Below are positions 1-64,000 of a stretch of 64,000 nucleotides of DNA, one piece after another. Each line of letters opens with the position of its first letter. Within the stretch, counting starts at the first letter, position 1. This DNA comes from Aedoeadaptatus ivorii. Its GTDB lineage: Bacteria; Bacillota; Clostridia; Tissierellales; Peptoniphilaceae. A program made the translations under genes and the position numbers. The notes beneath the pieces were generated by a model that did no database searches, was not told the origin of the DNA, and saw only the letters and a list, made by a program, of their open reading frames with translations. The stretch is taken from NCBI RefSeq assembly GCF_900638585.1, contig NZ_LR134523.1, positions 1,018,001 through 1,082,000 on the forward strand, written 5' to 3'.

Positions 1-1
1 G

Positions 2-235
2 AAATACGCCCTTGTCGTAGTGGTAGAGATCTTGGCCTTCTTGTATGTTTTCTACCGTCGGCGTACGCACATTGTCGATCAACATCGTCATCTTACCCGG
101 CGCGGTCTTTTCTACGGAGACCGCGGAATTTCGAAAACGGAAAAAGCCGCCGATCAACGCCACCAGCAAAATCAATAAAAACAGCAAATCGATGATATTG
201 ATTTTGCCGAAAATTCTTCCTTTATTATCGATCAT
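2..235 (-). CDS. DUF4330-family membrane-anchored protein (partial, 3' end outside window)
   Basis: Reading from an ATG at 235, 78 codons remain open to the window edge. The N-terminus opens with MIDNKGRIFGKINIIDLL and runs straight into one hydrophobic segment (about residues 15-32), followed by a soluble stretch. This start (DNKGR-FGK-NIIDLL) is the signature I associate with DUF4330 proteins, which are single-pass membrane proteins of unknown function in Firmicutes. The start overlaps the end of the upstream glycosyltransferase gene by 11 bases, so the two are probably translationally coupled. A role in cell-envelope or polysaccharide export is only suggested by that neighbour. The C-terminal part cannot be seen. 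Confidence 0.7.
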   Translation of the reverse strand, partial: MIDNKGRIFGKINIIDLLFLLILLVALIGGFFRFRNSAVSVEKTAPGKMTMLIDNVRTPTVENIQEGQDLYHYDKGVF

Positions 236-1358
236 TTTCATACCTCTTCAAAATGGTTTCATAAATGTGTATATGGCTCTCGGCCATGGCTTTCTGACTG
301 AATCGCGCGCGGACAAAATCGTACAGGGCCTCGCCGCGCGTTTGCATTTGCGCTCTGTGATTGGCCGCATACACCAGCTGAGAACGCAGCGCTTCTACGT
401 CCTTTGCCGGAAAGAGCAGCCCCGCCTCCCCTGCCATCTCGGGAATGCCGCCCACCGCCGATGCGATAAACGGCACCTTTGCCTTCGCCCCTTCGAGCAG
501 TGCGTAGGGAAAACTTTCGGAAACGGAGGTGAGCAGATTCACATCTGCGGCGTGAAATAGGCTATACGGGTCGTTCACCTGTCCCAAAAACGAGACCAGA
601 TCTTCCAATTCGTGCCTCCGTACGAATTCCCGCAGTCCTTCGCCGTCGGCGCCTTCGCCGGCGATCAGAAAATGCGTATCCCCAAGGGCATCTTGCCCCG
701 TACGAATCGCCTCGAGAAGCGTTCGGTGGTCTTTTACCGCGTCCAGACGCGCCGCGATGACAAATAGCAAGCGGTCTTTGTATCGACTTAAGCCGTAGCG
801 CGCCAAAAACTCGTCTTTTTCGACATAGTCTTCGCGCCTTTCCATGTCGATGCCGTTATAGACCACAAAAATGCGATCGCCCGGAAATCCCCGATCGATC
901 ATCATTTCCTTAAACCGCTCGGTGACGGCGATATAAAAGGGGAAGCGCTTTAGGGCAAAGACATTTAAGGGCGTAAAGATCATATCTTTTATAAGATTGT
1001 CCTTAAAGTCCAGCCGCCAGTCGCTGTGGAGAGTGGTCACCATAGGCACGCGAATGCGCCGGCGCAAAAACATGGCGTTAAAATTTGCCCGGGCGCCGTG
1101 GCAGTGGATCAGATCGAATTGTTCTCGCGCACAGAGTTCGGCGACTTTCGAGAGCGCGCCCATATCGAAGCGATTTTTCTGTTCCGCAAGGCGGGCGTCG
1201 ATCCCGATCGCGCGGGCGCCGTCGAGAAAGGGACCGGGGCGAAAACAGACCATCGTCGCCGATGCCTCTTCTTCCAGTCCCTTTAACAGCGAATAGATAT
1301 GCGTCTTGGCGCCGCCGGTATCCCCGCCGCTGATCAAGTGCAGAATCTTCATCGTCAT
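225..1358 (-). CDS. Glycosyltransferase family 4 (GT-B fold)
   Basis: The 377-residue product starts MTMKILHLISGGDTGGAKTH, the glycine-rich donor-domain loop of GT4 enzymes, and has a C-terminal Rossmann half with GEGADGEGLREFV and the family E-x7-E region (SESFPYALLEGAKA, about residues 285-298). Such enzymes transfer a sugar from a nucleotide donor to a lipid-linked or polysaccharide acceptor on the inner face of the membrane. The acceptor cannot be told from sequence. The RBS GGTGAG fits either the first ATG or the ATG two codons later (MKILH). The gene begins 2 bases after the secreted-protein gene and overlaps the DUF4330 gene, so the three form an envelope-related operon. Confidence 0.85.
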   Translation of the reverse strand: MTMKILHLISGGDTGGAKTHIYSLLKGLEEEASATMVCFRPGPFLDGARAIGIDARLAEQKNRFDMGALSKVAELCAREQFDLIHCHGARANFNAMFLRRRIRVPMVTTLHSDWRLDFKDNLIKDMIFTPLNVFALKRFPFYIAVTERFKEMMIDRGFPGDRIFVVYNGIDMERREDYVEKDEFLARYGLSRYKDRLLFVIAARLDAVKDHRTLLEAIRTGQDALGDTHFLIAGEGADGEGLREFVRRHELEDLVSFLGQVNDPYSLFHAADVNLLTSVSESFPYALLEGAKAKVPFIASAVGGIPEMAGEAGLLFPAKDVEALRSQLVYAANHRAQMQTRGEALYDFVRARFSQKAMAESHIHIYETILKRYENDR

Positions 1359-1360
1359 CG

Positions 1361-1828
1361 CTACTCACCGTCGGCAATGCGATAGCTGCCGCGCACCAAC
1401 ACGATGGAGTCGCGCGTCGCAGAAAGTCCCCTGCCGTCGCTGCGCGGCGCGATCAGCATATGGTTCTTCGGCGCCGCTTTTCCATGCGACAAATCCGTAC
1501 CGCCGGTGACATCGCTCAAGCCGCCGAGGGACGATGCGATCACGCTCGCCTCTCCGCTCCGTAGAATCATTTCGCTACCTTGTGCGACGATCAGCCGCTG
1601 ATTGTGCGCAAGCTCCACGACTTCGAGCACATTTTCCACATTCCCGGCGGGCGCTTGCTCCTTGGGACTCTCTTGGGTGATATTCTTTTCCAGCGCCGCC
1701 AGCCGTTGGTTCAAATAGCTTAAGGACACCAAGGGGTCGTCCTGCTGTGCAAACGCGGGCACGACCACGGCGATCAGCCCCAAAGCGGCCAGGATCGCCG
1801 CCATTGTTTTTTTACTTCGGCCTCTCAC
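1361..1828 (-). CDS. Secreted protein of unknown function
   Basis: I place the start at a GTG (1828) because GAAAGGATG lies a proper distance upstream; the longer ORF from an ATG at 1876 would begin within the promoter. The 155-residue product has a textbook signal peptide (RGRSKKT, a hydrophobic core, then AFA-QQ cleavage). The mature part starts with a short coiled-coil-like stretch (LNQRLAALEKNI) and continues with a small beta-rich domain containing LIVAQGSEMILRSG and DLSHGKAAPKNHMLIAPR. Similar secreted domains sit beside glycosyltransferases in other Firmicutes, but I recognise no named function. It is the first gene of the operon with GT4 and DUF4330. Confidence 0.6.
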   Translation of the reverse strand: MRGRSKKTMAAILAALGLIAVVVPAFAQQDDPLVSLSYLNQRLAALEKNITQESPKEQAPAGNVENVLEVVELAHNQRLIVAQGSEMILRSGEASVIASSLGGLSDVTGGTDLSHGKAAPKNHMLIAPRSDGRGLSATRDSIVLVRGSYRIADGE

Positions 1829-1864
1829 ATACTCATCCTTTCTTTCCCTATACTTAGCAGATCC

Positions 1865-1893
1865 ATTATACAACATTCCCGTTGCTTCACCAA
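1865..1893 (-). promoter_or_regulatory. Sigma-A type promoter for the secreted protein/GT4/DUF4330 operon
   Basis: On the minus strand a TTGGTG -35 box (1893-1888) is separated by 17 bases from a perfect TATAAT -10 box (1870-1865). It lies about 40 bases upstream of the GTG start and immediately downstream of the mazF terminator. Confidence 0.6.
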
Positions 1894-1900
1894 TTCAATA

Positions 1901-1931
1901 TGAAAATAAGCACGAGAAAACCCGTGCTTAT
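1901..1931 (-). terminator. Rho-independent terminator after mazF
   Basis: A perfect 9-bp stem (ATAAGCACG / CGTGCTTAT, arms 1906-1914 and 1923-1931) is followed on the minus strand by TTTTC. It begins 9 bases after the mazF stop codon. Confidence 0.8.
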
Positions 1932-1939
1932 CCTATGTA

Positions 1940-2281
1940 CTATAGACCCAGACTTACTTTGATGGCATCGTCCACCGCGTCCATAATAGACGTATTGAAT
2001 TTTCCGATCTTCTCTCTTAATCTCTTTTTGTCTATGGTCCGCACCTGTTCTAGCAAGATCACCGAATTTTTCGGCAAATCGTTGGTCGCCGCCCGCACCT
2101 TGACGTGGGTGGGGAGCTTGGTCTTGTTCATCTGCGAAGTGATCGCAGCGACGATCGTCGTCGGCGAGTATTTGTTGCCCACGTCATTCTGTACGATGAC
2201 CACGGGACGCACGCCGCCTTGTTCCGATCCGACCACAGGACTGAGATCCGCGTAGAAGATATCTCCTCGCTTGATAACCAT
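1940..2281 (-). CDS. mazF: MazF/PemK-family endoribonuclease toxin (EndoA/NdoA type)
   Basis: The 113-residue protein has the full MazF core: [21 protein letters not shown], then [12 protein letters not shown], the [10 protein letters not shown] strand and [17 protein letters not shown]. MazF enzymes cut single-stranded mRNA at short sequences; the Arg in GGVRPV and the Thr/Ser of the TTIVAAITS strand correspond to active-site positions in the family. Length matches the B. subtilis NdoA class. It starts 25 bases after the AcpS-NnrD gene with RBS AAAGGA and ends at a strong terminator. No mazE-like antitoxin reading frame lies next to it on either strand, which is unusual because the Firmicute locus is normally acpS...alr-mazE-mazF. 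Confidence 0.92.
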
Positions 2282-2306
2282 AGATCACATCCTTTCTATG
2301 CAATTT

Positions 2307-3476
2307 TTATGTATGCGACTCGACGCCGGAATCCGCCTCCGACAATCCAAAGGCTTCGGGCAGATATTCGATGATATCCGATGCGATCAGGCTGCGCATT
2401 CCCTTATGTCGCGCGGCCACATCTCCCGCCAGTCCGTGCATATATACCCCTAAGCGGCAGGCGGTAAAACCGTCAGCGCCTTGGGCGAGAAATGACGTAA
2501 TGATGCCCGTGAGCACATCCCCGCTTCCGGCGGTGGCCATGCCCGGATTACCCGTGGCATTGACCGCGCGCTCCCCTTCTCGGGCGATTAGCGTCCGCGG
2601 CCCCTTCAAGACCAAAATGCCGCCGTATCGCGCCAAAAACAGATCCGCCGCCGATTCGGGGTGCGCCGCCACCCAGCGGCTGTCCCGGTCGATCAAGCGG
2701 GCTGCCTCCGCGGCATGGGGGGTATAGATCCTGTCGTCCCGTTTTTCGGCGGGCCGCGCCTGCGCCAAATGGTACAGGCCGTCGGCATCCACCACCATAG
2801 GAACATCCTTCGAAAGGACCGACGCCAAAAGCGCCCCCGCGGATTCGTCCCGCCCCATGCCGGGTCCGATCGCGACCGCATCCGCCTCGTTCAAAATCGA
2901 AAAATCCGACTGCCCCTTTACGATCACCTCCCGTGCGCGCAGGGCAAAGTCCCGCATACAGGCGTCGGGGACCGCCAAATACGAGAGCCCGCAGCCCGCG
3001 CGGAGCGCCGCCCTGGCGGAAAACTCCGCCGAGCCGTACATCCCGAGACTTCCGCCGATGACGAGCACTTTTCCCCGGTCTCCCTTGTGGTCGTCGGTAT
3101 GTATGGCGGGCAATAGACGCGCCATCTCGGGATCGATGCGCGGCACCGTCCTATTGCGGAGTCTGGCGACGGCGACGGCATAGTCTTTTTCATGGCTTAG
3201 GGAAAGAGCAAACAGGCGGTCCTTCCACACCCCATAGGGCGCGCCGGCGGCCGTATAGCGCACCTTCAAATTCTTTAGGCCCGCGCGGGCGATCCCCGTG
3301 CCCAGGGCCTTCGCCATGGCTTCTTTCGCGGCAAAACGCGCGGCGATGCCGGCGGCGGTTTTCTTCCGCAACCCCTCGTATTCGTTCCCCTCTGAGATAT
3401 AGCGCAAAAACGCCTCGCGGCGGCGCGCTAAGATCTTTTCTACCCGGGGGATATAGACCACATCCACACCGATCAT
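2307..3476 (-). CDS. acpS-nnrD: Fusion of holo-[ACP] synthase (AcpS) and ADP-dependent NAD(P)H-hydrate dehydratase (NnrD)
   Basis: Residues 1-110 are a complete AcpS: MIGVDVVYIPRVE with the Mg-binding Asp at position 5, FAAKEAMAKALG with the second metal ligand Glu, and a C-terminal SLSHEKDYAVA. AcpS attaches phosphopantetheine to acyl carrier protein. Residues 115-389 are a complete NnrD of the ribokinase-like fold: GKVLVIGGSLGMYGSA, GPGMGRDES, VVDADGL, LVLKGPRTLIA and the catalytic loop NPGMATAGSGDVLTG. NnrD repairs hydrated NAD(P)H using ADP. The N-terminal NnrE epimerase half common in bacterial Nnr proteins is absent. The two halves are in one uninterrupted frame of 389 codons. The gene leads a two-gene operon with mazF. 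Confidence 0.9.
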   Translation of the reverse strand: MIGVDVVYIPRVEKILARRREAFLRYISEGNEYEGLRKKTAAGIAARFAAKEAMAKALGTGIARAGLKNLKVRYTAAGAPYGVWKDRLFALSLSHEKDYAVAVARLRNRTVPRIDPEMARLLPAIHTDDHKGDRGKVLVIGGSLGMYGSAEFSARAALRAGCGLSYLAVPDACMRDFALRAREVIVKGQSDFSILNEADAVAIGPGMGRDESAGALLASVLSKDVPMVVDADGLYHLAQARPAEKRDDRIYTPHAAEAARLIDRDSRWVAAHPESAADLFLARYGGILVLKGPRTLIAREGERAVNATGNPGMATAGSGDVLTGIITSFLAQGADGFTACRLGVYMHGLAGDVAARHKGMRSLIASDIIEYLPEAFGLSEADSGVESHT

Positions 3477-3502
3477 ATTCCACCTCGTTTCCCCTTCATA
3501 CT

Positions 3503-3532
3503 ATCATACTTATATATGAATAGTAAAAACAA
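3503..3532 (-). promoter_or_regulatory. Promoter of acpS-nnrD/mazF operon
   Basis: TTGTTT (3532-3527), 18-base spacer and TATGAT (3508-3503) lie upstream of the acpS-nnrD start on the minus strand. They are back-to-back with the stronger tyrS promoter. Confidence 0.45.
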
Positions 3533-3549
3533 ATTTATTACATAGATAC

Positions 3550-3578
3550 TTGACATCCGCACCTAGGGTACTTATAAT
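3550..3578 (+). promoter_or_regulatory. Consensus sigma-A promoter of tyrS
   Basis: TTGACA (3550-3555), exactly 17 bases, then TATAAT (3573-3578): a perfect consensus. Transcription should start near 3585, giving a leader of about 147 bases before the tyrS ATG. Confidence 0.85.
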
Positions 3579-3584
3579 AAAATG

Positions 3585-3712
3585 CAAATCGAATATATAC
3601 GTTGATGGCGTCCTCAAAATTACAACGCCGGAGTATAATACTGTTTTAAGGCTTTGTGCGAAGAAAGGTGGTACCGCGTCGAAGAGACGCCCTTTCCCTC
3701 GAGTCTTTTTTT
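3585..3712 (+). ncRNA. T-box leader controlling tyrS (compact form)
   Basis: The hallmark T-box sequence GGTGGTACCGCG is at 3667-3678. Around it the antiterminator can be drawn: AAAGG (3664-3668) with CCTTT (3691-3695), and GCGTC (3676-3680) with GACGC (3686-3690). The T in TGGT would pair with discriminator A of uncharged tRNA, as expected for tRNA-Tyr. A run of seven T follows at 3706-3712, so the competing terminator ends there, although its stem is weak as I can draw it. Upstream there is only one small arm (GGCGT 3607-3611 / ACGCC 3625-3629 inside TATAC/GTATA) in place of the usual 80-100 nt Stem I. TAC triplets at 3598-3600 and 3639-3641 are possible tyrosine specifiers. Confidence 0.85.
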
Positions 3713-3731
3713 GTGCTTAAAAGGAGGCATT

Positions 3732-4964
3732 ATGACCGAAAATGTATTTGACCTATTGGAGAGAAGAGGTTACATCGACCAGGTAACTTTTCCCGAAGAA
3801 CTCAAAGAACGATTGGCCGAAGGACCCATTACCTTCTATATCGGCTTTGACGCCACGGCGGATTCGCTGACCCTGGGCCACTATCTCCAGGTAAAAGTAC
3901 TGCAGCACTTCCAAAGAGCCGGCCATATCCCCATCACCCTCTTCGGGGGCGGCACCACCTTGATCGGAGATCCCTCCGGTAGAAGTGATATGCGCAAGCT
4001 CTTAACCAAGGAAAACATCGATCACAATATCCGCTGCTTCCAGGAGCAGCTCTCCCACTTTATCGACTACGGCGACGGAAAGGCGATCGCCGAAGACAAC
4101 GGCGACTGGCTGCTGGACCTGAAATACCTCGACTTTATGCGCGAGATCGGCATCCACTTCTCCGTAAACCATATGCTCAAACTCGACGCCTACGCCAACC
4201 GGCTCGAAGAGGGACTGACCTTCTTTGAGATGGGATACATGCTCATGCAGTCCTATGACTTCCTCTACTTCTACCGCAAACACAACTGCCAGCTGCAGTT
4301 GGGCGGTTCGGATCAGTGGAGCAATATGCTCGGTGGCTACGATTTGGTGCGCAAACTGGAAAACGGCAAAGTCTACTCTATGACCTTTAAGCTGCTCACC
4401 ACCGCCGACGGCCAAAAGATGGGCAAGTCTATGAAGGGCGCTATCTTCCTCGATCCCGAGAAGACCTCTCCCTACGAGATGTTCCAATACCTGAGAAACT
4501 GCGACGACCGCGACGTCATCAAGTTCCTCAAGCTCCTCACCGACGTTTCCGACGCCGAAATCGCCGAATACGAAAAGCTCGAAGGACAGGCGTTGAACGA
4601 AGCGAAAGAACGACTCGCCTGGGAAATCACCAACGAAGTCCACGGCAAAGAAGAGGCGGACAAGGCGCTCGCCTCTTCCCGCACCCTCTTCGGCGGAAGC
4701 GGCGATACCGATGAAATGCCCACCACCGAACTTTCGGCCGGCGAAGTCGAAGGCGGCATCACCGTCGTAGAACTCATGCAAAAAGGCGAACTCATCTCCT
4801 CGATGAGCGAAGGCCGCCGCTTAATCAAACAAGGCGGGGTCTCCGTAGACGACGAAAAGGTCGCTTCCCATGATCAGTTGATCACCCCCGAGGCATTGCG
4901 CGAAGGCGTACGCCTCAGAAAGGGCAAAAAAGTACACCACCTCTTCACCTTGAAAGAAGAGTAA
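3732..4964 (+). CDS. tyrS: Tyrosyl-tRNA synthetase
   Basis: The 410-residue enzyme charges tRNA-Tyr. It shows the class I HIGH-like motif (GFDATADSLTLGHY, about residues 35-48), GGGTTLIGDPSGRSD, the tyrosine pocket QSYDFLYFYRKHNCQLQLGGSDQW, the KMSKS loop as KMGKS (about residue 225) and a C-terminal S4 RNA-binding domain (SEGRRLIKQGGVSVDDEKV). The start is the ATG at 3732, because AAAAGGAGG lies just upstream; the longer in-frame reading from 3654 would run through the T-box. It is a single-gene unit controlled by the leader and closed by a bidirectional terminator shared with the convergent YacL-like gene. Confidence 0.97.
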   Translation: MTENVFDLLERRGYIDQVTFPEELKERLAEGPITFYIGFDATADSLTLGHYLQVKVLQHFQRAGHIPITLFGGGTTLIGDPSGRSDMRKLLTKENIDHNIRCFQEQLSHFIDYGDGKAIAEDNGDWLLDLKYLDFMREIGIHFSVNHMLKLDAYANRLEEGLTFFEMGYMLMQSYDFLYFYRKHNCQLQLGGSDQWSNMLGGYDLVRKLENGKVYSMTFKLLTTADGQKMGKSMKGAIFLDPEKTSPYEMFQYLRNCDDRDVIKFLKLLTDVSDAEIAEYEKLEGQALNEAKERLAWEITNEVHGKEEADKALASSRTLFGGSGDTDEMPTTELSAGEVEGGITVVELMQKGELISSMSEGRRLIKQGGVSVDDEKVASHDQLITPEALREGVRLRKGKKVHHLFTLKEE

Positions 4965-4973
4965 GAAAAAACG

Positions 4974-5005
4974 AAAGCGATGGACATTTGTCCATCGCTT
5001 TTTCT
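4974..5005. terminator. Bidirectional terminator between tyrS and the YacL-like gene
   Basis: A 12-bp perfect stem AAAGCGATGGAC / GTCCATCGCTTT (4974-4985, 4990-5001) with loop ATTT is flanked by A-rich and T-rich tracts, so it works for both converging genes. Confidence 0.9.
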
Positions 5006-5009
5006 ATGC

Positions 5010-6086
5010 CTACTGGTGGGCGGGCTTGGCGAAGATCATCTTTCCGGCACTGGTCTGCAACATACTGGTGACGATGCAGTCGATTTCTTTGCCCAGATAG
5101 TCGATGCCGTTTTCCACGACGATCATCGTGCCGTCGTCCAGATACCCCAGCCCCTGCTTGTCCTGGCTACCGGGCTTTACCACCGACACGCGGATCTTTT
5201 CGCCAGTTACAAAGACGGGCTTTAAGGCATTCGCCAGGGCATTGATATTTAAGACCGGTATGCCCTGCACCGCGGCAACCTTATTGAGATTGTAGTCGTT
5301 GGTGACCACCATCCCCTTCACCTCTTTTGCCATCTTGAGGAGCTTGGCGTCCACGTCGTGGGCTTCGGGATAGTCCCGCTCCGAGACCACGATCTCGAGC
5401 TTGTCGTCCTCTTGCATTTTGCGAATGGCATCGAGGCCTTTTCTTCCTCGGGTCCGCTTCATACCGTCGGCAGAATCGGCGATCAACTGCAGCTCCGCCA
5501 CCACAAAGGTGGGAACCACAATCGGACCCTCTAAAAATCCCAGTGCCAAAATATCCGAAATCCTGCCGTCGATAATCACCGACGAATCCAGGATTTTTGC
5601 CATAGCGGCTTTCCTCTCGCCGCTTTTTAACTTCGGCATCTCTTTGGCGGAGATGAAATTTTTAAGAGAAGTCGCGATCTCCTCCCGCTTAAACAGCATA
5701 ATACGAATTCCCAATATGCCGAAAATGATATAGATAAACAGCGACAACAGGCTGCCTATAAAAGCGATGTCGAGCCGGTAGACCGGAATGGAGACCAGAT
5801 AGGCCAATACCATCCCGATGACGAGCCCCGCAACGCCCCATAAAATATCGCCGGCGGGCAGATCTTTCATCCTCGCCTCTGCAAAGACGATCAAACGATC
5901 TACCCACCGATACACATACTTGCCGAGGAAGAAAAATAAAATTGCAAAAATGAGAAAAACAAAGATCGGCAAGAAGAATGTAGGCACATAGGTTTCGACA
6001 ATCCCTCTGGCGCCCAACTCGGTGAGCATTTCCAAGAATAGGCGCCCTACCGCCAAACCCAAGACGGTAAACAATAGACGGAACAA
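5010..6086 (-). CDS. YacL-like PIN/TRAM-domain membrane protein
   Basis: The N-terminal 130 residues carry four hydrophobic segments in the pattern of Firmicute YacL proteins. Then comes a PIN nuclease domain (AKILDSSVIIDGRISDIL ... FVVAELQLIADSADGMKRTRGRKGLD ... VVTNDYNLNK, about residues 165-290) with the conserved acidic residues, and a C-terminal TRAM-like domain (GEKIRVSVVKPG). The RNA target is unknown. The annotated start is a TTG at 6086 with no Shine-Dalgarno. An in-frame ATC at 6113 sits 7 bases after AAAGGAG and would add nine residues (IRSNQIFRI), so initiation may be non-canonical. It follows carD, as yacL does near carD in several Firmicutes. Confidence 0.88.
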   Translation of the reverse strand: MFRLLFTVLGLAVGRLFLEMLTELGARGIVETYVPTFFLPIFVFLIFAILFFFLGKYVYRWVDRLIVFAEARMKDLPAGDILWGVAGLVIGMVLAYLVSIPVYRLDIAFIGSLLSLFIYIIFGILGIRIMLFKREEIATSLKNFISAKEMPKLKSGERKAAMAKILDSSVIIDGRISDILALGFLEGPIVVPTFVVAELQLIADSADGMKRTRGRKGLDAIRKMQEDDKLEIVVSERDYPEAHDVDAKLLKMAKEVKGMVVTNDYNLNKVAAVQGIPVLNINALANALKPVFVTGEKIRVSVVKPGSQDKQGLGYLDDGTMIVVENGIDYLGKEIDCIVTSMLQTSAGKMIFAKPAHQ

Positions 6087-6146
6087 AATGCGAAAAATTT
6101 GATTCGATCGGATAAAGACGCTCCTTTCTTTCTATAGTAATAGGGA

Positions 6147-6656
6147 TCAGGCATTGCCGGCGTCTTTCAGACAACCCTCTTTCATGGTCGTATCGACGAT
6201 ATCGACGACTTCGTCGAAGGTCTTGTCGTAGACCAATACCATCTCGGAAAGGATAATCTGGCGAGCATTATTCAGGATCTTTCGCTCTCCGGTGGATAGG
6301 GACTTTTCCATATCCAGAGATTCAAGGTTTTTGATGACCTTGGCGATTTCTTTTAAGTCACCGGTCTTAATCTTATCCTGATGGAATCGATAACGGCGGT
6401 TCCAATTGGAAGGCATGTCTTCCTTCGAAGGGTCCTTGAGGACATCCAGTACTTCGTGCATCTCCTGCGGGGTCTTGATTTCGCGCACCCCGACTTCATC
6501 CATACTTCCTACGGGCACGAGTACGCGCATCTCGTTAACGGGGATCTTTAGGACATAGTACTCCTTCTTTTCCCCCAAAATCACTTTGCTCTCGATGTCG
6601 ACGATCACGCCTGCTCCGTGGATCGGATAGACGATCTTATCTCCGATTTCAAACAT
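6147..6656 (-). CDS. carD: CarD/CdnL-type RNA polymerase-binding transcription regulator
   Basis: The 169-residue protein starts MFEIGDKIVYPIHGAGVIVDIE, the Tudor-like RNA polymerase interaction domain shared with the Mfd RID. It continues with VLKIPVNEMRVLVPVGSMDEVGVRE and a helical C-terminal domain with PSNWNRRYRFHQDKIKTGDL, where the conserved Trp-Asn-Arg contacts the promoter fork. CarD proteins stabilise the open promoter complex, mainly at rRNA promoters. Length and domain order are normal. The RBS GGAGGTACCT precedes the ATG at 6656. It is the first gene of a two-gene operon with the YacL-like protein. Confidence 0.95.
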   Translation of the reverse strand: MFEIGDKIVYPIHGAGVIVDIESKVILGEKKEYYVLKIPVNEMRVLVPVGSMDEVGVREIKTPQEMHEVLDVLKDPSKEDMPSNWNRRYRFHQDKIKTGDLKEIAKVIKNLESLDMEKSLSTGERKILNNARQIILSEMVLVYDKTFDEVVDIVDTTMKEGCLKDAGNA

Positions 6657-6689
6657 AGGTACCTCCTTTACCGGAATGTCTACCTATCT

Positions 6690-6718
6690 ATTGTACCACA
6701 AGTGAATAAAATATTGAA
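6690..6718 (-). promoter_or_regulatory. Promoter of carD
   Basis: TTCAAT (6718-6713), 17 bases and TACAAT (6695-6690) on the minus strand, about 30 bases upstream of the carD start. Confidence 0.5.
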
Positions 6719-6761
6719 TGTTATCATATATTTCGCCCCGGATCAAGGGAAATCGAACAAT

Positions 6762-6796
6762 AAAAAAAGGGAGACCCGGAGGTCTCCCCAAAAAAA
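6762..6796 (-). terminator. Terminator of the bcd-etfB-etfA operon
   Basis: GGGAGACC / GGTCTCCC stem (6769-6776, 6781-6788) with a 4-base loop, followed on the minus strand by seven T. A-rich sequence on the other side may let it act in both directions. Confidence 0.88.
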
Positions 6797-6822
6797 GGAT
6801 GTATTCTTGATGAATATAAAAC

Positions 6823-7839
6823 TTAAATGGATTCTTTTCTGGCTTTTGCCTTTTTGTATTCTTCGACGAGTTTCGGCAGAATCTTGTTGATATCGCCGAC
6901 GATACCCAAATCCGCCACTTCGAAGATCGGTGCGCCGTCGTTTTTGTTGATGGCGATAATCAGACCGGAGTCTTCCATGCCCGCCAAGTGTTGGATAGCG
7001 CCGGAAATACCCATGGCAAAGTAAACGTCAGGGCGAACGGTCTTACCGGTTTGTCCGACTTGACGATCTTTTTCGATCCAGCCGGCGTCGACAGTCGCAC
7101 GAGAGGAGGAAACTTCCCCTTCCATAAGGTCTGCGAGTTCTTGCAGATTTTCGAATCCTTCGGGGCCGCCGATACCGCGTCCACCGGATACGAGCACTCT
7201 CGCTTCGGTGATGTCCATCTTCTTCTTTTCGTCTTTTGCGACTTCGAGAATCTTGACGTTCATGTCGGCGTCGGTAAATTGAATGTCTTCTACGATCACT
7301 TCGCCCTTGCGATTTTCGTCATTGTCCAAAGCTTGCATAACGCCGGGACGTACGGTCGCCATTTGGGGTCTAAAGTCTTCGCAGACGATGGTGGCCATAA
7401 GGTTTCCGCCGAATGCCGGACGGGTCATTCTGAGGAATTTGGTTTCTTCGTCGATATCCAGTCCCGTACAGTCTGCGGTCAGACCTGTGTGGATCCGCGC
7501 AGCGAGTCTCGGTGCCAGGTCGCGGCCGATGGAGCTCGCTCCGTAGAGCACGATTTCGGGTTCGTATTTTTTGATGATTTCGAATACGGCTTTTGCATAG
7601 GGCTCGGTTACGTATTCCTTCAACATGGGATCGTCGACGACGATGACCTTGTCCGCACCGTGGGAAATGCAGATATCGGCGAGGTTTTTAATGTTTTCGC
7701 CCAAAACGACCGCATAGACTTCCTGTCCGAGGTCGTCGGCGAGTTGGCGTCCCTTACCGATCAGTTCCGTGCTGACTTTTTGTAATTCACCGTCTCTTTG
7801 TTCGGCGATAATAAAGACATTTTTGCTCATTTCATTCAC
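6823..7839 (-). CDS. etfA: Electron transfer flavoprotein alpha subunit
   Basis: The 338-residue subunit has the N-terminal ETF domain (VFIIAEQRDGELQKVS) and the C-terminal FAD domain with the diagnostic ARVLVSGGRGIGGPEGF, SRATVDAGW, QVGQTGKTVRPDVYFAMGISGAIQH and IIAINKNDGAPIFEVADLGIVGD. With EtfB it forms the cytoplasmic flavoprotein that passes electrons between NADH, ferredoxin and butyryl-CoA dehydrogenase. Start choice between two close ATG codons (MNEMSK) is not critical. It is the last gene of the bcd-etfB-etfA operon, 18 bases after etfB, and ends at a strong terminator. In anaerobic Firmicutes this pairing usually means electron bifurcation, which is inferred here. Confidence 0.97.
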   Translation of the reverse strand: MNEMSKNVFIIAEQRDGELQKVSTELIGKGRQLADDLGQEVYAVVLGENIKNLADICISHGADKVIVVDDPMLKEYVTEPYAKAVFEIIKKYEPEIVLYGASSIGRDLAPRLAARIHTGLTADCTGLDIDEETKFLRMTRPAFGGNLMATIVCEDFRPQMATVRPGVMQALDNDENRKGEVIVEDIQFTDADMNVKILEVAKDEKKKMDITEARVLVSGGRGIGGPEGFENLQELADLMEGEVSSSRATVDAGWIEKDRQVGQTGKTVRPDVYFAMGISGAIQHLAGMEDSGLIIAINKNDGAPIFEVADLGIVGDINKILPKLVEEYKKAKARKESI

Positions 7840-7857
7840 TCTCCCTGTATGGCAATC

Positions 7858-8655
7858 TTAGATAATAAACTTTTCTTCCAACTTGGAGACGATGGCTTTG
7901 GCTGCTTCGTCGGCAGACAGATCGGTCATTTTAATACCTGCACCCTTGCCTTCCTTCGCATAGGATTTTTTGACCTTGGTCGGGGAACCCTTCAGGCCGA
8001 TGTGGTCGATATTCAGATGTTCCTTAATGTCGTCCAATCCCCAAACGGCGATGTCTTTTTCATAGGCATCGAATACGCCCGATACGGTCATATAGCGAGG
8101 CTCGGCGAGTTCGGCGAGTGCGGTGATGACACAGGGGGTCTTGATTTCTACTTTGTGGTAGCGGTCTTCGAATTGACGTTTTACGTGGATCGTGTTTTCG
8201 TCGATCAGTTCGAGACCTTCTGCATAGGACACTTGGGGTAGGCCCAGGTGTTCTGCGATTTGGGGACCGACTTGTGCGGTGTCGCCGTCGATGGCTTGGC
8301 GTCCGGTGACGATCAAATCGTAGTCGCCGACGTTTTTGAGACCGGCAGCGATCGTGGTCGAGGTGGCCCAAGTGTCAGCCCCGCCGAATGCTCTGTCGGA
8401 GAGCAAAATGGCTTCATCGGCGCCCATGGCGAGGGTTTCGCGTAATGCGTCTTCCGCTTGCGGGGGTCCCATCGAAAGAACCGTTACGTGGGTGTTGGGG
8501 TATTCGTCTTTAATGCGCAAAACCGCTTCTACGCCGGCTTTGTCGTCGGGGTTAATAATGCTCGGAACGCCGTCACGAATCAAAGTATTGGTCTTCGGAT
8601 CCAAGCGAACTTCAGTGGTATCCGGTACTTGCTTTACGCAAACAATAATTTTCAT
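7858..8655 (-). CDS. etfB: Electron transfer flavoprotein beta subunit
   Basis: The 265-residue protein begins MKIIVCVKQVPDTTEVRLDP, the standard opening of bacterial EtfB, and carries ALRETLAMGADEAILLSDRAFGGAD and the DLIVTGRQAIDGDTAQVGPQIAEHLGLP nucleotide-binding segment. The latter resembles EtfB of electron-bifurcating Bcd/Etf complexes, which bind FAD here in place of AMP; I infer this from the family context only. It sits between bcd (15 bases upstream) and etfA (18 bases downstream) in one transcription unit, so the three subunits can be made in balance. Confidence 0.97.
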   Translation of the reverse strand: MKIIVCVKQVPDTTEVRLDPKTNTLIRDGVPSIINPDDKAGVEAVLRIKDEYPNTHVTVLSMGPPQAEDALRETLAMGADEAILLSDRAFGGADTWATSTTIAAGLKNVGDYDLIVTGRQAIDGDTAQVGPQIAEHLGLPQVSYAEGLELIDENTIHVKRQFEDRYHKVEIKTPCVITALAELAEPRYMTVSGVFDAYEKDIAVWGLDDIKEHLNIDHIGLKGSPTKVKKSYAKEGKGAGIKMTDLSADEAAKAIVSKLEEKFII

Positions 8656-8670
8656 TGTGCTTTCCTCCTC

Positions 8671-9816
8671 TTATTTTACGCCCATCCAGCCGGAGATGAC
8701 CATGCGCATAACTTCGGATGTTCCTTCGTAGATTTCGGTGATCTTCGCATCGCGCATCAAACGTTCTACCGGGTAGTCCTTGATATATCCGTAACCGCCC
8801 AACAACTGTACGGCGCGACGGGTTACATCGGATGCGTTTTCTGCCGCAAACAACTTCGCCATGGCCGCCAGGTGACTATAGGGCACGCCGCGGGATTTGC
8901 TGTCGGCTGCTTGATAGACCAACAAACGAGCCGCTTCGGTTCTGGTTTGCATATCCGCCAATTGGAATTGGGTGTTTTGGAATTGAGAAAGTCTGCGACC
9001 GAATTGTTTTCTTTCCTTCGTATACTGTACAGTCTCATCGATGGCGCCTTGTGCGATACCCAGCGCTTGTGCGGCGATACCGATACGACCGCCGTCCAAG
9101 GTCTTCATAGCCAGGGCAAAACCCTTGCCTTCGCGGCCCAACATATTTTCTTTGGGGATGCGGCAGTCTTCGAAAATCAGCTCACAGGTGGAAGAAGCGC
9201 GGATACCCATCTTGTTTTCGGCTTGTCCGATGCTGAAGCCGGGGGTTCCCTTTTCTACGATAAATGCGGAGATGCCACGGGTGCCCTTGGCTTCTCTGTC
9301 GGTGATGGCGATGACGACGAAGATATCGGCGATGCCGGCGTTGGTGATAAAGATCTTCGTGCCGTTCAATACATATTCGTCTCCGTCTAAAACGGCGATG
9401 GTCTGTTGTCCGGAAGCGTCGGTACCGGCGTTGGGTTCGGTAAGACCGAAAGCGCCGAGCTTTTTACCGCTGCAAAGATCCGGTAAGTACTTTTTCTTTT
9501 GCTCTTCGGTTCCGTTTTCGAAAATAGGAGCTACGCAAAGAGATGTATGTGCAGAAACGATAACGCCGTGAGATCCGCAGACCTTCGACAGTTCTTCGAT
9601 GCAGCTGACATACGCCAGATAGTCGCCCCCTTGTCCGCCGTATTCTTTGGGGAAGGGAATACCGAAAAAGCCGGCTTTGGCCATTTTCTTGATATTTTCC
9701 ATCGGCGGTTCTTCTGTTTCGTCGATTTCCGCTGCAATCGGCTCTACTTCATTTTCGGCAAATGCGCGGTACAGTTGACGCAGAAGCAGATGCTGTTTGT
9801 CCATTGCAAAATCCAT
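8671..9816 (-). CDS. bcd: Short-chain acyl-CoA (butyryl-CoA) dehydrogenase
   Basis: The 381-residue flavoprotein matches Bcd in length and layout: an N-terminal helical domain, a beta barrel with AFGLTEPNAGTDASG and FITNAGIADIFVV, and a C-terminal helical domain. The catalytic base is Glu364 in EIYEGTSEVMRMVI, the position used by short-chain dehydrogenases. KERKQFGRRLSQFQNTQF contributes to FAD binding and QLLGGYGYIKDYPVERLMRD is also typical. It reduces crotonyl-CoA to butyryl-CoA and, with EtfAB directly downstream, probably couples this to ferredoxin reduction. The thiolase, crotonase and 3-hydroxybutyryl-CoA dehydrogenase genes are not in this window. Confidence 0.93.
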   Translation of the reverse strand: MDFAMDKQHLLLRQLYRAFAENEVEPIAAEIDETEEPPMENIKKMAKAGFFGIPFPKEYGGQGGDYLAYVSCIEELSKVCGSHGVIVSAHTSLCVAPIFENGTEEQKKKYLPDLCSGKKLGAFGLTEPNAGTDASGQQTIAVLDGDEYVLNGTKIFITNAGIADIFVVIAITDREAKGTRGISAFIVEKGTPGFSIGQAENKMGIRASSTCELIFEDCRIPKENMLGREGKGFALAMKTLDGGRIGIAAQALGIAQGAIDETVQYTKERKQFGRRLSQFQNTQFQLADMQTRTEAARLLVYQAADSKSRGVPYSHLAAMAKLFAAENASDVTRRAVQLLGGYGYIKDYPVERLMRDAKITEIYEGTSEVMRMVISGWMGVK

Positions 9817-9920
9817 TACAAGTCCTCCTTCATCTTCCTAGATTGTTCATTTATTGTTTAACTAACAGCCTGAAACTATTGACTTGAATGTATCAATCAT
9901 AGCTCCACCAACTAAATCCT

Positions 9921-9948
9921 ATTATAAACCTTTTGCGCAGAATGTAAA
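9921..9948 (-). promoter_or_regulatory. Promoter of bcd-etfB-etfA
   Basis: TTTACA (9948-9943), 16 bases, TATAAT (9926-9921) on the minus strand, about 105 bases upstream of the bcd start. Confidence 0.6.
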
Positions 9949-9965
9949 CCATTTCCGGCAAATCT

Positions 9966-9983
9966 TCGTGAAATATTTTTCAT
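9966..9983. promoter_or_regulatory. Rex-like redox operator candidate
   Basis: TCGTGAAATATTTTTCAT matches 14 of 18 positions of the TTGTGAAATATTTCACAA-type Rex palindrome. It lies 18 bases upstream of the -35 box of the nearer bcd promoter and at the predicted start point of the weaker upstream promoter. Rex commonly represses butyrate and fermentation genes at high NAD+/NADH, so the context is right, but one half-site is degenerate. Confidence 0.35.
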
Positions 9984-10190
9984 TTATATTGTATCCTTTC
10001 TATATGCACTTTGCTACCATGTAAAATCATGACTTTGAAACGCCTTTTCGATTTTTCCCGTAATTCTCCCCGTTTTAAACCACGAAGATTTTTTATTTCG
10101 ATTCTCCGCGACGCGACACATAAAAATAATCGTTTCCCGCTTCGTTGTATATTTGTCAATTTGGAGTACATCGTTTTCCGAAAGGACAAA

Positions 10191-10214
10191 AAAAAGAGAT
10201 GTCTCCATCTCTTT
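10191..10214 (-). terminator. Terminator of the rRNA methyltransferase/phosphatase/pgi operon
   Basis: AAAGAGATG / CATCTCTTT stem (10193-10201, 10206-10214) with a 4-base loop, followed by further T residues on the minus strand, 8 bases after the pgi stop. Confidence 0.88.
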
Positions 10215-10221
10215 TGCGCGT

Positions 10222-11442
10222 TTATAATCTCTCCCGCATCGCCTGTTTATAATCTTCTACCCCCGGCTGATCGAAGGGATTTACGCCGTCCAAGTAGGCG
10301 CTTAAGGCGCAGGCGTATTCCATAAAATAGAAGAAGCGTCCCAATTGATAGGCGTCCATTTTCTCACAGACCAACGACGCCGTATCGACGCCACCCGCTT
10401 CGTGGGCAGCGCGGGTGCCGGTGAATGCCGCGCGGTTCACTTCCGATATGGCTTTGTTTGCAATGCCATTCAAGCCGTCTTTCATGTCGAGATCCGGCAC
10501 GGCGAGCGAGGCGTCCCCGTCTTCTATAAAGAGGACGGTCTCAAAGAAGGTCTTCGGCCCCTGCTGAATCCACTGTCCCATGGAGTGGAGATCGGCCGAA
10601 TAGACGAGGGGAACGGGAATCATGCCCCGCCCGTCTTTGCCTTCGCTCTCGCCGAAGAGTTGCTGCCACCACTTGCCCAGCGCCATAAGCTTGGGTTCGT
10701 AGACGGCAAAGATCTCCCCGACTTTGCCGTCTCTGCGCATCGCGTCGCGAAACAGGGCGTACTCCGCCGCCTTGTTCTCGGCGGGATCTTTCGCGCATTC
10801 GGCTTCCATATCCCGAGCGCCTCGTAAGACCTCGCGTATATCGATGCCCCCGAGCGCCATGGGAACGAGACCCACCGGAGAGAGTACGGAGTAGCGTCCG
10901 CCCATGTCTTCCGGCACGACGAAACGTCGAATGCCGTTTTCTATCGCAAAATCGCGTAGAGGGCCTTTTTGGGCATCGGTGATGATTGTAAAGTGGCGTA
11001 AGTGCTCGGATTCACCACCCGCCCGTTCTAAAAACAGGCGAAAGGCGATGGCAGTCTCCATGGTGGAGCCGGATTTCGAGATTACGACCACGTGATCGCG
11101 CGCGGGGTCGTATCGATTCAGCGCATCGGAAAGATCTGCCGCCGAAAAGCTGTTTCCCGTAAAATAGAGCCCATCGGCATCCAGCGCACAGGCGGCGGCA
11201 TACGCACCCAAATACGACCCGCCGATTCCCAACACGAAGATGCGCTCTGCCTGAATCCTATCGGCATAGGCCTCGATTTCCGCCACATCCTCTTCCATTG
11301 TGCGCGAAGGATAGTCCAGCCAACCCGTAAATTCCACCCCCGGAGCGGTTTTCGACCGCATGGCTTCGACGATGGCGAAAATTTCTTCGCGCCGATGCGA
11401 AGTAAAGGGCTCGTTTGTGTGCAAACCGATGCGTACTTTCAT
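10222..11442 (-). CDS. pgi: Glucose-6-phosphate isomerase
   Basis: The 406-residue enzyme interconverts glucose-6-phosphate and fructose-6-phosphate in the cytoplasm. It shows FVLGIGGSYLGAYAA (about residues 68-82), the phosphate-binding VVVISKSGSTMET, GGRYSVLSPVGLVPMALGG, SMGQWIQQGPKTFFET with the catalytic Glu region, and a C-terminal YFMEYACALSAYLDGVNPFDQPGVEDYK whose Lys is the conserved ring-opening base region. It is slightly shorter than the 440-450 residues typical of Gram-positive Pgi. It is the last gene of an operon with an rRNA methyltransferase and a PAS/SpoIIE phosphatase, 9 bases after the latter. Confidence 0.96.
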   Translation of the reverse strand: MKVRIGLHTNEPFTSHRREEIFAIVEAMRSKTAPGVEFTGWLDYPSRTMEEDVAEIEAYADRIQAERIFVLGIGGSYLGAYAAACALDADGLYFTGNSFSAADLSDALNRYDPARDHVVVISKSGSTMETAIAFRLFLERAGGESEHLRHFTIITDAQKGPLRDFAIENGIRRFVVPEDMGGRYSVLSPVGLVPMALGGIDIREVLRGARDMEAECAKDPAENKAAEYALFRDAMRRDGKVGEIFAVYEPKLMALGKWWQQLFGESEGKDGRGMIPVPLVYSADLHSMGQWIQQGPKTFFETVLFIEDGDASLAVPDLDMKDGLNGIANKAISEVNRAAFTGTRAAHEAGGVDTASLVCEKMDAYQLGRFFYFMEYACALSAYLDGVNPFDQPGVEDYKQAMRERL

Positions 11443-11451
11443 AGCGACCTC

Positions 11452-12555
11452 CTAGATCATGCGAATATAGACACAACTCATGTCGTCGACAATATCTTGG
11501 TGAATATAGTCTTCCAAAGTATGAACGATATGCTCTAACATAGACGGTTCGTCGCCGGAGAAGAGTTCTCGCAAGGCTTCGACACCGAATTGTCTCTGTT
11601 TTTGGTCCCTGCATTCCGTGATGCCGTCGGTATAAAACAAGAGCTCGTCTCCCCGCTTCAGATACGCCTTGCGGCATTCGTAGAAGGTGCCCTGCACCAG
11701 GCGGCTCACCGGAAAGCCCGAATTCAGCAAAAGCCGCACCCGGTTCTTTCGCTTTAACAGCGGCGGGCAGTCGTGCCCGGCATTTACGTAGGTAAAGCTG
11801 CGGTCCGTATCACAATAGACGCCCAGGAACATGGTAAAGTAAATGGTCTCCGGCAGATGCAGATCCCGAAACCGCTCCCCGAGCTCTACAATGGCGACGG
11901 TGGGATCGATCAAAATCTCGGGATCCAGATTCCGCATGGTCTGGGAGATAAACATATTGACCATCGAGGAGGCGAAGCCGTGTCCCACGGTATCGGCGAT
12001 GTAGATCACCGTATGGTGCTCGTCGACCTCGAGCAGGTCGAAGAAGTCGCCGCTTAAGACCTCCGCCGGCCGGTAAAAGAAGTCCATATGCATCTTTTCG
12101 GTATATCCCCTACGCGGCAGGAGCGCCTGTTGAATATTAGCGGCGGCCATTTGTTCCTCGATCAGCGATCGATTCTTCTCGATCAGTTCGACCTGGAGGT
12201 TTTTCTCCATACTCTTGTCGCGAAAGACCTCGATGGCGCCCACGATTTTTCCCTTAGAAGAGCGAATCGGGTTTGTCTTTACGGAATAGTATTTGTCCTC
12301 GAATAAGACCTCCCGCTGAATATTCTCTCCGCTCGCAAGACAGCGTGCGGTCATGCGAAAATCGCAGAGACCGTTGGGATTGCCATCGTCTCCGGCGGGA
12401 CAGAGCAAGCCGATATCCATGCCCTGGACTCGTCGCATCGCCTCGTTGACGAAGATGACTTCGTTGTTCTCGTCGACGACGCGGATCAAATCCGACATGG
12501 TATCTAAGAGCTTAATGTCCATTTGACCCGATAAAATATCACTGTCTTTCATCAA
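11452..12555 (-). CDS. PAS-domain SpoIIE/RsbU-type PP2C serine phosphatase
   Basis: Residues 10-120 form a PAS sensor (MSDLIRVVDENNEVIFVNEAM ... VGAIEVFRDKS), followed by a helical linker (LIEKNRSLIEEQMAAANIQQALLP, about residues 125-150) typical of RsbU-like proteins, and a PP2C domain. Metal ligands appear in VLSGDFFDLLEVDEH (about residue 170), DTVGHGFASSMVNMF and the final DELLFYTDGITECRD and DDMSCVYI. Such phosphatases dephosphorylate STAS-domain anti-anti-sigma factors or similar partners in response to a PAS signal. No sigma, anti-sigma or STAS gene is visible in this window, so its target is unknown. It lies between the rRNA methyltransferase (16 bases) and pgi (9 bases). Confidence 0.9.
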   Translation of the reverse strand: MMKDSDILSGQMDIKLLDTMSDLIRVVDENNEVIFVNEAMRRVQGMDIGLLCPAGDDGNPNGLCDFRMTARCLASGENIQREVLFEDKYYSVKTNPIRSSKGKIVGAIEVFRDKSMEKNLQVELIEKNRSLIEEQMAAANIQQALLPRRGYTEKMHMDFFYRPAEVLSGDFFDLLEVDEHHTVIYIADTVGHGFASSMVNMFISQTMRNLDPEILIDPTVAIVELGERFRDLHLPETIYFTMFLGVYCDTDRSFTYVNAGHDCPPLLKRKNRVRLLLNSGFPVSRLVQGTFYECRKAYLKRGDELLFYTDGITECRDQKQRQFGVEALRELFSGDEPSMLEHIVHTLEDYIHQDIVDDMSCVYIRMI

Positions 12556-12571
12556 AACCTCACTCGAAACT

Positions 12572-13693
12572 TTATCTCGGCCGGGGCCCGTAGTATTGGT
12601 AGTAGTCTACTCTTATATTTCCGTTATACAATTTTCTCTTGCGATCCGCGACTTTCCCGAATCCCTTTTCAAAGCCGCCGTCGGCGGTAATGATGTAGTG
12701 GCTCCAGGTCTTCAGCGTGCGGCACAGCGCCCCCAGTTCGCGGTTTAAGGCCATCACCGATTCGCGGTCTTCGATCCGCATTCCGTAAGGCGGATTGGTG
12801 ATGATCACGCCGTAATCGCCGGCGAGATCCAACCGCGCGATGTCCTTTTCCAACAGGCGAATGTCGTCGGTAAGACCCAGCGCGTCGATATTGATGCGCG
12901 CCGCTTCGATCGCCTTGGGGTCGATGTCGAACCCGTAGATCTCGAGGGGCGTCTCGTAGTCGATGCCCGCGTATGCTTCCTGGCGGATCTCTTTGGAGCG
13001 GGTACCCTCTAAATTCCAGTACTCGAAGTCGAACCTGCGGTTCAGTCCCGGCGGAATGTTGCGCGCGATCATCGCCGCTTCGATCAAGATGGTGCCGCTT
13101 CCGCAAAAGGGATCGACCAGAATGCGGTCCTTATTCCAATAGCTGAGCTGCACGAGTCCCGCCGCCAGGGTTTCGCTTAAAGGCGCTTTGACCGAACGCT
13201 TGCGATAGCCCCGGTCGTGGAGCCCGTCGCCGCTGGTGTCCAAGTAAATCGTCGCCATATTGTCTATAATGCGTATGCCGACGCGGAATCGGGCGCCGTT
13301 TTTCGGAAACCACTCCGTTTGGTAGCGGGTCTGCAATTTCTTGACGATCGCTTTTTCGCTGATTCGTTGAATGTCCGACAGGGAAAACAGGGCGGATTTT
13401 TTGCTCTTCGCCTCGGTGATGAAATTCGCCGTCTTCGGCAAAATCTCCTCCCACGGGAGCGCATACACGCCCTCGAAGAGCGCCTCAAAGCTTTCGGCCC
13501 GAAAGGTCCCGAGTACCCAATGTACCCGTTCTGCCGAACGCAAACAGAGATTGAAACGCGTCATATCTTCCATGGTGCCCGCCATGGACACCAATCCGTC
13601 GACGACGCGGATGTCTTTTGCGCCCAAGGCTGCTACTTCCCGTTTTACCACGGCTTCCATGCCGATATTGGTCGTCGCTTCAAATTGAATCAT
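12572..13693 (-). CDS. THUMP-domain class I rRNA (guanine-N2)-methyltransferase, RlmL-N/YpsC family
   Basis: The 373-residue protein has an N-terminal ferredoxin-like/THUMP RNA-binding region (residues 1-160, ending RVGIRIIDNMATIYLDTSGDGLHDRGYR) and a Rossmann methyltransferase domain with LVDPFCGSGTILIEAAMIARN, YGFDIDPKAIEAARIN and the catalytic NPPYGMRI motif (about residues 285-292). This layout matches YpsC/RlmL N-terminal half proteins that methylate guanine in 23S rRNA (G2445 in E. coli); the exact base is inferred. A TATAAT box (13715-13710) lies 17 bases upstream of the start. It heads the operon with the SpoIIE phosphatase and pgi. Confidence 0.9.
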   Translation of the reverse strand: MIQFEATTNIGMEAVVKREVAALGAKDIRVVDGLVSMAGTMEDMTRFNLCLRSAERVHWVLGTFRAESFEALFEGVYALPWEEILPKTANFITEAKSKKSALFSLSDIQRISEKAIVKKLQTRYQTEWFPKNGARFRVGIRIIDNMATIYLDTSGDGLHDRGYRKRSVKAPLSETLAAGLVQLSYWNKDRILVDPFCGSGTILIEAAMIARNIPPGLNRRFDFEYWNLEGTRSKEIRQEAYAGIDYETPLEIYGFDIDPKAIEAARINIDALGLTDDIRLLEKDIARLDLAGDYGVIITNPPYGMRIEDRESVMALNRELGALCRTLKTWSHYIITADGGFEKGFGKVADRKRKLYNGNIRVDYYQYYGPRPR

Positions 13694-13743
13694 AGATCAC
13701 CTCCACTGTATTATACTAAATGTATGCCGAAGTTAGCGTATAT

Positions 13744-13773
13744 TTTATAGTTTTTGCCATCGTATCGTATAAT
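13744..13773 (+). promoter_or_regulatory. Probable promoter of the superoxide reductase gene
   Basis: TTTATA (13744-13749), 18 bases, TATAAT (13768-13773), about 95 bases upstream of the start codon. No PerR-like palindrome is evident. Confidence 0.4.
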
Positions 13774-13866
13774 AAATATATTTTGATTGTGAATTTTTAT
13801 GGTCTACGGGGTATAAGGGCATTGTAGGACAAAATGATCTGTTGTATTACTGGGAGGTAATTGTAC

Positions 13867-14223
13867 ATGGCCAAATTAACCGAAACCGTAAAAAGCGGCG
13901 ACTTTAAAAATGAAAAACACGTTCCCGAAATCGAAGCATCCTTCGAAAACGGCGAAGTTAAAGTAAAAGTAGCCGTCGGTTCCGAAATCGAGCACCCCAA
14001 CACCTTAGAACACCATATCGCATGGATCAAGGTATTCTTTACCCCCGAAGGCGCTTCCGTTCCCTTCGAAGTAGGCAGCTATGAATTCGCAGCACATGGC
14101 GAAGAAAAAATCTTCACCAAGCCCGAAGTCGAAGCTTGCTTCAAGAGCGCAAAGAAGGGTACCGTTTATGCCCTGTCCTTCTGCAACATCCATGGTCTGT
14201 GGGAAAACGCAAAAGAAATCTAA
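13867..14223 (+). CDS. Superoxide reductase (neelaredoxin/class II desulfoferrodoxin)
   Basis: The 118-residue protein lacks the N-terminal rubredoxin-like domain and is a single iron-binding SOR domain. The pentacoordinate iron ligands are all present: His18 (with Glu16 before it as the usual sixth ligand), His43, His49, Cys106 and His109 (SFCNIHGLW). It reduces superoxide to hydrogen peroxide without making oxygen, a hallmark of anaerobes. The start is the ATG at 13867, 9 bases after GGGAGG; a TTG two codons upstream is less likely. It is monocistronic, closed by a terminator shared with the convergent aldolase gene. Confidence 0.95.
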   Translation: MAKLTETVKSGDFKNEKHVPEIEASFENGEVKVKVAVGSEIEHPNTLEHHIAWIKVFFTPEGASVPFEVGSYEFAAHGEEKIFTKPEVEACFKSAKKGTVYALSFCNIHGLWENAKEI

Positions 14224-14235
14224 GCGGTAAAAAAA

Positions 14236-14261
14236 GGATCCACCTGCGGGTGGACTTTTTT
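14236..14261. terminator. Bidirectional terminator between superoxide reductase and aldolase genes
   Basis: TCCACC / GGTGGA stem (14239-14244, 14249-14254) with TGCG loop; seven T on the plus side and seven A before it. Confidence 0.88.
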
Positions 14262-14270
14262 TGTGCGAAA

Positions 14271-14942
14271 TTATCTCCTCTTTTTATTGCTTTCCGATTT
14301 TTGCCCGTAGTCTTTGGCCCGCGCAATGACCTCGTCGATCTTTTCGTCGGAAATAAACGAAATCTCTTTTCCGGTGGAAAGGGCGGTGATATACAAAAAG
14401 GCGCAGAACTCGAGATCCTTCGTGATCTCCAATGCCTCCTTTAAGGTCTTTCCGCCGGCAATCAGTCCGTGATTGGCGAGAATGACCGCCTTAGAACGGT
14501 CTCCCAAATGCTCCGCCGCCGACCGCGCCAGCGCCGGCGTTCCGAAGGTTTCGTAGGGAGCCAGGGGAATTCTCGACGTGCCGGAGGAGGCGATCAGATA
14601 GCTGATGGCCTGTAAGTCTTCGCCCAAGGTGGACAAAACCGAAATATATTTGCTGTGGGTGTGGATCAGCGCGTGGATGTCGCTTCTTCGGTCGTAGATC
14701 TCGGCGTGCATCTGCCATTCGGAAGAGGGCGTGCGAAAGCCTTCCACCACATTGCCGTAGGTATCCATGGCGACGAGATCCCGTTCTTTGATCGCAAAAT
14801 AGTCCATCCCCGACGGGGTGATCATAAATTTCTCGCTGCCGTCCAAGCGAACGGACAGATTGCCGCCGCTGCCGAAAGCGAGCCCCTCTTCGATCAGGGT
14901 CTTTCCGTAATATATCAGTTCTCTTCGCTCTTGTACGTCCAT
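14271..14942 (-). CDS. Class II aldolase/adducin-family protein (fuculose-phosphate aldolase-like)
   Basis: The 223-residue protein shows the zinc-site motif IHTHSKYISVLS (about residues 92-103), a third His in ANHGLIAGG (about residues 154-162), the Glu base region SSEWQMHAEIY and GSGGNLSVRL near the N-terminus. Members cleave L-fuculose-1-phosphate or related sugar phosphates to dihydroxyacetone phosphate and an aldehyde, or act in methylthioribose salvage. No fucose or salvage genes adjoin it, so the substrate is undetermined. It is transcribed alone from a promoter back-to-back with that of the nuclease-helicase gene. Confidence 0.88.
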   Translation of the reverse strand: MDVQERRELIYYGKTLIEEGLAFGSGGNLSVRLDGSEKFMITPSGMDYFAIKERDLVAMDTYGNVVEGFRTPSSEWQMHAEIYDRRSDIHALIHTHSKYISVLSTLGEDLQAISYLIASSGTSRIPLAPYETFGTPALARSAAEHLGDRSKAVILANHGLIAGGKTLKEALEITKDLEFCAFLYITALSTGKEISFISDEKIDEVIARAKDYGQKSESNKKRR

Positions 14943-14965
14943 AATGCCTCCTTCTCCGTGTGAGT

Positions 14966-14994
14966 ATTATACATCCGGCGTACGGCATTCGCAA
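14966..14994 (-). promoter_or_regulatory. Promoter of the class II aldolase gene
   Basis: TTGCGA (14994-14989), 17 bases, TATAAT (14971-14966). Its -35 box overlaps that of the divergent helicase promoter by five bases. Confidence 0.6.
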
Positions 14995-15016
14995 CAGTAC
15001 GCCGTCGTAGTATAAT
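14988..15016 (+). promoter_or_regulatory. Promoter of the helicase-trmL-birA operon
   Basis: TTCGCA (14988-14993), 17 bases, TATAAT (15011-15016), 17 bases before the ATG at 15033. Confidence 0.65.
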
Positions 15017-15032
15017 AGGAAACGGTGATCCT

Positions 15033-17321
15033 ATGAAATTACGTTGGTCGGTACGCAAACTGATCGAATTTACCCTGCGAAGCGGCGATATCGACGGCGG
15101 CGTCTTATCCCACAGGCGGGCGCTCGAGGGCATTCGCCTCCACCAAAAATTGCAAGACGCTTACCCGCCCCGCTTCGAATCGGAGGTCGATATATCGACC
15201 GTGCTCTTCAAAGACGGCACCGAAATTCTCCTAGAAGGCCGCATGGACGGCATCGACCGGGAAGGGGGAGAAATCGACGAGATCAAATCCACCACGGCGA
15301 CAAAAGAAGAGCTGGACGCGCACCCCAACGCGCTCCACTGGGCGCAGCTCAAGTGCTACGGCTATCTCTACTGCAAAAACGAAGAAAAAGACGAGGTGCG
15401 GCTGCGCCTTCGCTATATCCGCGTCGAGGACGAGGCGGTGTTTACCTATACGGAAGTCTTTCAGAAGTCGGATTTGGAGCGCTTTGTCTTCGACGTCATC
15501 GACCGCTACTGGGAAATTCAGAAGCGACTGGACGCCTTTTCGGAAACAGAAATCGCCTCTATGCGCGCCCTCCGCTTCCCCTACCCCCGCTTTCGACCGG
15601 GGCAGCGGGAGACTTCGGTGGCGGTCTATCAAAGGATTCGCGAAAAGGGCGCCCTTCTGATTCAGGCACCCACCGGCATCGGAAAAACCCTCGCCACCCT
15701 CTTTCCCGCCATAAAGGCCGTGGGCGAGGACATCGCCGGGGCCGTGTTTTATGCGACGGGTCGCTCCACACAAAAAGACCTCGCCTTTCAGACGCTTCGG
15801 CTACTGGAGGAAAACGGCCTCGCCACAAAATCCGTAGAACTGGTGGCGCGGGAAAAGGCGTGTCTCAACGACACGACGGACTGCCGTCCCGAGGCCTGCC
15901 CCTATGCCAAGGGCCACTACGACCGCCTGATCGAGGGAATTATCGACATTTACGAGCGCGAAAATATCTTCGACGCCCACACGATTCGCACCTACAGCGA
16001 AACACACCGGCTCTGCCCCTTCGAATTCGGCTTGGATCTGAGCAACTTCGCGCGGGTACTGGTCGGCGACTACAATTACATCTTTCATCCCAAGAGTTTT
16101 TTGGAGCGACTGATGGAGGACCGAAAGCGCACCCGAAAGACGGCGCTCTTAATCGACGAGGCGCACAATCTATGTGACAGGGGCCGGGATATGTATTCGG
16201 GAAAACTGAATGTCGAAGATTTCGACGGGATCGACTATCCCACCGCGCGCCTAAAACGGCTGGCGACGGCGGTACAAGAGAAACTGGAGGCGGAAACGCA
16301 GGCTGAGAATCGCGCCTTTACTTCGCTTCCCAAAACGCTTACGATACAGATCGAAAATCTGATCGACGAGCTGGCGTCGTACTTCGCCGCCGTAAAGGGC
16401 GAGCCCGACGAGACGCTGACAGAGCTCTATTTTATGCTCTTGGATTGGCAGAATCTCCTCTCCTACTACGACGCGGATGACTTCACTTTCTTCGTGCCCC
16501 GCCGGGGCGCCCTCGCTCTGTTGTGTCTGGATGCGAAACAGGTGCTCGCCGAACGACGTAGACGGTTTCTTTCCGCGATCTATTTTTCGGCGACGCTCAA
16601 GCCCTTCGACTACCACGCCCATTGCCTCGGCGCGGGCGACGACGCCGCAAAATACGCCGCGCCGTCGCCCTTCGATCCGGCGCATCTTCTGATTTTGCAC
16701 CCGCCCGAGATCTCGGTGAAGTACAAAGACCGCGTGCGCAGCCTGGATGCAGTGAGCGAGTATCTGCGGATCCTCAGCGAATCCAAGACGGGCAACTACA
16801 TCCACTTCTTCCCCTCCTACGCCTACAAGGATATGGTGGCGGAAAAGAACAAAGACTGGGAAGACGCCATGCACGACCAAACCCCGGGCATGACGGAACG
16901 GGAGCGACGGGCATTTATTCAGCGCTTCTTTGCCGAGTCCCCCGTGCACGGCTATTGCGTGATGGGTGGCGTCTTTTCCGAAGGGGTGGACCTGCCCGAT
17001 ACGGCCCTTACCGGCGCGAGCGTCCTTACCTTGGCGCTTCCCACGATATCGCCCGAAAGAGAGCTCTTGCGACGACAATTTTACGAAAAGGGCTATAACG
17101 GCTTCGACTACGCCTACACCTATCCCGGCCTGATCAAGGTGGTGCAGGCGGCGGGCCGCATTATACGCACCGAAACGGACCGGGGCGTCTTATTGTTGTT
17201 GGATCGCCGTTTTTCCGACCCGGCAATCCGCGCCCTGCTCCCCGACCATTGGCACATTCGCTCTGTATCTTCCCCTGCGGAAATGCAGAGCGCAATCGAT
17301 ACATTTTGGAGGAATCAATGA
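15033..17321 (+). CDS. PD-(D/E)XK nuclease fused to an XPD/DinG-family iron-sulfur DNA helicase
   Basis: The N-terminal 170 residues look like a Cas4/RecB-type nuclease: ILLEGRMDGIDREGGEIDEIKST (residues 64-86) supplies the D...D-x-E-x-K core. Residues 190-762 are a superfamily 2 Rad3/XPD helicase with Walker A APTGIGKT (about 210-217), four cysteines suited to a 4Fe-4S cluster (ACL, DCR, ACP and LCPFE, about 273-330), DEAH box IDEAHNLCD (about 373) and C-terminal motifs GVFSEGVDLPD and QAAGRIIRTETDRG. Such proteins unwind DNA 5' to 3' in repair; coupling to a nuclease suggests end processing, which is inference. The start has RBS-like GGTGATCCT. The stop codon overlaps the trmL start (ATGA). 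Confidence 0.9.
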   Translation: MKLRWSVRKLIEFTLRSGDIDGGVLSHRRALEGIRLHQKLQDAYPPRFESEVDISTVLFKDGTEILLEGRMDGIDREGGEIDEIKSTTATKEELDAHPNALHWAQLKCYGYLYCKNEEKDEVRLRLRYIRVEDEAVFTYTEVFQKSDLERFVFDVIDRYWEIQKRLDAFSETEIASMRALRFPYPRFRPGQRETSVAVYQRIREKGALLIQAPTGIGKTLATLFPAIKAVGEDIAGAVFYATGRSTQKDLAFQTLRLLEENGLATKSVELVAREKACLNDTTDCRPEACPYAKGHYDRLIEGIIDIYERENIFDAHTIRTYSETHRLCPFEFGLDLSNFARVLVGDYNYIFHPKSFLERLMEDRKRTRKTALLIDEAHNLCDRGRDMYSGKLNVEDFDGIDYPTARLKRLATAVQEKLEAETQAENRAFTSLPKTLTIQIENLIDELASYFAAVKGEPDETLTELYFMLLDWQNLLSYYDADDFTFFVPRRGALALLCLDAKQVLAERRRRFLSAIYFSATLKPFDYHAHCLGAGDDAAKYAAPSPFDPAHLLILHPPEISVKYKDRVRSLDAVSEYLRILSESKTGNYIHFFPSYAYKDMVAEKNKDWEDAMHDQTPGMTERERRAFIQRFFAESPVHGYCVMGGVFSEGVDLPDTALTGASVLTLALPTISPERELLRRQFYEKGYNGFDYAYTYPGLIKVVQAAGRIIRTETDRGVLLLLDRRFSDPAIRALLPDHWHIRSVSSPAEMQSAIDTFWRNQ

Positions 17322-17785
17322 CAGTACACATTTGCCTGGTAGAACCGGAAATCCCCCACAACACCGGCGCCGTCGCGCGCAGTTGCGGCCTCACCAAGAG
17401 CGTATTGCATCTGGTGCGCCCGCTGGGATTTTCTACCGACGACCGCCATCTCAAACGGGCGGGACTGGATTATTGGCATCTGGTCGACATCCGCTATCAC
17501 GACAGCATCGAAGAAGTGCTCGACGAATACCGCGGCCACAACTTCTACTTTGCATCCACCAAGGCAGAGCGCCCCTATACCGGCGTATCCTTTCAAGACG
17601 GAGATTTTCTTGTCTTCGGCAAAGAGACCAAGGGGCTGCCCGAGCCGCTGATCGAGGCGCATTTCGAAAACGCCATCCGCATTCCCATGCTCAAGGATTT
17701 CGGCCGAAGCCTGAATCTTTCCAACTCGGTCAATATCATCCTCTTTGAGGCGCTGCGGCAATTGGACTTTCCGGGGATGGCGTAA
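17318..17785 (+). CDS. trmL: tRNA (cytidine/uridine-34-2'-O)-methyltransferase
   Basis: The 155-residue SPOUT enzyme opens MTVHICLVEPEIPHNTGAVA and ends with the knotted SAM site FGKETKGLPEPLI, IRIPML, RSLNLSNSVNIILFEALRQL. TrmL methylates the ribose of the wobble base in tRNA-Leu isoacceptors. Length matches the 150-160 residue family. The start codon overlaps the helicase stop (ATGA), and the stop overlaps the birA start by one base, so all three are translated in a coupled way. An in-frame longer reading from 17249 has no support. Confidence 0.95.
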   Translation: MTVHICLVEPEIPHNTGAVARSCGLTKSVLHLVRPLGFSTDDRHLKRAGLDYWHLVDIRYHDSIEEVLDEYRGHNFYFASTKAERPYTGVSFQDGDFLVFGKETKGLPEPLIEAHFENAIRIPMLKDFGRSLNLSNSVNIILFEALRQLDFPGMA

Positions 17786-18738
17786 TGGCGAACAAAGACA
17801 TCATCCTAAAGAAATTAAAAGAAAGCGAAGACTTCCTCTCGGGCGAAGAGATCGCCGAATCGCTGCATATCACCCGCGCCTCGGTATGGCAATCGGTAAA
17901 GGCGCTTAGAGACGAGGGCTACCGCATCGTCGCCGTGACAAATCGGGGCTACTTTCTCGATACGGACTATGCGCCCCTGGACGCCGATACGATTCGATCT
18001 ATGCGCGCCCCGAAGGACATGGCGGCAGAGGGGATCGTGCTCCAAACGGTGGATTCCACCAACGACGAACTCTTTCGCAGAAACAAAAAGACGCCCCTCC
18101 CCTCCTATTCCTTTGTGGCAGCCGAGAAACAGACCGCCGGCAAAGGGCGGGTGGGAAAGTCCTTCCACTCCCCCTTCGGCACCGGTCTTTATCTGTCGGT
18201 CCTCCTCAAAGACGAAGTATATGTACGGCCGGATTTGATTACGATTACCGCCGCCGTCGCCGCGCGCCGCGCCGCCGCCCGTCAAAGCGAACTGCCCGTC
18301 GAAATTAAGTGGGTAAACGACCTCTACAGCGCACACAAAAAAATTGCGGGCATCCTCACCGAAGCGGACTTTTCCGCCCCCTCCCGTCCCGTCGTGGTGG
18401 GCATCGGAATCAACACCGCCACGTCACAGGAATCCTTCGAGCGCAAACAACTGCCTCGTGCGGGTTCCCTACGCGGTACAGCGGTCGATCGCAATCGATT
18501 GGCGGCGGATTTCCTCTCGGAGCTGCACGCCTGCTTTCTTACAGACCCCCGCGACATACTCAAGGAATACCGCACCCACAATCTGGTCTTGGGCCGCACG
18601 GTCCGCTTTTCCGAAGGCGATATCGTATCCACCGGCGTGGCGGAGTCGATCGACGACAATGGCCATCTGATCGTCCGTGCGGGCACGCGTCGCGTAACCC
18701 TCCGCGCCGGCGAAGTATCCGTCGAAGGCGACTGGTGA
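17785..18738 (+). CDS. birA: Bifunctional biotin-protein ligase and biotin operon repressor
   Basis: Residues 1-65 form a winged-helix DNA-binding domain (SGEEIAESLHITRASVWQSVKALRDEGY). The catalytic domain follows with VDSTNDELFRR, the biotinyl-AMP loop EKQTAGKGRVGKSFHSP, KWVNDLY and VVVGIGINT, and a C-terminal SH3-like domain (GRTVRFSEGDIVSTGVAESID). It attaches biotin to acyl-CoA or oxaloacetate carboxylase carrier proteins and can repress biotin genes. No biotin synthesis genes lie nearby, so the organism may import biotin. It is the third gene of the helicase-trmL-birA operon. Confidence 0.96.
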   Translation: MANKDIILKKLKESEDFLSGEEIAESLHITRASVWQSVKALRDEGYRIVAVTNRGYFLDTDYAPLDADTIRSMRAPKDMAAEGIVLQTVDSTNDELFRRNKKTPLPSYSFVAAEKQTAGKGRVGKSFHSPFGTGLYLSVLLKDEVYVRPDLITITAAVAARRAAARQSELPVEIKWVNDLYSAHKKIAGILTEADFSAPSRPVVVGIGINTATSQESFERKQLPRAGSLRGTAVDRNRLAADFLSELHACFLTDPRDILKEYRTHNLVLGRTVRFSEGDIVSTGVAESIDDNGHLIVRAGTRRVTLRAGEVSVEGDW

Positions 18739-18780
18739 TCGCGTAGATCCACACAGATTTAACAAAATCGAAATAGTGTC

Positions 18781-18809
18781 TTGACAAATTTCCTCCGGGG
18801 CCATATAAT
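18781..18809 (+). promoter_or_regulatory. Consensus promoter of the tRNA-Ser/SRP RNA unit
   Basis: TTGACA (18781-18786), 17 bases, TATAAT (18804-18809): a perfect consensus, as expected for stable RNA. Confidence 0.9.
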
Positions 18810-18832
18810 TATTTACTGTAATCACTGCTCAC

Positions 18833-18924
18833 GGAGAGATGGTTGAGTTGGTTTAAGGCGCTCGCCTGGAAAGCGGGTATACGTTAATAGCGTATCGGGG
18901 GTTCGAATCCCCCTCTCTCCGCCA
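18833..18924 (+). tRNA. tRNA-Ser (anticodon GGA)
   Basis: The 92-base RNA folds with acceptor GGAGAGA / TCTCTCC (18833-18839, 18914-18920), anticodon stem CTCGC/GCGGG enclosing loop CTGGAAA with anticodon GGA, a long class II variable arm and T-loop GTTCGAATC. The 3' end GCCA is encoded. It reads UCC and UCU codons. Confidence 0.97.
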
Positions 18925-18928
18925 GTAA

Positions 18929-19202
18929 AAGTTTGCCATGCTAGATGGGGAATCAGCGGTGCCCTGTAACTTGCAATCCGCTACAGCAAGATTGAATTCC
19001 CGATCGAGGGTATCTTTCTTGTGGTCTGCCCGAAACAAGTGATGTTGAGGAGCGGGTCCTACGCAATAGGCGCTTGCGAACCGTGTCAGGTCTTGACGGA
19101 AGCAGCACTAAGTAAGTCAGTCTATGTGACGTAGATTCGCCTGTTCTGAGTTAACTATTTCGGTAACGCACGGGAAATTTATTCGAAGTCGGGTGCATGG
19201 CT
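18929..19202 (+). ncRNA. ffs: Signal recognition particle RNA (large Bacillus-type)
   Basis: The region matches the long Firmicute SRP RNA throughout: GCCATGCTAGATGGGGAA near the 5' end, GGTGCCCTGTAACTTGCAA, and the invariant helix 8 region GTGTCAGGTC ... GACGGAAGCAGCACTAAG, which binds Ffh. The roughly 270-nt length indicates an Alu domain. Ends are estimated to within about 10 bases. It lies directly after tRNA-Ser, shares its promoter, and is closed by a strong terminator at 19209. It guides membrane and secretory proteins to the translocon. Confidence 0.95.
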
Positions 19203-19208
19203 ACATAT

Positions 19209-19240
19209 AAAAAAAGTACGGCATATGCCGTACTTTTTTT
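19209..19240. terminator. Bidirectional terminator after the SRP RNA
   Basis: A near-perfect palindrome AGTACGGCAT / ATGCCGTACT flanked by A7 and T7 (stem 19215-19232). It serves both the SRP RNA and the convergent racemase-like gene. Confidence 0.92.
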
Positions 19241-19244
19241 ATGC

Positions 19245-19892
19245 TCACTTTCCCCCTTCGCCCCGAAGCCACGGGTGCGAATAGTAGGTGCGAAATCGAA
19301 TTTCTTCGCCAAAAATCTCTGTCATGCGCCGCTCCAAGGGAAAATTGCGCTCGGTCCAAAAAGCGCGCAGCGCCCCGCCCGTTGAAGTCCTCGGCAAGGT
19401 GCGCATAAATGCATCCAGCGGATCATCGATCGCGATGCCCCGCGCCCCGAAAATGCGCCGAAAATCGTCCGCGCGGTAACTGAGACCCGGGCACCCCAAG
19501 ACCAGCCGGTCCGCTTCTCCGCCCAGGCGATCCGCATAGTCGCGGATGATATCGAGGACATAGCTCCGCTGAAAGAGGCCATCGGCGATGGTATGGATCA
19601 AAATGCCGATATCCACATCTTCTGCCGCCGTACCCAGAGCGGGCGTCGCTGTTTTCTTACCTCGGATATAACGGTAAAAGTCGCGCTCCCAGTCGTTTTC
19701 TTCGGGCAAGAAAGACACAAATCGCTCGATCCCCATCGAGAGAAAGCGCGCCACATTCTCTTCGCGGTAGGAAGACGAATCCGCCGCCGGATCGTAGAGC
19801 AATGTGAGGTTTATATCCGGGCGCAGATGGCGAATTCTCGCCGCCATATAGGCCCCCGTTATATCTGCGATCAGTATGCCCAGTCTATACAT
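19245..19892 (-). CDS. Degenerate MurI-like (Asp/Glu racemase fold) protein
   Basis: The 215-residue product resembles glutamate racemase in outline: the start YRLGILIADITGAYMAARIR parallels the MurI FDSGVGGLTV region, and RLVLGCPGLSYRADDF parallels the second catalytic segment LGCTH. The Asp-Ser of the first motif, the ACNTA cysteine segment (here GILIHTIADG) and the Thr-His after the second Cys are all missing, so racemase activity is unlikely. It is also shorter than MurI (about 265). The start has RBS GGGGAGAGGG and overlaps the ispE stop by 8 bases. A genuine murI is present at 44.5 kb. Function unknown; a binding or regulatory role is possible. Confidence 0.6.
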   Translation of the reverse strand: MYRLGILIADITGAYMAARIRHLRPDINLTLLYDPAADSSSYREENVARFLSMGIERFVSFLPEENDWERDFYRYIRGKKTATPALGTAAEDVDIGILIHTIADGLFQRSYVLDIIRDYADRLGGEADRLVLGCPGLSYRADDFRRIFGARGIAIDDPLDAFMRTLPRTSTGGALRAFWTERNFPLERRMTEIFGEEIRFRTYYSHPWLRGEGGK

Positions 19893-20712
19893 CCCTCTCC
19901 CCCCGAACTCTCGTGCGAATCACTGCGGCGTATCTTGCTTTCAGTATAGCATAGGATCGGTCTCGTGCCCTCTCGTCGGCAAAAATTCCGTATACGGTGG
20001 GCCCCGATCCCGTCATATCGGCAAAGGCGGCGCCGGTCGCGTAGAGATCGGCGATCATCGACTCGACTTCGGGGCAGAAGGCGGCCACCCCGGGCTTTAA
20101 GTGGTTTACCGCATATCGCCCGAGTCCTTCTATGTCTCCGTTGACGAGGCAGGCGATGCTCTCTTCCACAGAACCCGCCCGCCGATCCGCAGAAAGGCGC
20201 TGATACGCCACGGGCGTCGATACCGGATACCCGGGGTTCAACAGGAGCAGCGGATACGAAGGAACCGGAACCAAGAAAGTGAGTTCGTCGCCGATCCCCG
20301 TTCCCAAGGCGGGGCGCGATGCGATGCAATAGGGAAAATCCGCCCCCAGGGGCCGCGCAATCTCTCGTAGCGTATCGTCTTCGACCGCCGGCAGATAGAG
20401 GTCGCGCATGCCGCGCATAACCGCCGCGCCGTCCGCCGTGCCGCCGGCGAGACCCGCCCCTGCGGGAATCCGCTTCGCGATCTCTATGGAAATGGGCATC
20501 GGGCCGTAGCGATCTTCCATCGCCCGATACGCCTTATACATCAAATCATTTTCGCCGTAATGGGGGCCCTTTACATGGTATTGCTTCGCCTTTTCGATTT
20601 GAATCGCATCGTGTAGTTCCAGGGGCAAAAAAATGGTTTCTATTTCGTGATAGCCGTCCTCGCGCCGATGGCGCACCCAAAGGCCGACGTTGATCTTTGC
20701 ATATGCTCTCAC
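19885..20712 (-). CDS. ispE: 4-diphosphocytidyl-2-C-methyl-D-erythritol kinase
   Basis: The 275-residue GHMP kinase opens MRAYAKINVGLWVRHRREDGYHEIET, the IspE signature, with the ATP loop PAGAGLAGGTADGAAVM (GLGGGSSDAA in most relatives), ALGTGIGDEL and the C-terminal FADMTGSGPTVYGIF. It phosphorylates CDP-methylerythritol in the MEP isoprenoid pathway, so this organism uses MEP rather than mevalonate. Length is slightly under the typical 285-290. It is followed by the racemase-like gene in an overlapping arrangement and preceded by veg, from which a terminator separates it. Confidence 0.95.
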   Translation of the reverse strand: MRAYAKINVGLWVRHRREDGYHEIETIFLPLELHDAIQIEKAKQYHVKGPHYGENDLMYKAYRAMEDRYGPMPISIEIAKRIPAGAGLAGGTADGAAVMRGMRDLYLPAVEDDTLREIARPLGADFPYCIASRPALGTGIGDELTFLVPVPSYPLLLLNPGYPVSTPVAYQRLSADRRAGSVEESIACLVNGDIEGLGRYAVNHLKPGVAAFCPEVESMIADLYATGAAFADMTGSGPTVYGIFADERARDRSYAILKARYAAVIRTRVRGERDV

Positions 20713-20724
20713 ATTTCCTCCAAG

Positions 20725-20753
20725 AAAAAAAGCTCCGAGCGATCGGAGCTTTT
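20725..20753 (-). terminator. Terminator after veg
   Basis: AGCTCCGA / TCGGAGCT stem (20731-20738, 20743-20750) with GCGA loop and a run of T on the minus strand. It lies just upstream of the ispE RBS, so ispE may depend on readthrough or a promoter I cannot see. Confidence 0.85.
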
Positions 20754-20755
20754 GC

Positions 20756-21022
20756 TTACGATATTTTTAAGTCGGCTACGTCGACGTCGTCTTCTAAGAT
20801 CGTGATCTGTACCGTGGAGGTGAGGACGTCGGAGTAGGTAAAGGAAATGTTCCGATCCGATGTCTCATCCGCCTTGATCGATACGACAAAGAGGGAGGGA
20901 TAAACCGCTTCCAAAATGCCCTTTCGAGTCACAATCCGCTTTCTTCCCCGATTTGCCTTGACGATGACGCGTTTGCCGATGTGCTCTGACAGTTCGTTCT
21001 TAATCATATCCATTTGAGTCAT
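20756..21022 (-). CDS. veg: Veg-family protein
   Basis: The start is ATG at 21022, 5 bases after AAGGGGTG; an upstream in-frame codon would add seven residues with no RBS. The 88-residue product has the Veg hallmark: KNELSEHIGKRVIVKANRGRKR followed by GILEAVYPSLFVV and RNISFTYSDVLTSTVQI. Veg is a small beta-barrel protein of Firmicutes, linked in B. subtilis to biofilm matrix control via SinR, and its gene commonly neighbours ispE, as here. Confidence 0.93.
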   Translation of the reverse strand: MTQMDMIKNELSEHIGKRVIVKANRGRKRIVTRKGILEAVYPSLFVVSIKADETSDRNISFTYSDVLTSTVQITILEDDVDVADLKIS

Positions 21023-21062
21023 TTGGACACCCCTTCTATCCACAATGCGACTATTCTTTCAT

Positions 21063-21091
21063 AGTATACAATAGATCCGAGGATAAGTCAA
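21063..21091 (-). promoter_or_regulatory. Strong promoter of veg
   Basis: TTGACT (21091-21086), 17 bases, TATACT (21068-21063). This fits the known strength of veg promoters in Firmicutes. Confidence 0.8.
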
Positions 21092-21144
21092 GAAAGCAAC
21101 GAAATATAATATCGCATTTGTGGCAACAGGTCAAGCCATTTGCA

Positions 21145-21171
21145 CAAAAAAGGAGCCGGTCTCCCGGCTCC
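21145..21171 (-). terminator. Terminator of the SLH 5'-nucleotidase gene
   Basis: GGAGCCGG / CCGGCTCC stem (21152-21159, 21164-21171) with TCTC loop and six T on the minus strand. Confidence 0.9.
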
Positions 21172-21181
21172 CGATGGGGTC

Positions 21182-23374
21182 TTATGCCGCTTTTTTTGCG
21201 GATTTTTCTACCGGCTTCTCAACCGCTTGGGGTTTGTCCGCCTTGTTCACTGTATCATTTGCCGCATTGGCCTCTTTAATTTGTGCTAATTTTTGAATCA
21301 CCTTGGCGAGTTCCGCTCTGGTCGCGGAGTCCTTGGGATAGAAGCGGTTTTGTTCTCTACCGTTCATAACCCCCATGTTTTGCAAGGGAATCAGGTATTC
21401 CTTCGCCCACTTTGCAATCTGCGCGTCGTCGGCAAAGGGCGCCGGCATCTGTTGGGTGACGGGGAATTTCTTCATATCGACATAGCGGCCCAAAATGGCT
21501 GCCATCTCTTCTCGGCTTACATTTTGCTCGGGCTTAAAGCTCTTGTCTTCGTAGCCTTTGACGAGTTTATTTTCTACCGCCCAGACTACCGCGTTCTCGT
21601 ACCATTTGCCCTTTTCCACGTCGGGGAAGGGGTTTTTCGCGTCTTGCTTCTTGTCTTGTCCTTCCAGACGGGCGAGGGTGGTGACGAGCATGGCGCGGGA
21701 AATCTTGGTATCCGGTTCAAAGGTGGCGCGGGTCACGCCGGTAAAGTAGCCGTCGTTATACACTGACATAATGATGTCTTCCGCCCAGTGGCCCTTGATG
21801 TCGACAAAGACTTCCTCGGGCGTTTTCTCGCCGGGCTTTTCGCCGGATTTTTCGCCGACGGTCATGCGACCTTCGGTCTTGGGGCTAACGACTTTCGCTT
21901 CTGCGATATAATCTGCAAGCACTTCCGAGAGCAGATTGTATTCGCCCAGCTTCTTCTTGCCGGCAAACATCTTGTAGCCGTCTCCGCCCACGGCCATAAA
22001 GTCGTTGGTCGCGAGGGTATAGGTCTTATCGGGATCTAATGCTTCGCTCTTGACCTTCACTTCGATGATGCGGTTTCCGGCGGCTTGTTTGGGATCGTAT
22101 TTTACGGTCATGCCCGCCACGTGGGGGAACTTCCCGGCGGCTTCGGGGGCGGCATCCAGGCCGTATTCCAATGCGGCGAGAATGTCCTTGCCCTTCACTT
22201 CGAGTTTCACGGGATAGTTGGTAAAGGGGAAAGAGGTCAGCACTTCGCCGCGGGTAATTTCGCCGATGTCGATGCTCGCGCGAATGCCGCCGCCGTTGGT
22301 AATCGCCACATCGGCGCCGGTTACCTTCAGCATGGCGTCGGTGAGGAGGTTCCCCAGATTGGTTTCTCCGGTGCGCACGTGTTCTCTCTCGCCGTCTAAT
22401 ACCACGTCGGTCTTTCCAATGACGGTCTCGAGATAGGGTTTGTTGGCTTCTTCGATGCCCGCGATCATGGCGAGAATCTTTTCGTCTTCTTTTACGTTTT
22501 TAAAGAATTCCTGATCGTGGAGCGTGGCCGATTTGGTGATGACCTTTCCGTCTCTCAGGGTGATGTTCACTTCGCCCAATTGTTTTAAGTGGCCGCCCGT
22601 CTGTGCGATCAGGGTGCCGTTTACCATGCGGCCGTCGGGCATTTCGGTATGGGAGTGGCCGTCGATGATCACGTCGATTCCGTCTACCGCCTTGGCGATG
22701 TCGGTGGATTTGATCTCGGTCGAATCGTCTACGCCCAAGTGGACGTCGGCGACGATGACATCCGCGCCCTTTTCCTTCAAGGACTTCACCTGCGCCTTGG
22801 CGACTTCGACGGGATTTAAGAAGAGAATCCCTTCGGTGTTGGCGGGATTGGATTTGGTCTTGGATTCTTCCGTAGAGAGACCGAACATCCCGATTTTCAC
22901 ACCATCCACTTCGATCATGGTCTGATCCTTCAGGTCCCTTTGGCCGGTGGAACGGATGACATTGGCGGCGAGCACCGGAAATTCTGCGGCGCCCGCGAGT
23001 TCAATCAGCCGGTCGTAGCCGTAGTTGTAGTCGTGATTGCCGGGGACCATTGCCTTATAGCCCATGGCGTTCATCAAGGCGACAATGCTCTCGCCGCGGC
23101 TGATCGATGCGAGCGTCGTACCGTGGAGGACGTCCCCCGCGTCGATCAATACGGAATTGGGAATGCTGTCCGCATAGGTCTTTACCTTGGCATAGCCGAT
23201 ATTGCCGCCCTTTTCGTCGGCGGTCGCATGGCCGTGGATATCATTGGTATGGAGCAAGGTTACCGTCTTGGTATGTTGCGCCGTCGCTTCCTGCGCTAGA
23301 ACCTGCGCGGGTCCGGCGATGGCGCCAAAGACCATGGTCAGCGCCAAAAGCATAGAAATATAGGTTTTCTTCAT
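21182..23374 (-). CDS. S-layer-anchored 5'-nucleotidase/metallophosphoesterase
   Basis: The 730-residue protein has a signal peptide (MKKTYISMLLALTMVFG ... VLAQE), a metallophosphatase domain (TLLHTNDIHGH, IDAGDVLHGT, VPGNHDYNYG, IIDGHSHTEM; residues 37-310), a 5'-nucleotidase C-terminal domain (GETNLGNLLTDAMLK, NGGGIR, NDFMAVGGDGY; 330-500) and three SLH repeats (about 527-700: FVDIKGHWAEDII, FPDVEKGKWYENAV, FADDAQIAKWAKEYL). A Lys/Glu-rich tail ends it. It probably releases phosphate and nucleosides from external nucleotides, bound to pyruvylated wall polymer by SLH domains. This implies an S-layer-type envelope. It is a single-gene unit. Confidence 0.95.
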   Translation of the reverse strand: MKKTYISMLLALTMVFGAIAGPAQVLAQEATAQHTKTVTLLHTNDIHGHATADEKGGNIGYAKVKTYADSIPNSVLIDAGDVLHGTTLASISRGESIVALMNAMGYKAMVPGNHDYNYGYDRLIELAGAAEFPVLAANVIRSTGQRDLKDQTMIEVDGVKIGMFGLSTEESKTKSNPANTEGILFLNPVEVAKAQVKSLKEKGADVIVADVHLGVDDSTEIKSTDIAKAVDGIDVIIDGHSHTEMPDGRMVNGTLIAQTGGHLKQLGEVNITLRDGKVITKSATLHDQEFFKNVKEDEKILAMIAGIEEANKPYLETVIGKTDVVLDGEREHVRTGETNLGNLLTDAMLKVTGADVAITNGGGIRASIDIGEITRGEVLTSFPFTNYPVKLEVKGKDILAALEYGLDAAPEAAGKFPHVAGMTVKYDPKQAAGNRIIEVKVKSEALDPDKTYTLATNDFMAVGGDGYKMFAGKKKLGEYNLLSEVLADYIAEAKVVSPKTEGRMTVGEKSGEKPGEKTPEEVFVDIKGHWAEDIIMSVYNDGYFTGVTRATFEPDTKISRAMLVTTLARLEGQDKKQDAKNPFPDVEKGKWYENAVVWAVENKLVKGYEDKSFKPEQNVSREEMAAILGRYVDMKKFPVTQQMPAPFADDAQIAKWAKEYLIPLQNMGVMNGREQNRFYPKDSATRAELAKVIQKLAQIKEANAANDTVNKADKPQAVEKPVEKSAKKAA

Positions 23375-23459
23375 AATGCCCTCCTTCGTGGAACTTAAAA
23401 TGAAACAGTATTATTTTATTTACCCCGAAATCGAAATTTTATAGCGTCCATTTTATGGA

Positions 23460-23897
23460 TTACAGATACGGAATCCATTTGCCGTATCCCCGCGCCTCCA
23501 TTTCCGCTTTCGGTATAAATTCGAGGCTCAGGCCGTTGATGCAGTAGCGCAGCCCGCCCCGATCCGCCGGGCCGTCTTCGAAAACATGGCCCAAATGCGT
23601 GCTCTCGGTGCGCACTTCGGTGCGCCGCATGCCATAGCGGAGGTCGGTTTTTTCCTCCACCGGCGCATCCGGCGCCGTGCGGCTGAAGCTGGGCCAGCCG
23701 CAACCGGATTGAAACTTGTCCTTGGAAAGAAACAGTACCTCTTTGGTGATCACATCGACATAAATGCCTTCTTCGAAGATCCGATCATAGGGATGGCTGA
23801 AGGGCGCTTCGGTTCCTTCTTCGCGGGTCACGTGATAGGCGGCATCGCCCAAATCGCGCCGCAGCTGTTCTTCCGTACGTTTTTGTTTTTGATCCAT
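23460..23897 (-). CDS. msrB: Peptide methionine-(R)-S-oxide reductase
   Basis: The 145-residue protein has the MsrB fold: [59 protein letters not shown], where Cys in RYCIN is the catalytic residue and the His/Arg around GHVF bind substrate. The two CxxC zinc pairs found in some MsrB proteins are absent, as in many Firmicute forms. It repairs oxidised methionine in cytosolic proteins. It is 7 bases downstream of the zinc-ribbon gene, so the two are co-transcribed. Confidence 0.95.
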
Positions 23898-23904
23898 TGT
23901 TCAC

Positions 23905-24414
23905 CTATCCTTGCATAGGGGCGCCACAACGTGGGCAATAGGTGGCGCCCCTTTCCGTTTCAAAATGACAATTCTTGCACTCGATAAAGTCGGGCACTTC
24001 CTTGGTATGGGGAATCGATTCCACCTTGGTACCGCAGTTGGGACAAAAATTCGTCCCCTCCGTAAGGCCCTGCCCACAACGGAGACACTGCATGGGCAAA
24101 TCCTCTACATCCAACGCCTTGGAATCGATCTGATTTTGAAGCGCCGCCCTCTCTTTTTGGAGTTCGTCGATGGCGAGCAGAAGTTCCGAGGAAGAGCTGT
24201 CCGTCAAATGGGACTGCTCCCGCATCTCCATATAGTACACTTCGCCCAAATGCCGGTACTGCTCCGCGATCATATTCTCGAGTTCGCGGATGCGAATACG
24301 CAGCTTTGTCGCCTTCGACGCCTCCTTCGCTTCATATATGCTTCGCTTGCCCAAATCTTTAACCTGTTGGGAAAGATCCTCGAAGCTCTTACCGATGCCG
24401 GAAAAAATATCCAT
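23905..24414 (-). CDS. Coiled-coil protein with two zinc ribbons
   Basis: The 169-residue product has no signal peptide. Residues 25-100 are helical and charged, suited to a coiled coil (IRIRELENMIAEQYRHLGEVY). Two CxxC...CxxC zinc ribbons follow: CLRCGQGLTEGTNFCPNCG (about 109-127) and CKNCHFETERGATYCPRCG (about 146-164). Such small zinc-ribbon proteins are frequent in Firmicutes and usually uncharacterised. The gene heads a two-gene unit with msrB. Confidence 0.75.
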   Translation of the reverse strand: MDIFSGIGKSFEDLSQQVKDLGKRSIYEAKEASKATKLRIRIRELENMIAEQYRHLGEVYYMEMREQSHLTDSSSSELLLAIDELQKERAALQNQIDSKALDVEDLPMQCLRCGQGLTEGTNFCPNCGTKVESIPHTKEVPDFIECKNCHFETERGATYCPRCGAPMQG

Positions 24415-24559
24415 ACACTCACCTCAAGGGTACTATACCATATAAATTTTGCACTTTTTTCCTCCTTTGACAAGGATTGGATTTTTCGGGGAATTTGCCT
24501 GTCTTTGTGTCAGTCTTCGGAATTTGGGTATAAGACCAACGAACAAAGGAGGATGAATT

Positions 24560-24799
24560 ATGGACTATAAATTGTATGCTGCCACCTACTGCCCCTTCTG
24601 TAAAAAGGTTGAAGGTTTTATGAAAGAAAACGGATTGGACCAAAAGGTCGAAGTCGTCTATGTCGACAAAGACGAAGCGGCCAAAGAGGCGTTGATCGAA
24701 GGCGGCGGAAAGAAACAGGTTCCCTGTCTCTACCACGACAACACCTGGCTCTATGAATCCGACGATATTATCGTCTATCTGAAAGAAAATCTGCTCTAA
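24560..24799 (+). CDS. Glutaredoxin-like thiol oxidoreductase
   Basis: The 79-residue thioredoxin-fold protein starts MDYKLYAATYCPFCKKVEGFM with a CPFC dithiol active site and has the cis-proline region KQVPCLYHDNTWLYESDDII. The extra Cys after the cis-Pro and the final ESDDIIVYL match the glutathione-S-transferase N-terminal-like glutaredoxin subgroup. It should reduce disulfides in the cytoplasm; the electron donor is unknown. RBS AAAGGAGG is well placed. A second, different glutaredoxin lies at 26.2 kb. Confidence 0.88.
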   Translation: MDYKLYAATYCPFCKKVEGFMKENGLDQKVEVVYVDKDEAAKEALIEGGGKKQVPCLYHDNTWLYESDDIIVYLKENLL

Positions 24800-24800
24800 C

Positions 24801-24829
24801 TTGATCTTCCCCGCCACTTGGGGTAGAAT
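24801..24829 (+). promoter_or_regulatory. Promoter of the DUF1858 gene
   Basis: TTGATC (24801-24806), 17 bases, TAGAAT (24824-24829), immediately after the glutaredoxin stop codon. Confidence 0.6.
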
Positions 24830-24862
24830 TTAGGAATCAGAGCAATACAAGGAGGAGAAAAT

Positions 24863-25060
24863 ATGATTACCAAAGATATGCTGATCGGCGATTTGGTACG
24901 CCAACATCCCGAAGCCATCCGCACGCTGATGCAGTTCGGCATGGGTTGTGTCGGCTGTCCTTCCAGCCAGATGGAATCCCTGGAAGAAGCGGCCTATGTG
25001 CACGGATTTGACGTCGACGAATTGATGAAGTCCCTCAACAACACCATTGAAAATAAATAA
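24863..25060 (+). CDS. DUF1858 domain protein
   Basis: The whole 65-residue protein is a DUF1858 domain: MITKDMLIGDLVRQHPEAIRTLMQFGMGCVGCPSSQMESLEEAA. The conserved C-V-G-C pair (residues 29-32) suggests metal or cluster binding or redox activity. The domain is found alone or next to ScdA/RIC-type and hybrid-cluster proteins in anaerobes. No partner is beside it here. RBS AAGGAGGAG precedes the ATG, and a strong terminator follows. Confidence 0.9.
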   Translation: MITKDMLIGDLVRQHPEAIRTLMQFGMGCVGCPSSQMESLEEAAYVHGFDVDELMKSLNNTIENK

Positions 25061-25093
25061 ACGTGGCGCATTCCGAAAGGAACCGCCCAAAAT

Positions 25094-25128
25094 AAAAAGG
25101 GTGCATACCATGGTATGCACCCTTTTTT
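25094..25128. terminator. Bidirectional terminator between DUF1858 and DUF1002 genes
   Basis: A long perfect palindrome, AAAGGGTGCATACC and its complement (25096-25125), with A-rich and T-rich flanks. It closes both converging genes. Confidence 0.92.
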
Positions 25129-25137
25129 GTTTTTTCA

Positions 25138-26016
25138 TTAGCGAAAGAGGGATGCGATCCAGTCGATAAAGTTCGAGATCGCATTTTTGATGCCCATCAA
25201 CATCCCCTGGCCTTCGTCGCTTCCCAAGTATTCCTTGGCGGAATCGGCGGCGCCTTTCGCCTTATCGGCGAGGCCTTCCCAGTCGATGTCGGTGGTCCGC
25301 AGTCGATCGAAGAAGTCGGTCAGATCTTCAGTCTGTTTTTCGTTCAGATTGATATTGTACTCATTGGAAATGTTCACGATAATGGTGCGTACTTCTTCGC
25401 GGCTCTTGGGCGCTTCCTGCGCCATAGTGTCCTTGACGCCCTTTACGAAATCCGCCGCCTTGTCGCTCCCCACATCTTCCGCGAGATCGGAGGTGACGAC
25501 CATCTCTTCGTTGGCGGCCTTTTTCACGGAATCGGAAATCTTCTTGCCGCTAGATACTTCATAGGCCTTCATAATGCCCGTCAGCGCCGCCGTACCGGTC
25601 ACATTGCCCGGCGCATCGACGGTGATCCGCGCATCTTCCACGCCGGCGGTCTCAAGCGCCTGCTTATACATATCGCCGGTGATATAGGTAATGCGTTCCG
25701 AAGTCTCTACCGAAATCCCGCTTCCGGGTTTGGTGTATTCGATCTTCGCACTGGAGATCGCGCGCTTGCCGATCTTCGCCGCCGGCACGAAATCTCCCAA
25801 ATACTTATACTCCTCCGCATTGGTGACCTCGATGATCTGAGGATCTTTCGGATCTCCGAAGCGTTTTGTAAGCTCGTCTCTCTGTTCCGCCCGCAGATCC
25901 TGACCGAACGAGAGAATAATATCCCCCTCTGCCGCATCGGCAAATGTCGGAATCGCGGCGGCTTGCAATAATACCAGCGCCAACACAAAGGCCGCGCATC
26001 GTTTGAATGCTTTCAT
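25138..26016 (-). CDS. Secreted DUF1002 protein
   Basis: The start is ATG 26016 after AGGAGGAG; the longer frame to 26121 has no RBS. The 292-residue protein has a signal peptide (MKAFKRCAAFVLALVLL ... TFADAAEG). Its body matches DUF1002: ILSFGQDLRAEQRDELTKRFG, SAKIEYTKPGSGISVET, ITYITGDMYKQALETAGVEDARI, VTGTAALTGIMKAYEVSSGK. The C-terminus is helical with a final hydrophobic stretch (AISNFIDWIASLF) that may bind membrane. DUF1002 proteins are secreted Firmicute proteins without known function. The gene stands alone. Confidence 0.88.
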   Translation of the reverse strand: MKAFKRCAAFVLALVLLQAAAIPTFADAAEGDIILSFGQDLRAEQRDELTKRFGDPKDPQIIEVTNAEEYKYLGDFVPAAKIGKRAISSAKIEYTKPGSGISVETSERITYITGDMYKQALETAGVEDARITVDAPGNVTGTAALTGIMKAYEVSSGKKISDSVKKAANEEMVVTSDLAEDVGSDKAADFVKGVKDTMAQEAPKSREEVRTIIVNISNEYNINLNEKQTEDLTDFFDRLRTTDIDWEGLADKAKGAADSAKEYLGSDEGQGMLMGIKNAISNFIDWIASLFR

Positions 26017-26070
26017 ATTTCTCCTCCTGAGATTCTCTTTCCGCCCGATACGGCGGAGCTCTACGGGATT

Positions 26071-26079
26071 ATTATAGCA
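26071..26079 (-). promoter_or_regulatory. Extended -10 promoter of the DUF1002 gene
   Basis: TGCTATAAT on the minus strand, about 55 bases upstream of the start. No good -35 box is visible, which fits an extended -10 type. Confidence 0.45.
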
Positions 26080-26147
26080 CAGCGAATGTGCCCTGCCCGC
26101 CGACTGCCGGATCCTTCGCATCTTTTAGAACGATATTAGATTTTGGG

Positions 26148-26174
26148 CAAAAAAAGAGAGGGCATAGCCCCCTC
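26148..26174 (-). terminator. Terminator of the glutaredoxin gene
   Basis: GAGGGGGC / GCCCTCTC stem on the minus strand (one G-U pair; arms 26156-26163 and 26167-26174), loop TAT, then seven T. Confidence 0.85.
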
Positions 26175-26181
26175 CTTCGAT

Positions 26182-26415
26182 TTAGTTCTTGTTGAGCGCC
26201 GCGTCGATTTGTTTTCTGTCGAAACCGACGATCTCTTTGTCGCCGATGACCAAAACCGGCACGCCAGTATAGCCCTTAGAGATCAATTCGTCTCTGGCGG
26301 CGGCGTCGGTTTGCACATTTCTTTCTTCGAAATCTACGCCGTGTTCTTTCAAATAATCTTTTGCCATGGTGCAATACGGACAGGTATTGCTGGTATAAAT
26401 TTGCACTTTTTCCAT
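26182..26415 (-). CDS. Glutaredoxin (NrdH/Grx3-like)
   Basis: The start is the ATG at 26415 (MEKVQIYTSNTCPYC), 7 bases after GGAGG; the earlier ATG is too close to the RBS. The 77-residue protein has the CPYC dithiol (residues 12-15), the cis-Pro region TGVPVLVIGDKEIVGFDRKQI and typical length. It is a small cytoplasmic disulfide reductase, possibly a donor for ribonucleotide reductase or methionine sulfoxide reductase. It is transcribed alone, downstream of arsR. Confidence 0.93.
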   Translation of the reverse strand: MEKVQIYTSNTCPYCTMAKDYLKEHGVDFEERNVQTDAAARDELISKGYTGVPVLVIGDKEIVGFDRKQIDAALNKN

Positions 26416-26475
26416 AATCATGCCTCCATTTTATTCTGAATCGGTTTACGGTATGTATACCCGCACGCCCCGGCG

Positions 26476-26805
26476 TTAATCAATTTCGCCCAATTTGTGG
26501 CGCGCGTGGGTATAGCCCATATTAAAGAGAATCTCCACGTGTTCGTCGTCCAGCGAATAATACACTTTCCGTCCCTCTTTGCGCGCGCGAATCAACCCCT
26601 CTTTGCGCAACTCGCTCAGCTGATGGGATATGGAGGACTGACTCATAGACAACAGGTCGACCAACTTGCTGACATTGCAGGTGGACAGCATCAGCGCATA
26701 CAAAATCTTAAGCCGCGTCGGATCCGCCATCGCCTTAAAGAGCCGACTCAAAACTTCGATCAGTTCGTCGTCCTCGGCAAATGCATCAAATTGCTCTCTA
26801 TCCAA
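26476..26805 (-). CDS. ArsR/SmtB-family metal-responsive repressor (zinc-type alpha-5 site)
   Basis: The 109-residue winged helix has FKAMADPTRLKILYALM, the recognition helix SMSQSSISHQLSELRKEGLI and the wing RKEGRKVYYSLDD. The last helix carries D-x-H-x10-H-x2-H (DEHVEILFNMGYTHARH, residues 87-103), exactly the alpha-5 metal site of SmtB/CzrA zinc sensors. It should repress a metal-efflux or related gene until zinc or cobalt binds. No transporter is next to it. Its start overlaps the rsmA stop by 8 bases, so it is the tail of the metG-tatD-rnmV-rsmA operon. Confidence 0.93.
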   Translation of the reverse strand: MDREQFDAFAEDDELIEVLSRLFKAMADPTRLKILYALMLSTCNVSKLVDLLSMSQSSISHQLSELRKEGLIRARKEGRKVYYSLDDEHVEILFNMGYTHARHKLGEID

Positions 26806-27676
26806 TTTCCTTCTCCTTTGTTACTTTGGGAAAATTTTTTGCCAATACGCGGTACTCCTCCACGCTCAAGGTCTCGGCGCGCCGCGACGGGTCGATCCCC
26901 GCGTTCAACAAACTGCGCTCGATCTCCTCTTTCTCGACGGGAAAACCGTAGCGGGACAGGGCGTTTAATAAGGTCTTTCTGCGCTTCGAAAAGGCGGCGC
27001 GCACCACCGCCTCCGCTTGTCGTAAGGTCTCCGCGTCTTCGTCGATAAAATCGCGGACCGAAAGCACCGCGCTGTCGACATTGGGTTGGGGAATAAAGCA
27101 GGTGCGGGGCACATAGATTTCCGATTCCACCGTTCCCCGCATTTGCAGATACACCGAAATCGAGCCATATGCCTTCCTCCCCGGCGACGCCGCCATGCGC
27201 TCCGCCATCTCTTTTTGTACCATCACGTGGATGGATTCCAAGGGCAGGTCGGAATCCAACAGGTGCAAGAGAATGGGGGTGGTTACATAATACGGTAGAT
27301 TGGCGACCACCTTGATCTTTCGATCGGGAAAACGAGCGCCGAGTTCCTTTTTGAGATCGGTCTTTAAGACGTCGTTATAAAAGATCTCGACACGCTCGAA
27401 CGCCCCCAGGGTATCGGCGAGGACGGGCCGCAGGTTTTCGTCGATCTCGACGCAAAATACCTCCGCGCCCCGCAGCGCCATCTCTTCGGTTAAGGTGCCG
27501 ATTCCCGCACCGATCTCCAACACCACGTCCCCTTCTTGCACCTCTGCCGCATCGGCAATGGCGCGGACGATATTTCCGTCGATCAAGAAGTTTTGTCCCA
27601 GGGATTTATGAAACCGAAAGCCCCATTTCTCTTGTATCTCCCGTACTTTTCCGGGGCTATAAAGTCTCTTTTCCAC
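26798..27676 (-). CDS. rsmA: 16S rRNA dimethyladenosine transferase
   Basis: I choose GTG 27676, six bases after AGGAGG; the ATG five codons upstream overlaps that RBS. The 292-residue enzyme shows FRFHKSLGQNFLIDGNIV, SAM motif VLEIGAGIGTLTEEMALRGAEVFCVEID, the catalytic KVVANLPYYVTTPIL and a C-terminal helical domain. It dimethylates two adjacent adenines near the 3' end of 16S rRNA (KsgA). It overlaps the rnmV end by 20 bases and the arsR start by 8. Confidence 0.97.
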   Translation of the reverse strand: MEKRLYSPGKVREIQEKWGFRFHKSLGQNFLIDGNIVRAIADAAEVQEGDVVLEIGAGIGTLTEEMALRGAEVFCVEIDENLRPVLADTLGAFERVEIFYNDVLKTDLKKELGARFPDRKIKVVANLPYYVTTPILLHLLDSDLPLESIHVMVQKEMAERMAASPGRKAYGSISVYLQMRGTVESEIYVPRTCFIPQPNVDSAVLSVRDFIDEDAETLRQAEAVVRAAFSKRRKTLLNALSRYGFPVEKEEIERSLLNAGIDPSRRAETLSVEEYRVLAKNFPKVTKEKEIG

Positions 27677-28208
27677 CGAGGACCTCCTCATATTTTTCCG
27701 TAAATTCTTCTATGGTAATGCCGAAGCGGTTCAGGCGATTCAAAAACTGCTTTCCGTTTCCGTGCCCGATCCCCAAGGATTCGCCGAGTTTTCTACGCCG
27801 TTCCGTGGCCGCATCGCTCCCGACGAGGCCCCAGCGAATCATATCCGCCTTGGTAAAGGTCTCTACATAGTCCTCCCGCATGGGCTGGGCGCGCTCTACG
27901 GCGATGCGGATGTCTTCGGGCCGCGCGTTTTCGATGCCGATGTCGTCCGCCTTGATCGCCTTGTCCTGGGGCAAATACGCCTGTTTCGGCGCCTTCAGCG
28001 CCCGGGTCAGGCGGCGGCGAATCTGCTCGCCCATATAGTCCGGATCGGTGAGGATAATCACGCCCCGCCGCTTTTCGATCTTGCGGAGCTGGCGGAGCAG
28101 CTTTTCGCCGAAGGCGAAGCCGCCGGTGGCGATGACCTCGCAATCCAGCGCCGATTTTACCCGTGCGATGTCGTCTTTTCCCTCGACGACGATGACTTCG
28201 CGAATCAT
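27657..28208 (-). CDS. rnmV: Ribonuclease M5
   Basis: The 183-residue protein is a Toprim nuclease: IREVIVVEGKDDIARVKSAL with the catalytic Glu, then GVIILTDPDYMGEQIRRRL with the D-x-D pair, followed by the C-terminal RNase M5 domain (GLVGSDAATERRRKLGESLGIGHGNGKQFLNRLNRFGI). It matures 5S rRNA with ribosomal protein L18. It lies between tatD (ATGA overlap) and rsmA, the standard Firmicute order. Confidence 0.96.
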   Translation of the reverse strand: MIREVIVVEGKDDIARVKSALDCEVIATGGFAFGEKLLRQLRKIEKRRGVIILTDPDYMGEQIRRRLTRALKAPKQAYLPQDKAIKADDIGIENARPEDIRIAVERAQPMREDYVETFTKADMIRWGLVGSDAATERRRKLGESLGIGHGNGKQFLNRLNRFGITIEEFTEKYEEVLGGKETL

Positions 28209-28978
28209 ATAGAAAACCCGTAGAAGCGCATGGCGTTCTCGTCGGTACGGCGGATCAACTCTTGGGTGTCCATCTCGCGCAATCGCGCGATGTTTTCCGC
28301 CACAAGGCGCACATACTTGGGTTCATTGCGCTTGCCCCGATGCGGCTCGGGCGTCATATAGGGGCTGTCCGTTTCCAGAAGAAGGCGGTCGAGTGCCACC
28401 GCTTTCGCCACCGCCTTGGGGGTCTTTGCGTTCTTGAAGGTCGTCACGCCTCCCAGCGAAAAGTAGCAGCCCAATGCGGCAAATCGCTCCATCATTTCGG
28501 GCGAATAGCTATAGCAGTGAATCAGCACCGGGTGGCCGGGATGGTCGTGCAAATAGGATTCTACGATCTCGAAGGTCTCGAGCGCCGCCTCCCGGGAGTG
28601 GATCACCACCGGCAGATTCAACTCGATCGCCAATTCGAATTGGGCGCAAAATGCTTCCCTTTGCACGGATTTCGGCGAATAGTCGTAGTAATAATCCAGT
28701 CCGATCTCGCCGATGGCGACGACTTTTTTTGAGGCGGACATGGCGCGAAGTGCGTCTTCCACTTCTTTCGAATAGGTCGTCGCGTCGTGGGGATGTACGC
28801 CGATTACGGCATAGAGCCCCTCGTAGGCCTCGGCGAGCGCGAGAACCGCTTTACTGGTCTCGAGATCCGATCCCACATTGACGACGGCGTCCAGGCCGTC
28901 TTTCATTCTATTTTCGATGATGCGGTTTCGATCCTCGTCAAATGCCTCATTTTCCAAATGGGCGTGGGCGTCGATCAT
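28205..28978 (-). CDS. tatD: TatD-family metal-dependent deoxyribonuclease
   Basis: The 257-residue TIM-barrel hydrolase starts MIDAHAHLENEAFDEDRNRII (first metal His pair), with GEIGLDYYYD, PVVIHSREA, PVLIHCYSYSPEMM and LLLETDSPYMTPEPHRGKRNEP, all TatD signatures. TatD enzymes act as 3'-5' exonucleases on DNA and RNA and in DNA repair. It is the second gene of the metG-tatD-rnmV-rsmA-arsR operon and overlaps rnmV by four bases. Confidence 0.96.
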   Translation of the reverse strand: MIDAHAHLENEAFDEDRNRIIENRMKDGLDAVVNVGSDLETSKAVLALAEAYEGLYAVIGVHPHDATTYSKEVEDALRAMSASKKVVAIGEIGLDYYYDYSPKSVQREAFCAQFELAIELNLPVVIHSREAALETFEIVESYLHDHPGHPVLIHCYSYSPEMMERFAALGCYFSLGGVTTFKNAKTPKAVAKAVALDRLLLETDSPYMTPEPHRGKRNEPKYVRLVAENIARLREMDTQELIRRTDENAMRFYGFSI

Positions 28979-28986
28979 GCTTCCTC

Positions 28987-30963
28987 CTAACCGATGGCGG
29001 CGCCGGATTTTAATGCTTCCATGGTCGTCGCCAAAGACAGCTTTCCGTCCGCATCTTCTGCCGCCAAAAGCATTCCTTCGGACAAAATGCCCCTGAGCTT
29101 GGTCGGCTTCAGATTGGCGAGGACGAGAATTTGTCTGCCTTCCAATTCTTCTTTCGTATACTCTTCTTTAATGCTCGAACAAATCGTGCGCTCTTCCGCA
29201 CCCATGCGGATCTTGAGCACATACAGTCTGTCGGCATTGGGATGCTCTTCTGCGGATTCGATCGTCGCGACGCGAATGTCCAACTTATCGAAGTCGTCGA
29301 TCGTGATCTCGGGTTTGCGTTCCATCTTTTCTTCTCCCTCTTCTTCTATGGCTTCACCCTTTTGCAGTTTTTCCTGTTTTCTGCGCTCGATCAGGACGCC
29401 GTTTTCCGCCCACAGTCGCTTGGATTCTTCTTCGATATCCAAACGCGGGAAGATAATCTTGGTCTTTTCCACCTTTTTACCGGACTCCAGCAGTCCCCAT
29501 TTTTTGGCGTCGTCCAGGGCGAATTCGCCCTCCGCCCCGATCTGATCGGCGATGTCCTTCGCCGTATTCGCCATAAAGGGCGAGAGGAGGATCGAGACAA
29601 TCCGCAGCGATTCCGCCAAATTGTAGAGCACCGTATAGAGACGCTTCTTGCCGGCCGCATCGCCCTTGGCGAGCACCCAAGGTTCGTTCTCGTCGACATA
29701 TTTGTTGCTGCGGCGAATCAGCTTCCAAATGGCGTCCAAGGCCGTGGAGAATTGATAGCCTTCCATTTCTCGGGCCACTTCATCCCAGGTCGATGTGGCC
29801 ACTTCGATCAGCTGCCGGTCGATCTCGGTCGCCTCACCCGCTTCGGGCACGATGCCGTCGTTGTACTTTTCGATCATAGAGACCGTACGGCTTAAGAGAT
29901 TGCCCAAGTCGTTGGCGAGGTCCGAATTCAGCCGCTTCATAAAGCTCTGTACGTTAAAGCTGCCGTCGTGGCCGAAGGAAAATTCGCGCAAGAGGAAGTA
30001 CTTCAGCGCATCCACCCCGTACAAATCAATAATCGGCTCGGGATAGATGATATTGCCCTTGGACTTACTCATCTTGTCGTCGTCGAAGAGAATCCAGCCG
30101 TGGCCGAAAATCTGCTTCGGCAGCGGCAGATCCAGCGCCATCAACATCGCCGGCCAGATAATGGTGTGAAAGCGCATAATCTCCTTGCCGACAAAGTGCA
30201 CATCGGCGGGCCAAAATTCCTCGAAGGTCTTTTCGTCGGTGCCGAATTCGCAGCCGGTGAGATAGCAGGATAAGGCGTCGATCCACACATAAATCACGTG
30301 TTCGTCGTCAAAGGGAACGGGCACGCCCCAGTCGAAGGAAGAGCGCGTGACCGAGAGATCGTCGAGGCCGTCTTTTAAGAACGAATTGACCATTTCGCTC
30401 TTGCGATAGGCGGGCTGGATAAATTCCGGGTGCTCATCGTAATACGCCAGGAGCTTATCCCGATACTTCGAAAGGCGGAAGAAATAGCTTTCTTCTTTTT
30501 GTTTGTGGGTCTCGCGTCCGCAGTCCGGGCAAGTGTGACCTTCGCCCAGTTGCGATTCCGCCCAAAATGCTTCACAGGGCGTACAGTAGTAGCCCTCGTA
30601 TTCGCCCTTATAAATCTCGCCCTTATCGTAGAGCTTTTGAAAGAGCGCCTGCACATTGGCTTCGTGCACGGGATCGGTGGAGCGCACAAAGGAATCGTAG
30701 TGAATGTCCATCGTCTCCCACAATTTCTTGGTATCCGCCACAATGGCGTCTATATATTCTAAAGGCTTCTTCCCCACTTCTTCGGCTTTGCCCGCGATCT
30801 TTTGGCCGTGCTCGTCGGTCCCGGTGGTAAACTTGACGTCATAGCCCTGCAGGGTCTTAAACCGCTTTACCGCATCGACCGCAACGGTACAATACGTGTG
30901 GCCGATATGTAAATTGTCGCTGGGATAATAGATCGGCGTGGTAATATAAAACTTCTTTGACAT
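28987..30963 (-). CDS. metG: Methionyl-tRNA synthetase with C-terminal tRNA-binding domain
   Basis: The start is ATG 30963 after AAGGAGG. The 658-residue enzyme shows TTPIYYPSDNLHIGHTYCT (HIGH motif), a single zinc knuckle (YYCTPCEAFW ... HTCPDCGRE), FGHGWILFDDDKMSKSKGN (KMSKS, about residue 305) and an extra C-terminal EMAP/Trbp111-like OB fold (ITIDDFDKLDIRVATIESAEEHPNADRLYVLKI, about 553-658) that binds tRNA and dimerises the protein. It charges both initiator and elongator tRNA-Met. It heads the five-gene operon ending with arsR. Confidence 0.97.
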   Translation of the reverse strand: MSKKFYITTPIYYPSDNLHIGHTYCTVAVDAVKRFKTLQGYDVKFTTGTDEHGQKIAGKAEEVGKKPLEYIDAIVADTKKLWETMDIHYDSFVRSTDPVHEANVQALFQKLYDKGEIYKGEYEGYYCTPCEAFWAESQLGEGHTCPDCGRETHKQKEESYFFRLSKYRDKLLAYYDEHPEFIQPAYRKSEMVNSFLKDGLDDLSVTRSSFDWGVPVPFDDEHVIYVWIDALSCYLTGCEFGTDEKTFEEFWPADVHFVGKEIMRFHTIIWPAMLMALDLPLPKQIFGHGWILFDDDKMSKSKGNIIYPEPIIDLYGVDALKYFLLREFSFGHDGSFNVQSFMKRLNSDLANDLGNLLSRTVSMIEKYNDGIVPEAGEATEIDRQLIEVATSTWDEVAREMEGYQFSTALDAIWKLIRRSNKYVDENEPWVLAKGDAAGKKRLYTVLYNLAESLRIVSILLSPFMANTAKDIADQIGAEGEFALDDAKKWGLLESGKKVEKTKIIFPRLDIEEESKRLWAENGVLIERRKQEKLQKGEAIEEEGEEKMERKPEITIDDFDKLDIRVATIESAEEHPNADRLYVLKIRMGAEERTICSSIKEEYTKEELEGRQILVLANLKPTKLRGILSEGMLLAAEDADGKLSLATTMEALKSGAAIG

Positions 30964-31029
30964 GATTGCCTCCTTGCATATAGATGATATGCCGGCCATC
31001 GCGTGGCCCGTTCAAAATTTCTTGTATTT

Positions 31030-31058
31030 ATTATACTATTACGGCCTAAGAATCGCAA
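31030..31058 (-). promoter_or_regulatory. Promoter of the metG operon
   Basis: TTGCGA (31058-31053), 17 bases, TATAAT (31035-31030) on the minus strand. The -35 hexamer is the same six base pairs used by the divergent pentapeptide-gene promoter. Confidence 0.65.
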
Positions 31059-31081
31059 CGAATGCCTCTTCGTGCTATACT
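31053..31081 (+). promoter_or_regulatory. Promoter of the pentapeptide-repeat gene
   Basis: TCGCAA (31053-31058), 17 bases, TATACT (31076-31081) preceded by TGC (extended -10). Confidence 0.5.
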
Positions 31082-31101
31082 TTTTACAGGAGGTAGATCC
31101 C

Positions 31102-31710
31102 ATGCAAACCCATCCCCATCGAGGCCGCCTCCGCGATCTGCGGGGCCGGGACTTTAGTAAACAAACCCTCGTCGGCGCCGATTTTTCGGACGCGGATCTC
31201 TCCCACGCCTGGTTCGCCGAAAGCAATCTGACCGGGGCCGATTTTTCGCGCGCGCTTCTCAGAGAGGCGAACTTCCGCGGGGCAAATCTAACAAATGCCG
31301 ACATCTCGGGCGCCGATCTCTACGGCGCCGTCATGGAAGATGCCGTCCTTACGGGCATAAAAAGCGACGAGTACACCCGGTTTTTTCGCCTGCACTGCCC
31401 CGAAACCGGCGCCTTTATCGGCTATAAGCGCTGCTTCGACCACCGCCTTGTGACCCTCTACATCCCCGCCGATGCCCGCCGCAGTTCGGCGACGCTTCCC
31501 TCCTGCCGTGCCGACAAAGCCTTTGTGGTATCGATCACCGATTTCGAACACATGCGCCGCTTTGACGAGGCCATCTCCTTGGTCGACGGCGACTTCGTCT
31601 ATCGCCGGGGCGAGATGGTCTATGCAAACAACTACAATCCCGATCGCTGGCGCGATTCCACCGGCGGCATCCACTTTTGGATGACAAAAGAAGAGGCGTT
31701 TCGCTATTGA
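31102..31710 (+). CDS. Pentapeptide-repeat protein with C-terminal DUF5758-like domain
   Basis: The start is ATG 31102, 8 bases after AGGAGG. In the 202-residue product, residues 10-85 are tandem A(D/N)LxX repeats (LRDLRGRDFSKQTLVGADFS, ANFRGANLTNADISGADLYG) forming a right-handed quadrilateral helix. The C-terminal 110 residues (FRLHCPETGAFIGYKRC ... LYIPADARRSSAT ... CRADKAFVVSITD ... GIHFWMTKEEAFRY) match a domain commonly fused to pentapeptide repeats and called DUF5758. Its role is unknown; the repeat stretch is shorter than in gyrase-protecting Qnr proteins. It is monocistronic. Confidence 0.85.
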   Translation: MQTHPHRGRLRDLRGRDFSKQTLVGADFSDADLSHAWFAESNLTGADFSRALLREANFRGANLTNADISGADLYGAVMEDAVLTGIKSDEYTRFFRLHCPETGAFIGYKRCFDHRLVTLYIPADARRSSATLPSCRADKAFVVSITDFEHMRRFDEAISLVDGDFVYRRGEMVYANNYNPDRWRDSTGGIHFWMTKEEAFRY

Positions 31711-31716
31711 AGCCAT

Positions 31717-31745
31717 AAAAAAAGGGCCCATGGGGCCTGATTTTT
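31717..31745. terminator. Terminator between the pentapeptide and YitT genes
   Basis: GGCCC / GGGCC stem with a 3-4 base loop (about 31724-31737), T7 on the minus strand and T5 on the plus strand. Confidence 0.8.
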
Positions 31746-32400
31746 ATGCGTTCTTTTCGATTCCGCTTTCGCTGACTTTCCACGCCGGTACCTTCATATT
31801 CAGCTCGAACTGGCCGATGAGGAAGGAAGAGACGACCGTGGTCAAGAACGAAAAGATCAATCTCGTAAAGGGAATGTAGCTGAGGGAAAGTGCCAATACC
31901 GTAAAGTCCGTAAATAAGTAGGCTCTGGATATGGGCCAGCGGGTCTTTTTCGAAATCACCAAGGCGAGCGCATCGTCTCCGCCTGCGCAACCGCCTACGG
32001 TGACGACGATGCCACAGCCGCAGCCGATAAAGATACCACCCGCAATCGCCGCCCAAAAGGGGTAGGCGTATAGGTTCGGTAGCACCGGCCCCATTTGATC
32101 GAAGATATAATAGAATATCGCAAAAAAGATCGTCGCCAAGGACGCCTTTTTCAGGAAGGGCTTGCCCAACATCGAAAATCCCAACAGATAGCAAATGCCG
32201 TCCAGTATCGGCGATACATAGGCGAGATTCCATCCCCAAACGGTCTTCATAAACAGACCCAAACCGAGGACGCCGCCTTCGGTAATATGCGCCGGTTCGT
32301 GCACATTGATCACCCCGAAGGCCATGATCGCACATCCCAAAACAATACGTACGAGATCGCTCTTTGTAATCTCGAATTTTCTCAGCAAGTGACTGAGCAT
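31744..32400 (-). CDS. YitT/DUF161-family membrane protein
   Basis: The 218-residue protein has five or six hydrophobic segments and the YitT pattern: GCAIMAFGVINVHEPAHITEGGVLGLGLF, PILDGICYLLGFSMLGKPFLKK and GCGIVVTVGGCAGGDDALALVISKKT. The soluble C-terminal DUF2179 domain found in many relatives is absent. Function of the family is unknown. RBS TTAGGAG precedes the start. The coding region lies about 35 bases downstream of the terminator-like hairpin of the RNA candidate at 32436-32658, so its expression may depend on readthrough. Confidence 0.88.
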   Translation of the reverse strand: MLSHLLRKFEITKSDLVRIVLGCAIMAFGVINVHEPAHITEGGVLGLGLFMKTVWGWNLAYVSPILDGICYLLGFSMLGKPFLKKASLATIFFAIFYYIFDQMGPVLPNLYAYPFWAAIAGGIFIGCGCGIVVTVGGCAGGDDALALVISKKTRWPISRAYLFTDFTVLALSLSYIPFTRLIFSFLTTVVSSFLIGQFELNMKVPAWKVSESGIEKNA

Positions 32401-32433
32401 TTGTCCACTCCTAATTCTGCATTAAGAGGCAAA

Positions 32434-32454
32434 CCAAAAAAGACTGCCGTCCTT
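32434..32454 (-). terminator. Terminator-like hairpin ending the RNA candidate
   Basis: AAGGAC / GTCTTT stem (one G-U) with GGCA tetraloop (arms 32454-32449 and 32444-32439) followed by T residues on the minus strand. It lies 35 bases upstream of the YitT start, either closing a small RNA or attenuating yitT. Confidence 0.6.
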
Positions 32455-32658
32455 AGGTCTACCTAATTTCGCAATCTTATGATGGTGTCGATGCTTTTTT
32501 GTTTTGCTGATTTTTTCTTATAAAAACTCTGAGCTTCTGCATATGCTTTTCCGCCTTTCAAAGTCCCACATCAGGCACTTTACAGGCTCTTTATCGCATA
32601 AACGGCATCAGATAAAAACTACCGAGTAGGTCGGTAACCACCGTAAAACGTATCTTAC
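32436..32658 (-). ncRNA. Candidate structured RNA (about 223 nt) with its own promoter and terminator
   Basis: This stretch lacks an open frame but has successive perfect or near-perfect arms on the minus strand: CCGTAA/TTACGG (32660-32641), TACCGA/TCGGTA (32636-32620), and a compound arm GCCT...AAAGT...ACTTT...AGGC (about 32587-32553). It begins at the predicted start of a TTGAAT-17-TAAACT promoter and ends at a hairpin plus T-run. It does not match tRNA, tmRNA, RNase P, SRP, 6S or the common riboswitch cores I know (T-box, SAM, TPP, FMN, cobalamin, lysine, glycine, ykkC, c-di-AMP, c-di-GMP). In size and multi-stem layout it recalls large Firmicute RNAs such as the raiA motif; that is only a suggestion. 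Confidence 0.55.
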
Positions 32659-32664
32659 GGGTCC

Positions 32665-32693
32665 AGTTTACCACAATCTGTTTTTTTATTCAA
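32665..32693 (-). promoter_or_regulatory. Promoter of the RNA candidate/YitT unit
   Basis: TTGAAT (32693-32688), 17 bases, TAAACT (32670-32665) on the minus strand. The -35 box overlaps the stop codon of the cysteine desulfurase gene. Confidence 0.55.
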
Positions 32694-33792
32694 TACTTTT
32701 TAATACCGCAAGCGCCGTATCGATTTCTTCTTCGGTCGTAAAATACGACGGCGACAACCGGCACAGGCCGCTCTCTTTGGTATGGAGATATTCGTGCAAA
32801 AGCGGCGCACAGTGGTATCCCGAACGGGTGGCGATGTCGTGCTCTTCGAGGAGCATGGAAAGTTCCTGCGAACTCATGTCCGCTCTTCGAATACTCACCA
32901 CGGCGGTTCCCTTTTCTTCGGGATAAAACACCTCGTAGCCGTCCAGTGCGTGGATGCCGTCGAGCAGGCGCGCAAAGATCTTGTCCTTGGTTTCAAAATA
33001 GCCGTCTTGCAGTACGAAATCCATACCCGCGGCGAGGCCGGCAAAACCGTGGACATTTGCCGTTCCCGCCTCCCAACGCACGGGCTTTTCATCGGGCATG
33101 GAGGTCTTAAAGCTCTCGATGCCGCTGCCCCCTTGCTTTAAGGGCGCAAAATCCACCTCTTCGCCGTAATAAAATCCCCCGGTTCCCATGGGACCGTAGA
33201 GCGATTTATGCCCGGCAAAACAATAGACGAGTTTACGCGTATCCACGCCCGAAAAGTCGACGGGAATCTGTCCCAGCGCCTGGGCGCCGTCGACGATGAC
33301 GTACAGGTCGTGGCGATTCGCCACCTCCATAACTCGATCTATATCGGTGACGCTTCCCACCACATTGGAGGCGTGGGAGAGGACGATGGCCTCGGTTTCG
33401 GGGCGAATAAGCCCCTCGAGCTCCGAAAGGTCGGGGGCGAGGTTTTCGTTTAAGGGCAAAATGCTCATATCGCAGCCGCTGACATAGAGGGGCCGGAGGA
33501 CGGAGTTGTGTTCCATCACCGATGTGATGACGTGATCGCCCTCGCCGATTAAGCCGAAGATGGCGGCATTCAGGCTTTCGGTCACACCGCTTGTGAGGGC
33601 GATCCGCTCGTCGGTGCCCAATAGCTTCGCCGCTTTTTTGCGCACGTCTCTAAGCACCCGGTAGCTGTTCTGCGCCCAAAGGTGGCTGCCCCGGCCGGGG
33701 TTGCCGTAGCCCTTTGTCAATGCATCGTAGACCGCTTGTGCCACCGATTCGGGCTTGATGGCCGTCGTGGCGCCATTGTCGAGATAAATCAC
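32686..33792 (-). CDS. SufS/CsdB-like cysteine desulfurase-family aminotransferase class V
   Basis: The 368-residue PLP enzyme starts MIYLDNGATTAIKPE, binds PLP through Lys in CFAGHKSLYGPMGTGG (about residue 195), and has the catalytic Cys loop TRSGYHCAPLLHEYL (about residues 332-346). The RSGYHCAP form belongs to the short group II enzymes often linked to selenium or sulfur trafficking. It releases sulfane sulfur (or selenium) from cysteine (selenocysteine). Its start overlaps the stop of the DUF3343 gene by four bases, a pairing known from anaerobic Firmicutes where DUF3343 is a proposed S/Se carrier. Confidence 0.93.
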   Translation of the reverse strand: MIYLDNGATTAIKPESVAQAVYDALTKGYGNPGRGSHLWAQNSYRVLRDVRKKAAKLLGTDERIALTSGVTESLNAAIFGLIGEGDHVITSVMEHNSVLRPLYVSGCDMSILPLNENLAPDLSELEGLIRPETEAIVLSHASNVVGSVTDIDRVMEVANRHDLYVIVDGAQALGQIPVDFSGVDTRKLVYCFAGHKSLYGPMGTGGFYYGEEVDFAPLKQGGSGIESFKTSMPDEKPVRWEAGTANVHGFAGLAAGMDFVLQDGYFETKDKIFARLLDGIHALDGYEVFYPEEKGTAVVSIRRADMSSQELSMLLEEHDIATRSGYHCAPLLHEYLHTKESGLCRLSPSYFTTEEEIDTALAVLKSIE

Positions 33793-34037
33793 AATTCTTC
33801 CACCTTTCTCTGTTTGCCGATGCGCTCGTAGCGAAACGCGCCGGCGGTCGGGATGTCGTGCGACTCGATGCGCGAAAGTGCTTCCTCTGCCCGCTCTATG
33901 GGTCCGGAAAGCGCGAGTCCGCAGGATTCCTTGATCTCGGGCAGCACGGGAATAATCCGCGTGCCCAAATCTTCGGTGGCATCGAGCGCGTCGTAGACTT
34001 GTTCCTGACCGTCAAATGCGATAACGAATTGTTCCAT
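33789..34037 (-). CDS. DUF3343 putative sulfur/selenium carrier protein
   Basis: The 82-residue protein matches DUF3343: QFVIAFDGQEQVYDALDATEDLG, then PVLPEIKESCGLALSG with one conserved Cys (about residue 39) and a helical C-terminus. The fold is ferredoxin-like and the single Cys could carry a persulfide. It is wedged between the amidohydrolase gene (26-base overlap) and the cysteine desulfurase gene (4-base overlap), which argues for transfer of sulfur from the desulfurase to this protein; the final acceptor is unknown. Confidence 0.85.
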   Translation of the reverse strand: MEQFVIAFDGQEQVYDALDATEDLGTRIIPVLPEIKESCGLALSGPIERAEEALSRIESHDIPTAGAFRYERIGKQRKVEEL

Positions 34038-35190
34038 CCTCGTCGTCCTTTCTGCGGTAGACGATATTGCCGTCTACCATGGTCCATCGGGCGGTATCGA
34101 CCATCCCCTCGAACAGCGGCGCGTCGAAAGCGACGATATCGGCGTCATAGCCCGCTTCGATCTTGCCCAGCCGATGCGAAAGGTCCAATAGCCGCGCGGG
34201 ATGCACGGTAAAGGCGTCGATTACCGCCGCCTCCGATGCCCCCGCCTGAATGTAGTAGCGTCCCGCCAAGAGCAGCGTGTCCGAAGAGATTTCGGGACAG
34301 TCGGTGATGATGCCGAAGGGCACCCCAGCGTCCTCGAGCTTTTTGGCGATGTCGAAGCCGCTTCCCTTTTGTTCCAATTTGGATTCGACGCCGAAGGCGG
34401 GTCCGATAAAGACGCCCACGTCTTTCTCTTTCAGATACTCGGCGATGGCGCCGGCGCCGGTGGCGTGTTCGATGGTGTATCGCAGGTGCAGGCTTTCGCC
34501 CAATCGGATGGCGGTTACCACGTCTTCTCGACTGTGGGCGTGGAATTTGACGGCGATGCTGCGGTTCACCACGGGAATCATCGCTTCGTATACGGAATCA
34601 TAAAGATAGGGTGCCACCTCTTTGCGCTTCATATACATACGCGTAGCGAGGACCGTCTCGCGAAACAGAGAAGCGATTCCCATGCGGCTATGGGGCGCAT
34701 TGGGACCCACGATTCCTTCGTAGAGGCGTTTGGGGTTTTCGCCCAGCGCCGCCTTCATCGCCACCGGCGCCTTCACGACCATCTTGTCCACGATATTGCC
34801 ATAGGTTTTGATGACGCTCGCCTTGCCCCCGATCACATTGGCGCTTCCGGGGGTGACGCAGACCGAAGTAATCCCGATCTTTAAGGCCTTCCGAAACTGG
34901 CAATCTTCGGGATTGACCGCATCCAGCGCATCGAGCTGGGGCCGTACGGCATCGCCGATCTCATTGACATCTTTACCCATCCCTCCGCAGGTCTCACACA
35001 TGCCGATATGGCTGTGGCCGTCGATAAATCCCGGGTAGAGAAATTCCCCCGTGGCATCGATCACGTCCCAATCCTCGGAGATCTCCATGGCGCCGACCTC
35101 TTCAATTTTTGTGCCGTCGATCAACACACGCCCTTCCCGCCAGCGGCGGTACTGATAGATCTTTGCGCCGTCAATGCACTTTTTTGCCAC
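34012..35190 (-). CDS. Amidohydrolase (imidazolonepropionase-like)
   Basis: The 392-residue protein begins at a GTG preceded by AAAGGATC, and overlaps the tex stop by 20 bases. It has the metal-dependent amidohydrolase layout: IDATGEFLYPGFIDGHSHIGM (H-x-H at about residues 59-61), AVKFHAHSREDVVTAIRLGE, YTIEHATGAG, GIITDCPEISS with the metal Asp, and FTVHPARLLDLSHRLGKIEAGYDADIVAFD. The typical H-x-H, H, H, D ligands are present. Substrate cannot be assigned; relatives are annotated as imidazolonepropionase-related amidohydrolases. It continues the secA-prfB-tex operon toward the DUF3343/cysteine desulfurase pair. Confidence 0.9.
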   Translation of the reverse strand: MAKKCIDGAKIYQYRRWREGRVLIDGTKIEEVGAMEISEDWDVIDATGEFLYPGFIDGHSHIGMCETCGGMGKDVNEIGDAVRPQLDALDAVNPEDCQFRKALKIGITSVCVTPGSANVIGGKASVIKTYGNIVDKMVVKAPVAMKAALGENPKRLYEGIVGPNAPHSRMGIASLFRETVLATRMYMKRKEVAPYLYDSVYEAMIPVVNRSIAVKFHAHSREDVVTAIRLGESLHLRYTIEHATGAGAIAEYLKEKDVGVFIGPAFGVESKLEQKGSGFDIAKKLEDAGVPFGIITDCPEISSDTLLLAGRYYIQAGASEAAVIDAFTVHPARLLDLSHRLGKIEAGYDADIVAFDAPLFEGMVDTARWTMVDGNIVYRRKDDEDGTIRYRI

Positions 35191-37252
35191 GATCCTTTCC
35201 TTTCCGTCCCAGGGAGATGCGCTCCTTTTCGGGGTCCGCTTCGAGGACGATGACCTCCATGCGATCTCCCACCTGTATGCGTTTGTATATATTGTCCCCG
35301 GCGCTTTTTGTGATCTCGGTCCTGTGAAGCAGGCCGTCTTTTTTCACGCCGATGTCCAAAAACGCGCCGAAATCCACCACATTGCGCACAATGCCTTCGA
35401 GCACGAGCCCCGGCTTAAGATCGGCCATCGAAAGCGAGCTGCGCTTTAAGCTGATATGGCCGCCGTCTTCGCGGATGTCGCGCCCCGGCTTTTCGAGCTC
35501 TCTTTGAATGTCCGAAAGGGTATAGTGCCCGGCGGATGCGAGGGCTTCTTTTTCAGAAGCACTCGCTTCTTCTTTTAAGAGAATGCGCGCCAGCGGGTAG
35601 GACTCGGGGTGGACGCCGGTGGCATCCAACATCTCCTCGCCCCCTGCGATTCGCAAAAATCCCGCGGACTGCTCAAAGGCCTTGGGCCCCAAACCCTTTA
35701 CCGACTTGAGTTCGTTTCGATTGCGAAACGCGCCGTTGGTTTCCCTATATTCTACAATATTTCGGGCGAGTTTGTCGCCGATTCCCGAAACATGCGACAA
35801 AAGAGATACGGAGGCGAGATTCACATCGACCCCGACTTCGTTGACCGCGCCTTCCACGACGCCCGAGAGCCGCGTGTCCAACGCTTTTTCGTCGAGGTCG
35901 TGCTGGTACTGCCCCACGCCGATATGCCGGGGCTCGATCTTTACCAGCTCCGCCAAGGGATCCTGAAGCCTTCGCGCGATCGAGATGGCCCCGCGTATGG
36001 TCACGTCGAGATCGGGAAACTCCTCGATCCCCAGAGGCGATGCGGAATAGATGCTCGCCCCGTCTTCGTTTACGATGGCATACGAAATATCCGCGCCCTC
36101 TTCTTCGATCATCCGTCCCAAAAATTGTTCGGTCTCGTAGCTCGCCGTGCCCGATCCCACCGCGATCACTTCGACGCCGTGCCGTGCGATCAGCCGCATC
36201 AGGGTATCGGCGGAGCGGCGATAGTCGGAGCGGGGCGGCGTGGGATAGATCACCGCCTGATCGAGATAGCGGCCGTTTTCGTCCACCACCGCCACCTTAC
36301 AGCCGGTTCGGTTGCCGGGGTCGATCCCCAGCACCACCCGGTGCCCCAAGGGCGGGGTCATCAACAGGGGCTTTAGATTTTTCGCAAAGACTTCGATGGC
36401 ATCTTCCCGCGCGCTCTCTCTGAGTTCGCGGCGAATCTCCCGCTCCAAAGAGGGAAAGAGCAGCCGCTTTAAGGCGTCTTCGGCGATGCGTTCAAACGAC
36501 TGCTTTTTGTCCGCCGGCGGCTTGATCACCTGCGCGATGATCGAACCCATCATCTCCTCGTCCGCCTCGATCTTTATCGAAAGCGCGTCGTTCGCCTCGC
36601 CCCGGCCCAAGGCGAGTACGTGGTGGCCCTTGAGGCGGCGGAGTTTGAGCGAAAAGTCTTCATACATTTCGTATTTCCCATCGGGCGTCTTTCCGGCCGC
36701 GGACGTCAAAGAGGCGCTGCGGCGCAGATACTTCTTGAGTACATTCCGCACGGTCGGATCGTTTTGGATCTCCTCGGCGACGATATCCATCACGCCGCTT
36801 CGTGCCTCCTCTGTATCGCCGTCGAAGGCAGAGAGGGCTTCTTCGAAGGCGGCCATCGGGCGATCCGACATAAATTCTTCCGCCAAGGGACCGTATCCCG
36901 CCTCTCGTGCGGCGGTGGCCCGTGTACGCCGCTTGGGCTTATAGGGGCGGTATAGGTCTTCCAGTGTGGCGGCATCTTCTGCCGATTCCACCGCCTGTTT
37001 CAGCGCGGGGGTGAGCTTTCCCTGCTCGGAAACGGTCCTTAAGATCGTATCCTTTCGCGCCGCAAGCTTTTCCAACTCGCCCTTTCGCGCCTCAAATTTT
37101 CGCAGGGTCGCATCGCCCATATCGCCGGTGCGTTCCTTTCGGTAGCGGGCGATAAAGGGCACGGTATTGCCTTCGTCCAACAGTTGTAAGATGTCCTTGG
37201 CGACGTCTTCGCCGATGTGAAATTCCCTCGCAAGGGCATTCGAAAGTTCCAT
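35171..37252 (-). CDS. tex: Transcription accessory protein Tex (YqgF/HhH/S1 RNA-binding)
   Basis: The start is ATG 37252 after GGAGGAAGA. The 693-residue protein has an N-terminal helical region (NTVPFIARYRKERTGDM), a YqgF RNase H-like domain (VVLGIDPGNRTGCKVAVVDENG, about 325), two helix-hairpin-helix segments (GIGDKLARNIVEYRETNGAF, VKGLGPKAFEQSAGFLRI) and a C-terminal S1 domain (GLVLEGIVRNVVDFGAFLDIG). Tex binds nucleic acid and influences transcription and stress tolerance. It follows prfB, from which a modest hairpin separates it. Confidence 0.95.
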   Translation of the reverse strand: MELSNALAREFHIGEDVAKDILQLLDEGNTVPFIARYRKERTGDMGDATLRKFEARKGELEKLAARKDTILRTVSEQGKLTPALKQAVESAEDAATLEDLYRPYKPKRRTRATAAREAGYGPLAEEFMSDRPMAAFEEALSAFDGDTEEARSGVMDIVAEEIQNDPTVRNVLKKYLRRSASLTSAAGKTPDGKYEMYEDFSLKLRRLKGHHVLALGRGEANDALSIKIEADEEMMGSIIAQVIKPPADKKQSFERIAEDALKRLLFPSLEREIRRELRESAREDAIEVFAKNLKPLLMTPPLGHRVVLGIDPGNRTGCKVAVVDENGRYLDQAVIYPTPPRSDYRRSADTLMRLIARHGVEVIAVGSGTASYETEQFLGRMIEEEGADISYAIVNEDGASIYSASPLGIEEFPDLDVTIRGAISIARRLQDPLAELVKIEPRHIGVGQYQHDLDEKALDTRLSGVVEGAVNEVGVDVNLASVSLLSHVSGIGDKLARNIVEYRETNGAFRNRNELKSVKGLGPKAFEQSAGFLRIAGGEEMLDATGVHPESYPLARILLKEEASASEKEALASAGHYTLSDIQRELEKPGRDIREDGGHISLKRSSLSMADLKPGLVLEGIVRNVVDFGAFLDIGVKKDGLLHRTEITKSAGDNIYKRIQVGDRMEVIVLEADPEKERISLGRKGKDRGKKVH

Positions 37253-37265
37253 TCTTCCTCCATGA

Positions 37266-37291
37266 AGAAAAGAGAGGACGCGCCTCTCTTT
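37266..37291 (-). terminator. Partial terminator between prfB and tex
   Basis: AAAGAGAGG / CCTCTCTTT perfect stem (37269-37277, 37283-37291) with a weak T tract (TTTCTTC) on the minus strand. The tex RBS follows at once, so some readthrough is likely. Confidence 0.55.
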
Positions 37292-37305
37292 GTTCGTCGT
37301 TGTCT

Positions 37306-38412
37306 TTACTTTGCGTGTGCCTCTAAAAAGGCGTTGATAAAGGGGTCCAAATCGCCGTCCATAACGCGGTTGACATCCCCCATTTCCTCTCCCGTGCGGT
37401 GGTCTTTTACCATCGTGTAGGGGTGGAATACATACGAGCGGATCTGCGAACCCCAAGCGATCTGGGAATAGTTGCCGGCGAGGTCCTCGATCTTTTCTTT
37501 TTGTTCTTCTTCTTTCAGCGCCACGAGTTTGGCGGTGAGCATCTTCATCGCCTGTTCGCGGTTTTGAATCTGGCTGCGCTCGTTCTGGCATTGCACCACG
37601 ATCCCCGTGGGGATGTGGGTAATGCGCACGGCGGAGTCGGTGGTGTTTACGTGTTGGCCGCCGGCGCCGCTGGAGCGGTAGGTGTCGATCTTCAAATCTT
37701 CCTGGTTGATCTCCACTTCCATATCGTCGTCGAGCTCGGGGTAGACGTCCACCGAGGTAAAGCTCGTATGGCGCTTTTTCGCCGCGTCAAAGGGCGAGAT
37801 CCGCACCAGGCGGTGTACGCCCTTTTCGGCCTTCAGATACCCGTAGGCGTGGGGCCCGGAGATCGAAAGCGTGGCAGATTTGATGCCCGCCTCGTCTTCT
37901 TTTAACACGTCGAGCACTTCGACGCCGTAACCGTGCTGTTCAGCGTAGCGCGTATACATCCGGAGCAACATTCCCGCCCAATCCTGGGCCTCGGTGCCGC
38001 CGGCGCCCGCGTGGATGGAAAGAATGACGTCGTTGTCGTCGTACTCCCCGTTTAGGAGCGTCTCGAGTTTAAAAATGCGCGCCTTTTCTTCGATGCCGTC
38101 CAGGCTCTCTTTAAACTGATCGTAGAAGCTAAAGTCTTCCTCTTCCTGCATCAGATCCAAGAGCACCGATGCCTCTTCGATCGCCTCCATCAGTTCGTCG
38201 TACTTGTCCGTGCGAGACTTAATGGCGTTTTGTTGGCGGATCACCTTCTGCGCCGCCGCGCTGTCGTCCCAAAAGCCCGGCTCCATCGTCTTTTCCGTTA
38301 AGGCGGCGTATTCGGTTTTTAATTCGTCTATACGCAGACTCTTCGCCAATCGGTGGACGAGTTCTTCCACATCTTCCAATCGTCCCCGATCCAAAAATAA
38401 ATTTTGTTCCAT
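37306..38412 (-). CDS. prfB: Peptide chain release factor 2
   Basis: The 368-residue RF2 has the N-terminal helical domain (PGFWDDSAAAQKVIRQQNAI), HAGAGGTEAQDWAGMLLRMY, a stop-codon loop region (VHRLVRISPFDAAKKRHTSF) and the catalytic GGQ in YRSSGAGGQHVNTTDSAV (about residue 250). It releases chains at UGA and UAA. Unlike most prfB genes it is open from its first ATG with no CTTTGA programmed frameshift site in the early codons (the site would fall near LAKSLRID), so UGA-level autoregulation appears lost. It lies 18 bases after secA, the conserved secA-prfB pair. Confidence 0.96.
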   Translation of the reverse strand: MEQNLFLDRGRLEDVEELVHRLAKSLRIDELKTEYAALTEKTMEPGFWDDSAAAQKVIRQQNAIKSRTDKYDELMEAIEEASVLLDLMQEEEDFSFYDQFKESLDGIEEKARIFKLETLLNGEYDDNDVILSIHAGAGGTEAQDWAGMLLRMYTRYAEQHGYGVEVLDVLKEDEAGIKSATLSISGPHAYGYLKAEKGVHRLVRISPFDAAKKRHTSFTSVDVYPELDDDMEVEINQEDLKIDTYRSSGAGGQHVNTTDSAVRITHIPTGIVVQCQNERSQIQNREQAMKMLTAKLVALKEEEQKEKIEDLAGNYSQIAWGSQIRSYVFHPYTMVKDHRTGEEMGDVNRVMDGDLDPFINAFLEAHAK

Positions 38413-38430
38413 GGGATCCTTTCTCGCTCT

Positions 38431-41169
38431 CTATGCGTTTTTGCCGTGGCAGTTCTTATATTTTTTGCCGCTGCCGCAGGGGCAGGGATCGTTTCTGCCG
38501 ATTTTCTTCGTCTGTCTGCGTACGGGTTCTTGCACGCCGGAATCGGGATTGACGGTCTTGACTTCCTGTGCGACCTGTTTTCTTTCCATCTTTTCCGGGT
38601 TTTCCACGTGGAAGAGGAGGCGTACGGTTTCTTCGCGAATGCTTTCGTTCATGGCCTCAAACATATCGAAGCCTTCGTTTTGGTAGGCGCGAACCGGGTC
38701 GATCTGGCCGACGGCTCTGAGCCCGATACCTTGGCGCAGCTGGTCCATCGCGTCGATGTGGTCCATCCACTTTTGGTCCACGACGCGCAAAAGAATGACC
38801 CGTTCCACTTCGCGGAAGGCCTCGGCGCCGAATTCTTCTTCTTTTTCGGCATACTTCTTCTTCGCCTCTTCGCGAATAAAGCGCTTCAGTTCGTCGGCGT
38901 CCGATTCGGTATGTCCGTCGAGGAAATCTTCGTCAAAGCCGAAGGTATTGCGGGCAAAGAGATAAATGCCCTCGTAGTCGACGTATTTTTGGTGCTTGTC
39001 GTCGAGCTTTACATTGAAGTCTACGGTGTCGTCGATCAAATCCCGTGCCATGGCGGCGATGTCTTCTTTCAGATCGCCTCCTTCGAGCACTTTCTTTCTC
39101 TCGGCGTAGATGACTTCCCGCTGTTTGTTCATCACGTCGTCGTATTGGAGAACGTGTTTACGAATGCTGAAGTTGTTGCCTTCGACCTTGCGCTGTGCGG
39201 ATTCGATCAAGCGGGTCAAGATCTTGTGTTCGATGGGCTCGTCTTCCGGCGCATCGATGCCTTCCATGACATTCTTAAAGCGATCGCCCGCAAAGAGGCG
39301 GATCAACTCGTCGTCGGCGGAAATATAGAACTTGGTGCTACCGCGGTCGCCTTGCCGTCCGGAACGACCTCGCAGCTGGTTGTCGATGCGGCGGGATTCG
39401 TGGCGTTCGGTGCCGATAATGTGTAGACCGCCCGCCTCGATGACCTGTTCCTTTTCCTTGTCGGTTTCCTGTTTGTATTCGTCGCGCAGCGCTTCAAAAC
39501 GCGCGCGGGCATCGATAATGTTTTTGTCGTCGGTATCGAAGTGGCTGTCCGCCGCCTGAATCATATCGTCTTCAAAGCCCTCTTTTGCCATAGACTGCTT
39601 GGCCATAAAGTCGGGGTTTCCGCCCAAGACGATGTCGGTACCACGACCTGCCATATTGGTCGCGATGGTCACCGCGCCAAAGCGGCCCGCCTGGGCGACG
39701 ATTTCGGATTCTTGTTTGTGGCGCTTGGCATTCAAAACCTTGTGCGAAATGCCCTTGCGCTTCAGATAGGCAGAGAGCTTTTCCGAGTTTTCGATCGAAA
39801 CCGTACCCACCAGAATCGGCTGCCCCTTTTCGTGGCGCGCGCGAATGTCCTCGGTAACGGCGCGGAATTTCGCTTCTTCGGAACGATAGATCGCATCGTC
39901 TTCGTCCTTACGGATCACTTCTTTATTGGTGGGGATTTCCACCACGTCGATATTGTAGATTTCGCGGAACTCCGATTCCTCGGTCATCGCCGTACCGGTC
40001 ATACCCGCGAGTTTGGTATACATGCGGAAGAAGTTTTGGAAGGTAATGGTCGCGAGCGTCTTCGATTCCGCCTTGACCTCGATCCCTTCTTTCGCCTCGA
40101 TGGCTTGGTGCAGCCCTTCGGAGTACCGGCGTCCGTACATTAGACGACCGGTAAATTCGTCGACGATAATAATCTCGCCGTCTTCGACGACATAGTCGAT
40201 GTCCAGATGCATGGTGCCCTTCGCCTTGAGCGCCTGGTGAATGTGGTGCAAAAGCTCGGTGTTGTCGGGGTCCGTCAAATTATCGATCCCGAAGTACTGT
40301 TCCGCCTTTGCCGTCCCCTTATCGGAAAGGGTCGCGGTCTTTTGCTTTTCGTCTATCACATAGTCCACGTCTTCCTCGCGGAACTCGCGGTTAAAGCGGT
40401 CCTGTTGTTCTTCGGACTGGTCCTTCACCCGATAGCTCAGGGTATCGACGAAATTCTTGGCGCGGATATACAGATCCGTGGATTCGTCCCCTTGGCCCGA
40501 TATAATCAACGGCGTACGCGCTTCGTCGATCAAAATCGAGTCCACCTCGTCGACGATACAGAAGAATAGATCGCGCTGTACCTGATTTTCCTTATAGACC
40601 ACCATATTGTCCCGGAGGTAGTCGAATCCGAATTCGTTATTGGTCCCGTAGGTGATGTCCGCATTGTAGGCGGCTTTTCGCTCTTCGGAACTCATATCGT
40701 GCAGAATACAGTCCACGGTCAGGCCCAAGAAACTATAGACCTTACCCATCCACTGCTTATCCCGCTCCGCCAGATAGTCGTTGACAGTAACCACGTGGGT
40801 TCCCTTGCCCGCCAGGGCATTTAAGTACGCGGGCAGCGTCGCCACCAGGGTCTTCCCTTCCCCGGTCTTCATCTCGGCGATACGGCCTTGGTGGAGGATG
40901 ATTCCCCCGAGGATCTGTACCGGGAAGTGTTTCATGCCCAGCACGCGATCGGCGGCTTCGCGCACGACGGCAAATGCCTCGGGCAGAATGTCGTCGAGGC
41001 TTTCGCCATCGCTTACGCGGTCTTTAAATTCTTTTGTCTTTGCCTGTAAGGCTTCGTCGCTCAATGCTTGCATTTCGGTATCCAGGGCGAGGACCTTTTC
41101 CATAATGGGACGGATTTTCTTGATCTCCCGCTCGGAATACGTGCCGAATATTTTATCTAATAGAGACAT
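38431..41169 (-). CDS. secA: Preprotein translocase ATPase
   Basis: The 912-residue motor has Walker [18 protein letters not shown] (about residue 100), the DEAD-type [76 protein letters not shown] and a C-terminal SecB/zinc tail [19 protein letters not shown]. It drives secretory proteins through SecYEG. The ATG at 41169 matches family starts ([10 protein letters not shown]), but a GTG three codons upstream (41178) has better RBS spacing to AAAGGA. It heads a long operon into prfB, tex, the amidohydrolase, DUF3343 and the cysteine desulfurase. Confidence 0.97.
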
Positions 41170-41201
41170 AATGATCACACATTTCCTTTCACTAACATAA
41201 T

Positions 41202-41230
41202 ATTTTATCAAATCGCATTTTCTACTGCAA
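41202..41230 (-). promoter_or_regulatory. Promoter of secA
   Basis: TTGCAG (41230-41225), 17 bases, TAAAAT (41207-41202) on the minus strand. Confidence 0.45.
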
Positions 41231-41277
41231 TCAACCGCGATGATTTCACAAATATAACACGAGAACGACAGACAAAA

Positions 41278-41301
41278 GAAAAGTCCACCGGTCGTGGACT
41301 A
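41278..41301 (-). terminator. Terminator after the DUF951 gene
   Basis: AGTCCAC / GTGGACT stem (41282-41288, 41294-41300) with CGGTC loop; minus-strand tract TTTTCTTTTG follows. It overlaps the stop codon of the gene. Confidence 0.75.
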
Positions 41302-41535
41302 TTCCTCTTCCTCGTTCGGTCGGTGATGGACGATGGAAACCATCTTGTCTCCTTCACGAATCTTGCGAACCCGTTTCTCGAATTCCATGCGCGTCATCCA
41401 AATGGTGCGGTCACAGCCCATACACTCCAATTTGATGTCGACGCCGGTGCGGAGAATGCGCCATAGATTTTCCCCGCAGGCGTGGCTCTTTTTTAAGGTT
41501 ACCACATCTCCTTCTCGGTAAAACAGCCGATTCAT
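41299..41535 (-). CDS. DUF951 protein
   Basis: The start is ATG 41535 (MNRLFYREGDVVTLKK) after AAAGGAGG. The 78-residue protein fits DUF951: GDVVTLKKSHACGENLWRILRTGVDIKLECMGCDRTIWMTR. The single Cys in HACG and the CMGC pair make a likely zinc site. DUF951 genes lie near mechanosensitive channel and parB-type genes across Firmicutes; function is unknown. The start overlaps the mscS stop (ATGA), so the two are translationally coupled. Confidence 0.93.
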   Translation of the reverse strand: MNRLFYREGDVVTLKKSHACGENLWRILRTGVDIKLECMGCDRTIWMTRMEFEKRVRKIREGDKMVSIVHHRPNEEEE

Positions 41536-42359
41536 TCCGTTCCTCCTTTTCCCCACGGGAACCGGGGCACCTGAATATCATTTTCCATCATCGTCTCCTG
41601 CAAAAGCTTTCTCAGATCGTACTCCAAGTCGAACTGCTCTCCCGGCTCCGCCATAGCGGTTACGGTGATCTCGTAGCCATTGTCGATATAGCCCGTAACG
41701 CCCCAAATACTCGGCGTCGCACTGGGGTATTCCGACGTCAGCTTCTTGAGCGCCTCTTCAAACAGCGAAAGCACCACATTGGGATCTTCGCTTCGGTCGA
41801 TGGGCATAATCACCTTGGCGCGCATGCGGCCGCGGGCGCGATTGGTGACGATCCGAATCTCCGAATTGGGAATGATGTGGATCGAGCCGTCGAAGTCGCG
41901 GATCTTGGTGACCCGCACCCCCACCTCGGTCACAATGCCCTTCTTCTCCGCACATTCCACATAGTCCCCCACGCCGTACTGGTCCTCGAACAGGATAAAG
42001 AATCCGTTGATAAAGTCCTTTACCATCACCTGGGCGCCCATGGCGATGGCGAGAGAGCCGACCCCGGCGGTCGCGATAATCGTCGAGGTGTTCACGTGCA
42101 GAAGGCGGAGCATCAAAAGCACCGCAAAGAAATAGATCCCGTACTTTGACAGATTGGCGGCGAGGCGCGTCAGCGTCATTACCCGCCGCTGGTTGCTCTT
42201 TTTCTTTTTCTCCCGGTCTTGGATGTACTTTTCGATGGCGTTTTCGATCACCGCCACCAAAATCCGCGTCGCCACAATCAATATCCCGGCGACGACAATC
42301 GTACCGACGATCGATAGGCTTCCGCTTTCGTTAAAGAGTACGGCCTTCAGTTCATTCAA
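41532..42359 (-). CDS. MscS-family small-conductance mechanosensitive channel
   Basis: The 275-residue protein has three transmembrane segments. The third is the pore helix with Gly/Ala packing (TIIATAGVGSLAIAMGAQVMVKDFINGFFILFEDQYGVGDYVE), followed by the beta domain (GVRVTKIRDFDGSIHIIPNSEI) and a C-terminal alpha/beta cage. It opens on hypo-osmotic shock to release solutes. It lies in an overlapping three-gene unit: DUF5711-like, mscS, DUF951. Confidence 0.94.
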   Translation of the reverse strand: MNELKAVLFNESGSLSIVGTIVVAGILIVATRILVAVIENAIEKYIQDREKKKKSNQRRVMTLTRLAANLSKYGIYFFAVLLMLRLLHVNTSTIIATAGVGSLAIAMGAQVMVKDFINGFFILFEDQYGVGDYVECAEKKGIVTEVGVRVTKIRDFDGSIHIIPNSEIRIVTNRARGRMRAKVIMPIDRSEDPNVVLSLFEEALKKLTSEYPSATPSIWGVTGYIDNGYEITVTAMAEPGEQFDLEYDLRKLLQETMMENDIQVPRFPWGKGGTE

Positions 42360-43431
42360 TGGTCTTTGCCTCCTCCAAATCCTGTACGGCTTTGTGTCGG
42401 AACGAAAAGTCCGGCTTTAAGGCGTAAACGGAGATCGACTTCTCTCCGTAGGCGGCGATAAAGCCGTCGCGAAGACTTAGTGTATCGGGATTTTCCGCAA
42501 AACGCAACTTGTAGGGCTTCTCGGCATGGATATTGCCCAAAATCTCGCGATTGCCGTAGGCGAAGAGCCCCTGCGGCATGGGCGCCAGCCGGTTTACATT
42601 GGCGCCCATCAAATACTGCTTCGTCTCCTCGAGCCGCTTGTCCCGCTTGCCGAGGATGCCGCTATATAAGGTATAGATATTCCCTCGGTACACACAGACG
42701 TCGCTTAAAATCGGCACGCTCTTTGTAATCAGCTCGTCTTGGATTCCGTAGAGATGCTTTTCCGTCACCACCACGGGAAAATCATAGGGCACCAGCCGCA
42801 TGGAAACCTCCATGGGGAACTCCGTCTTTTCCATCTTTCGCGCATCGCCCTCTTCGCTGACGAATACCGTGGTCTTATAGCCGTTGGCCGTGTCCGAAAG
42901 TTCCGATACGGCGAAGCGATCGCGACTCTGTACGGCGAAGTCCAAAATAAAATTCTTCGTCTCGAAAATCGGCGACAAACTGCCGCTGTCTTCCGCCACA
43001 AACAAACGCTCCCCGTCGTCGTAGCGAATGTGCAACAGCCGCACTCCGTTTTGCATCTCCGCCCGAAACAGCTCGCCGTCTAAGGCATAGGACGCCTTTT
43101 CCTTCCCGTCGGGGCCGAAGACCACGAGCTTATCCACGTCCTTGTCGTAGAGCATCGCGTCCGCATCGCCGAAGAAAACCTCCTGCCCTTCCGCCGTGCG
43201 GTCCACCGTAGAGATCGTCTTGCCGTTTGTGCCGATAAACATCAGCCGGTCGCCGTCCCAAGTCGCCAAAATTCCCTTGTCCAAAATCTCCATCTTGGCG
43301 ATCTCGTACTCGGTCTTTTTGCCGTATAGCAACTCCGCCTTATAGGGAAGCAAACCGAATCTTTTGATTCCGAAGAGTATTGCAATTATAATAAGTAAGA
43401 GGAGAATGGTCCTCTTGATTCCTTTTTTCAT
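42352..43431 (-). CDS. Membrane-anchored extracytoplasmic beta-propeller-like protein (DUF5711-like)
   Basis: The 359-residue protein has one N-terminal membrane anchor (TILLLLIIIAILFGI, residues 9-23), then an external region of repeating beta-strand blocks, e.g. DRLMFIGTNGKTISTVDRT, KLVVFGPDGKEKASYAL and VRLLHIRYDDGERLF, as in degenerate WD/PQQ propellers. This layout matches DUF5711 proteins, found beside mscS-type genes in Clostridia; that assignment rests on overall pattern and context. Its stop overlaps the mscS start by 8 bases. A role in envelope sensing is conceivable but unproven. Confidence 0.65.
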   Translation of the reverse strand: MKKGIKRTILLLLIIIAILFGIKRFGLLPYKAELLYGKKTEYEIAKMEILDKGILATWDGDRLMFIGTNGKTISTVDRTAEGQEVFFGDADAMLYDKDVDKLVVFGPDGKEKASYALDGELFRAEMQNGVRLLHIRYDDGERLFVAEDSGSLSPIFETKNFILDFAVQSRDRFAVSELSDTANGYKTTVFVSEEGDARKMEKTEFPMEVSMRLVPYDFPVVVTEKHLYGIQDELITKSVPILSDVCVYRGNIYTLYSGILGKRDKRLEETKQYLMGANVNRLAPMPQGLFAYGNREILGNIHAEKPYKLRFAENPDTLSLRDGFIAAYGEKSISVYALKPDFSFRHKAVQDLEEAKTIE

Positions 43432-43490
43432 ACGATTCCTCCACAGGTATTATATCGAATGAAAAAGAAGATGGAAAGGCGGAGAAATCC

Positions 43491-44213
43491 ATGTTTATAT
43501 TGCAGTGTGCGGGGATCCGCTTCGGCGTATCGCAAAAACCCTATAATTTTCGCGCCACCGAGGGCAACGCGCCCGCATCGGCGGCGCATCGCTTCCTTTC
43601 GGAAATCGGCGCCACGGCGGATTCCGTCTGGTTTATGGACCAGACCCACTCCGACCACGTGCGCATCGTGCCCACCCATCACGCGCGGCCCTATTACGGC
43701 GAATACATCGTCGCCGACTGCGACGCCCTGATCACCGACAAAAAGCACATCGCCCTCGTATCGCGCGTCGCCGACTGCACCCCCATCCTCCTCTACGATC
43801 CCGTACAACAGGTACAGGCGTGCATCCATTCCGGCTGGCGCCCTACCCTCGCCCGCATCGCAAAAAAAGCCGCGGCGGCACTTCGGACCCACTACGGCAC
43901 AGAGCCGTCGGATCTCTACGCCTTTATCGGTCCCACCATCGGAAAAGACAGCTTTCAGGTGGGAAACGAAGTGAGCGCCCTGTGGCGAGATGCCTTCGAC
44001 TTCGCCGAATCGGTGATTACATACGACGATCCCGAACACGACTACATCGACATTCGCGAGACCAATCGCAGAATCTTACTCGAAGCCGGCGTGCTGCCCG
44101 CCCGCATCGCCATCGATCCCGCCGACACCATGACCGACCGCCGCTACCACTCCTATCGCAATCGCACCGGCGACGACTACGGCACCAACGCCCTCGTCTC
44201 CGTCCTCGTATAA
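43491..44213 (+). CDS. pgeF: YfiH/YlmD laccase-domain purine nucleoside phosphorylase
   Basis: The 240-residue protein has the metal-site residues of the family: His in MDQTHSDHVRIV (about residue 53), Cys in SRVADCTPILLYD (about 94) and His in ACIHSGWRPTLARI (about 111), plus GPTIGKDSFQVG. These proteins cleave adenosine and inosine by phosphorolysis, and some edit peptidoglycan precursors. The start has RBS GGCGGAGA. It is transcribed divergently from the DUF5711-like gene; the short gap contains a near-symmetric TATTATAT that could act as a -10 box on either strand. Confidence 0.92.
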   Translation: MFILQCAGIRFGVSQKPYNFRATEGNAPASAAHRFLSEIGATADSVWFMDQTHSDHVRIVPTHHARPYYGEYIVADCDALITDKKHIALVSRVADCTPILLYDPVQQVQACIHSGWRPTLARIAKKAAAALRTHYGTEPSDLYAFIGPTIGKDSFQVGNEVSALWRDAFDFAESVITYDDPEHDYIDIRETNRRILLEAGVLPARIAIDPADTMTDRRYHSYRNRTGDDYGTNALVSVLV

Positions 44214-44257
44214 GCATACGCCGGCCGTGCAATTTTTATGTAATCATTATTTAGTCC

Positions 44258-44286
44258 TTGTAAATTTATGGCGGCTGTGGTACACT
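44258..44286 (+). promoter_or_regulatory. Promoter of tRNA-Ala
   Basis: TTGTAA (44258-44263), 17 bases, TACACT (44281-44286). Confidence 0.6.
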
Positions 44287-44330
44287 AATTCTTGTCGAAA
44301 CGCAGTGAAATCTGTGCACGACCGACATAT

Positions 44331-44406
<76 letters not shown>

Positions 44407-44410
44407 AATT

Positions 44411-44431
44411 CCGCCTACGGGCGGTTTTTTT
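44411..44431 (+). terminator. Terminator of tRNA-Ala
   Basis: CCGCC / GGCGG stem (44411-44415, 44420-44424), TACG loop, then seven T. Confidence 0.88.
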
Positions 44432-44483
44432 ATGCCCTTTTGCCGATTCTTTATCTTTCTGTAAAGAAGGACTTGAACGCTTC

Positions 44484-44492
44484 TGATATAAT
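44484..44492 (+). promoter_or_regulatory. Extended -10 promoter of murI
   Basis: TGATATAAT, 21 bases upstream of the murI start, with no clear -35 box. Confidence 0.45.
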
Positions 44493-44513
44493 ATTTCCGA
44501 AAGGATGTGGGAT

Positions 44514-45305
44514 ATGGAATCCATTGTGGTATTCGATTCCGGGCTAGGCGGCATTACGGCCCTGGCGGAAGCGGCGGCGGCGATGCCGCAGGAAAACTTC
44601 ATATATTACGGCGATACGAAGAATGTCCCCTACGGACCGAAGCGCGTAGAGGACATCCGTTCCTTTTTGGACGAAATGATGGATGCCGTATCCCCCTGCC
44701 ATCCCAAGGCGGTGCTGCTCGCCTGCAATACGGCGACGGTCACCTCCGCCGCGTATCTGCGCGAAAAATACGCGATGCCCATTATCGGCATGGAACCGGC
44801 GGTAAAACCCGCGGTGGAAAAGGACGCGGCCCATAAGCGGGTACTGGTGCTTTCGACCGAGGGCACGAGTAAGTCCGAAAAGCTCAAAAACCTGGTGAAT
44901 CGAGTGGACAAGACGGGCCAGGTGGACGTGTTGCCGCTTCCGAATTTGGTGGAGTTTGCGGAAAACTTCGAGTTCGACACGCCGGATGTACGGGCGGATC
45001 TGGAGACGATTCTCTCTTCGTATCCCCTCGACGAGTACGGCGCGGTGGTGCTGGGATGCACGCATTTTATTTGGTATCGCGAGATCTTTCGGGAGATCCT
45101 GCCGCCGGATATGCAGATTCTCGACGGCAATGCGGGGACGATCCGCCAGTTGATGCGCCGCCTAAACGGCAATATTCAGACCGCTGGCGAAGGCAAAATT
45201 CGGGTGCACTTTACCGGCGGTATGGACGCGCGCCTCTTGCACTTTCTCGAAGGGGCGCTCCCCCTCCCCGTCTCGGTGCTCGGCGAGGAACTGTGCCGTG
45301 AATAA
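44514..45305 (+). CDS. murI: Glutamate racemase
   Basis: The start is ATG 44514, 8 bases after AAAGGA; an ATG three codons earlier is too close. The 263-residue enzyme has IVVFDSGLGGITALAEA (catalytic Asp), YYGDTKNVPYGPK, the first Cys in LLACNTATVTSA and the second in VVLGCTHFIWY. It supplies D-glutamate for peptidoglycan. The next gene (GT2-GtrA) overlaps its stop by 8 bases. Confidence 0.96.
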   Translation: MESIVVFDSGLGGITALAEAAAAMPQENFIYYGDTKNVPYGPKRVEDIRSFLDEMMDAVSPCHPKAVLLACNTATVTSAAYLREKYAMPIIGMEPAVKPAVEKDAAHKRVLVLSTEGTSKSEKLKNLVNRVDKTGQVDVLPLPNLVEFAENFEFDTPDVRADLETILSSYPLDEYGAVVLGCTHFIWYREIFREILPPDMQILDGNAGTIRQLMRRLNGNIQTAGEGKIRVHFTGGMDARLLHFLEGALPLPVSVLGEELCRE

Positions 45306-46386
45306 GGCGACGATGACGGCACATCCCGGCGATCTCGTGTTAATTCCCGCCTATAAGCCCGACGAGAGCCTGCTCTCCTTTGCCGAATCGCTCCTCGTAA
45401 ACGGCGCCGCGGTTTTGGTAATCGACGACGGATCGGGTGCAGAATATGCGCCCGTGTTCGACGCCCTTCCCCCCGCTGTAGAAAGGCTCGGCTACGCGGA
45501 AAACCGCGGCAAGGGATACGCCATGAAATACGGGTTTTGCCATATACGCGACCATATGCCCGCGGTGCAGCGCATCGTCACCGCCGATGCCGACGGCCAG
45601 CACAGCCCGCCCGACACCCTGGGAACCTTGCGGACCGCCGAAGTACACCCCGACGCATTGGCGCTTGGAGTACGCAGCTTTCCCGAAAATACGCCGCTTC
45701 GCTCCCGCATCGGCAACCGCCTGACCGCAAAGGTATTTCGTGGGCTCTCGGGCATTCGCGATCTGGAAGATACGCAGACGGGTCTCAGGGCGTTTTCCCG
45801 CGACGCTCTGGATTTTATGATCGACGTTCCGGGCGAACGCTACGAATACGAAATGAAGGTACTGATGGATTGGTCCCGGAGCGGGCGCGCCATCGTACAA
45901 TACCCCATCGAGACCATCTACCGGGACGCGGAAAATTCCACCTCCCACTACAATCCCCTGCTCGACTCCGCCCGAATCTTTCGCGCGCTGTTTCAGCGGG
46001 GCGAGGCGATTTTGTTTGCGATCAGCGGATTTTTGAGTTTCTTGGTGGATTTCGCTTTTTTTAATTTGTTTCTACATTTTTTGAAGGCCTTCGGCATCGC
46101 CCATTTTCTCGTCGGCGCCAATGTAATGGCGCGGATTGTGAGCTCCACCTTTAACTTTGCGGTAAACCGCCGACTGGTCTTCGATTCCAAGGACACGCTC
46201 GCAAGAGATGCGCTCGAGTATTTCGGTCTGGTGCTCTGCCTGCTCGCGCTGAACAGCGGGCTCTTGTACCTGCTGGGCGAAGTGCTCTCGTTCCACCCGG
46301 TGCCCGCCAAACTCATGGTAGAAGCCACGATCTTCGTGCTCAGTTATCTGGTCCAACAATTTTATATCTTCGCCGATCAGGCGTAA
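45298..46386 (+). CDS. Bifunctional GT2 glycosyltransferase/GtrA flippase-like protein
   Basis: It starts at a GTG (45298) inside the end of murI. Residues 10-225 form a polyprenol-phosphate-type GT2 (LVLIPAYKPDESLL, VIDDGSGAEYAPVFDAL, GYAENRGKGYAMKYGF, VTADADGQHSPP). Residues 235-362 form a four-helix GtrA domain (AILFAISGFLSFLVDFAFFNLFLHFL, ARIVSSTFNFAVNRRLVFDS, FVLSYLVQQFYIF). Such fusions probably load a sugar on undecaprenyl phosphate and help move it across the membrane for wall polymer or teichoic acid modification. The sugar is unknown. Confidence 0.92.
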   Translation: MNKATMTAHPGDLVLIPAYKPDESLLSFAESLLVNGAAVLVIDDGSGAEYAPVFDALPPAVERLGYAENRGKGYAMKYGFCHIRDHMPAVQRIVTADADGQHSPPDTLGTLRTAEVHPDALALGVRSFPENTPLRSRIGNRLTAKVFRGLSGIRDLEDTQTGLRAFSRDALDFMIDVPGERYEYEMKVLMDWSRSGRAIVQYPIETIYRDAENSTSHYNPLLDSARIFRALFQRGEAILFAISGFLSFLVDFAFFNLFLHFLKAFGIAHFLVGANVMARIVSSTFNFAVNRRLVFDSKDTLARDALEYFGLVLCLLALNSGLLYLLGEVLSFHPVPAKLMVEATIFVLSYLVQQFYIFADQA

Positions 46387-46393
46387 GCGCGTC

Positions 46394-46418
46394 AGCACCC
46401 TACGGGGTGCTTTTTTTC
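46394..46418 (+). terminator. Terminator of the murI/GT2-GtrA operon
   Basis: AGCACCC / GGGTGCT stem (46394-46400, 46405-46411), TACG loop, T run. Confidence 0.9.
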
Positions 46419-46424
46419 GTTTCG

Positions 46425-46433
46425 TGGTACAAT
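46425..46433 (+). promoter_or_regulatory. Extended -10 promoter of the metH operon
   Basis: TGGTACAAT just after the preceding terminator and 37 bases before the GTG start; -35 not evident. No cobalamin or SAM riboswitch fits in the short gap. Confidence 0.4.
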
Positions 46434-46469
46434 ATTTTCATAATCGATTGGCAGAGAAAGGAGCACGGG

Positions 46470-47099
46470 GTGGAACTGAAATCCCTTCACGACGAACTGC
46501 ATATAGACGCCGATTCCCTCCGGCTCCGCGAGATTTTGCGCTATCTGCGTCTGGAGGGAACGGCGCCCGATGCCGAACTCTTAGATGCCGTACGGCGAAA
46601 TGCCGAGCGCTTGCTCGCGGTGGCAGACATTCGAAAAGTCGCCGCACTCGTTCCGCTTTCGCTTGAAGGGGGCGCACTCGCAATCGGCGATCTTCGCGTA
46701 CACAGCGAAGCGCTTCTGAAAAACCTTTCCGGCTGCGACCGCGCCCTCCTCTTTGCCGTTACCCTGGGCGCCGGCGTAGACCGGCTCATCCGCCGCCTGA
46801 CCGTCGTCTCCAAATACGACGCCTTTATCGCCGATGCGGCGGCGACAGAGGTCCTCGAAAGCTATGCCAACGCCTTTTGTCGCGCCGTCGACCGGGAGGC
46901 GCGCACATGGGGGTATTCCCTCAAGCCGCGCTTCTCACCCGGCTTTGCCGACTTCGGCCTGGCGTATCAATGGCCGCTGATCCGCGCCCTTCGCGCCGAT
47001 ACGAAGATCCATATTTCGCTGACCCGGGCGGATATGCTCGTGCCCGCAAAGACCATCACCGCCGTGGCGGGACTGTTGCCGAAAGAGAGGGAGATATGA
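46470..47099 (+). CDS. Stand-alone MetH activation-domain protein
   Basis: The start is GTG 46470, 6 bases after AAAGGAG; the longer frame from 46407 overlaps the promoter. The 209-residue product resembles the C-terminal adenosylmethionine-binding activation domain of MetH, with ADAAATEVLESYANAFCRAV and the SAM/cobalamin contact segment KPRFSPGFADFGLAYQWPL (about residues 160-178). In E. coli this domain binds SAM and flavodoxin during reductive methylation of cob(II)alamin. Here it is a separate protein whose stop overlaps the metH start (ATGA), so the two make a split enzyme. Confidence 0.88.
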   Translation: MELKSLHDELHIDADSLRLREILRYLRLEGTAPDAELLDAVRRNAERLLAVADIRKVAALVPLSLEGGALAIGDLRVHSEALLKNLSGCDRALLFAVTLGAGVDRLIRRLTVVSKYDAFIADAAATEVLESYANAFCRAVDREARTWGYSLKPRFSPGFADFGLAYQWPLIRALRADTKIHISLTRADMLVPAKTITAVAGLLPKEREI

Positions 47100-49480
47100 C
47101 CATCACAGACGATTTGAAAGCGCGTCGGCTCTACTACGACGGGGCGAGCGGCACCTATTTACAAGGAAAGGGCATCGCCGGGGGAAAATACCCCGAGCTC
47201 TTAAACCTACGCCGACCCGACGTCCTCTATGCCATGCACCGCGGCTATTTCGAAGCCGGGGCGAATATCGCCCTCGCCCATACCTTCGGCGCCAATCGAT
47301 TCAAACTCGCGGGCACCGGCCATAGCGTCGAGGAGGTGGTGACGGCTGGGGTAAAGACCGCCAAGCGCGCCGCCGCAGAGGGTGCACATCGCTATGTATC
47401 CCTCGACATCGGCCCTTTAGGGCGGCTTCTCGAACCGGTGGGCGATCTCGATTTTGAGGAGGCGGTGGCTCTCTTTGCCGAAGTGGTGCGCGCCGGCGTG
47501 GCGGCGGGCTGCGATCTGATCACCGCCGAAACCATGTCCGATCTCGCGGAGATCAAGGCGTGTATGTTGGCGGTAAAAGAAAACAGCGATCTGCCGCTCT
47601 TTGTCACCGCCGCTTTTCAGGAAGACGGCAGAATGCTGACCGGTGCCGATATCGACGCCTTTTGTGCCACAGTCACCGCACTGGGTGCCGATGCCATCGG
47701 CTTTAACTGCAGCTTCGGGCCCGAACAGATGCAGCCGCTCCTCGCCCGGCTTTTAGAGATTTCTACCATTCCCGTCATCGCAAATCCCAATGCGGGACTG
47801 CCGGAGGTGCGCGGCGAAAAAACCGTCTACAATGTCGATGCCGATGCCTTTTCTACGTATATGGCGAAATTTGCCCGGATGGGCGTCGCCGTTATGGGCG
47901 GCTGCTGCGGCACCGATCCGCACTATATTCGCGCCCTCGTCGAAAAGACCCGCCGCCTTCCTCTGATCCCTTCGGCGGGACGCCCGCGCCCCGTGGCAAG
48001 CTCCTACCTACACGCGGTACGCTTCGACGGCTCCCCGCGCCTGATCGGCGAGCGCATCAATCCCACGGGAAAGCCCACGCTTAAACAGGCGCTCCAAAGC
48101 GGCGAGACAGACCGCATACTCCGCGAGGCCATCCGGCAGGAAGAAGCGGGTGCGGATCTGCTCGACGTCAATGTGGGCTTTGCCGGCGCCGAGGAAAAGG
48201 CGCTCCTACCCGCCGTCGTCAGGGCAATACAATCGGTGAGCGATCTTCCCCTCAGTATCGACACCGCCGATCCCTCTGCCATGGAGGCCGCCTGCCGCGC
48301 GTATATCGGTCGTCCGCTGTTGAATTCCGTCAGTGGCAAGGCAGCGAGCATGGAGCAGATCCTCCCCGTGGCAAAGCGCTACGGCGGACTGTGTATCGCT
48401 CTTCTCTTGGACGACGACGGCATTCCTGAATCCGCGGCAGGACGCCTTGCGGTGGCGGATCGCATCCTCGCCGAGGGCAAAAAATACGGCCTTACGAAAG
48501 CGGATTTCCTATTCGATCCCCTGACCCTCACCGTGGCGGAAAACCCCGATGCGGTGCGCGTCCTCACAGAAACCCTGCTCGGCCTAGAAGAGCGCGGCCT
48601 CTATTCCGTCGCGGGCATCAGCAATGTATCCTTCGGCCTGCCCCGGCGGGAGGGGCTCAATGCCGCCCTCCTCGCCATCTCCCTCTCCGCGGGGCTTTCG
48701 GCCGCCATCGTCGACGTCACCGCCCCGGCGATTCGCCGCGCCTATCAAAGCGCCCTCGCCCTTCTCGGCTACGACCGCGACTTTTCGCACTATCTCGCCG
48801 CCTACGCCGAAGGCGATGCGGTGGACTCGACGGCCCCCGCACCTACCTATGACCTCGCCTATGCCATAAAAAAGGGCATGGTCGATATGGCGGCACAGAT
48901 TGCCCGACAAGAGATCGAAAAGCGGGATCCGATGTCGATTATCGACGAAGACCTCGTGCCCGCCCTCGATGCCATGGGCCGCGATTTCGAGGCGAAGACC
49001 CTCTTCTTGCCGCAACTGCTCCGCAGCGCCGATGCCGCCGCGGCCGCCTTTGCCGTCGTCAAAGCCCATTTGCCGCAACGGGCGGAGGGCGAGGGACGCG
49101 GCAAAATCATTCTCGCCACCGTGCAGGGCGACATCCATGACATCGGCAAAAATATCGTAAAGGCGCTATTGGAAAATTATAATTTTCGCGTCGTCGACCT
49201 GGGTAAAGACGTTCCGCCCCGCGCCGTCCTCGAGGCGGTGCGCACCCACGGCGCGCCTTTGGTGGGACTCTCCGCCTTGATGACCACCACCGTCGGCTTT
49301 ATGGAAGAGACGATCCGCCTGCTCCGCGCCGAAGCGCCCGAGGTGACGGTCATGGTGGGCGGCGCCGTCTTAAATGCAGACTACGGCAAAGAGATCGGCG
49401 CCGACTTCTACGGCAAAGACGCCATGGCGACGGTCCGATTTGCCGAAGCGTATTTCGACCACAAGGAGGTTTCCCCATGA
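47096..49480 (+). CDS. metH: Cobalamin-dependent methionine synthase, lacking the activation domain
   Basis: The 794-residue protein carries the homocysteine domain (YYDGASGTYLQGKGI, GFNCSFGPEQM and MGGCCGTDPHYIRAL with the zinc cysteines; residues 1-290), a pterin-binding domain (LIGERINPTGKPTLKQAL ... LDVNVGFAGAEE; 310-560), a cap helix region (585-670) and a B12-binding Rossmann domain with GDIHDIGKNIVKALLENYNF (about 680) and MVGGAVLNADYGKEIGADFYG. It transfers methyl from methyl-tetrahydrofolate to homocysteine through cob(I)alamin. The fourth, activation module is encoded separately just upstream, and a flavodoxin-ferredoxin gene follows with ATGA overlap. Confidence 0.95.
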   Translation: MTITDDLKARRLYYDGASGTYLQGKGIAGGKYPELLNLRRPDVLYAMHRGYFEAGANIALAHTFGANRFKLAGTGHSVEEVVTAGVKTAKRAAAEGAHRYVSLDIGPLGRLLEPVGDLDFEEAVALFAEVVRAGVAAGCDLITAETMSDLAEIKACMLAVKENSDLPLFVTAAFQEDGRMLTGADIDAFCATVTALGADAIGFNCSFGPEQMQPLLARLLEISTIPVIANPNAGLPEVRGEKTVYNVDADAFSTYMAKFARMGVAVMGGCCGTDPHYIRALVEKTRRLPLIPSAGRPRPVASSYLHAVRFDGSPRLIGERINPTGKPTLKQALQSGETDRILREAIRQEEAGADLLDVNVGFAGAEEKALLPAVVRAIQSVSDLPLSIDTADPSAMEAACRAYIGRPLLNSVSGKAASMEQILPVAKRYGGLCIALLLDDDGIPESAAGRLAVADRILAEGKKYGLTKADFLFDPLTLTVAENPDAVRVLTETLLGLEERGLYSVAGISNVSFGLPRREGLNAALLAISLSAGLSAAIVDVTAPAIRRAYQSALALLGYDRDFSHYLAAYAEGDAVDSTAPAPTYDLAYAIKKGMVDMAAQIARQEIEKRDPMSIIDEDLVPALDAMGRDFEAKTLFLPQLLRSADAAAAAFAVVKAHLPQRAEGEGRGKIILATVQGDIHDIGKNIVKALLENYNFRVVDLGKDVPPRAVLEAVRTHGAPLVGLSALMTTTVGFMEETIRLLRAEAPEVTVMVGGAVLNADYGKEIGADFYGKDAMATVRFAEAYFDHKEVSP

Positions 49481-50268
49481 TCCGTACATTTTACTTTTCG
49501 CCCACCGGCCGCACCCGAACCGTGGTAACCACACTGGCGAAGGCGCTCTCGAATGCGCTACAAGAAGCGGTCGTTCCCTACGACTTTACCTGCCCCGAAA
49601 AGAGGCACACCTACCCCGAGACCGCAGCCGGCGATGTCGTCATCGTGGGCGTGCCCACTTATGCGGGCCGCGTGCCCAATCTGCTGCTTTCGTATATGCA
49701 GGGCTTTCGCGCCGAAGGCACCCGCGCCATTTTGGTTTGCACCTTCGGCAATCGCCACTTCGACGACTGCCTCTTGGAGCTCTACGATCTTATGCGACAG
49801 GCGGGCGCGGAGATCGTCTGTGCCGGCGCCTTTGCAGCGGCGCATTCCTTCTCTTGCATCCTGGGTGCCGGCCGCCCCGATCGCGCCGATCGCGAAGACA
49901 TCCTCGCCTTCTCTGACCGCGCGGCGAAAGCCCTTCGAAACGGCGATCGGCTCCCGCGCCCCGAACGGGAAATCGGCGGCTATTTTCGCCCGGTCGATCG
50001 AAAGGGCGCCTATATCGACTTTGTAAAAATCAAACCCGAGACAGACGCGGCGCTCTGTACCGACTGCAAAATCTGCGTCGGCCTCTGCCCCCTTGGCGCC
50101 ATCCACTTCGACGACGTCGCCACCGTCGATAAATGTATGAAATGCTGCGCCTGCATCAAGGGCTGTCCCGAGGGCGCCAAATACTTTTCCCACGCCGGCT
50201 ATCTGTACCACAAGGAGGAGCTGGAGGCGATGTATGCCGATCGAAAGGACAACCGGCTTTTCTTCTAA
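49477..50268 (+). CDS. EFR1-family flavodoxin-ferredoxin electron carrier
   Basis: The 263-residue protein has an N-terminal flavodoxin-like domain (IRTFYFSPTGRTRTVVTTLA with the FMN phosphate loop, VGVPTYAGRVPN) and two [4Fe-4S] motifs near the C-terminus: CTDCKICVGLCPLGAI (about residues 190-205) and CMKCCACIKGCPEGA (about 220-234). EFR1 proteins pass low-potential electrons from ferredoxin or flavin to partners. Its start overlaps the metH stop, so it is very likely the reductant that reactivates cob(II)alamin in MetH, replacing free flavodoxin. Confidence 0.9.
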   Translation: MIRTFYFSPTGRTRTVVTTLAKALSNALQEAVVPYDFTCPEKRHTYPETAAGDVVIVGVPTYAGRVPNLLLSYMQGFRAEGTRAILVCTFGNRHFDDCLLELYDLMRQAGAEIVCAGAFAAAHSFSCILGAGRPDRADREDILAFSDRAAKALRNGDRLPRPEREIGGYFRPVDRKGAYIDFVKIKPETDAALCTDCKICVGLCPLGAIHFDDVATVDKCMKCCACIKGCPEGAKYFSHAGYLYHKEELEAMYADRKDNRLFF

Positions 50269-50280
50269 ATACGCGCATCA

Positions 50281-50308
50281 AAAAAGGGCCCCGCGGGCCC
50301 CTTTTTTA
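50281..50308. terminator. Bidirectional terminator between the EFR1 and YCII genes
   Basis: GGGCCC / GGGCCC palindromic stem (50286-50291, 50295-50300) flanked by A and T tracts. Confidence 0.88.
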
Positions 50309-50611
50309 TTGCCGCCAAAATCCCGATACGTCGTCGGCGAGGCGGATGTTTTCGATTTCGGTCATGCGGTATTCGATCACATCGGCGAGGGTCAGGGGGT
50401 CGCTTTCGAAAAACGACAGGAGTTCGTCGAGGCTTTCTCCCCGCACCAGGCCTATTACGCCGTGCGCCTTGTCGCCGAAACACAATAGGCGCCCTTCGGC
50501 CGCCGCCGCGTCCGTAAATGCCGCAAACTTCTCGAACAACGCGGCGTTTTCCTCTGCCTTGAGATCGAATTCGAAGGTCTTAAACTTCCCTTCCACTACA
50601 TAGTATTTCAT
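50306..50611 (-). CDS. YCII-like small protein
   Basis: The 101-residue protein has the YCII pattern: MKYYVVEGKFKTFEF at the start, then EGRLLCFGDKAHGVIGLVRGESLDELLSFFESDPLTLADVIEY. YCII proteins are small dimeric alpha/beta (ferredoxin-like) enzymes or binders of mostly unknown function. The usual catalytic Asp-Pro (SDP) is present. It ends the three-gene unit and overlaps the decarboxylase stop by four bases. Confidence 0.7.
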   Translation of the reverse strand: MKYYVVEGKFKTFEFDLKAEENAALFEKFAAFTDAAAAEGRLLCFGDKAHGVIGLVRGESLDELLSFFESDPLTLADVIEYRMTEIENIRLADDVSGFWRQ

Positions 50612-51951
50612 AGCTCCTCCTTGACGACGGCGACTTTGCCGTCTTTTATGCCCTGCACCCCTTCGTGGCCTTCAAAATCCAAGTCTCCCGCTGCAATCCG
50701 CTCCCCGTAGCTGATGCGGGGGATGCCGGGCGGATAGGGCGTCACCGGGAGCGCGCAGATTCTGCCGACGGCATCGTCGATATACACCCATTCCCGGCCG
50801 GCGAAAAACGCGGCGCGCGGCGAAAGCTCTACCCGCTTGTGGAAATAGGTGGCTTCTCGCCGTACGGGCAAATACGGCCCCGCCTCCGCTTCTCGAAAGA
50901 CATCCTCGAGGCGACGAATCTCGTCTTCCTTGTTTAAGGGAGAAAGGATTACCAGGGCGTAGCGGTCGTCGCCCATCTCGAGATACACCCCGCGCTCGGC
51001 GCAATCTCTCACGATTTCGCGGCCCGTCCTATGCGGCAGGCGAAAGAGAAATTTCGACCCGTCTATCGCCGCAAAATGGCCGGTTCGCGTGGGGATCGCC
51101 CCTTCGGGGAGCGCCGCAGCCAACGTACGCCGCATGTCTTCTATGCGGTGCCAGTCGTCGCTATGGGCCTGCATATGCGCCACGGCGTATTCCGAAGAGA
51201 GCATAATCAGATACGAGGGCGAAGTGGAAAGAAACAGCCGCATTCCCGTCCGCACCGCCTGCTCGGTTCCGGCGCATCGCGTGTGCAAAAGCGCCGCGCC
51301 GGTCATCGCCGGTGCCGTCTTGTGGAGCGACTGCACCGTATAATGCGCGAATCGTACGGCGGAATACGCCGACAAGGGCGTAAAGGCGAGGTGGGCGCCG
51401 TGGGCTTCGTCGACCACCAGCACCTTATTTCTGGCCTCTACCTCCCGCGCGATTTCCTCGAGCTGTAAAATTCCGCCGAAATAATCGGGACTCGTCAAAA
51501 ATACCGCCGCGATCTCGGGGTCCGCATCCAGCGCACGGCCCACCTCCTTCGGGTCGATGCCGCAGAACAGGCCCGTTTTCGGGTCTGTGCCGCAGGGTAG
51601 ATACACGGGAATGAGGTCCAAGTGGACGGCGGCGTGAAAGAACGCCGTGTGGGCGCCGCGCTGTACAAGCACCTTGTCGCCGGGCCGCGTCGCCGCATAA
51701 AGGGCGACTTTAATGGCGGCGGTGGAGCCGGCGGGAATCAAATAGCTTGCGGCGGTGCCGTAGGCGCGGGCGATCGCTGCTTCCGCCTCCAGAATCGCCC
51801 CTTCGGGATCCAGCAGATTGTCCGCCCCCTCGATCTCGGTGATGTCGTCTGCAAAGCCGAAGTCGAAGAGCGCCTTGGATTTGTGCCCCGGCATGGCGAA
51901 ATAGGCCCCGCCCCGAAAGGCGCGTACCTTCTCAAAAAGCGGCCGCTCCAC
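50608..51951 (-). CDS. Orn/Lys/Arg decarboxylase-family PLP enzyme
   Basis: The 447-residue fold-type I enzyme has YFAMPGHKSKALFDFGFADDITEIEGADNL, the substrate-site opening of the short decarboxylase family, plus SYLIPAGSTAAIKVALYA, LVVDEAHGAHLAF with the PLP Asp, and the Schiff-base Lys in TVQSLHKTAPAMTGAALL (about residue 208). The final domain (VELSPRAAFFAGREWVYIDDAVGRICALPVTPYPPGIP) is typical. It makes a polyamine (cadaverine, putrescine or agmatine); which one cannot be read off. It lies between a radical SAM protein (3-base gap) and a YCII-like protein. Confidence 0.92.
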   Translation of the reverse strand: MERPLFEKVRAFRGGAYFAMPGHKSKALFDFGFADDITEIEGADNLLDPEGAILEAEAAIARAYGTAASYLIPAGSTAAIKVALYAATRPGDKVLVQRGAHTAFFHAAVHLDLIPVYLPCGTDPKTGLFCGIDPKEVGRALDADPEIAAVFLTSPDYFGGILQLEEIAREVEARNKVLVVDEAHGAHLAFTPLSAYSAVRFAHYTVQSLHKTAPAMTGAALLHTRCAGTEQAVRTGMRLFLSTSPSYLIMLSSEYAVAHMQAHSDDWHRIEDMRRTLAAALPEGAIPTRTGHFAAIDGSKFLFRLPHRTGREIVRDCAERGVYLEMGDDRYALVILSPLNKEDEIRRLEDVFREAEAGPYLPVRREATYFHKRVELSPRAAFFAGREWVYIDDAVGRICALPVTPYPPGIPRISYGERIAAGDLDFEGHEGVQGIKDGKVAVVKEEL

Positions 51952-51954
51952 GAT

Positions 51955-52833
51955 CTAGTACCCGGTTCGCACAAAGCGGGCATTGCGCTCCGCTTCGCTC
52001 ATTCCCTCGAGCACGCCGCGCAATTTGGCGAGCATCTCCTCTTTTTCGGAGAATCGGCCGATTACCGGCGCGGTGTTGTAGCTGTGGATGCCGAAGAACA
52101 GCGCACGGGGTTTGAGATCCAACTTTTCCAAAAGGCGAATTTCCTCTTCCAAAATCTCCCCTTCCGTAAGGGTTTGAAATTCGCCGTCCGCCACCATACG
52201 CGCGAGTTCCGTTCCCGGGTGCACCGTCGTGGTAAGGGGCGATACGCTCAGGGGCTGGTGGGTGTTTAAGAGCTTTGCCGTTTCGTCGGCGTGGGCAAAG
52301 CTGTCCTCTTGGCCGGCGATCCCCGCCATCACCATGCAGATCCAATCGATGCCCGCTTCTTCCAGCTTGGCGAGTTCCCTGTACTCGTCCGCCTGGGTAC
52401 ATCCCTTTTTGATTTTTTTGAGCGTCGGGTCGTGGGCGGTCTCGATGCCGATATAGAGTTGGTTATAGCCCGCCTTGCGCAGACGCTTTAAGTCCTCTAC
52501 GGTCTTGTTCTTCAAGTCGACGATAGAGGCATAGCAGGTGATGATCTCTACATTGGGCAGATGTTCGTAGATCCGATCGGCGATCTCTAAGAGCTCCTCG
52601 GTGGATAGAATAAAGGGATCCCCGTTTTCCAAAAAGATCCGATCGATCCGATCGGCATAAACCGACAATTCCCGCAAATCCGCCAGCACCTGTTCCTCGG
52701 GCGCCTTGCGATACGTCACGTCTTTATACATGGCGCAGTAGGTGCATTGGTTGTAGGAACACCCCACCGTCACCTCCAAAAGCGGCGTATAGGCTTCCCG
52801 CGGCGGGCGAAATGTCTGACCGGTGTAATGCAT
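51955..52833 (-). CDS. Radical SAM protein (CX4CX2C subgroup)
   Basis: The 292-residue protein has TVGCSYNQCTYCAMYKDV (about residues 23-40), with CX4CX2C spacing rather than the classic CX3CX2C, as in a sizeable subgroup of radical SAM enzymes. IFLENGDPFIL, QLYIGIETAHDPTLKKIKKGC and VMAGIAGQEDS match the barrel, and no extra iron-sulfur cysteine cluster is evident. Substrate unknown. It heads a unit with an amino-acid decarboxylase and a YCII-like protein; a hairpin TCCGGA...TCCGGA lies in its leader. Confidence 0.9.
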   Translation of the reverse strand: MHYTGQTFRPPREAYTPLLEVTVGCSYNQCTYCAMYKDVTYRKAPEEQVLADLRELSVYADRIDRIFLENGDPFILSTEELLEIADRIYEHLPNVEIITCYASIVDLKNKTVEDLKRLRKAGYNQLYIGIETAHDPTLKKIKKGCTQADEYRELAKLEEAGIDWICMVMAGIAGQEDSFAHADETAKLLNTHQPLSVSPLTTTVHPGTELARMVADGEFQTLTEGEILEEEIRLLEKLDLKPRALFFGIHSYNTAPVIGRFSEKEEMLAKLRGVLEGMSEAERNARFVRTGY

Positions 52834-52955
52834 CGTCTCATCCTTTCTATTGGCTCCGGATGCGATGTCCGGATCTGGTTTCTTATTTCTGCGTATGAGA
52901 ATATTGTACTATACTTATCGGTTTTTTTCTTCGCCCGCCGCTTCGGCCCGCAACC

Positions 52956-52979
52956 AAAAAGGCCCCGAAGGGCCTTTTT
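52956..52979 (-). terminator. Terminator of the DUF3798 ABC transporter operon
   Basis: AAAAAGGCCC / GGGCCTTTTT stem (52956-52965, 52970-52979) with CGAA loop, just after the last permease gene. Confidence 0.92.
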
Positions 52980-52980
52980 G

Positions 52981-54117
52981 TCACGGTGTACTCGCCTCGG
53001 AACCCGGCGATGCCGCCTCTTTTTTGTCTTTGCGCGCCTCTTCTGCTTGTTTGGCGCGGTTGTAGGCGTGCATAATCAGCGCCAAGGTGACGACCCCGTA
53101 GGAGATAAAGGTGCGGAAGTACTCGCCCATCATGGCATCACCCGTGAGGATGCGCCCGGCTTGGGGCAATACGATAAACATGAGGTGAAAGAGCATGGTG
53201 CCGATCACCGCATTGGGAATAGTCGCCCGCATAACGCTCGCGCCGCCGACGAGAATCGAAGCCGCCGCATAGAGCGCCGCCTGGTCTTGCCCCGCGTAGG
53301 TCGCCAGGGTACCGATATTTTGGAGGTAGATAATCTGCCCGTAGCAGGCGAGTACGGTCGAGATCACGATGGATTGGATGCGGATTTTATCGGAGTAGAT
53401 CCCCGCATTGGCAGAGATCACCTGGTCCATGCCCACGGCGCGCATATCGTGGCCGAGTTTGGTCTTTTTGAACCAAACGATAAACAGGCACATCAACGCG
53501 ATGACGAGGATCGTCACCACCGGTATGTCGAAACTGATGGCGTGCTTGGCATTGAGCGGCAAATAGATGCGGTAGAGCAAAATATTGTCAATCGCCTGGG
53601 CGGTATCCAAGGTGATGGAGTTTTTTACGCCGTAGCCTTTTGAAAGGAGCATCGACGCATTGTGCATGGGAATCACCGTGCCGCACATATAGAGCAAAAA
53701 CAGCATATAGACCCCGAGCATAAAAAACGCGAGCATCATAGAAGTAATCATCTCGCGGCCCCGAGCGCGGTTGAGTACCCGGCCCGAAAACTGCCCCAAG
53801 GCGATGGCGATGGGCGTGCCGATCAAGACCGCCACTAAGATGCCTGCGGGCCCGGTGATGCCCCAGTCCTGGGCGAATACCAGGCCGATCTGCCCGGCCA
53901 TGGCGCCCAAGGGAATCCCGAAGTTGATCCCCATGCCGGCGATAATCGGCACGATCAAAGAGAGCACCAGGAAGGTGTTTCGAATCATGCGCTTCGAAAT
54001 TTCCGATGTGACATAGGCCAAGGGCGGCTTGGCGATCCATAGTCCGATGACGATGATGACGATAAATAGAATCGGCACCATATATCTCGACAGCTTGGCT
54101 TGTAAAGATTTATTCAT
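52981..54117 (-). CDS. ABC transporter permease (second subunit, DUF3798-associated)
   Basis: The 378-residue protein is very hydrophobic with eight to ten membrane segments and belongs to the BPD_transp_2 (branched-chain/sugar/nucleoside) permease family: LIVPIIAGMGINFGIPLGAMAGQIGL, GILVAVLIGTPIAIALGQFSGR and the cytoplasmic coupling region TKLGHDMRAVGMDQVISANAGI. A charged tail (KQAEEARKDKKEAAS) ends it. It pairs with the upstream permease (8-base overlap) in a heterodimeric importer; the operon order is DUF3798 binding protein, double ATPase, permease, permease. Confidence 0.9.
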   Translation of the reverse strand: MNKSLQAKLSRYMVPILFIVIIVIGLWIAKPPLAYVTSEISKRMIRNTFLVLSLIVPIIAGMGINFGIPLGAMAGQIGLVFAQDWGITGPAGILVAVLIGTPIAIALGQFSGRVLNRARGREMITSMMLAFFMLGVYMLFLLYMCGTVIPMHNASMLLSKGYGVKNSITLDTAQAIDNILLYRIYLPLNAKHAISFDIPVVTILVIALMCLFIVWFKKTKLGHDMRAVGMDQVISANAGIYSDKIRIQSIVISTVLACYGQIIYLQNIGTLATYAGQDQAALYAAASILVGGASVMRATIPNAVIGTMLFHLMFIVLPQAGRILTGDAMMGEYFRTFISYGVVTLALIMHAYNRAKQAEEARKDKKEAASPGSEASTP

Positions 54118-55180
54118 TGCGATTCCTCCTCGTCAATGCGTATACGATCATGCCATTGGTAATAATCAGGCGCAAGATCTCCGATATGTCGATATTGAGC
54201 GCGCCGTTGATGACCGTCGGCGTAAGGGTGATGATCCCCTGGAACAAAAAGGTTCCTATAATCACATTAGGGATCGACGCCTTATTGATGCTCGCGCCCC
54301 CGATCAACAGCGCCGCGACGGTCTGGAATGTAAAGGCCAAAGGCGCCTGATACAGCTGTATAAATCCATAGGATTGTTGATAGACGATAATCCCCACGGC
54401 GGCGATCACCGTAGAGAGAATGACCGAAAAGAGCCGCATTCTGTCGATGTCGATGCCGCCGGCTTTCGCATAGTCGGGGTTCGACCCGACGGCGGTCATC
54501 GCCGTACCGGTCTTGGTGCGAAAGAACGCCCAGACCAAAAAGGCGAAGAAGGCAAAGACCAAAAACATGCCCACGGGAATGCGTACGCCGGCGATGCGGA
54601 AGCTCAAGAAGTCGGTGAGAATCCCCACAGAACTCCGCGTTCCCTCGGCATCCACCAGATTCTTCATCCAGTACTGCGCCACGGGCACCTGTTGCGACAG
54701 GCCGCGCCCCGCATAGCTCAATACCGACACCGGGTTTTTATAGGGCAGAATCAAATAGATAATGCACATAAATGCCGTAAACGAGTAGCCGACATAGGTG
54801 GCGATCAGCATCTCGTCGCCCTTGATTTTGTTGAGAAGCACCCCGTAGCCGAAGCCGAAGACCACGGCGATGGCGGCGGCGATCAGCATGGCGACGGCGA
54901 TGCCGCCGAAGCCCTTTAGGCCGAATTCCATACTGGTGACCCCGCCCAAGATGCCCGCGACGATGCCGATGGGAATCCCGAAGTTGAGCCCGCAGCCGGA
55001 CTGTACCATGGGAATTAAGCTCAACACCAAGATCGAAAACATCCCGAAGCGGGCCAATACGTTTTCTACGGAATCCGCCAGCGAAATCCCGGCCAAGGGC
55101 GCCGCTACAAACAGCGCCAATAAAAACAGGCCGATGATCAGTCGAGGCAGGCCGATTTTCTGTACGAAAGATTTATTCAA
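54110..55180 (-). CDS. ABC transporter permease (first subunit, DUF3798-associated)
   Basis: The 356-residue permease has the BPD_transp_2 features LIPMVQSGCGLNFGIPIGIVAGILGGVTSM, KGDEMLIATYVGYSF and FFRTKTGTAMTAVGSNPDYAKAGGIDIDRM (coupling helix EAA-like loop). It is clearly homologous to the following permease but distinct, as expected for a heterodimer. It overlaps the ATPase gene (8 bases) and the next permease (8 bases). Confidence 0.9.
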   Translation of the reverse strand: MNKSFVQKIGLPRLIIGLFLLALFVAAPLAGISLADSVENVLARFGMFSILVLSLIPMVQSGCGLNFGIPIGIVAGILGGVTSMEFGLKGFGGIAVAMLIAAAIAVVFGFGYGVLLNKIKGDEMLIATYVGYSFTAFMCIIYLILPYKNPVSVLSYAGRGLSQQVPVAQYWMKNLVDAEGTRSSVGILTDFLSFRIAGVRIPVGMFLVFAFFAFLVWAFFRTKTGTAMTAVGSNPDYAKAGGIDIDRMRLFSVILSTVIAAVGIIVYQQSYGFIQLYQAPLAFTFQTVAALLIGGASINKASIPNVIIGTFLFQGIITLTPTVINGALNIDISEILRLIITNGMIVYALTRRNRNE

Positions 55181-56768
55181 CGTTCTCTACCTCCACTTCT
55201 TCTCCGCTCATCAAAAGACCGAACTGCGCCGCCGGCGCTTCGGGCGAGAGGATGCCCGCAATCTTGCCCTCGCAGATGACGGCGATGCGATCGCAAATGC
55301 TCCTTAGCTCCTCCAGTTCCGAGGAGATCATGACGATGGTCGTGCCTTCCTTCTCGTTGATGTCCTCGAGCGCCGATAGCACCAGCTCCTTGGCGCCGAT
55401 GTCGATGCCCCGGGTGGGTTCCGAGACGAACAAGAGCTCCGGCTCCATGCAGAGTGCCTTGGCAAGGCAGACCTTTTGTTGGTTGCCGCCGGATAGATTG
55501 CCCGCCTTTTGGTGGCTGCCCATGCATTTGATCGCCAAGTTTTCGATGTATGCGTCGGAGACCTTTTTCATCGTTTCTTCGTCGCGAAAACTCAGTCCCA
55601 TAACTTTTTTAATGAATTTATTTTGAATCTGCATGGCGTTAAAAGAAATGTTCCAGTAGATCGGCTCGTCCAGCAAAAGTCCCACGCCTCGGCGGTCTTC
55701 GGAGACGAAAGCGATCTTCTCGGCGAGGATCTTTGCGGTCTTTCCGAGCGCCAGCGGCTTGCCCTGAAATTCCACATTGCCCATTACGGGATAGGTGCCC
55801 AAAATGCCGTTGGCGATCCCGAGCTTGCCCTGCCCGGCGAGGCCCGCAATCCCCAAAATTTCCCCGCGATACACGTCGAGATTCACATCGTCCACCTGTT
55901 CGCCGGGCATATCCACATTCAAATTGCGCACCTTGAGGAGAACATCCGTCTCCCCGGGCCGCATGGGCTGCCGCTTGCGCGTCCGCGCCTCTTCGGTTCT
56001 GCCCACCATCCAGGCGGCGATCTGATCGACGCTCAAATTCTCGTTCTTCCGATTTTCGATGATCTCCCCGTCCCGGAGCACCACCACCGTATCGCATACG
56101 GTAAGGATTTCCCGCAGGCGGTGGGAAATAAATACGATCGCGATGCCCAAATCCGAAAGCCGCTTCAAAGAGGCCATCAGCATATCCGCTTCGGATTCGG
56201 TCAATACCGCCGTCGGCTCGTCCATAATAATGAGCTTTACGTCTTCGCGGGTGATTTCGCGGGCGATCTCGATAAACTGCTTATGCCCCACCGGCATCTC
56301 CGACACCATGCCCTCGGGATCGATCTCGACGCCCAATTTGTCGAGGGATTCGCCCGATAAGCGGATGTTCGCCTTTCCGTCGACGGTGGCGTATTTCTTG
56401 CCCAATACCTTCGAGAGCACCGAGGGTTTGGTGCGTTCCATATCCAAGGTGATGTTTTCCGCCGCGGTAAAGCCGGGGATCAGATTGAATTCCTGGTGCA
56501 CCATGCCGATCCCCGCCTTTAGGGCGTCGATGGGCGAGCGAAAATTCACCGCCGCGCCGTCCAAGAGGATCTCGCCGTCGTAGCCGCCGGTCTCTCGAAT
56601 TACTTCCATGCCGAAGATGATATTCATCAATGTGGACTTGCCCGCGCCGTTTTCTCCCACGAGTCCCAGAATCTCGCCCGGCGCCAGGTCGAAGTTTACG
56701 CCCTTTAGGACGACATTCTCCCCGAAGCGCTTGCCCACATTCCGGACCTCCATCAATGTTTGCGCCAC
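55173..56768 (-). CDS. ABC transporter double-ATPase subunit (RbsA/MglA-like)
   Basis: It starts at a GTG (56768) after AGGAGG. The 531-residue protein has two ATPase halves. The first has Walker A GLVGENGAGKSTLMNI (about residue 38), signature MPVGHKQFIEIAREI and Walker B VKLIIMDEPTAVL. The second has the degenerate GIAGLAGQGKLGIANG usual in this family, signature NLSGGNQQKVCLAKAL and LLFVSEPTRGIDIGAKE. It powers import by the two permeases. A 12-bp hairpin separates it from the upstream binding-protein gene. Confidence 0.94.
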   Translation of the reverse strand: MAQTLMEVRNVGKRFGENVVLKGVNFDLAPGEILGLVGENGAGKSTLMNIIFGMEVIRETGGYDGEILLDGAAVNFRSPIDALKAGIGMVHQEFNLIPGFTAAENITLDMERTKPSVLSKVLGKKYATVDGKANIRLSGESLDKLGVEIDPEGMVSEMPVGHKQFIEIAREITREDVKLIIMDEPTAVLTESEADMLMASLKRLSDLGIAIVFISHRLREILTVCDTVVVLRDGEIIENRKNENLSVDQIAAWMVGRTEEARTRKRQPMRPGETDVLLKVRNLNVDMPGEQVDDVNLDVYRGEILGIAGLAGQGKLGIANGILGTYPVMGNVEFQGKPLALGKTAKILAEKIAFVSEDRRGVGLLLDEPIYWNISFNAMQIQNKFIKKVMGLSFRDEETMKKVSDAYIENLAIKCMGSHQKAGNLSGGNQQKVCLAKALCMEPELLFVSEPTRGIDIGAKELVLSALEDINEKEGTTIVMISSELEELRSICDRIAVICEGKIAGILSPEAPAAQFGLLMSGEEVEVENVE

Positions 56769-56783
56769 AATATACCTCCTAAA

Positions 56784-56818
56784 GGAAATAAACCAACGAT
56801 TGCCGCTGGTTTATTTCC
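56784..56818 (-). promoter_or_regulatory. Intercistronic hairpin between the binding-protein and ATPase genes
   Basis: A 12-bp perfect inverted repeat GGAAATAAACCA / TGGTTTATTTCC (56784-56795, 56807-56818) with an 11-base loop, then a short U-rich stretch and the ATPase RBS. It probably stabilises the upstream mRNA or partly terminates, raising the ratio of binding protein to membrane parts. Confidence 0.6.
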
Positions 56819-56855
56819 GTTTTCCTCGTATAAAAACTATTTTTCGTACCCGGGA

Positions 56856-58202
56856 TCATTCTCCGGTTTCGCCTTCGGCATCCTTTTGCGATTGTTCGAT
56901 GGCATCCAAGTCGACATTCATGGTCATGTACTTTTCGGGTACTTCCACCTTGTCCATGCCCAAATATCCCTTGCCGTAGACATAGGTATCCTGTGCCAGG
57001 AGAATGTGGTTTTCTTTCTTTTCGCCGCTGGCTCGATCGACGTAATTGCTGCCGGTCCAGTTGGCGCCCTCGGTATAGGTACTGATCGCTTCGATGACCT
57101 GATCGATATTCGTGATTTCCTTTTCGCCCTTCAAGACGTCGGTCACGAGATCCACCGATCCCAGCGTCAACGAGTAGCCCAAGGAGTACGCCCAGGTACC
57201 CATGCGTTCGGAACCGCCGGCCGCCACAACCGCCTTTTCCACTTCGCTATTGATCGCTTGCCAGTCGCCGGCTTTGTCTTGAATGTCGACAGAAAACGCC
57301 TTGGGGTATCCCATAATGGGAGAGGGCAAATCCTGTTCTACAAAGATCGCGCCGCCGGCCGCCACGCCGCGAAGCAGGGGTTCGGTATGTGCGTCGTTGG
57401 TACAGAAGAACGCCGTGTCCTTGCCGTACTTGTCGATCCAGGGTTGAATGTTCTCGGCGATGTATTGTTGCGCGCCGGGCACGCCGATGTCGGTCGTGGG
57501 GTCGGGAGCGTTCAACGAAATAAACTCGAGGCCCAAATCCTTACAGGCTTCTTCCATAATCGCGCGGCGCAGCGCCAACAGCTCGATGGACATATGCCGC
57601 GGGAAGGTGATGTGCGCAAACTTGGTCGCGCCCATTTGTTTCGCCGCTTCCACGATGCGGTATCCACGGCCCACATTGTCGGCGTCGAGTACCAGATCCG
57701 CGGTGTTTTCCGCCATAATCGTATCCTCTTGCGCCACAAGATTGATCAGGATAATGTCGGGGCGTTTTTGCCGAATTTGGGTAAATGCCGCCGACGTGCC
57801 GGGAACGGATTGATTTACGATCACGGCGCGCATCTGCGGGTCGTCCGCCATGGCGACGATCTTTGCGATCGTGGTCTCCTGCTCCGCCTCAAAGCGGTCG
57901 GGGTAGGTGTCGTGGCGAATAATGCCGCCTTCGTCGGCATTGCCGTACTTTTCGATGGCATCTTGGGCCGCACGGAACTCGTCTTCCGCCTGCGATACCG
58001 TACCGGTAATGATGCCGATATGGTACTCTTCCCCTTCCTTCAAAGTTTCATATTCCGCCTTGGTCGCTTCGGCGGCGACCCCGTCTGCGCCTTCGGTCTT
58101 GCCGGCATTGGTCGTATCCACCTTCGTACAAGCTGCGGTAAAGACGAGCAACATGGCCAAGACCAAACCTAGGGACAACAGTCGCTTCCTGCGAATTTTC
58201 AT
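56856..58202 (-). CDS. DUF3798 periplasmic-type substrate-binding lipoprotein
   Basis: The 448-residue protein has a lipoprotein signal peptide (LGLVLAMLLVFTAAC, Cys at about residue 25) then a two-lobe type I binding fold: YHIGIITGTVSQAEDEFRAA, MRAVIVNQSVPGTSAAF, DIILINLVAQED, FAHITFPRHMSIELLALRR, TAFFCTNDAHTEPLL. This matches DUF3798, a family of ABC-linked lipoproteins whose ligand I do not know. Its gene leads the transporter operon and has its own TTGACT-17-TAAACT promoter. Confidence 0.9.
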   Translation of the reverse strand: MKIRRKRLLSLGLVLAMLLVFTAACTKVDTTNAGKTEGADGVAAEATKAEYETLKEGEEYHIGIITGTVSQAEDEFRAAQDAIEKYGNADEGGIIRHDTYPDRFEAEQETTIAKIVAMADDPQMRAVIVNQSVPGTSAAFTQIRQKRPDIILINLVAQEDTIMAENTADLVLDADNVGRGYRIVEAAKQMGATKFAHITFPRHMSIELLALRRAIMEEACKDLGLEFISLNAPDPTTDIGVPGAQQYIAENIQPWIDKYGKDTAFFCTNDAHTEPLLRGVAAGGAIFVEQDLPSPIMGYPKAFSVDIQDKAGDWQAINSEVEKAVVAAGGSERMGTWAYSLGYSLTLGSVDLVTDVLKGEKEITNIDQVIEAISTYTEGANWTGSNYVDRASGEKKENHILLAQDTYVYGKGYLGMDKVEVPEKYMTMNVDLDAIEQSQKDAEGETGE

Positions 58203-58262
58203 GTCTATCTCTCCTCTTTGGTATGTATTGGCAAAACCTAAGCGAGTTCTTAAGTTTTTTTA

Positions 58263-58291
58263 AGTTTAATCTAATAAAGTATAAAAGTCAA
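58263..58291 (-). promoter_or_regulatory. Promoter of the DUF3798 ABC operon
   Basis: TTGACT (58291-58286), 17 bases, TAAACT (58268-58263), 60 bases upstream of the start. Confidence 0.7.
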
Positions 58292-58417
58292 GCAAGAATC
58301 TTTTTCTCCATTGCTTTTCCGAAGAAATTTATGCCATCTTAACGAAGACCTCACTCATCTATCGAAAACTTTACGGCGTTCCTCTTAGTCCCTTCCTTCC
58401 TGGTCTGTTTTACGCAT

Positions 58418-58446
58418 AAAAAAAGAAGCCCCGAAGGACTTCTTTG
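58418..58446 (-). terminator. Terminator of the small membrane protein gene
   Basis: AAGAAGTCC / GGGCTTCTT stem (one mismatch) with TTCG loop on the minus strand, then seven T. Confidence 0.85.
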
Positions 58447-58449
58447 CAC

Positions 58450-58824
58450 TCAAGATCTCTCCCCCTGTTTTCCGCGGATGATCGCCATCAAAATCCGATA
58501 CACCACGCCGAACAGCACCAGGATGGCAATGCCCTTGATCCAAGTCATCGCGAAGAAAAATACCGAGATGCCCAAGATAAAGGCGCTGTTGATAAATCCG
58601 CCGCCGTTCCAGTTTTCGGCATAGGCATAGGCAAATTCGTCGATATGTTTCTTTTCATATATGTATAAAAGAAAACCGATAATCGCCAAGATCGCCCCGG
58701 CTCCCACCAAAATCGGAGTCTGTTTTACTTCCATGCCGCCGACGCCGAGCAGCGCCCGTAAAATGATGCAGGCGGGACCGACGATCGCGAACATCAAAAA
58801 TTTTTTCTTATCTGTAACGTTCAT
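58450..58824 (-). CDS. Small membrane protein of unknown function behind a G-tract promoter
   Basis: The 124-residue protein has three or four hydrophobic segments (FLMFAIVGPACIILRALLGV, ILVGAGAILAIIGFLLYIY, GGFINSAFILGISVFFFAMTWIKGIAILVLFGVVY) with short charged loops. I recognise no family. It has RBS AAGGAGG, its own promoter containing nine G in the spacer, and its own terminator, so it is an independent unit between a transporter operon and a gate-domain protein. Confidence 0.65.
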   Translation of the reverse strand: MNVTDKKKFLMFAIVGPACIILRALLGVGGMEVKQTPILVGAGAILAIIGFLLYIYEKKHIDEFAYAYAENWNGGGFINSAFILGISVFFFAMTWIKGIAILVLFGVVYRILMAIIRGKQGERS

Positions 58825-58871
58825 ATTGCCTCCTTAATACTGTGATTTGGGAAAGGATTTCCCATGGCTAT

Positions 58872-58899
58872 AGTATACCCCCCCCCACAAAAAATACAA
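58872..58899 (-). promoter_or_regulatory. Promoter with a G9 homopolymer in the spacer
   Basis: On the minus strand TTGTAT (58899-58894) and TATACT (58877-58872) are separated by 16 bases, nine of which are an uninterrupted run of G directly before the -10 box. Gain or loss of one G would change spacing to 17 or 15. Confidence 0.6.
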
Positions 58900-58951
58900 C
58901 GATTTCTATCCCCGTCGTTTCGAATATTTCTCCGCACTTTTTTACGCCATA

Positions 58952-58983
58952 CAAAAAACCGCACCGAAGATTCGATGCGGTTT
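58952..58983 (-). terminator. Terminator of the gate-domain membrane protein gene
   Basis: AAACCGCA / TGCGGTTT outer stem with an inner TCGAA/TTCGG stem (one mismatch) and T6 on the minus strand. Confidence 0.88.
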
Positions 58984-58990
58984 CGCGTTT

Positions 58991-60160
58991 TTATCCGCCG
59001 ATCAGTATAAACAAAAAGTGTGCCACCACGCCGGCGACGATGCCGCCTATGGTGTGGGACAAAATCGCCTTGCCCGCGAGTTCGCGGGAGTCGAGCGCGT
59101 CCATCATGCCGATATGCGTACTCAAATATCCCGACCAGCACATGCCCATGGCGGTAAAGACCGCGATGTCGTTGGGAAGCGCCGCGCCGGTTTCGATAAA
59201 ATTCGGCACCAGCGAGATAGCAGCGCCCACGGCGCCCAGCGCCGTAATGGGAAACGCGATGGCTTCGGGGGATCGGAATCCGAACAAGGGCTCGAAGATA
59301 AACTGCAGCTTTTCGCCGAGGAAGGGCAAAAACTCGACGCCTTCGTAGGCGGCGCCGGTGTAGACGCCGTTTTCGCCGGGCCCGAAGGTGATCATCATGA
59401 CGAAAGTACAGACGATCAGCACGCCGGGGATAATCGACATCCCCATTTCTACGCCGGTCTTTCCCCCTTCCAAGAGGGCATCCAGCGTTCGTTGAAAGTA
59501 GTTGCCCTCGCGGATATAGCGAAATTCCCCTTGGGATTCGAGATCTTCGGTCTGCATTTCTACGTCAAAGGGTTCTTCGGCCTCGGCGCCGTAGAACTTC
59601 TTGGTTTGGGCGAGCATCAGGCGAACGCTCACCACCGAGCCGACAATCGCCCCCACATTCCCGAGTATCGCCGGCAAGATAAATTCCTTACCCTGGGCGA
59701 TCATAAAGGTGGTTACGATCAAACCCATGCCGAACGCGGTGCCCAAATTGCACATCGCCGGAACCTGGTATTTCTTAAAGTATTGGGTAAACGTCTTGTC
59801 CTTTGCAAAAGATATGATTGCCGGATTGTCCGATAGATATGTCGCGATAGCGCCGGTGATACTGGCTCCCGGAAGGCCCCATACCGGTTTCATCAAAGGG
59901 GCAAAGATCTTGTTGATCAAGGCGATCGCGCCGTATTCGGAAAGGACGCCGCTGATGGCGCCGGCCAAAACGGCCATGGCCATAATCAAAAAGACCGTAG
60001 AGAGCAGTAAGTCGTGCGCAGTTGCCATCATGGTTTTAAACATCAGCCCCGCGCCCATCTTGTTGCCGATCAGGGCGAAGCCGCCGATGAATATAATCAG
60101 GAAGACAAAAGTTTCAAGGCCTACCGCCTTTACTTTTTTCCTGCCATGCATGTCATCCAT
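58991..60160 (-). CDS. Gate-domain membrane protein (CD0519/CD1768-type, nucleoside-recognition-like)
   Basis: The 389-residue integral membrane protein has about nine to ten hydrophobic segments with the gate-domain features SEYGAIALINKIFAPLMKPVWGLPGASITGAIATYLSDNPAIISFAKD and NLGTAFGMGLIVTTFMIAQG. A second repeat has FGFRSPEAIAFPITALGAVGAAISLVPNFIE and SGYLSTHIGMMDAL. An acidic cytoplasmic loop (AEEPFDVEMQTEDLESQGE) separates the two halves. Relatives are annotated as CD0519/CD1768 family; the solute is unknown. It is monocistronic with RBS AGG near 60165. Confidence 0.85.
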   Translation of the reverse strand: MDDMHGRKKVKAVGLETFVFLIIFIGGFALIGNKMGAGLMFKTMMATAHDLLLSTVFLIMAMAVLAGAISGVLSEYGAIALINKIFAPLMKPVWGLPGASITGAIATYLSDNPAIISFAKDKTFTQYFKKYQVPAMCNLGTAFGMGLIVTTFMIAQGKEFILPAILGNVGAIVGSVVSVRLMLAQTKKFYGAEAEEPFDVEMQTEDLESQGEFRYIREGNYFQRTLDALLEGGKTGVEMGMSIIPGVLIVCTFVMMITFGPGENGVYTGAAYEGVEFLPFLGEKLQFIFEPLFGFRSPEAIAFPITALGAVGAAISLVPNFIETGAALPNDIAVFTAMGMCWSGYLSTHIGMMDALDSRELAGKAILSHTIGGIVAGVVAHFLFILIGG

Positions 60161-60881
60161 TGTTAACCTCCGTACACTGTTTCCTAGTGTTTCTAATATT
60201 CATTTTTTCGATTTGCATTTTTTGCTATTCAATTCGGCAATCAATCTTAAGTATATTATAAGGTTTGCCGGGAAATTTGGCAACGATTTTTCGTTTGTGA
60301 TTCGTCTTTCAAGGGCAAAAATGTTGAAATTCTGCGGTTTTATTTGCCTAATTTTGTATACATAGCACTTCGGCTTGTTTTCATAAGGGAAAACATTTGG
60401 GAAAATTTAATATATTGAAAACTTCGTGGCGACGTTCTTGTCGTTGTTCCCCCTACCCCTTTACGCAAGCCAAATATGGCATTAAAGGCCATTGTGATCG
60501 GCACCGAAAGATTTTACCGGCGGCCACTAATATGTGAAATTGTATATTTTATAGTATTCGGGAAAATGGAAGTATTTTTCCCCTCGCGCTTTCCCGTCGT
60601 TTTCCCAGCCTTCGAGCGAAAAATTTCTACGACTCAAATAATTTTTCTCGATTTTGAATCGAATCGAAGGCAAACGGTAATGCACAAGCGAGTTCTGCCG
60701 CGCGATGTCTGTGATCGATCTTTTTCGCTTCGGATTTTTGCAGCTATTTCCATTATTTACGAAAAATCAATTCTATTCCCGAATTATATATTTTAATCTC
60801 CCCTGTATTTCGATTTAATTTTTGTTTTATATGCCTTTTACAGCCATTTTGTTCTTTCTCGGCATTTCCTGCGAAATCCGC

Positions 60882-60910
60882 TTCGCTTTTCGCGTCAGAT
60901 TGTATATAAT
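60882..60910 (+). promoter_or_regulatory. Probable promoter of the PFOR gene
   Basis: TTCGCT (60882-60887), 17 bases, TATAAT (60905-60910). A leader of about 120 bases follows. Confidence 0.5.
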
Positions 60911-60977
60911 GTTTTCGAGGAAAGGTGAACTCACACTGACAACGTTTTCATCATTTGCCTAAAGAGTTCCCGATCCT

Positions 60978-61017
60978 GTCGGTTGTACCGACGCACCATT
61001 GTTTCGACATTTGTCGA
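60978..61017 (+). other. Two hairpins in the PFOR leader
   Basis: GTCGGT / ACCGAC (60978-60983, 60987-60992) with TGT loop, then TCGACA / TGTCGA (61004-61009, 61012-61017). Neither is followed by a T run, so they are more likely mRNA-stabilising or translational elements than terminators. Confidence 0.5.
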
Positions 61018-61039
61018 CTTGTAGTAAGGAGTGTATATC

Positions 61040-64000
61040 TTGACAAAAGTGTTTAAGTCTATGGACGGTAACGAAGCGGCGGCTTATGTCTCCTATGCGT
61101 TTACCGAAGTAGCAGCCATTTACCCCATTACGCCTTCTTCTCCCATGGCGGCGCTCGTGGACAGCTGGTCCGCCGACGGTAAGAAGAACCTGTTCGATCA
61201 GGAAGTTCGCCTCGTCGAAATGCAGGCGGAAAGCGGCGCTGTCGCAGCATTGCACGGTTCTTTGGAAGCCGGCGCGTTGACGACTACATATACGGCATCT
61301 CAAGGTCTCGCCCTGATGATCCCGACTATGTTCCGTACGGCGGGCTCCCTCTACCCCGGCGTTATGCACGTCGCTTCCCGTACCCTGGGTTCCCACGTGC
61401 TCTCGATTTACGGCGACCATTCCGACGTTATGGCCACCCGCCAATCCGGTTGGGCTATGCTCTCTTCCGGCAATGTGCAAGAAGTCATGAACCTCGGCGG
61501 TATCGCCCACTTGGCGGCCATCGAATCGAGCGTTCCCTTTATGCATTTCTTCGACGGATTCCGTACCTCTCACGAAATCCAAAAGGTCGAAGTGATGGAC
61601 TACGAAGACCTGCGCGATATGCTCAATATCGAGGCGCTGGAACGCTTTAAGTCCAATTCGATGAACCCCGAACGCCCCAAACAAAGAGGGATCGTACAAA
61701 ACCCCGATACCTATTTCCAATCCAGAGAATCCATTAACGTATTCTACAACGCCATCCCCGGCATCGTAGAAAAATATATGAACAAGGTCAACGAACTCAA
61801 GGGCACGGACTACCGCCTGTTCAACTACTACGGCGCGGACGATGCGGAATATGTCATCGTCGGTATGGGTTCGGTCAGCGGTCTGGTACAAGACACCGTC
61901 GACGAACTGAACGCCAACGGACAAAAGACGGGTTACCTGCAAGTACACCTCTATCGTCCGTTCTCTCGCCAACACTTCTTAAACGAACTGCCCGAAGGCA
62001 TCAAGCGCATCGCCGTGATCGACCGCACCAAGGAACCCGGCGCGCGCGATCCGCTGTATCTCGACGTGGTCGGCGCATTCGCCAATGTCGAAAACGCACC
62101 GGAAATCTACGGCGGCCGCTACGGTCTCTCCTCCAAGGACGTGGACCACGCACAGATCAAGGCGATCTTCGACAATCTGATGCAAAACGAAGTCAAAGAC
62201 GACTTTACCGTGGGCATCGTAGACGACGTGACCTATCTGTCCCTCCCCGTGGACGACAGCTATGTCATCGACAATCCCAAGATCATCAACTGCAAGTTCT
62301 GGGGTCTGGGTGGCGACGGTACCGTAGGCGCCAACAAAAACTCCATTAAGATCATCGGCGACAATACCGATATGTACGTACAGGCGTATTTCGAATACGA
62401 CGCCAAGAAGACCGGCGGTATTACGAAATCCAATCTACGCTTCGGCCACGAACCCATTCGCAACAGCAATGTGGTCAAAAACGGCGACTTTATCGCTTGC
62501 CACAACCAAAGCTATATGACCCGCTACGACATCGTAGACGAAGTGCGTCCCGGCGGCGTATTCCTGCTGAACACGAACTGGGACGATGCGGCATTGGAAA
62601 CCCACCTCCCCAACAAGGTGAAGAAGTACATCGCCGAAAACGACGTACAGTTCTATACCATCAACGCGGTGGCACTCGCGGAAGAAATCGGTTTGGGTCG
62701 ACGCACCAACACCATTTTGCAATCGGCATTCTTTAAACTCGCCGAAATCATCCCCATGGACGAAGCCGAACGCCTGATGAAGGAATTCGCCGAAAAGTCC
62801 TACGGCAACAAGGGCGAAAAGATCGTCAATATGAACTTTAAGGCCATCGAAAGCGGCTACCAAAACCTCCACAAGGTCGAAATTCCCGCTTCCTGGAAGG
62901 ACCTCGAAGTCGAAGAAAAGAAGGTCGACGAAACCCTTTCCGACTACGTACGCAATATGATGATGCCCATCACCGAACTACACGGCGACGATCTGCCGAT
63001 CTCGGCGTTCAAGGGCTATGAATCCGGATTTATCCCCTTGGGTACGTCCAAATACGAAAAACGCGGCATCGCCGTGCGCGTACCCCGCTGGAAGGAAGAA
63101 AACTGTATTCAATGTAACCAATGTTCCTTCGTCTGCCCCCACGCGGCAATCCGTCCCTTCCTCTCCAATAAGGAAGAAGTAGAAAACGCACCCGAAAGAT
63201 TCCGTTCCGTTCCCGCCAAGGGCTTTAAGGAATATGAATTTACCATCCAAGTCGATCCCCTCGACTGTACCGGATGCGGCAACTGCGTAGAGACCTGCCC
63301 CGCCAAGGAAAAGGCGCTGGAATTCCACGATCTCGAATCGCAAATGCCCGAACAAGAAAACTGGGATTACGCACTGACCCTTTCCCATAAGGAAAACCCG
63401 ATGGACAAATTTACCATCAAGGGCAGCCAATTCGAACAACCCTTGCTCGAATTCTCCGGCGCCTGCGCGGGTTGCTCCGAGTCCCCCTATGCGAAACTTC
63501 TGACCCAACTCTTCGGCGACAGAATGTATATCGCAAACGCGACGGGATGTTCCCAAGCCTGGGGCTGCGCATTCCCCATCGCACCCTACACCACCAACCA
63601 CCTGGGCCACGGTCCCGCATGGTCGAACCTCCTGTTCGAAAACAACGCGGAATTCTGCCTCGGTATGTATCTGGCGGTTGGCCAACAACGCGCTAAGATC
63701 ACCATGGAATTGGAAAAGATCTTGCCCGTCCTAAAAGACGAAGCGGCGAAGAAGACCATCCAAGACTGGATCGACAATATTAACGAAGGCGAAGGCACCC
63801 GCGAACGCAGCGACGCGGTCGTAGAAACCCTAGAGTCCTTAGACCTCGACGGCGAAGCCCTGGAAGCCAAAGAATACGTCCTCAAGAACAAAGAACAACT
63901 CACCAAGAAATCCTTCTGGATGTACGGCGGCGACGGCTGGGCATACGACATCGGCTACGGCGGATTGGACCACGTCCTCGCAACCGGCGCCGACGTCAAC
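61040..64000 (+). CDS. nifJ: Pyruvate:ferredoxin (flavodoxin) oxidoreductase (partial, 3' end outside window)
   Basis: The frame is open for 987 codons to the window edge (full PFOR is about 1170-1200). The start is probably the TTG at 61040, 8 bases after AAGGAG, giving MTKVFKSMDGNEAAAYVSYA. Visible parts: the pyruvate-binding domain (FTEVAAIYPITPSSPMAALV, GDHSDVMATRQSG, HFFDGFRTSHEI), the domain III segment CKFWGLGGDGTVGANKNS, two [4Fe-4S] motifs CIQCNQCSFVCPHA (about residue 689) and CTGCGNCVETCP (about 743), and the TPP domain start GACAGCSESPY ... ANATGCSQAWG. It oxidises pyruvate to acetyl-CoA and reduces ferredoxin. Confidence 0.97.
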   Translation, partial: MTKVFKSMDGNEAAAYVSYAFTEVAAIYPITPSSPMAALVDSWSADGKKNLFDQEVRLVEMQAESGAVAALHGSLEAGALTTTYTASQGLALMIPTMFRTAGSLYPGVMHVASRTLGSHVLSIYGDHSDVMATRQSGWAMLSSGNVQEVMNLGGIAHLAAIESSVPFMHFFDGFRTSHEIQKVEVMDYEDLRDMLNIEALERFKSNSMNPERPKQRGIVQNPDTYFQSRESINVFYNAIPGIVEKYMNKVNELKGTDYRLFNYYGADDAEYVIVGMGSVSGLVQDTVDELNANGQKTGYLQVHLYRPFSRQHFLNELPEGIKRIAVIDRTKEPGARDPLYLDVVGAFANVENAPEIYGGRYGLSSKDVDHAQIKAIFDNLMQNEVKDDFTVGIVDDVTYLSLPVDDSYVIDNPKIINCKFWGLGGDGTVGANKNSIKIIGDNTDMYVQAYFEYDAKKTGGITKSNLRFGHEPIRNSNVVKNGDFIACHNQSYMTRYDIVDEVRPGGVFLLNTNWDDAALETHLPNKVKKYIAENDVQFYTINAVALAEEIGLGRRTNTILQSAFFKLAEIIPMDEAERLMKEFAEKSYGNKGEKIVNMNFKAIESGYQNLHKVEIPASWKDLEVEEKKVDETLSDYVRNMMMPITELHGDDLPISAFKGYESGFIPLGTSKYEKRGIAVRVPRWKEENCIQCNQCSFVCPHAAIRPFLSNKEEVENAPERFRSVPAKGFKEYEFTIQVDPLDCTGCGNCVETCPAKEKALEFHDLESQMPEQENWDYALTLSHKENPMDKFTIKGSQFEQPLLEFSGACAGCSESPYAKLLTQLFGDRMYIANATGCSQAWGCAFPIAPYTTNHLGHGPAWSNLLFENNAEFCLGMYLAVGQQRAKITMELEKILPVLKDEAAKKTIQDWIDNINEGEGTRERSDAVVETLESLDLDGEALEAKEYVLKNKEQLTKKSFWMYGGDGWAYDIGYGGLDHVLATGADVN

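Follow-up and report, generated by a model that had tools for sequence, protein, structure and literature searches.

A riboswitch-like leader RNA of yitT in Peptoniphilaceae that is probably a new class of gene-control RNA

The minus strand upstream of yitT in Aedoeadaptatus ivorii encodes a structured leader RNA (32658-32436; coordinates refer to the window, that is, the whole 64,000-nucleotide stretch of DNA that was analysed) that is riboswitch-like in its predicted anatomy, which is that of a terminating riboswitch. Comparison of sequences from related genomes demonstrates a conserved predicted fold, an intrinsic terminator, complementarity between a strand within the terminator (L) and a strand past the U-tract (X), pairing that covers the Shine-Dalgarno (SD) site, and linkage to one clade of YitT genes. 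We put the probability at roughly two in three that the RNA is a cis-acting, riboswitch-type leader of yitT comprising its own promoter, a sensor core, and a two-state expression platform. A novel attenuating leader of yitT was one of two readings offered in a first-pass annotation of the locus; it draws strong support from conservation and covariation, from the terminator and switch region, and from the exclusive linkage to yitT.

Along the minus strand from 32693 to 32401, a promoter comes first, then several stable arms, then a terminator, and finally the start of yitT (Table 1). The TTGAAT-17-TAAACT promoter of the first-pass annotation is present, with an expected transcript start near 32658, and a TTGAAT-17-(TG)TATAAT or TATACT arrangement recurs at the same promoter position in relatives within the genus; in most loci, a TATAAT-like box lies ~25-30 nt ahead of the core. 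A promoter scan of the window did not list the leader promoter because TAAACT is a weak -10 element. The leader folds with an energy of -66.3 kcal/mol, vs. -55.1 kcal/mol for dinucleotide shuffles (z -2.6), and beats 200 of 200 shuffles. The arms reported on first pass are all there, and the U-tract hairpin reported with them is a terminator with its U-tract at 32441-32436. The arm TACCGA/TCGGTA (32636-32631/32625-32620) and the compound arm at 32587-32553 lie within the conserved fold, whereas the arm CCGTAA/TTACGG (32660-32655/32646-32641) lies outside it and is largely private to the A. ivorii genome. The latter strand, upstream of P1 (CCGUAA/UUACGG in the RNA; L001, 32660-32641), can pair with the P1 5' strand in competition with P1, and locus L009 has a counterpart pairing, ACCACCGUAA/UUACGGUGGU; the strand is possibly an anti-P1 arm private to a few species.

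Table 1. Features of the yitT leader locus, in window coordinates.
Feature	Position	Strand	Evidence or remark
Promoter	32665-32693	-	-35 TTGAAT 32693-32688, 17-nt spacer, -10 TAAACT 32670-32665; read from sequence
Conserved core, candidate aptamer, 168 nt (model R1)	32478-32645	-	cmsearch and covariation
P1 5' strand GGUGGU	32637-32642	-	Pairs with 32481-32486; two-sided changes in 4/6 pairs
P1 3' strand ACCAUC	32481-32486	-	Partner of P1 5' strand
P2 hairpin UACCGA/UCGGUA	32620-32636	-	Two-sided changes in 3/6 pairs
Invariant linker UUUUUAUCUG	32609-32618	-	Ten positions, each invariant in 42/42 distinct sequences
P4 arm around internal loop GAUAAA/AAAA, with P5 and P6	32539-32603	-	Two-sided changes in 7/7 pairs
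P5 (GCCU/AGGC) and P6 (UAAAGU/ACUUUG) with invariant loop CUGAUGUG (32574-32567, then G)	32553-32587	-	Covariation
CUCAGAG and P7 hairpin GUUUUU/AAAAAU	32510-32533	-	Paired in 100% of sequences
A-rich strand and GCAUCG	32489-32505	-	Partner of UGAUGC 32610-32605 (P3) or of P6 loop (pseudoknot)
Intrinsic terminator AAGAUUGC...GCAGUCUU and U-tract	32436-32478	-	-14.3 kcal/mol
L strand within terminator, Shine-Dalgarno-like (AAUUAGG)	32455-32473	-	Complementary to X; L:X energy
X strand past U-tract	32417-32435	-	Pairs with L or Shine-Dalgarno region
Anti-Shine-Dalgarno hairpin covering AGGAG (32412-32408)	32403-32434	-	-10.1 kcal/mol
yitT, 218 aa, YitT membrane family without DUF2179 domain	31744-32400	-	Pfam PF02588, E 2.2e-32

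The covariance model R1 of the core matches the A. ivorii genome with 171 bits and an E value of 1.7e-44 in cmsearch, this sequence having been among those used for training. Across 42 distinct sequences aligned to the model, two-sided changes occur in 25 of 42 pairs, and there are 229 double-changed cells, vs. 84 after shuffling and 41-70 after displacing the partners by 1-3 columns. The model-fitted alignment leans towards structure, and the count was therefore redone on a plain MAFFT alignment, which yielded 101 double-changed cells vs. 49. RNAalifold applied unaided to a MAFFT alignment recovered P1, P2, P3, P6, and P7, and the P4-P5-P6 arm emerges from folding the sequences individually. 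P4 shows up to six pair types per pair; P5 and P6 show two-sided changes in 3/4 and 7/7 pairs, respectively; and in P7 a compensatory change turns U-A into C-G both in L018 (Peptoniphilaceae genus g37) and in the divergent g23 group. For P3 (UGAUGC/GCAUCA), two-sided changes are absent and about five sequences disrupt the pairing; a helix at this place is plausible. We conclude that the predicted helices P1, P2, P4, P5, P6, and P7 are supported by compensatory changes, so that the comparison of relatives proposed in the first-pass annotation finds covariation in six helices.

Besides the linker, the loop CUGAUG, the segment CAGAG, and the CAUC of GCAUC are invariant in all 42 sequences. Because invariant positions cannot covary, we can only infer the tertiary contacts of the core. 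The UCUG of the linker is able to pair with CAGA at 32531-32528, and the UGAUG of the P6 loop is complementary to CAUCR at 32493-32489, with standard pairs in 41-42 of the 42 sequences, one U-U at the end, and four central pairs that are never disrupted. Linker and P7 A strand have the parallel orientation that suits U.A-U triples, and the run of five U residues in the linker could form such triples with P7.

The core is followed, directly after P1, by an intrinsic terminator in 40 of 42 loci; L012 and L017 are members without a U-tract terminator. The L strand in the terminator and the X strand beyond it are complementary to an extent that exceeds chance: in A. ivorii the L:X energy is -16.7 kcal/mol vs. 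-8.5 kcal/mol shuffled (p 0.005), and the mean is -19.0 kcal/mol vs. -9.2 kcal/mol for dinucleotide shuffles of X, with p<=0.05 in 32/35 and with letters of L and X that differ widely among genera. The SD sequence is paired in 33/35 terminated-state folds, the X:SD pairing alone being better than shuffles in only 8/35. When truncated at the U-tract, the A. ivorii leader is predicted to form the terminator; at full length, it is predicted to adopt L:X together with an extended P1. At the level of sequence, the mutually exclusive terminator and L:X helices constitute an expression platform. The two states have mean energies of -22.6 and -21.8 kcal/mol, with a median difference of 3.2 kcal/mol, and are thus predicted to be nearly equal in energy, as in a switch; in minimum-free-energy folds of state B, the SD sequence is often paired with downstream sequence. 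The extended P1 over the terminator strand, which is seen in some lineages, covers 4.3 pairs vs. 3.7 in shuffles overall, which is no better than chance and does not support it as a general antiterminator; a search for a general helix linking aptamer and terminator found none. The 5' strand of the terminator, AGAUUGC (32477-32471), is nearly invariant across genera, and the terminator loop and X vary freely; such constancy exceeds what termination requires, suggesting that AGAUUGC has a partner yet to be discovered.

According to the mechanism that we propose, P1-P7 together with the invariant loop and linker would form a sensor, probably of a small molecule. In the OFF state, the terminator AGAUUGC/GCAGUCU would form, and, in any transcript that leaked past it, X would pair with the SD region; termination or leaky read-through in this state would leave X free for masking the ribosome site. 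In the ON state, no terminator would form, and L would pair with X in one long hairpin, leaving the ribosome site free. X is synthesized after the terminator, and L:X itself therefore cannot stop termination; its role would instead be to hold read-through RNA in a conformation open to translation. We infer that the core senses a small molecule, that switching takes place in the cell, and that L:X represents the ON state.

The RNA is confined almost entirely to one family. A blastn search of 100 related genomes found ~20 clear homologues, each upstream of a YitT gene, and R1 detects a single copy in 42 of 130 Peptoniphilaceae genomes, with E values from 1e-17 to 1e-44. R1 was built without a divergent group comprising four genomes (L143-L146, 74-76 bits), and in four more Peptoniphilaceae genomes it gave only E 0.06-0.09, which we treated as chance. 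An exact two-block pattern applied to 84,980 species genomes identified Peptoniphilus, Aedoeadaptatus, Anaerococcus, Finegoldia, Urinicoccus, and Neofamilia, and one copy outside Peptoniphilaceae, in Fundicoccus ignavus. Outside the family, R1 gave only chance-level scores over 398 genomes spread across Bacillota and nothing credible over 249 genomes of the order, and L133 was inspected and rejected as a member. In a scan of viral contigs, the conserved third block was present in no sequence.

In all 42 testable loci (41 Peptoniphilaceae genomes and Fundicoccus; the one other family genome has the RNA at the edge of a contig), a short YitT orthologue lies downstream of the RNA, starting 63-134 nt past the core; the long YitT proteins of Peptoniphilaceae are not encoded by the RNA-adjacent genes. 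Other neighbours of the RNA-yitT pair vary between genera and hold no clue to a ligand; in P. gorbachii, for example, the pair lies between rplKA-like and rplJL-like genes. Placing the RNA label on a tree of the short YitT proteins requires 3 changes, vs. 7.6 in shuffles, a distribution consistent with one gain and two losses. The Fundicoccus YitT falls inside the RNA-bearing part of the tree, and, because it nests there, its RNA was probably transferred together with the gene. A predicted YitT structure (pLDDT 85) had no meaningful match in the PDB, and the sequence match was weak. Upstream of the A. ivorii leader, at 32686-34037 on the minus strand, lies a cysteine desulfurase-like gene (class V aminotransferase) adjoined by a gene for a small Se/S-carrier-like protein (PF11823); this pair is probably unrelated to the RNA because it is adjacent to it in only part of the genus. 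Convergent with yitT is a gene for a pentapeptide-repeat protein (31003-31710, plus strand; under all NCBIfam cut-offs), and Aedoeadaptatus pacaensis (L041) has a similar gene at the same place.

The misfit to known riboswitch and housekeeping RNA cores noted on first pass holds. Rfam models at gathering scores, including raiA, T-box, and 6S, match nothing in the leader region; elsewhere in the window, they identify a tRNA followed directly by a bacterial large SRP RNA (207.8 bits; both within 18833-19200, plus strand). In a relaxed scan (E<=10), the sole match in the leader region is yjdF RNA (19.1 bits, E 0.98); we regard this hit to the azaaromatic riboswitch as chance, since it scores below the gathering score of 45 bits, extends into the promoter, and leaves out the conserved core, and a scan of 15 relatives carrying the RNA (E<=1) gave no match, yjdF included. 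Identity with 6S RNA was rejected in view of the absence of an Rfam match in the leader and the presence of the genome's own 6S RNA at 1357377-1357556, and identity with a T-box in view of the absence of a T-box match in the window or in the 15 relatives. In anatomy the leader resembles purine, SAM-I, and lysine riboswitches, with a long, conserved, structured leader, an own promoter, an intrinsic terminator, and an exclusive alternative helix, and, like terminating riboswitches, it precedes a single transporter-like gene. It differs from them in that its core fold and conserved sequence match none of 4227 Rfam models and in that its alternative helix uses a strand past the U-tract that would also control the SD site. 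The families of the 224-motif paper should be contained in Rfam 15. The literature searched contained no paper linking yitT or these genera to such an RNA. With a structured domain backed by covariation, a leader position in many genomes, and an exclusive-helix platform predicted from sequence, the RNA is riboswitch-like, a riboswitch proper being defined by ligand binding. None of the RNA catalogues searched contains it, so that a new class of gene-control RNA is probable.

YitT genes without the RNA point to what it may sense. Four such genes in Peptoniphilaceae (L161, L162, L165, L166) form a separate deep clade, each beside a divergent MerR-family gene, and a GyrI-like small-molecule domain is present in both of the two proteins tested among the four; two YitT genes of other Bacillota families (L171, L172) likewise have divergent MerR-family frames alongside. 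Control of this sister clade of short YitT, as read from gene order, would thus be of the MerR/BmrR type, which resembles the leader in its target and differs in being exerted by a protein transcription factor with a GyrI-like sensor domain rather than by an RNA. Because RNA-less orthologues adjoin a divergent MerR/GyrI-like gene, we suggest that the RNA has supplanted a small-molecule-sensing protein; a broad sensor of toxic compounds such as yjdF RNA (RF01764), alike in idea, would suit such a replacement. The RNA-less pairs of short yitT and MerR genes have a MerR-type promoter region, and Rfam scans of 13 RNA-less or distant yitT loci gave nothing relevant. One genus (L167-L169) has lost the RNA; its short yitT is flanked by a divergently oriented gene for a P-type metal ATPase, and the intervening DNA carries an inverted repeat similar to an ArsR-type operator. 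For YczE-type relatives in other phyla, MocR control has been predicted (PMC4944035).

The effector of the core could instead be a protein or a tRNA, and the narrow family range and single regulated gene point against the riboswitch-type reading. An attenuator in which an RNA-binding protein on the core decides termination ahead of yitT would be served by the identical terminator and anti-SD platform, and the narrow range would suit a lineage-specific protein; we nevertheless consider it unlikely, since most protein sites need less than ~170 nt whose many invariant positions are scattered across loops, linker, and junctions, and no regulator gene shows constant linkage. The other reading of the first-pass annotation was a stand-alone RNA, with raiA as one candidate; on this view, a raiA-like or regulatory small RNA would merely happen to lie upstream of yitT. 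The RNA is equipped with both a promoter and a terminator of its own, its ~220-nt terminated form would accumulate, and the raiA motif (RF03072) is alike in size (~210 nt) and in occurring in Firmicutes. However, raiA is stand-alone, whereas the leader is tied to yitT in cis, directly upstream of the same YitT orthologue even as the other neighbours change; X, although located past the terminator, has kept its complementarity to the terminator interior; and a search of the A. ivorii genome for raiA gave no match, as did control genomes. We regard this reading as improbable.

Still less probable, in our view, is attenuation by ribosomes translating a leader peptide, or sensing of tRNA in the manner of a T-box. 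The first-pass annotation had reported no open frame; the A. ivorii leader does contain a 21-codon ORF, and ORFs of at least 20 codons span P7 in the same frame in 24/42 loci, but the other 18 have none in that frame, which accordingly is not conserved. In addition, frame-breaking indels occur in conserved strands, and the AUG of the invariant loop is followed directly by UGA in several genomes. A T-box would be alike as a terminator-based leader in Firmicutes, but yitT is not an amino-acid gene. Finally, the fold of the single sequence stands only moderately above shuffles, as a chance run of hairpins between genes, or conserved DNA without RNA function, would lead one to expect; strong covariation, presence in 42 genomes, and model matches down to 1e-44 refute this explanation, to which we attach almost no weight.

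The riboswitch-type reading can be extended, tentatively and with odds clearly against the full set of details, to a new riboswitch class, in Peptoniphilaceae and as a transferred copy in Fundicoccus, that would respond to a small, perhaps toxic, molecule and would have replaced a MerR/GyrI-type sensor of a YitT exporter. A triple helix of U.A-U type (UUUUU on P7) and a pseudoknot involving the loop (CUGAUG/CAUCA) may hold its core together, and one strand would control both termination and ribosome access. The large, nearly invariant core has no Rfam relative, and its apparent takeover from a protein sensor is a regulator swap that can be tested. Among the hosts of the RNA are common human-associated anaerobes (Peptoniphilus, Anaerococcus, Finegoldia); few regulatory RNAs seem to have been described for them in the literature searched. 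The YitT family is widespread and of unknown function, and the leader RNA probably senses its substrate or signal; the ligand of the yitT leader, once found, would thus offer a direct biochemical handle from which the role of YitT would likely follow.
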